A DNA stretch of 10,986 nt from Monoraphidium neglectum (taxonomy: Eukaryota > Chlorophyta > Chlorophyceae > Sphaeropleales > Selenastraceae). The notes below the pieces were generated by a model that ran no database searches, had not been told where the DNA came from, and saw only the letters and a program-made list of their open reading frames with translations. This document shows, piece by piece, positions 1 to 10,986 of the stretch. The stretch lies in assembly GCF_000611645.1 (NCBI RefSeq), contig NW_014012414.1, forward strand, positions 5,410 to 16,395, read 5' to 3'. The translations under genes were made by a program, and so were the position numbers. The first letter of the stretch is position 1. Each line of letters opens with the position of its first letter.

Positions 1-676
1 CCCGCCGCCGCCGCCCTGCTCGTCCTCCTGCTCGCCCCCGCCGTCGCCGCCGCCGCCCCCGCCGCCCTCCTCGTCCTCGTCCCCCAGCAGCGCAGCCAGG
101 ATCGCCCCCATGTGCCGCGCATCGGCCGCAGACACGCCGCCACGCCCGCGGCCGCCGCGGCCGCGGCCGCGCCCCCGGCCGCCCTCGGCCTCTGTGCTGA
201 TGGTGACGCCCTCCAGGACTGCTGCGTCGAGCCGCAGCTTCCGCTGCTGGATTGCATAGATGTCTGGGGGCCGGGGCGAGAGAGAGGGGCGCCGAGGGGT
301 TGGGGTCAAGCCGGCGGTGGTGGGTGCAGGAGAGGAACGCCGGCGGTTGCGGAAAGGGCGGCACAACTGGACGGCTGGCAAGCAAGGCACGCTGACGCAT
401 TCAGCGAGCAGGCATCGGCCCGCTCGTGCCCAAGGGTGGTTGCAGGTACTGGGACGTCTGGCAATCAGCGCGCCAGCATGCCCAGTGCGTGCAGTCAGAG
501 GCCGCTCCTCCCGTCTCAACCCAAGCGCATCGGGCCAGGGGCGGCGGCGGCCCCTCGGGCCGCTTTCTTCCGCGGGCCGCACCCGCGTCAACGGTGTTGT
601 TGCAGACGAGGCGGTACACCGTGACCTTGCGCGTCTGCCCCAGGCGGTGGCAGCGGTCCTCCGCCTGGCGGTCGAC
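1..676 (-). CDS. CHR19: SNF2-family chromatin remodeller, CHR19/ETL1/SMARCAD1/Fun30 class (C-terminal exons only)
   Basis: Two exons are seen, 676-583 and 263-1, read leftwards; the second runs open to the window edge. The intron 582-264 has a GTGCGG donor and a CAG acceptor, phase 1, and rebuilds an Asp codon. The upstream acceptor, ACAG, lies at the edge of a (CA)n tract. The first exon carries helicase motif VI as [20 protein letters not shown], followed by NNTVD. The second opens with [18 protein letters not shown], the post-helicase signature I associate with plant CHR19/ETL1, and later has [10 protein letters not shown], like the C-terminal end of that class. An RG-rich stretch separates these two, and an acidic, Gly-rich tail follows. 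The family uses ATP to slide or evict nucleosomes in the nucleus. Helicase motifs I to V are absent: no exon for them is visible to the right before the next gene. SNF2 membership is secure from motif VI; the subfamily rests on the post-helicase similarity. Confidence 0.85.
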
Positions 677-714
677 CTGTGTGCGTGTGTGTGTGTGTGC
701 GCGTGCGTGCGTGC

Positions 715-760
<46 letters not shown>
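677..760. repeat. (TG)n / (CGTG)n microsatellite
   Basis: Reads TG on the plus strand. The first part is broken by CGTG units and 721-760 is pure (GT)20. On the minus strand it is a CA tract that ends exactly at the 3' splice site of the SNF2 exon. Alternating purine-pyrimidine DNA of this sort is polymorphic and a frequent site of assembly errors. Confidence 0.95.
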
Positions 761-761
<1 letters not shown>

Positions 762-968
762 GCAGAGGGCTAGGACAGCTGAAAGCAGTTGAGGGCCTCC
801 TTAGGCTGTGTTCAGACCAGGAACACCTCACTAGCCAGGCAGGACCCTGACACCCACAGGCAGCTCGCTGGAAAGGTGCCGCTGTGCGACTGCTGCTGTG
901 CACCTGCTGCTGCTGTCTCAAGCGCCCGGCCACCCCGTCGCTGACGCTGCGCCGCGTTGCCACTGCCC
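761..968. other. Non-coding head-to-head gap between remodeller and glycosyltransferase-like gene
   Basis: No exon of either flanking gene can be read here. On the minus strand I searched for helicase motif V and the DWNP-like segment that should precede the SNF2 exon and found neither. On the plus strand the frame of the next gene is closed by TGA at 942. The stretch may be intron, 5' UTR, promoter, or the scar of a join. Confidence 0.5.
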
Positions 969-1726
969 ATGACAACCTCCCTGTCGCATCATCATGACAT
1001 CATCGTCACCCAGCGCTTCCTGGACGTGGCCCTGCCCATATCCAGCGTCATGCTGGTGCACAACGGCAACAATCGCGCGCTGCAGCGGCTGCAGGGCCTC
1101 GCGCCCCGCGTGCACATCGTGGCGCTCGCGCCGCACGTGGCCTCGTCGGCGCGGGCAAACCTCACGCTCGACGTCGGCTGGGCCATGGCCACGCTGCAGT
1201 TCCAGCCCAAGGCGCGTGGCTGCGCACGCCTAGAGGTTGGGGGTTGAGGGACGACGGCAGAGAGGGGCGTTGGGAGGGGCCTTTCTGCAACGCGTGGCTG
1301 CTCTTATTGAGTCTTTATTCCCTCCCCGCCGCCCGCCGCGCAGGGGTCATGCACGCTGTCCAGCCTCAACGCCATCAGCTGCCTCCACGGCTTCGCCATC
1401 CAGGGCAACTTCGAGCCGCAGCGCCGCAACTACGCGCGCGTCTGGGAGCTGCTGCGCGTCCACGTCGCGCGAGGCCACCTGCCGACCAAGCCGCCGGCGC
1501 CGCCGCTGCACCTGCACCTGGTGGGGCGGGGCAGCGTGGACAACCTCAACCTGCCGGAGGGCGTCAAGTCGCTGACCACGGTGCACTTCAACCAGCGGTA
1601 CCCGGAATACTATGAGCAGGTGGGGTGCAGGGGTGTGTGTAGGTGTTTTTGTGTGTTTGTGTGTGTGTGTGTGCGCGCATGTGTGTGTGCAAGTGTGTGT
1701 TCGTGTGTGTGTGTGTGTGTGTGTGC

Positions 1727-1763
<37 letters not shown>

Positions 1764-2776
1764 CGTGTGCGTTTGCGCGCGTGCGTGTGTGTGTGTGGGT
1801 GGGTGGGTGCGCGCGCGTGCATACACACTTGTGCCTGCATTTCCTGGGATGTCAATCATTTGGGAATGTGCACTCCTGTGCGCGTGCGCGTGTGCGCCCA
1901 ATGAACGCATGTTTGGCACTTGAGGGTCAGTTGGCTAGAGGGTGGCTTGACGTCACAGCCAGCCGGCGGCTCGTTGTCACATACTGCCGGCTGCCGCCAC
2001 CCCATAAGTCTGCTAGTGCGCCCCGTGCACACTTCTTCCCCTCCCCATCCCGCCCTCCTGCCCTGCCGGCGCTGCGCCGCCCAGATTCACCACACGCACG
2101 CGCTGCTGCTGGTGCTGGGGTCCCCCGCGTACCTCACCTCCAAGATGAGCTCCACGGTGGTGTCGTCCCTCACCACGGGCGTCCCCGTCATCGCTGACGA
2201 GGCGGTGCTGAGGGCCTACTCCTTCCTGGGCCACGAGGACGTGTTCCTCATGCACAAGGGGGAGGACGAGGTCGACGCCATGCTCAGGGTGAGGGGCGGC
2301 CTGCAAGGGCCTGGGCGGGGGCCAGGAGATGTGAAGGGGGTTTGGCGAGCCCGGCTCCCGGGGTGGGCCAAGACGCGGCAGCACGCTGTGGGCTGGGTAG
2401 TGGCGCCTCGCGCGGCGCCGGCGATGCGCTTCGGGTACGCATGGGCTCCCTGAGCCTCTGGCAGAGGGCCGGGCTGCCGCAGTCGCTGGCGCGCAGTGAG
2501 CAGCCCACCTGGCTCTAGTGATGTCCGCCCGCCCAGGCAGCCTCGACAGCACCTCGCAACCCCGCCGCCCCACCCCGCCTTGCTTGCCCCTCTTTCGCGC
2601 GCTAGGTGCTGCGCAAGAGCCCCGCCGAGATCTACCACGTGCACTCGCGCGTCCGCCAGCTCGCCACGTCGCTCAACGCGCGCACCGCCAAGATGCTGCG
2701 GGAGCGCTGGATGCCGCTGCAGAGCGAGGTCAAGAACCGCCACGCGGCCCTGCGCGTCGCCTTTTCCGAGCAGTAG
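969..2776 (+). CDS. Glycosyltransferase-like protein (GT-B type), four exons
   Basis: Exons are 969-1235, 1344-1619, 2085-2288 and 2606-2776, all phase 0, about 305 residues, stop TAG. A GC donor at 1212 (AAG|GCGCGT) would instead give 297 residues and a smoother join. The first exon ends the N-terminal domain ([19 protein letters not shown]). The second starts the C-terminal domain ([16 protein letters not shown], then LHLVGRG). The third has [20 protein letters not shown], which sits where GT4-like enzymes carry the E-x7-E nucleotide-sugar motif; the two Glu are not there. GT-B enzymes move sugar from a nucleotide donor to an acceptor; neither is predictable here, and activity is unproven. 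The ATG at 969 is the only start available in the open frame. An acceptor at 1012-1013 (CACCCAG) could instead make this an internal exon, so the N-terminus may be incomplete. Intron 2 is TG-rich. The family call is by pattern, without a search. Confidence 0.72.
1632..1815 (+). repeat. Imperfect (TG)n tract inside intron 2 of the glycosyltransferase-like gene
   Basis: About 185 bases of TG dinucleotides interrupted by CG, TT and GG steps, within the 1620-2084 intron; TG and CG runs continue more weakly to about 1895. Like the 677-760 tract it reads TG on the plus strand. The long Val/Cys and Thr/His reading frames across it are repeat artefacts. Confidence 0.95.
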
Positions 2777-3074
2777 GCAGCAGGCGTGGCGGCGCCCGCC
2801 TGCGTGCCCCTCGGCACGCCGCGGCGACTACTGTCTTGGCGCCGTGGACAAGCGCGTCGTCGCGGCTTTGCAGCAAACTCGCACGCGCATTGGGCTGCCA
2901 ACGCCCCTGCCTGCGCGTCGCGTGTCAAGGTGGAGCTTGGACGCTTTTGGCGCAGCTGTCGGATGCGCGGGGAGGCGGCTACGTTTCCTTCGTCTTGCTG
3001 CGCCGCCCCTGGCGGGCTTGCGGCTGTCCTTCCTTGGCACACCGCTGCTCGCACCCCCACGCTGGCCCCACCCC

Positions 3075-3080
3075 AATAAA
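3075..3080 (+). promoter_or_regulatory. AATAAA, possible polyadenylation signal of the glycosyltransferase-like gene
   Basis: An exact AATAAA lies 299 bases after the TAG stop, followed by a T/G-rich stretch as at a downstream element. Green algae normally use TGTAA, which I do not find in this 3' region, so the assignment is tentative. Confidence 0.3.
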
Positions 3081-3416
3081 CTTTGTGGTCCTACTCGTTT
3101 TGTTGAGTTCTCAGTTGCATCCAGCAGCGCTGGTGAGGAGGCTTGCCACGCGGCGTGCGCAACACAAGCAACGTTCTGCTTGTGGCGTCGGGCAGGAGAT
3201 CAGCCGCACCAGGATTGCCTCTCGCATGTGTGACCTGCTTTTGCACCAAATCCGCTTCCTGCAATTCCGTCAATGTGATTAGAGCCTGTTATGGCGAGCC
3301 CCTTTTTCAGGTAAGCCGTGCATACACAGCTTGCGCAACCACGTCTTGGCCTAGGCAATTTTTTGCAGGAGGCCCCACCCCCACAAGAGGCTGAAATTAG
3401 ACCAACACTTGGCGCT

Positions 3417-3421
3417 TTACA
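3417..3421 (-). promoter_or_regulatory. TGTAA polyadenylation signal, likely for the SAP/SPIRAL1-like gene
   Basis: Reads TGTAA on the minus strand, about 360 bases after the TGA at 3783-3781. That distance is ordinary for green-algal 3' UTRs. It is a five-base motif, so chance is possible. Confidence 0.4.
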
Positions 3422-3780
3422 CCCCGCGATTTTAACTTAGAAAGCATCACGACACCCTGCACACGCGGGTGCCCCGGGAAGCGCCCTGGGGCTTGGGACC
3501 ACGCACTCTTGCAATTTGCGCTCATCGCGCGCACCGCAGTAATTGCTGCAAGCGATCAGCTATCCATGACGGAGGCCAATAGGCGCCTCTGGGCAACCCA
3601 TCACGGGGCTGTGCAAAGCATACCGTATCACTGGACATAGGCTTGCGGCCACAGCGGTCGGATGCGACGCAAGAGGCCCGGTCTACTCCCAAGTATCACA
3701 CCGCTGGCTTGGTTGGCAGCTGGGTCGGTGGGCCGTGGCTGTTTGACGTCCCGTAACCGTCGGGTGAAGCTCGCAGGTCA

Positions 3781-4853
3781 TCAGCCAAAGATGATCTGGC
3801 TTGTGCCGCCTGGGGGCGCAACCACGCGGCTGGAGTTCTTGTCTGTCAAAAAGTTGCCGACATTCTGGCCTGCATCGAGAGAGCAGAGGACACCGTGCGG
3901 CCGGGTGGCACGTGCAAAGCCGTGGTTGAGCTCGTAGGTTGCACAGGCTGACGGCTCTTGCATGTCACCTTGGATTAGCGCACAATACAGCAGAGTCCGT
4001 CCCAGCCGAAGGCCGCTTCTCCTCACCGCTGGGGCGCGCGTAGTTGTTGTTGGCCCTGGACTCGGAGCCCACGCTCAGCGCTCCGGGCGGCGGGCCCGGC
4101 CTCCCCGCGGGCAGGCCGGCGATCGCCGCCGGCGACAGCGGCGCAGCCTGCTTGCTCCGTGGCGAGGGCGCATTCTCAGCGGCGGCGGAGGACGCGTCGC
4201 CGAAGACAATGCTTGTGGCGCCGCCGGGGGGCGCGAGGACGCGGCTGCTGTTCCTGTCAGTCATAAAGTTGCCGACGTTCTGGCCTACAAGGGGGTGGGC
4301 AAGGGGCTCCATTCAGTGGTGGGGCGGCTCTCTTGCCCGCCATGCATGCTTCTAGAACCCAGCAGCCACCCTGCTATGCACCCACTCTCTGGAAAATACA
4401 TCGCCGCACCCACCAACTACCTGATGGGCGTGAATAGTTGTTCTTGGCAAAGCCCTGCGCGACGTCGGCTGAGTTGGTGCCAGCAACTGTGTTGATGACA
4501 AGGTCTTCCCCGGTCTCATTCTTCATGGAGCTGCAGAGGTGGGTGAATACATGAACAGTAATCACATCCATGAGTAAGGCGGGCGCTGATTGTGTACAAG
4601 GGCGGAATCGCACCGCAACGCCACAGCATGGTGATCTGGGCTGTGTGCACGGCGCACCCGCTGGCCAGAGCAAAGACGCCCCCTCCTGCCCCCGATGCAC
4701 TTACAAATCCCCTGTTTCGAGCATGTGCTCCCTGACGCGCTCGGCCAGCTGCTCCTTGCCGCCCGCGGGGCTGATGCCGCGCGCCCTGCACTGGATGCGC
4801 AGGTCCTTCAGCAGCACCTGCTTCACAGCCCTGTCAATCTCCTCCGGGCTCAT
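3781..4853 (-). CDS. SAP-domain protein with two SPIRAL1/Jupiter(HN1)-like repeats
   Basis: Four exons, 4853-4705, 4530-4421, 4284-4027 and 3869-3781, join at phases 2, 1 and 1 into one frame of 201 residues ending in TGA. Donors are GTAAGT, GTAGTT and GTGAGG; acceptors are GCAG, GTAG and GCAG. The ATG follows GCAGCC, a good eukaryotic start context. Residues about 14-48 look like a SAP motif (LLKDLRIQCRARGIS, then a Gly-Lys turn and EQLAERVREHM), a DNA/chromatin-binding helix pair. Residues 80-115 and 166-201 are two copies of NNYxRPSGQNVGNFxTD[RK] followed by NSSRVxAPPGG and ending in FG. The first half resembles the C-terminal motif of plant SPIRAL1 microtubule proteins (NNYARAEGQNTGNFLTDR); NSSRVLxPPGG resembles metazoan Jupiter/HN1. 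A Pro/Ala/Ser linker joins the copies. Microtubule or chromatin binding is inferred, not shown. The last repeat ends at the protein's C-terminus, as in SPIRAL1. Confidence 0.85.
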
Positions 4854-5444
4854 GGCTGCGCGCACGCGCATGCATGGAGCCAGGGAGTGCTTGATGTTGG
4901 GAAAAGCCCGCCAAGCATGTGTTTTTTGCCCTCGGCCCATTCGCAAAGCGCGAAAACCCCAATATTCCGTAGTACGATCCAAACCAGCTCATAGTCACCC
5001 GCATGGGCGCACCTGTTGCAACCTTCGTTCGAATTCAGGGGCGGGTGGCCAGAAGCACGGTCTACGTGGCTTGAAGAAAGATGTTGGAAGAAGCTGATGT
5101 TATTGTGGTCAAGCGATTGTAGACGTGCACTTGTAGCTGCAGGGCCATCCCTTTGGCGGCCCGCACCTGCTTCCCTGCTGCCCCCTGGGCAGCTGCTGCC
5201 GTTTCGCGTTCAAGTGCGCGGGTCAGCAGCTACTCATACTGTCACTTCGCTGCACGCGCCAAAGCCTGTGAGGCAATACAGGCATAGGCAGCTTTCATTT
5301 TGCCTCTAGTGCGGTTTGAACCCTTGGATCCGAACTATGATGGGCACAGTACGGTAGTGCATTCTGCACTGAAGCACATTCGTGCAATGCAACAAGCCAC
5401 CACACAGGTATATGCGTTCGCCGTTGCTGGGACAATTCGCCCTT
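4854..5444. other. Intergenic region upstream of the SAP/SPIRAL1-like gene, no gene seen
   Basis: This separates two minus-strand genes and should hold the 3' UTR of the membrane-protein gene and the promoter and 5' UTR of the SAP/SPIRAL1-like gene. I see no TATA box close to the 4853 start and no TGTAA on the minus strand. No exon or hairpin stands out. Confidence 0.5.
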
Positions 5445-6754
5445 TCACAGCATGAACCAATGCACGAGTCCTGTCCCTTGTTGTCCCGTGGCGTCTGCCC
5501 ACCCCCTTCCATCACCAGTCATATGCTGGTGATGTGGAGGCCATTTATTAATGTTGCACAGCAGTGTTGGATGAGCATAGCTTTGACACTCGAAAAATCT
5601 TCTGACCTTTGGGTTATGGGTTTTGTCTGCCGGGCTGTCAACTTTGGTGCGCCTCTTTGTTGGGCGGGTTTGAGCGCCCGGCGACAAAGCGGCAGGCAAA
5701 CGGATCTTCACAACCTTGTCATATCGATGCCGAAATGCATTGCCCCGCCTCTGTGTATGTGGCACGGCCAAATCGCACCTCAATGAAGCATGGAGGGGCA
5801 CCGCAGTGCCCTTCACGCCTGTTGGGCCAGGCACGATTGCAGGGCACTTCTCGCTAGCTGCACCCGCAGGCACGCGCAAGGGCATGTCTGATCAAGGCAT
5901 TCGAGCAGGCCACCAGCAGGAAACGAGAGCCTTACAGTATGTGATTTCGACAATATGGATGTGTTCCGCCAGTCCTCTGCCTGCTGCCGGTACGTGCAGA
6001 ATGATGGCGGGGACGCTGTAGGTGCCTGCGTTTTTCAGGCCTCGTTTTTGTGCTGGTGTCAGGATGGAGCACTTCAAGGCGCAGTGGTGCACCACCCCAT
6101 CCTCCTTGCAGTTTTTTGCTGACCCCACGTCTGCGCACTTGATTTGGCCGCCCATGAAGGGATCCGGAATCGTGGGAAAGATGACGTAAAAAGCGTTCAT
6201 GTCGGGCGTCTCGACAATGATTGTTGCAGGCTGCATGCACGGCAGGATTGCTTCTAGCACGGGAGGAGAGAACGTGCATATGATTGAACTTCCGATTGGT
6301 CGGAAGTGGTGCAGCACATTCATCTGCCAAGCGGCGGTTGTTGCTTGAACACAGCAAGTCGTGCCGTGTCACATAACGTGGGTATCCGCCGCCGTAGGGC
6401 TACAATGCGGGCTCCCAACGCCAGCAACAGCGCTCACGGCAAAACCATGGGCTTGCGCCTGACACAAACACGCGCCATGCCTTCAAGCCCCTCAGGCCTG
6501 TAGCACGCAGTGGTGGGCTTTGCGGGGTGCTTTGCACCTGGACTCTTTCATCAAGCCCGTCGTAAGCTGACCTGAGTGAAGTTGTGTTGGGCGGGTGTTG
6601 CGGCCATACTGCTGGCGGCCCCACAAAGGTGTTTCGCCTTGTAAGCACAGAATAAGAGAAGACCCAGGCTGATTGCAAAGCACAATGTAATGTAGGCGAC
6701 GTTGAAAGTGCACTTGATGACGAAACGCCGACTGACGGCAGCATTGAGGTCCAT
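5445..6754 (-). CDS. Unrecognised single-pass membrane protein with Cys-rich ectodomain
   Basis: Three exons, 6754-6572, 6323-5936 and 5857-5445, join at phases 0 and 1 (GTCAGC donor/GCAG acceptor, GTAAGG donor/GCAG acceptor) into 327 residues. The ATG at 6754 sits in GGCCATGG, a strong context; an in-frame ATG lies 7 codons upstream. Residues 17-38 (VAYITLCFAISLGLLLFC and neighbours) form one hydrophobic helix flanked by Arg/Lys on both sides, and N58-F-T is a glycosylation sequon just after it. Exon 2 (residues 62-190) reads like a folded beta-rich domain, with ATIIVETPDMNAFYVIFPT and YSVPAIILHVPAAG and six Cys. Exon 3 is less convincing: its start fits the phase, but the tail after about residue 250 has little protein character, so a further intron or an earlier end is possible. 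The type II topology and secretory location are inferred. I do not recognise the family. Codon use is less GC-biased than in the flanking genes. Confidence 0.5.
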
Positions 6755-6775
6755 GGCCGTGAAACAACGTGACAT

Positions 6776-7421
6776 TGGTTACCTCATTACCCCACACAAT
6801 GCTGGTTGCTGCGTTGAACGTTGGAGGTAAGGCAGGCCCTTACATCAGGGCAGGCAGGAGAATGCTGGCTGGCTGCGGTCGCAGCACGCAGGCATACGTA
6901 GCATTTTTGCAGCAGCACATGGGCGCCCGCCGCACGGAAGGGGCTGCTGACTGGCTGACGGACTGGCTGTTGGTACTGTCCAGAAGCCTCCAGGCGTCCG
7001 AACGCGTGATAAAACGCAAGCATACCTGAGTTATCAGGATATTTTGTTAAAAATCATGATGGATGTCGCGCCGCGGTCGATTTCCGCGCTCCTCTCTAGC
7101 TGCAACACTGAGCATTCACTGACTGTAAGTGTGCAGCCACAAATTGTCTGCAGGAGTAGACGTGATCCGATGTTTTGTACGCGTTATGGGACTACGGCGT
7201 GCACGCTGTTGGGATGCAACGTGCGGGTGACACACGCCTGCGGTGCATCAGTCATGCTGGCTAACAACAAGAAGTACAGATATCAAAGAGATCTTGGTTG
7301 ATTGAGACGAAAATTCGTCGTATCAAGCATGCATTGACGAGGGTTTGTTTACCGTGGGGCGCCCAGCGAGAGCGGTCACCACTACAGACACCGCTCACAG
7401 ATGTAGCAAGCAGCAGTGTGC
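6776..7421. other. Region between two minus-strand genes, no coding sequence accepted
   Basis: Probably the 3' UTR of the upstream minus-strand gene plus a short promoter for the membrane-protein gene. A minus-strand frame at 7449-7261 could be an alternative last exon of the upstream gene. Short direct runs of CTGACTGG-like units occur around 6945-6970. Nothing else is clear. Confidence 0.45.
6839..6843 (-). promoter_or_regulatory. TGTAA polyadenylation signal, possibly for the 7422-8383 gene
   Basis: Minus-strand TGTAA about 580 bases after the proposed TGA and 85 bases before the ATG of the next minus-strand gene. If real it gives a long 3' UTR and a very short intergenic gap. Confidence 0.3.
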
Positions 7422-8383
7422 TCAAAGGGACTGGGGTAACCCCGCCCATACCCGTTCCACCGGTACCCCTCGATACACTGAATCACCTGCGCGGTACGGT
7501 AGGTGGCAGGCCGACCGGGGCAGCTCGAGAAAAGTCTCAACTAGCGAAGACGTACATGCCGGGTTGATGCTGCTGGCCTGGCTGATGTGGCTACTGCACA
7601 AGGTTTAGCCTGCGTATTTGGACCGGCAATGCGCGTCAACTTGATAACACGCATGGACCCCCAGAACCCCTCCCTGCCTCACCTGGCGTGCTGTGATCTT
7701 GTTAGATGGCGCGCTGATGTTGGGCGGATAATCACCCTCCAACAGATCCGAAAAACCTGCGCGCCGCAGTGCGCAGAGAAGATAGGTGCGCCCTTGCCCT
7801 GCGCATGCCGTCGCGCAGATCGCAGACCGACGCCCTGGCGACGCGCCCGCGGCGTGGGCTGGCACGCAGCTGCCAAAGGAGATGCTGGGCTGGGAGGCCA
7901 AGCTGACAAGACACGACTGCTGCTCCTCGCAGTGGAAATGTGTCCACAAGCATCCACACGGGTGCGTGGCAGCGGTACCGTTGCCGTACGTCTTATGCTG
8001 CTGCGATGCGCTTCCTTTGCATTCCGTTATGCCCAGCACGCCATCGTCGTCTGTTTCAGCGGCGCTGCTTGCAGCAATTGCCACTCCGCTTGATTTCTCA
8101 GCCGCCGTATGCCCACCATTGTCTGTGCCTGCAGGTATGCATGAGAGGCCAAACAAGCCGCTGGTGTGATGCTGGCTGCAGCAATAAGAAGCAGCCTCAT
8201 CTCGTGGCTGGGCGTGCCCACTTGCTCGTGTTCCGCAGCATAGAAACATGAGTGCCAAGGCTATGGCACCTCTTGTCGCGTGTGTCTCTGGTTCCAAGTT
8301 TTACCTGGTGTCAAGGGAAGAGAAATCGGTGGAGGTATGGTATGAACGCAACATGAGATGGAGAGTTGGCTGGATGTTAACAT
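7422..8383 (-). CDS. Unrecognised small protein, four-exon model
   Basis: Exons 8383-8305, 8128-7979, 7756-7683 and 7577-7422 join at phases 1, 1 and 0 into 152 residues. Donors are GTAAAA, GTACCG and GTGAGG; all acceptors are CAG. The first 27 residues are rich in Ser, Thr and Pro with no acidic residue (MLTSSQLSISCCVHTIPPPI and on), loosely like an organelle-targeting peptide but without Arg or Lys, so targeting is doubtful. The middle is acidic and Ala/Ser-rich (SSAAETDDDGVLGITE), then GFSDLLEGDYPPNISAPSNK and a last exon with SSLVETFLELP. I find no known domain. Support is only the consistent phases and plausible protein texture. In the last exon a 66-base GT-AG intron (donor after YRA, acceptor at CCCCAG) could redirect the end to 7261. 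A minus-strand TATAAA lies 112 bases upstream. Confidence 0.4.
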
Positions 8384-8494
8384 TATGTAAGGGTTTCGCC
8401 ATCCCCTGCACTGCGCCACTCCGCGACGGCATCTCTGCAGTACAGCACACGCAATCACGCTGCCTGGGGGAGCTTGATGGAGCATGACATACGA

Positions 8495-8500
8495 TTTATA
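8495..8500 (-). promoter_or_regulatory. TATAAA, possible TATA box of the 7422-8383 gene
   Basis: Exact TATAAA on the minus strand, 112 bases upstream of the proposed ATG at 8383, leaving room for a 5' UTR of roughly 80 bases. Confidence 0.35.
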
Positions 8501-8554
8501 CAAGGGCAAATCTCTTGTGACTTGCGACTCTCTGGCTCATTGTTGTATGCATAT

Positions 8555-8586
8555 GCTCTGGGCTCATAAGCACATGAGCCCAGAGC
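8555..8586. repeat. 13-bp perfect inverted repeat, 6-base loop
   Basis: Arms GCTCTGGGCTCAT (8555-8567) and ATGAGCCCAGAGC (8574-8586) with loop AAGCAC. It lies in the divergent intergenic region. It could be an operator-like site, an RNA hairpin in a 5' leader, or the end of a small mobile element; nothing decides between these. Confidence 0.85.
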
Positions 8587-8719
8587 GTGCGCAGTCGGTG
8601 GAGTCGACATCGCAAGCGCAGCGGCGGCCGGTGACCCCTTGCAGTTACTGTAAGGGGGTGCTTTTTGCTGCTGCAGCACTCCCTTGCGGCGCGTCGCAGA
8701 CGTCCTGCACATACATTCA

Positions 8720-8725
8720 TATATA
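8720..8725 (+). promoter_or_regulatory. TATATA, possible TATA-like element of the KEA gene
   Basis: An AT-rich TATATA in a locally GC-poor stretch, 132 bases before the KEA start codon on the plus strand. Position is reasonable; the motif alone is weak. Confidence 0.25.
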
Positions 8726-8856
8726 CTGATTGATGCCGTCCGTCTCATCAAAGAAAGCTGAGCACAGCGTGTCTTGTCGCTAGCCGAACGCCCTTGCAGG
8801 GCTTCGTAAGCTAGACACCGTAGAAGCTCAACCTGACAAATATCACATTACACAGT

Positions 8857-10719
8857 ATGCAAACTCTTGGAAGAATGCGGCAGGGAGCAGCCTCCCTGCC
8901 GAGATCAGTGCTGCCACGACCTGCAGTGCGCATGAGTGCAGTCCATCCCAAGCATAGGCAGCTCTTGCAATGGTGAGGAATACAATGAGACTGAAGCTGT
9001 CGCGTGTCTCGCTGCCTTGGACGTCACTGACCGCGTCCATCGTTACACAGGCGCCGGCTGTCCACGAACGACGCCGCTCCACAGCCTGTGATTGACCCCA
9101 TGACTGCAACAATCGATGAGGTGGGCCGTTGCGCACCAGCGCATCGATCGCACGCCCCCACCGCCGGTCCGCTGGCCGCCAACAAAGTCAGCGGCTCCCG
9201 AGCGCCGCGGCGCGACCCTAGCACCGCACCGAAGGCAGCCCCTCGCCCGCGCCGCGACTGCAGGACAGCAAGTCCACTCGGAAGATGCGCGAGGAGATGC
9301 TCAGGCCGCTGCGGACGGCGCTGACGGAGGCGATCATGAGGCATACCAAGGCGACAGGCGTTCGCGAGGCGCTCGAGGCCGAGGTGAGGAGCGCGGGGCC
9401 GCGCCCTGCCCCGGCAATAGCGCGCCGCTGGCTGCGGCCCCGCGCTCCTCACCTCGGCCTCGAGCGGCTGCGCTCCACACCATGCGCGCACAGCAGCAGC
9501 GGCCGCCAGCTCTCCGGCGGCCGCTGAGCCAGCGCCCGCCCGCACACCCGCGCAGCCGCCTCGTTGCGCCGCGGCCGAACGGCAGCCCGCCCCCGCCCGC
9601 CACCGCCTCGGCTCAACCGTCGCCGCCACCGCCGCCGCCGCGTGCACTGCGTGCGTGCGTGCGTGCACGCTCTTGCTCCCGCGTCAGGTTTGTGTGCTGT
9701 TCGACCGGGCCATCCAAGCGGAGGGCGGCGCGGACGTGAACGTGGAGGATGTGGCGGCGGCAGCGATGCAGGCGGTGGGGGGCGCGCTCAAGGACGAGGT
9801 CGAGGCGGCGGCCGTGGTGGAAGCCACCAAGCAGGCGCTCGCGGCGACCCTCAAGTCGCTGCAGGCGCTGAGCCCGGAGCCCGCGGACTTTGAGAGCGAC
9901 GCGCGCGTGGAGGAGGAGGTCGCCGCCGCCGTCGCCGACGCGACGGCGAGCGTCGACGGCACCGATGGGGGCACGCCCGGCGCGGCGACGCTGGCGAGCG
10001 TGGACGGCGTGGCCATGCGGTCGCTGTCTGAGTCGATGCAGCGCGTGGATGCGCTGCTCGGGTCCGACAGCGCCGCCGCCTCGTCCGACGCCGCGCCCGG
10101 CGACGCGCCCAGGGCGCCGCCCGCCCCCAGCCCCGCCGCCGTCGCCGCCGCCGCCAAGGCGGCGGCCGACGCGAAGCAGCGCAACCGCTGGGTGGTCGTC
10201 GGGCTCGTGGCCGCGGTCGCGTTCGCCGCGTCGGCTTTCATCAAGTCGCCGCTCGGCGCGTCGGCGGTCGCGGCGCTGCAGTCGCTGGCGCAGCCGCTGC
10301 TGGACAAGCTGGGGCCGATCCACGTCGGGGACGCGGAGCGCGGGCTGCTGGAGACGATCTACCTGTTGCTGACCAGCATAGTGTGCGTGCCGGCGGTCTG
10401 CAAGCTCATCCCCGGCGGCAGCCCGGTGCTGGGTTACCTGGTGAGCGGTCCCTCGGTGTGCGGCTCGCTGTGGGGTGGGGCGGGGCGGCCGGAGACGCAT
10501 CGGCGGCGCGGGGCTTGCTGGCTACAGTCGGTGGACGGGAGCGGGCATGTCACGGGCGCGGGGGGGCAGGGCCAGATGCTGCCAGACTTCTGCAGAGCTC
10601 TTCTGGGCTGGCTGGTCCCGTTGGTAGTCCTGCCGACGCGTCGCTGCCGCTGCCGCGCGTAGATCGGGGGTGCCCTGGTGGGGCCTCACGCCCTCAACAT
10701 CATCTCAGACGTCCACCAG
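8857..10719 (+). CDS. KEA: Chloroplast K+/H+ antiporter of the KEA (Kef/CPA2) family, N-terminal part
   Basis: Exons 8857-8972, 9051-9120, 9264-9383, 9688-10440 and 10663-10719 join at phases 2, 0, 0 and 0 into 372 residues; the gene continues past the window. Donors are GTGAGG, GTGGGC, GTGAGG, GTGAGC and GTGGGC; acceptors all end in AG. The first exon is a classic plastid transit peptide: Arg/Ser/Ala-rich, no acidic residue, with AVRMSA near residue 27 as a likely cleavage area. Residues 63-102 are charged and helical; about 110-170 are Ala-rich helix; an acidic and Pro/Ala linker follows. Hydrophobic helices lie at about 270-288 (WVVVGLVAAVAFAASAFI) and 325-343 (TIYLLLTSIVCVPAVCKLI). Then comes PGGSPVLGYLIGGALVGP, the Kef/KEA signature, and ALNIISDVHQ. 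KEA1/KEA2 in plants exchange K+ for H+ at the inner envelope. The N-domain is shorter than I recall for land-plant KEA1/2. The ion-binding Asp and RCK/KTN domain would lie downstream, outside the window. Confidence 0.9.
8878..8901. repeat. 10-bp perfect stem, 4-base loop, inside the KEA transit-peptide exon
   Basis: Arms CGGCAGGGAG (8878-8887) and CTCCCTGCCG (8892-8901) with loop CAGC. It begins 21 bases after the A of the KEA start codon, so the mRNA would carry a GC-rich hairpin at the very start of the coding region. Confidence 0.8.
9370..9466. repeat. 33-bp perfect inverted repeat across the exon 3/intron 3 donor of KEA
   Basis: The left arm, 9370-9402, starts in exon 3 and covers the GAG|GTGAGG donor at 9383/9384. 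The right arm, 9434-9466, is its exact reverse complement and lies in intron 3. The spacer is 31 bases. A transcript could fold the donor into a very stable GC-rich stem. It looks like an inverted duplication of the exon end. Confidence 0.95.
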
Positions 10720-10986
10720 GTGGGCACTGTGCGGGGCGGACACACAGGGGGGGAGGGGATGTGATGCACAGTTGCGTGTGAGTGTGGGTGGTGGTGGCGG
10801 GCGACGCGGACGCGGCGCAGCCGTAGTCAGTGCCGCGGGCTCCGCCGCAGCACACAAACACCCGCGCACGATCCCTGCGGCAAGGCTGAGCGAATTCCTG
10901 CTTGTCACGCCGACACACCGTTTCCATGCCGTGCACATCGTAATCAGCCCACCCCAACACCCACCTACTCTCAAGCACTCACCCAC
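10720..10986 (+). other. KEA intron running to the window edge
   Basis: After the GTGGGC donor at 10720 I looked for the next KEA segment (an AEFGVVFLLF-like helix) in all frames and did not find it, so the remaining 267 bases are taken as intron. Minus-strand open frames here are chance products of GC-rich sequence. Confidence 0.6.

Follow-up and report, generated by a model that had tools for sequence, protein, structure and literature searches.

A SAP domain joined to SPIRAL1 repeats in green algae: MNEG_7059 of Monoraphidium neglectum as a candidate link between microtubules and nucleic acid

Introduction

The gene MNEG_7059 of Monoraphidium neglectum, a chlorophyte of the order Sphaeropleales according to the checked taxonomy, encodes a protein in which an N-terminal SAP domain is followed by two SPIRAL1 repeats, an architecture that is not unique to this species and is common in green algae. 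Gene structure, domain assignment and the wide conservation of the SAP-repeat pairing are established, and the fold is predicted. We tentatively propose, at slightly under even odds (roughly 0.45), that the product is a green-algal SPIRAL1-kind microtubule-associated protein whose SAP head tethers nucleic acid, most likely chromatin in mitosis; microtubule binding would follow from sequence homology, nucleic-acid binding and the mitotic tether from analogy. The SPIRAL1 repeat, studied as a microtubule module of land plants, occurs together with SAP in three domain orders and across many green algae. Searches of the open-access literature found, among the papers listed, no description of a SAP-SPIRAL1 family, and in the one open-access paper containing both 'SPIRAL1' and 'Jupiter' the latter is an author name. 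The architecture is apparently undescribed in open-access papers, and its parts are already labelled in databases.

Results

Gene model and exon layout

In the window, i.e. the whole stretch of 10,986 nucleotides that was analysed, splicing and translation gave a frame of 606 nt for 201 amino acids in four exons, with the three introns all canonical (GT...AG). The sequence-only reading had placed a spliced gene at 3781..4853, and this gene is real: coding span and open frame are exact, and the public prediction MNEG_7059 (P0001, 207 aa) is identical to the spliced protein over 201/201 residues. The public model starts six codons (18 nt) further upstream, at 4871; we took 4853 as start because most full-length aligned relatives begin near the second Met. 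The features are listed below, with a slash marking the intron within a motif.

3781..4853, minus strand: coding sequence of MNEG_7059 in four exons, for 201 aa (splicing, public prediction)
4705..4853, minus strand: exon 1, with the SAP domain at the N-terminus, ended by intron 1 in phase 2 after residue 49
4725..4808, minus strand: match to Pfam SAP at residues 16-43 of the 201-aa protein (25.5 bits with residues 1-50, 21.6 with the whole protein, cut-off 23.9)
4531..4704, minus strand: intron 1, GT-AG, 174 nt
4421..4530, minus strand: exon 2, linker and start of repeat 1, up to NNYSRPS
4285..4420, minus strand: intron 2, GT-AG, 136 nt, phase 1, in the G codon of RPS/GQN of repeat 1
4199..4445, minus strand: SPIRAL1 repeat 1, residues 79-115, interrupted by intron 2 (repeat profile)
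4027..4284, minus strand: exon 3, 258 nt, with a phase 1 intron on either side; carries GQNVGNF...FG of repeat 1, then the linker and NNNYARPS of repeat 2
3870..4026, minus strand: intron 3, GT-AG, 157 nt, phase 1, in the equivalent codon of repeat 2
3784..4051, minus strand: SPIRAL1 repeat 2, residues 165-201, interrupted by intron 3 (repeat profile)
3781..3869, minus strand: exon 4, end of repeat 2 (GQNVGNF...FG) and TGA stop

The two repeats are identical in 28/37 residues and 83/111 nucleotides, and introns 2 and 3 both lie in phase 1 at the matching codon (NYSRPS/GQNVGN and NYARPS/GQNVGN). Equal intron phases around exon 3 together with this identity are the expected trace of the duplication of an internal exon-intron unit, by which, we infer, the two repeats arose. 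In 20/162 relatives (P0002, P0006, P0009, P0025 and others) the repeat reads GQQNVGNF, with an extra Gln (QQNVGNF) exactly at the point split by introns 2 and 3 of MNEG_7059; our guess is that a splice site may have shifted there over the length of one codon.

The sequence-only reading had itself raised the possibility that the SAP exon comes from a different gene. An artefact of this kind, with the exon being part of a neighbouring gene, could be suspected from the three introns having been inferred within the window and from 35/162 relatives without SAP. However, all 13 transcript-labelled relatives among those listed carry SAP and repeats together (TSA, MMETSP or Trinity labels: P0011, P0012, P0014, P0020, P0021, P0028, P0039, P0042, P0044, P0086, P0101, P0122 and P0145), a count outside which the SAP-less P0126 stands, its label giving no clear assignment to genome or transcript. 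Also, the M. neglectum paralogue MNEG_1902 (P0006) on another contig (C198, 17600-19800) has SAP, linker and repeat exons in identical order, its first repeat being split just before QNVGNF; its predicted product contains one good repeat, a second not being found by the repeat profile. Given these relatives, the paralogue exon order and the canonical splice sites of MNEG_7059, we rejected the two-gene artefact as highly improbable.

Elsewhere in the window, long TG/GT microsatellites occur at 678-760 and 1633-1809, where both strands carry long frames. An open frame of 413 aa at 9421-10662 (plus strand) contains a hydrophobic stretch that may resemble plastid potassium antiporters. In a Pfam search of 8 neighbouring frames nothing reached E <= 0.1, and the 413-aa frame had no match at this level. 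Searches of Rfam and of NCBIfam, a bacterial/archaeal library, gave no match.

SAP head

A SAP-like motif had been noticed from the sequence alone at about residues 14-48. Pfam SAP (PF02037) matches residues 16-43, with 25.5 bits (E 9.7e-6) when residues 1-50 are searched, above the curated cut-off of 23.9, and with 21.6 bits (E 1.6e-4), under this cut-off, when the whole 201-aa protein is used. The cut-off is exceeded in P0003, P0131, P0156, P0086 and P0040; P0122 scores 21.9 bits, and P0025 has no Pfam match at E <= 1, yet its head aligns with the family. At E <= 0.1, Pfam SAP was found in 96/120 relatives (best 3.1e-8), and our SAP profile matched none of 1410 shuffled relatives.

The AlphaFold model of P0001 predicts a confident helical N-terminus and a largely disordered remainder: pLDDT is 92-96 in the blocks spanning residues 11-60, 76 in the two adjoining blocks and 47-64 in all others. 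With predicted helices at 9-17, 21-31 and 39-53, the head shows the helix, extended loop and helix of the SAP fold. Its best matches among solved structures are mostly SAP domains, the rows so titled being Hcc-1, E1B-AP5, SF3B2 and a rice SUMO ligase; the matches to PIAS-1, 3'hExo, FAN1 and DEK we take to be SAP domains too. A sequence search of the PDB gave the Hcc-1 SAP domain as sole match, spanning residues 12-47, at a non-significant E of 1.2.

SAP domains are often of a DNA- or RNA-binding kind, and by analogy the head may bind DNA or RNA. The Arg residues of the motif LRxxxRxR are retained in 126/127, 127/127 and 118/127 SAP-bearing relatives, counts that cover all 127 profile-found domains and include the 102 SAP blocks of the profile seed, which were chosen by a pattern requiring two of the three Arg; among the 25 relatives outside the seed they are retained in 24/25, 25/25 and 16/25. 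Three further K/R positions of the block are retained in 117/127, 113/127 and 125/127. The median net charge of the block in the relatives is only +2, and a simple nuclear-import pattern occurs in only 1/162 relatives and nowhere in the MNEG_7059 protein.

SPIRAL1 repeats

The algal repeat profile, built from 320 repeat units of 162 relatives, confirmed two repeats in the protein at residues 79-115 and 165-201, as the sequence-only reading had claimed, and matched none of 1410 shuffled relatives. It recognized 120/120 of the best-listed proteins from a search with Arabidopsis SPIRAL1 (weakest E 8.6e-4, calculated for a database of a million sequences), and comparison of the algal with a land-plant repeat profile gave a probability of 99.6 and an E of 8.9e-25 over 36 columns. 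Judged by this homology, the repeats of MNEG_7059 are SPIRAL1 repeats, and as such they would be expected to bind microtubules.

A mixture of a plant SPIRAL1 and an animal Jupiter motif, as which the repeat had initially been described, did not stand, because the land-plant repeat, reading NNYxRxxGQNTGNFLTDRPSTKVHAAPGGGSSL, already includes the APGGGSS part; the portion ascribed to Jupiter belongs to SPIRAL1 and makes up the latter half of its repeat.

Spread and domain order among relatives

Each protein search listed its best 120 matches (of 279, 621 and 985), many of them without an organism name. Among the 162 relatives, a SAP domain stands before a SPIRAL1 repeat in 127/162 proteins; those with a named source are nearly all green algae. 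In the best-listed Arabidopsis SPIRAL1 matches the count is 0/120. With R for repeat, the architectures were SAP-R-R (101), SAP-R-R-R (15), SAP-R (3), R-R-SAP-R (7), R-SAP-R (1) and no SAP (35). In all 127 SAP relatives, including the 8 of other domain order, a repeat follows SAP at 16-51 residues (median 27), and a SAP profile built without these eight proteins still finds SAP in 8/8 at E <= 2.3e-7. Since the pairing has outlasted rearrangements of the domains, SAP and repeats may well act jointly.

Among the named carriers are Chlorophyceae, Trebouxiophyceae (Helicosporidium, for example), Bryopsis, Ulva, a pedinophyte and Nephroselmis; three of the lineages were checked. No streptophyte alga was seen among the named rows of the listed matches (best 120 of 279, 621 and 985). 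The architecture had been unfamiliar to the sequence-only reading; in public records, titles such as 'SAP domain-containing protein' and 'SPIRAL1' are already attached to several relatives.

Some relatives deserve separate mention. P0129, which represents 109 member sequences, as well as P0131, P0132, P0135, P0137, P0143 and P0153 carry two divergent leading repeats (like SSNAYANGxDQNCGNVITDRPSTRLHAPPGG), then SAP and a last standard repeat. The pelagophyte protein P0157 lacks SAP and carries three repeats of the SPIRAL1 type, which are similar to the leading ones of the P0129 group. P0123, from a record labelled Convolutriloba macropyga (an acoel worm), is a SAP-repeat protein resembling the MMETSP sequence P0122 and may presumably stem from an algal symbiont of the worm. 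A cilium-specific role seems disfavoured by relatives in Helicosporidium, Coccomyxa and Monoraphidium, which are not known to have flagellated cells.

Relation to Jupiter

That SPIRAL1 and Jupiter form one ancient family, as had been suggested, holds in part: the resemblance to Jupiter is limited to some 19 residues, which form the second half of the repeat. Land-plant SPIRAL1 alone gives no convincing match to Jupiter. Pfam JUPITER (PF17054) was found at E <= 0.1 in 49/120 relatives and, of 10 proteins examined, in two, namely P0122 with 30.0 bits (cut-off 27) and P0003 with 25.2 bits, the latter also carrying SAP and JUPITER as precomputed database domains. It matched 0/55 land-plant SPIRAL1 proteins at E <= 1 and, at E <= 10, did not match the MNEG_7059 protein, which thus stays below the 27-bit cut-off.

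Against a manually entered fly Jupiter sequence, the algal repeat profile scored 21.0 bits, reached by 0/2000 shuffles (best 8.5), with a match confined to profile positions 20-38, i.e. the second half of the repeat. The positions known for three matches (P0003, P0122 and fly Jupiter) all fall in this half. A direct link of land-plant SPIRAL1 to Jupiter is not claimed, because the land-plant profile scored 7.8 bits against fly Jupiter, which 1/2000 shuffles reached (best 11.4). Algal APPGGxS repeats fit Jupiter better than land-plant repeats do; for this half of the repeat shared descent appears likelier than chance, and so short a motif could also have converged. With the algal sequences as intermediates, a relation between SPIRAL1 and Jupiter can be argued for; the land-plant proteins by themselves did not show it here. 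Searches of the M. neglectum genome with the JUPITER and NUSAP profiles gave no match, and with none in control genomes either they are uninformative.

Discussion

Proposed function and alternatives

In the mechanism that we favour, the disordered C-terminal part would bind tubulin through its two SPIRAL1 repeats and thereby stabilise or bundle microtubules. Two repeats, compared with one in land plants, may confer higher avidity or allow one molecule to span two sites on tubulin. While the tail sits on the microtubule, the independently folded SAP head would hold it to nucleic acid, in mitosis most likely to chromatin, a layout corresponding to the working layout of animal NuSAP1 and presumably reached independently.

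A competing reading, quite possible at odds well short of even, is a plain cortical or plus-end stabiliser of the SPIRAL1 type, in which the head of SAP fold has no contact with nucleic acid and serves instead for dimerisation, for binding another protein or for touching tubulin. It would agree with the repeat being present and SAP absent (0/120) in the best-listed 120 Arabidopsis SPIRAL1 matches, with the abnormal cortical microtubule arrays of spr1 mutants described in PMC9959322, with the near absence of a nuclear-import pattern (1/162) and with the SAP block carrying little net charge. The strong retention of the basic SAP positions, both the Arg of LRxxxRxR and the further K/R, argues against it, as do the structure matches, which are largely SAP domains, though a shared fold proves no function. 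The head could equally bind RNA or protein; an RNA-microtubule adaptor, whose SAP head binds RNA and whose repeats carry or anchor this RNA on microtubules, seems unlikely to us.

A further idea concerns the site of action. According to a 2026 review (PMC13406575), JPT2 is a taxane-sensitive protein of the lumen, with PPGGK/S motifs in its C-terminal part that are predicted to fit a luminal pocket. On this ground, SPIRAL1 and Jupiter/JPT repeats might be one ancient microtubule module that acts at the taxane site in the lumen, bridged by the algal APPGGxS repeats, and the SAP head would make for a lumen-anchored, nucleic-acid-tethered protein or limit its entry. We consider this improbable: the same review also places JPT1/2 among outer-lattice repeats, and the algal profile fits the N-terminal copy of fly Jupiter, the C-terminal PPGG of which scores only 1.2 bits.

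Comparison with known systems

For a SAP domain combined with microtubule binding, NuSAP1 is the obvious known parallel, here drawn by analogy; the sequence-only reading did not name it. According to PMC10650578, NuSAP1 combines an N-terminal SAP domain and a microtubule-binding region in one protein; a change in its SAP domain lowers chromatin association, a change in its microtubule-binding domain lowers microtubule association, and chromatin tethering by SAP has been proposed. The same source describes an import signal beside the microtubule domain of NuSAP1, whereas MNEG_7059 shows no such pattern. Pfam NUSAP (PF16006) is absent from the matches of MNEG_7059 (E <= 10) and of 120 relatives (E <= 0.1).

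Land-plant SPR1/SP1L proteins share with the MNEG_7059 family the repeat NNYxRxxGQNxGNFxTDRxSxxVxxxPGGxS. The best-listed 120 differ by having one repeat in 119/120 and SAP in 0/120, whereas MNEG_7059 has two repeats and SAP. For the SPIRAL1 family an N-terminal direct repeat GG(G/H)(Q)SSLxYLFG is described in PMC9959322, and it is largely invariant in 55 aligned land-plant proteins; it does not occur in MNEG_7059, where SAP stands instead, and among the 162 relatives a similar stretch is N-terminal only in P0156. The stretch GG..SSLxYLF is present in 120/120 listed land-plant SPIRAL1 proteins and absent from MNEG_7059, with a counterpart in 2/162 relatives (P0096, P0156).

Jupiter/HN1 proteins (JPT1, JPT2) have SSRVLxPPGGxSxxxFG in common with the algal repeats, whereas the NNYxRxxGQNxGNF half is unmatched in fly Jupiter. 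Algal records named 'SAP domain-containing' have two or three repeats, and Raphidocelis Rsub_08389 (P0003) as well as Chlamydomonas CHLRE_09g394065 (P0025) and CHLRE_11g467576 (P0040) belong to the same family with a SAP-like head and repeats. The two Chlamydomonas genes offer a tractable test for an algal NuSAP-like link between chromatin and microtubules.
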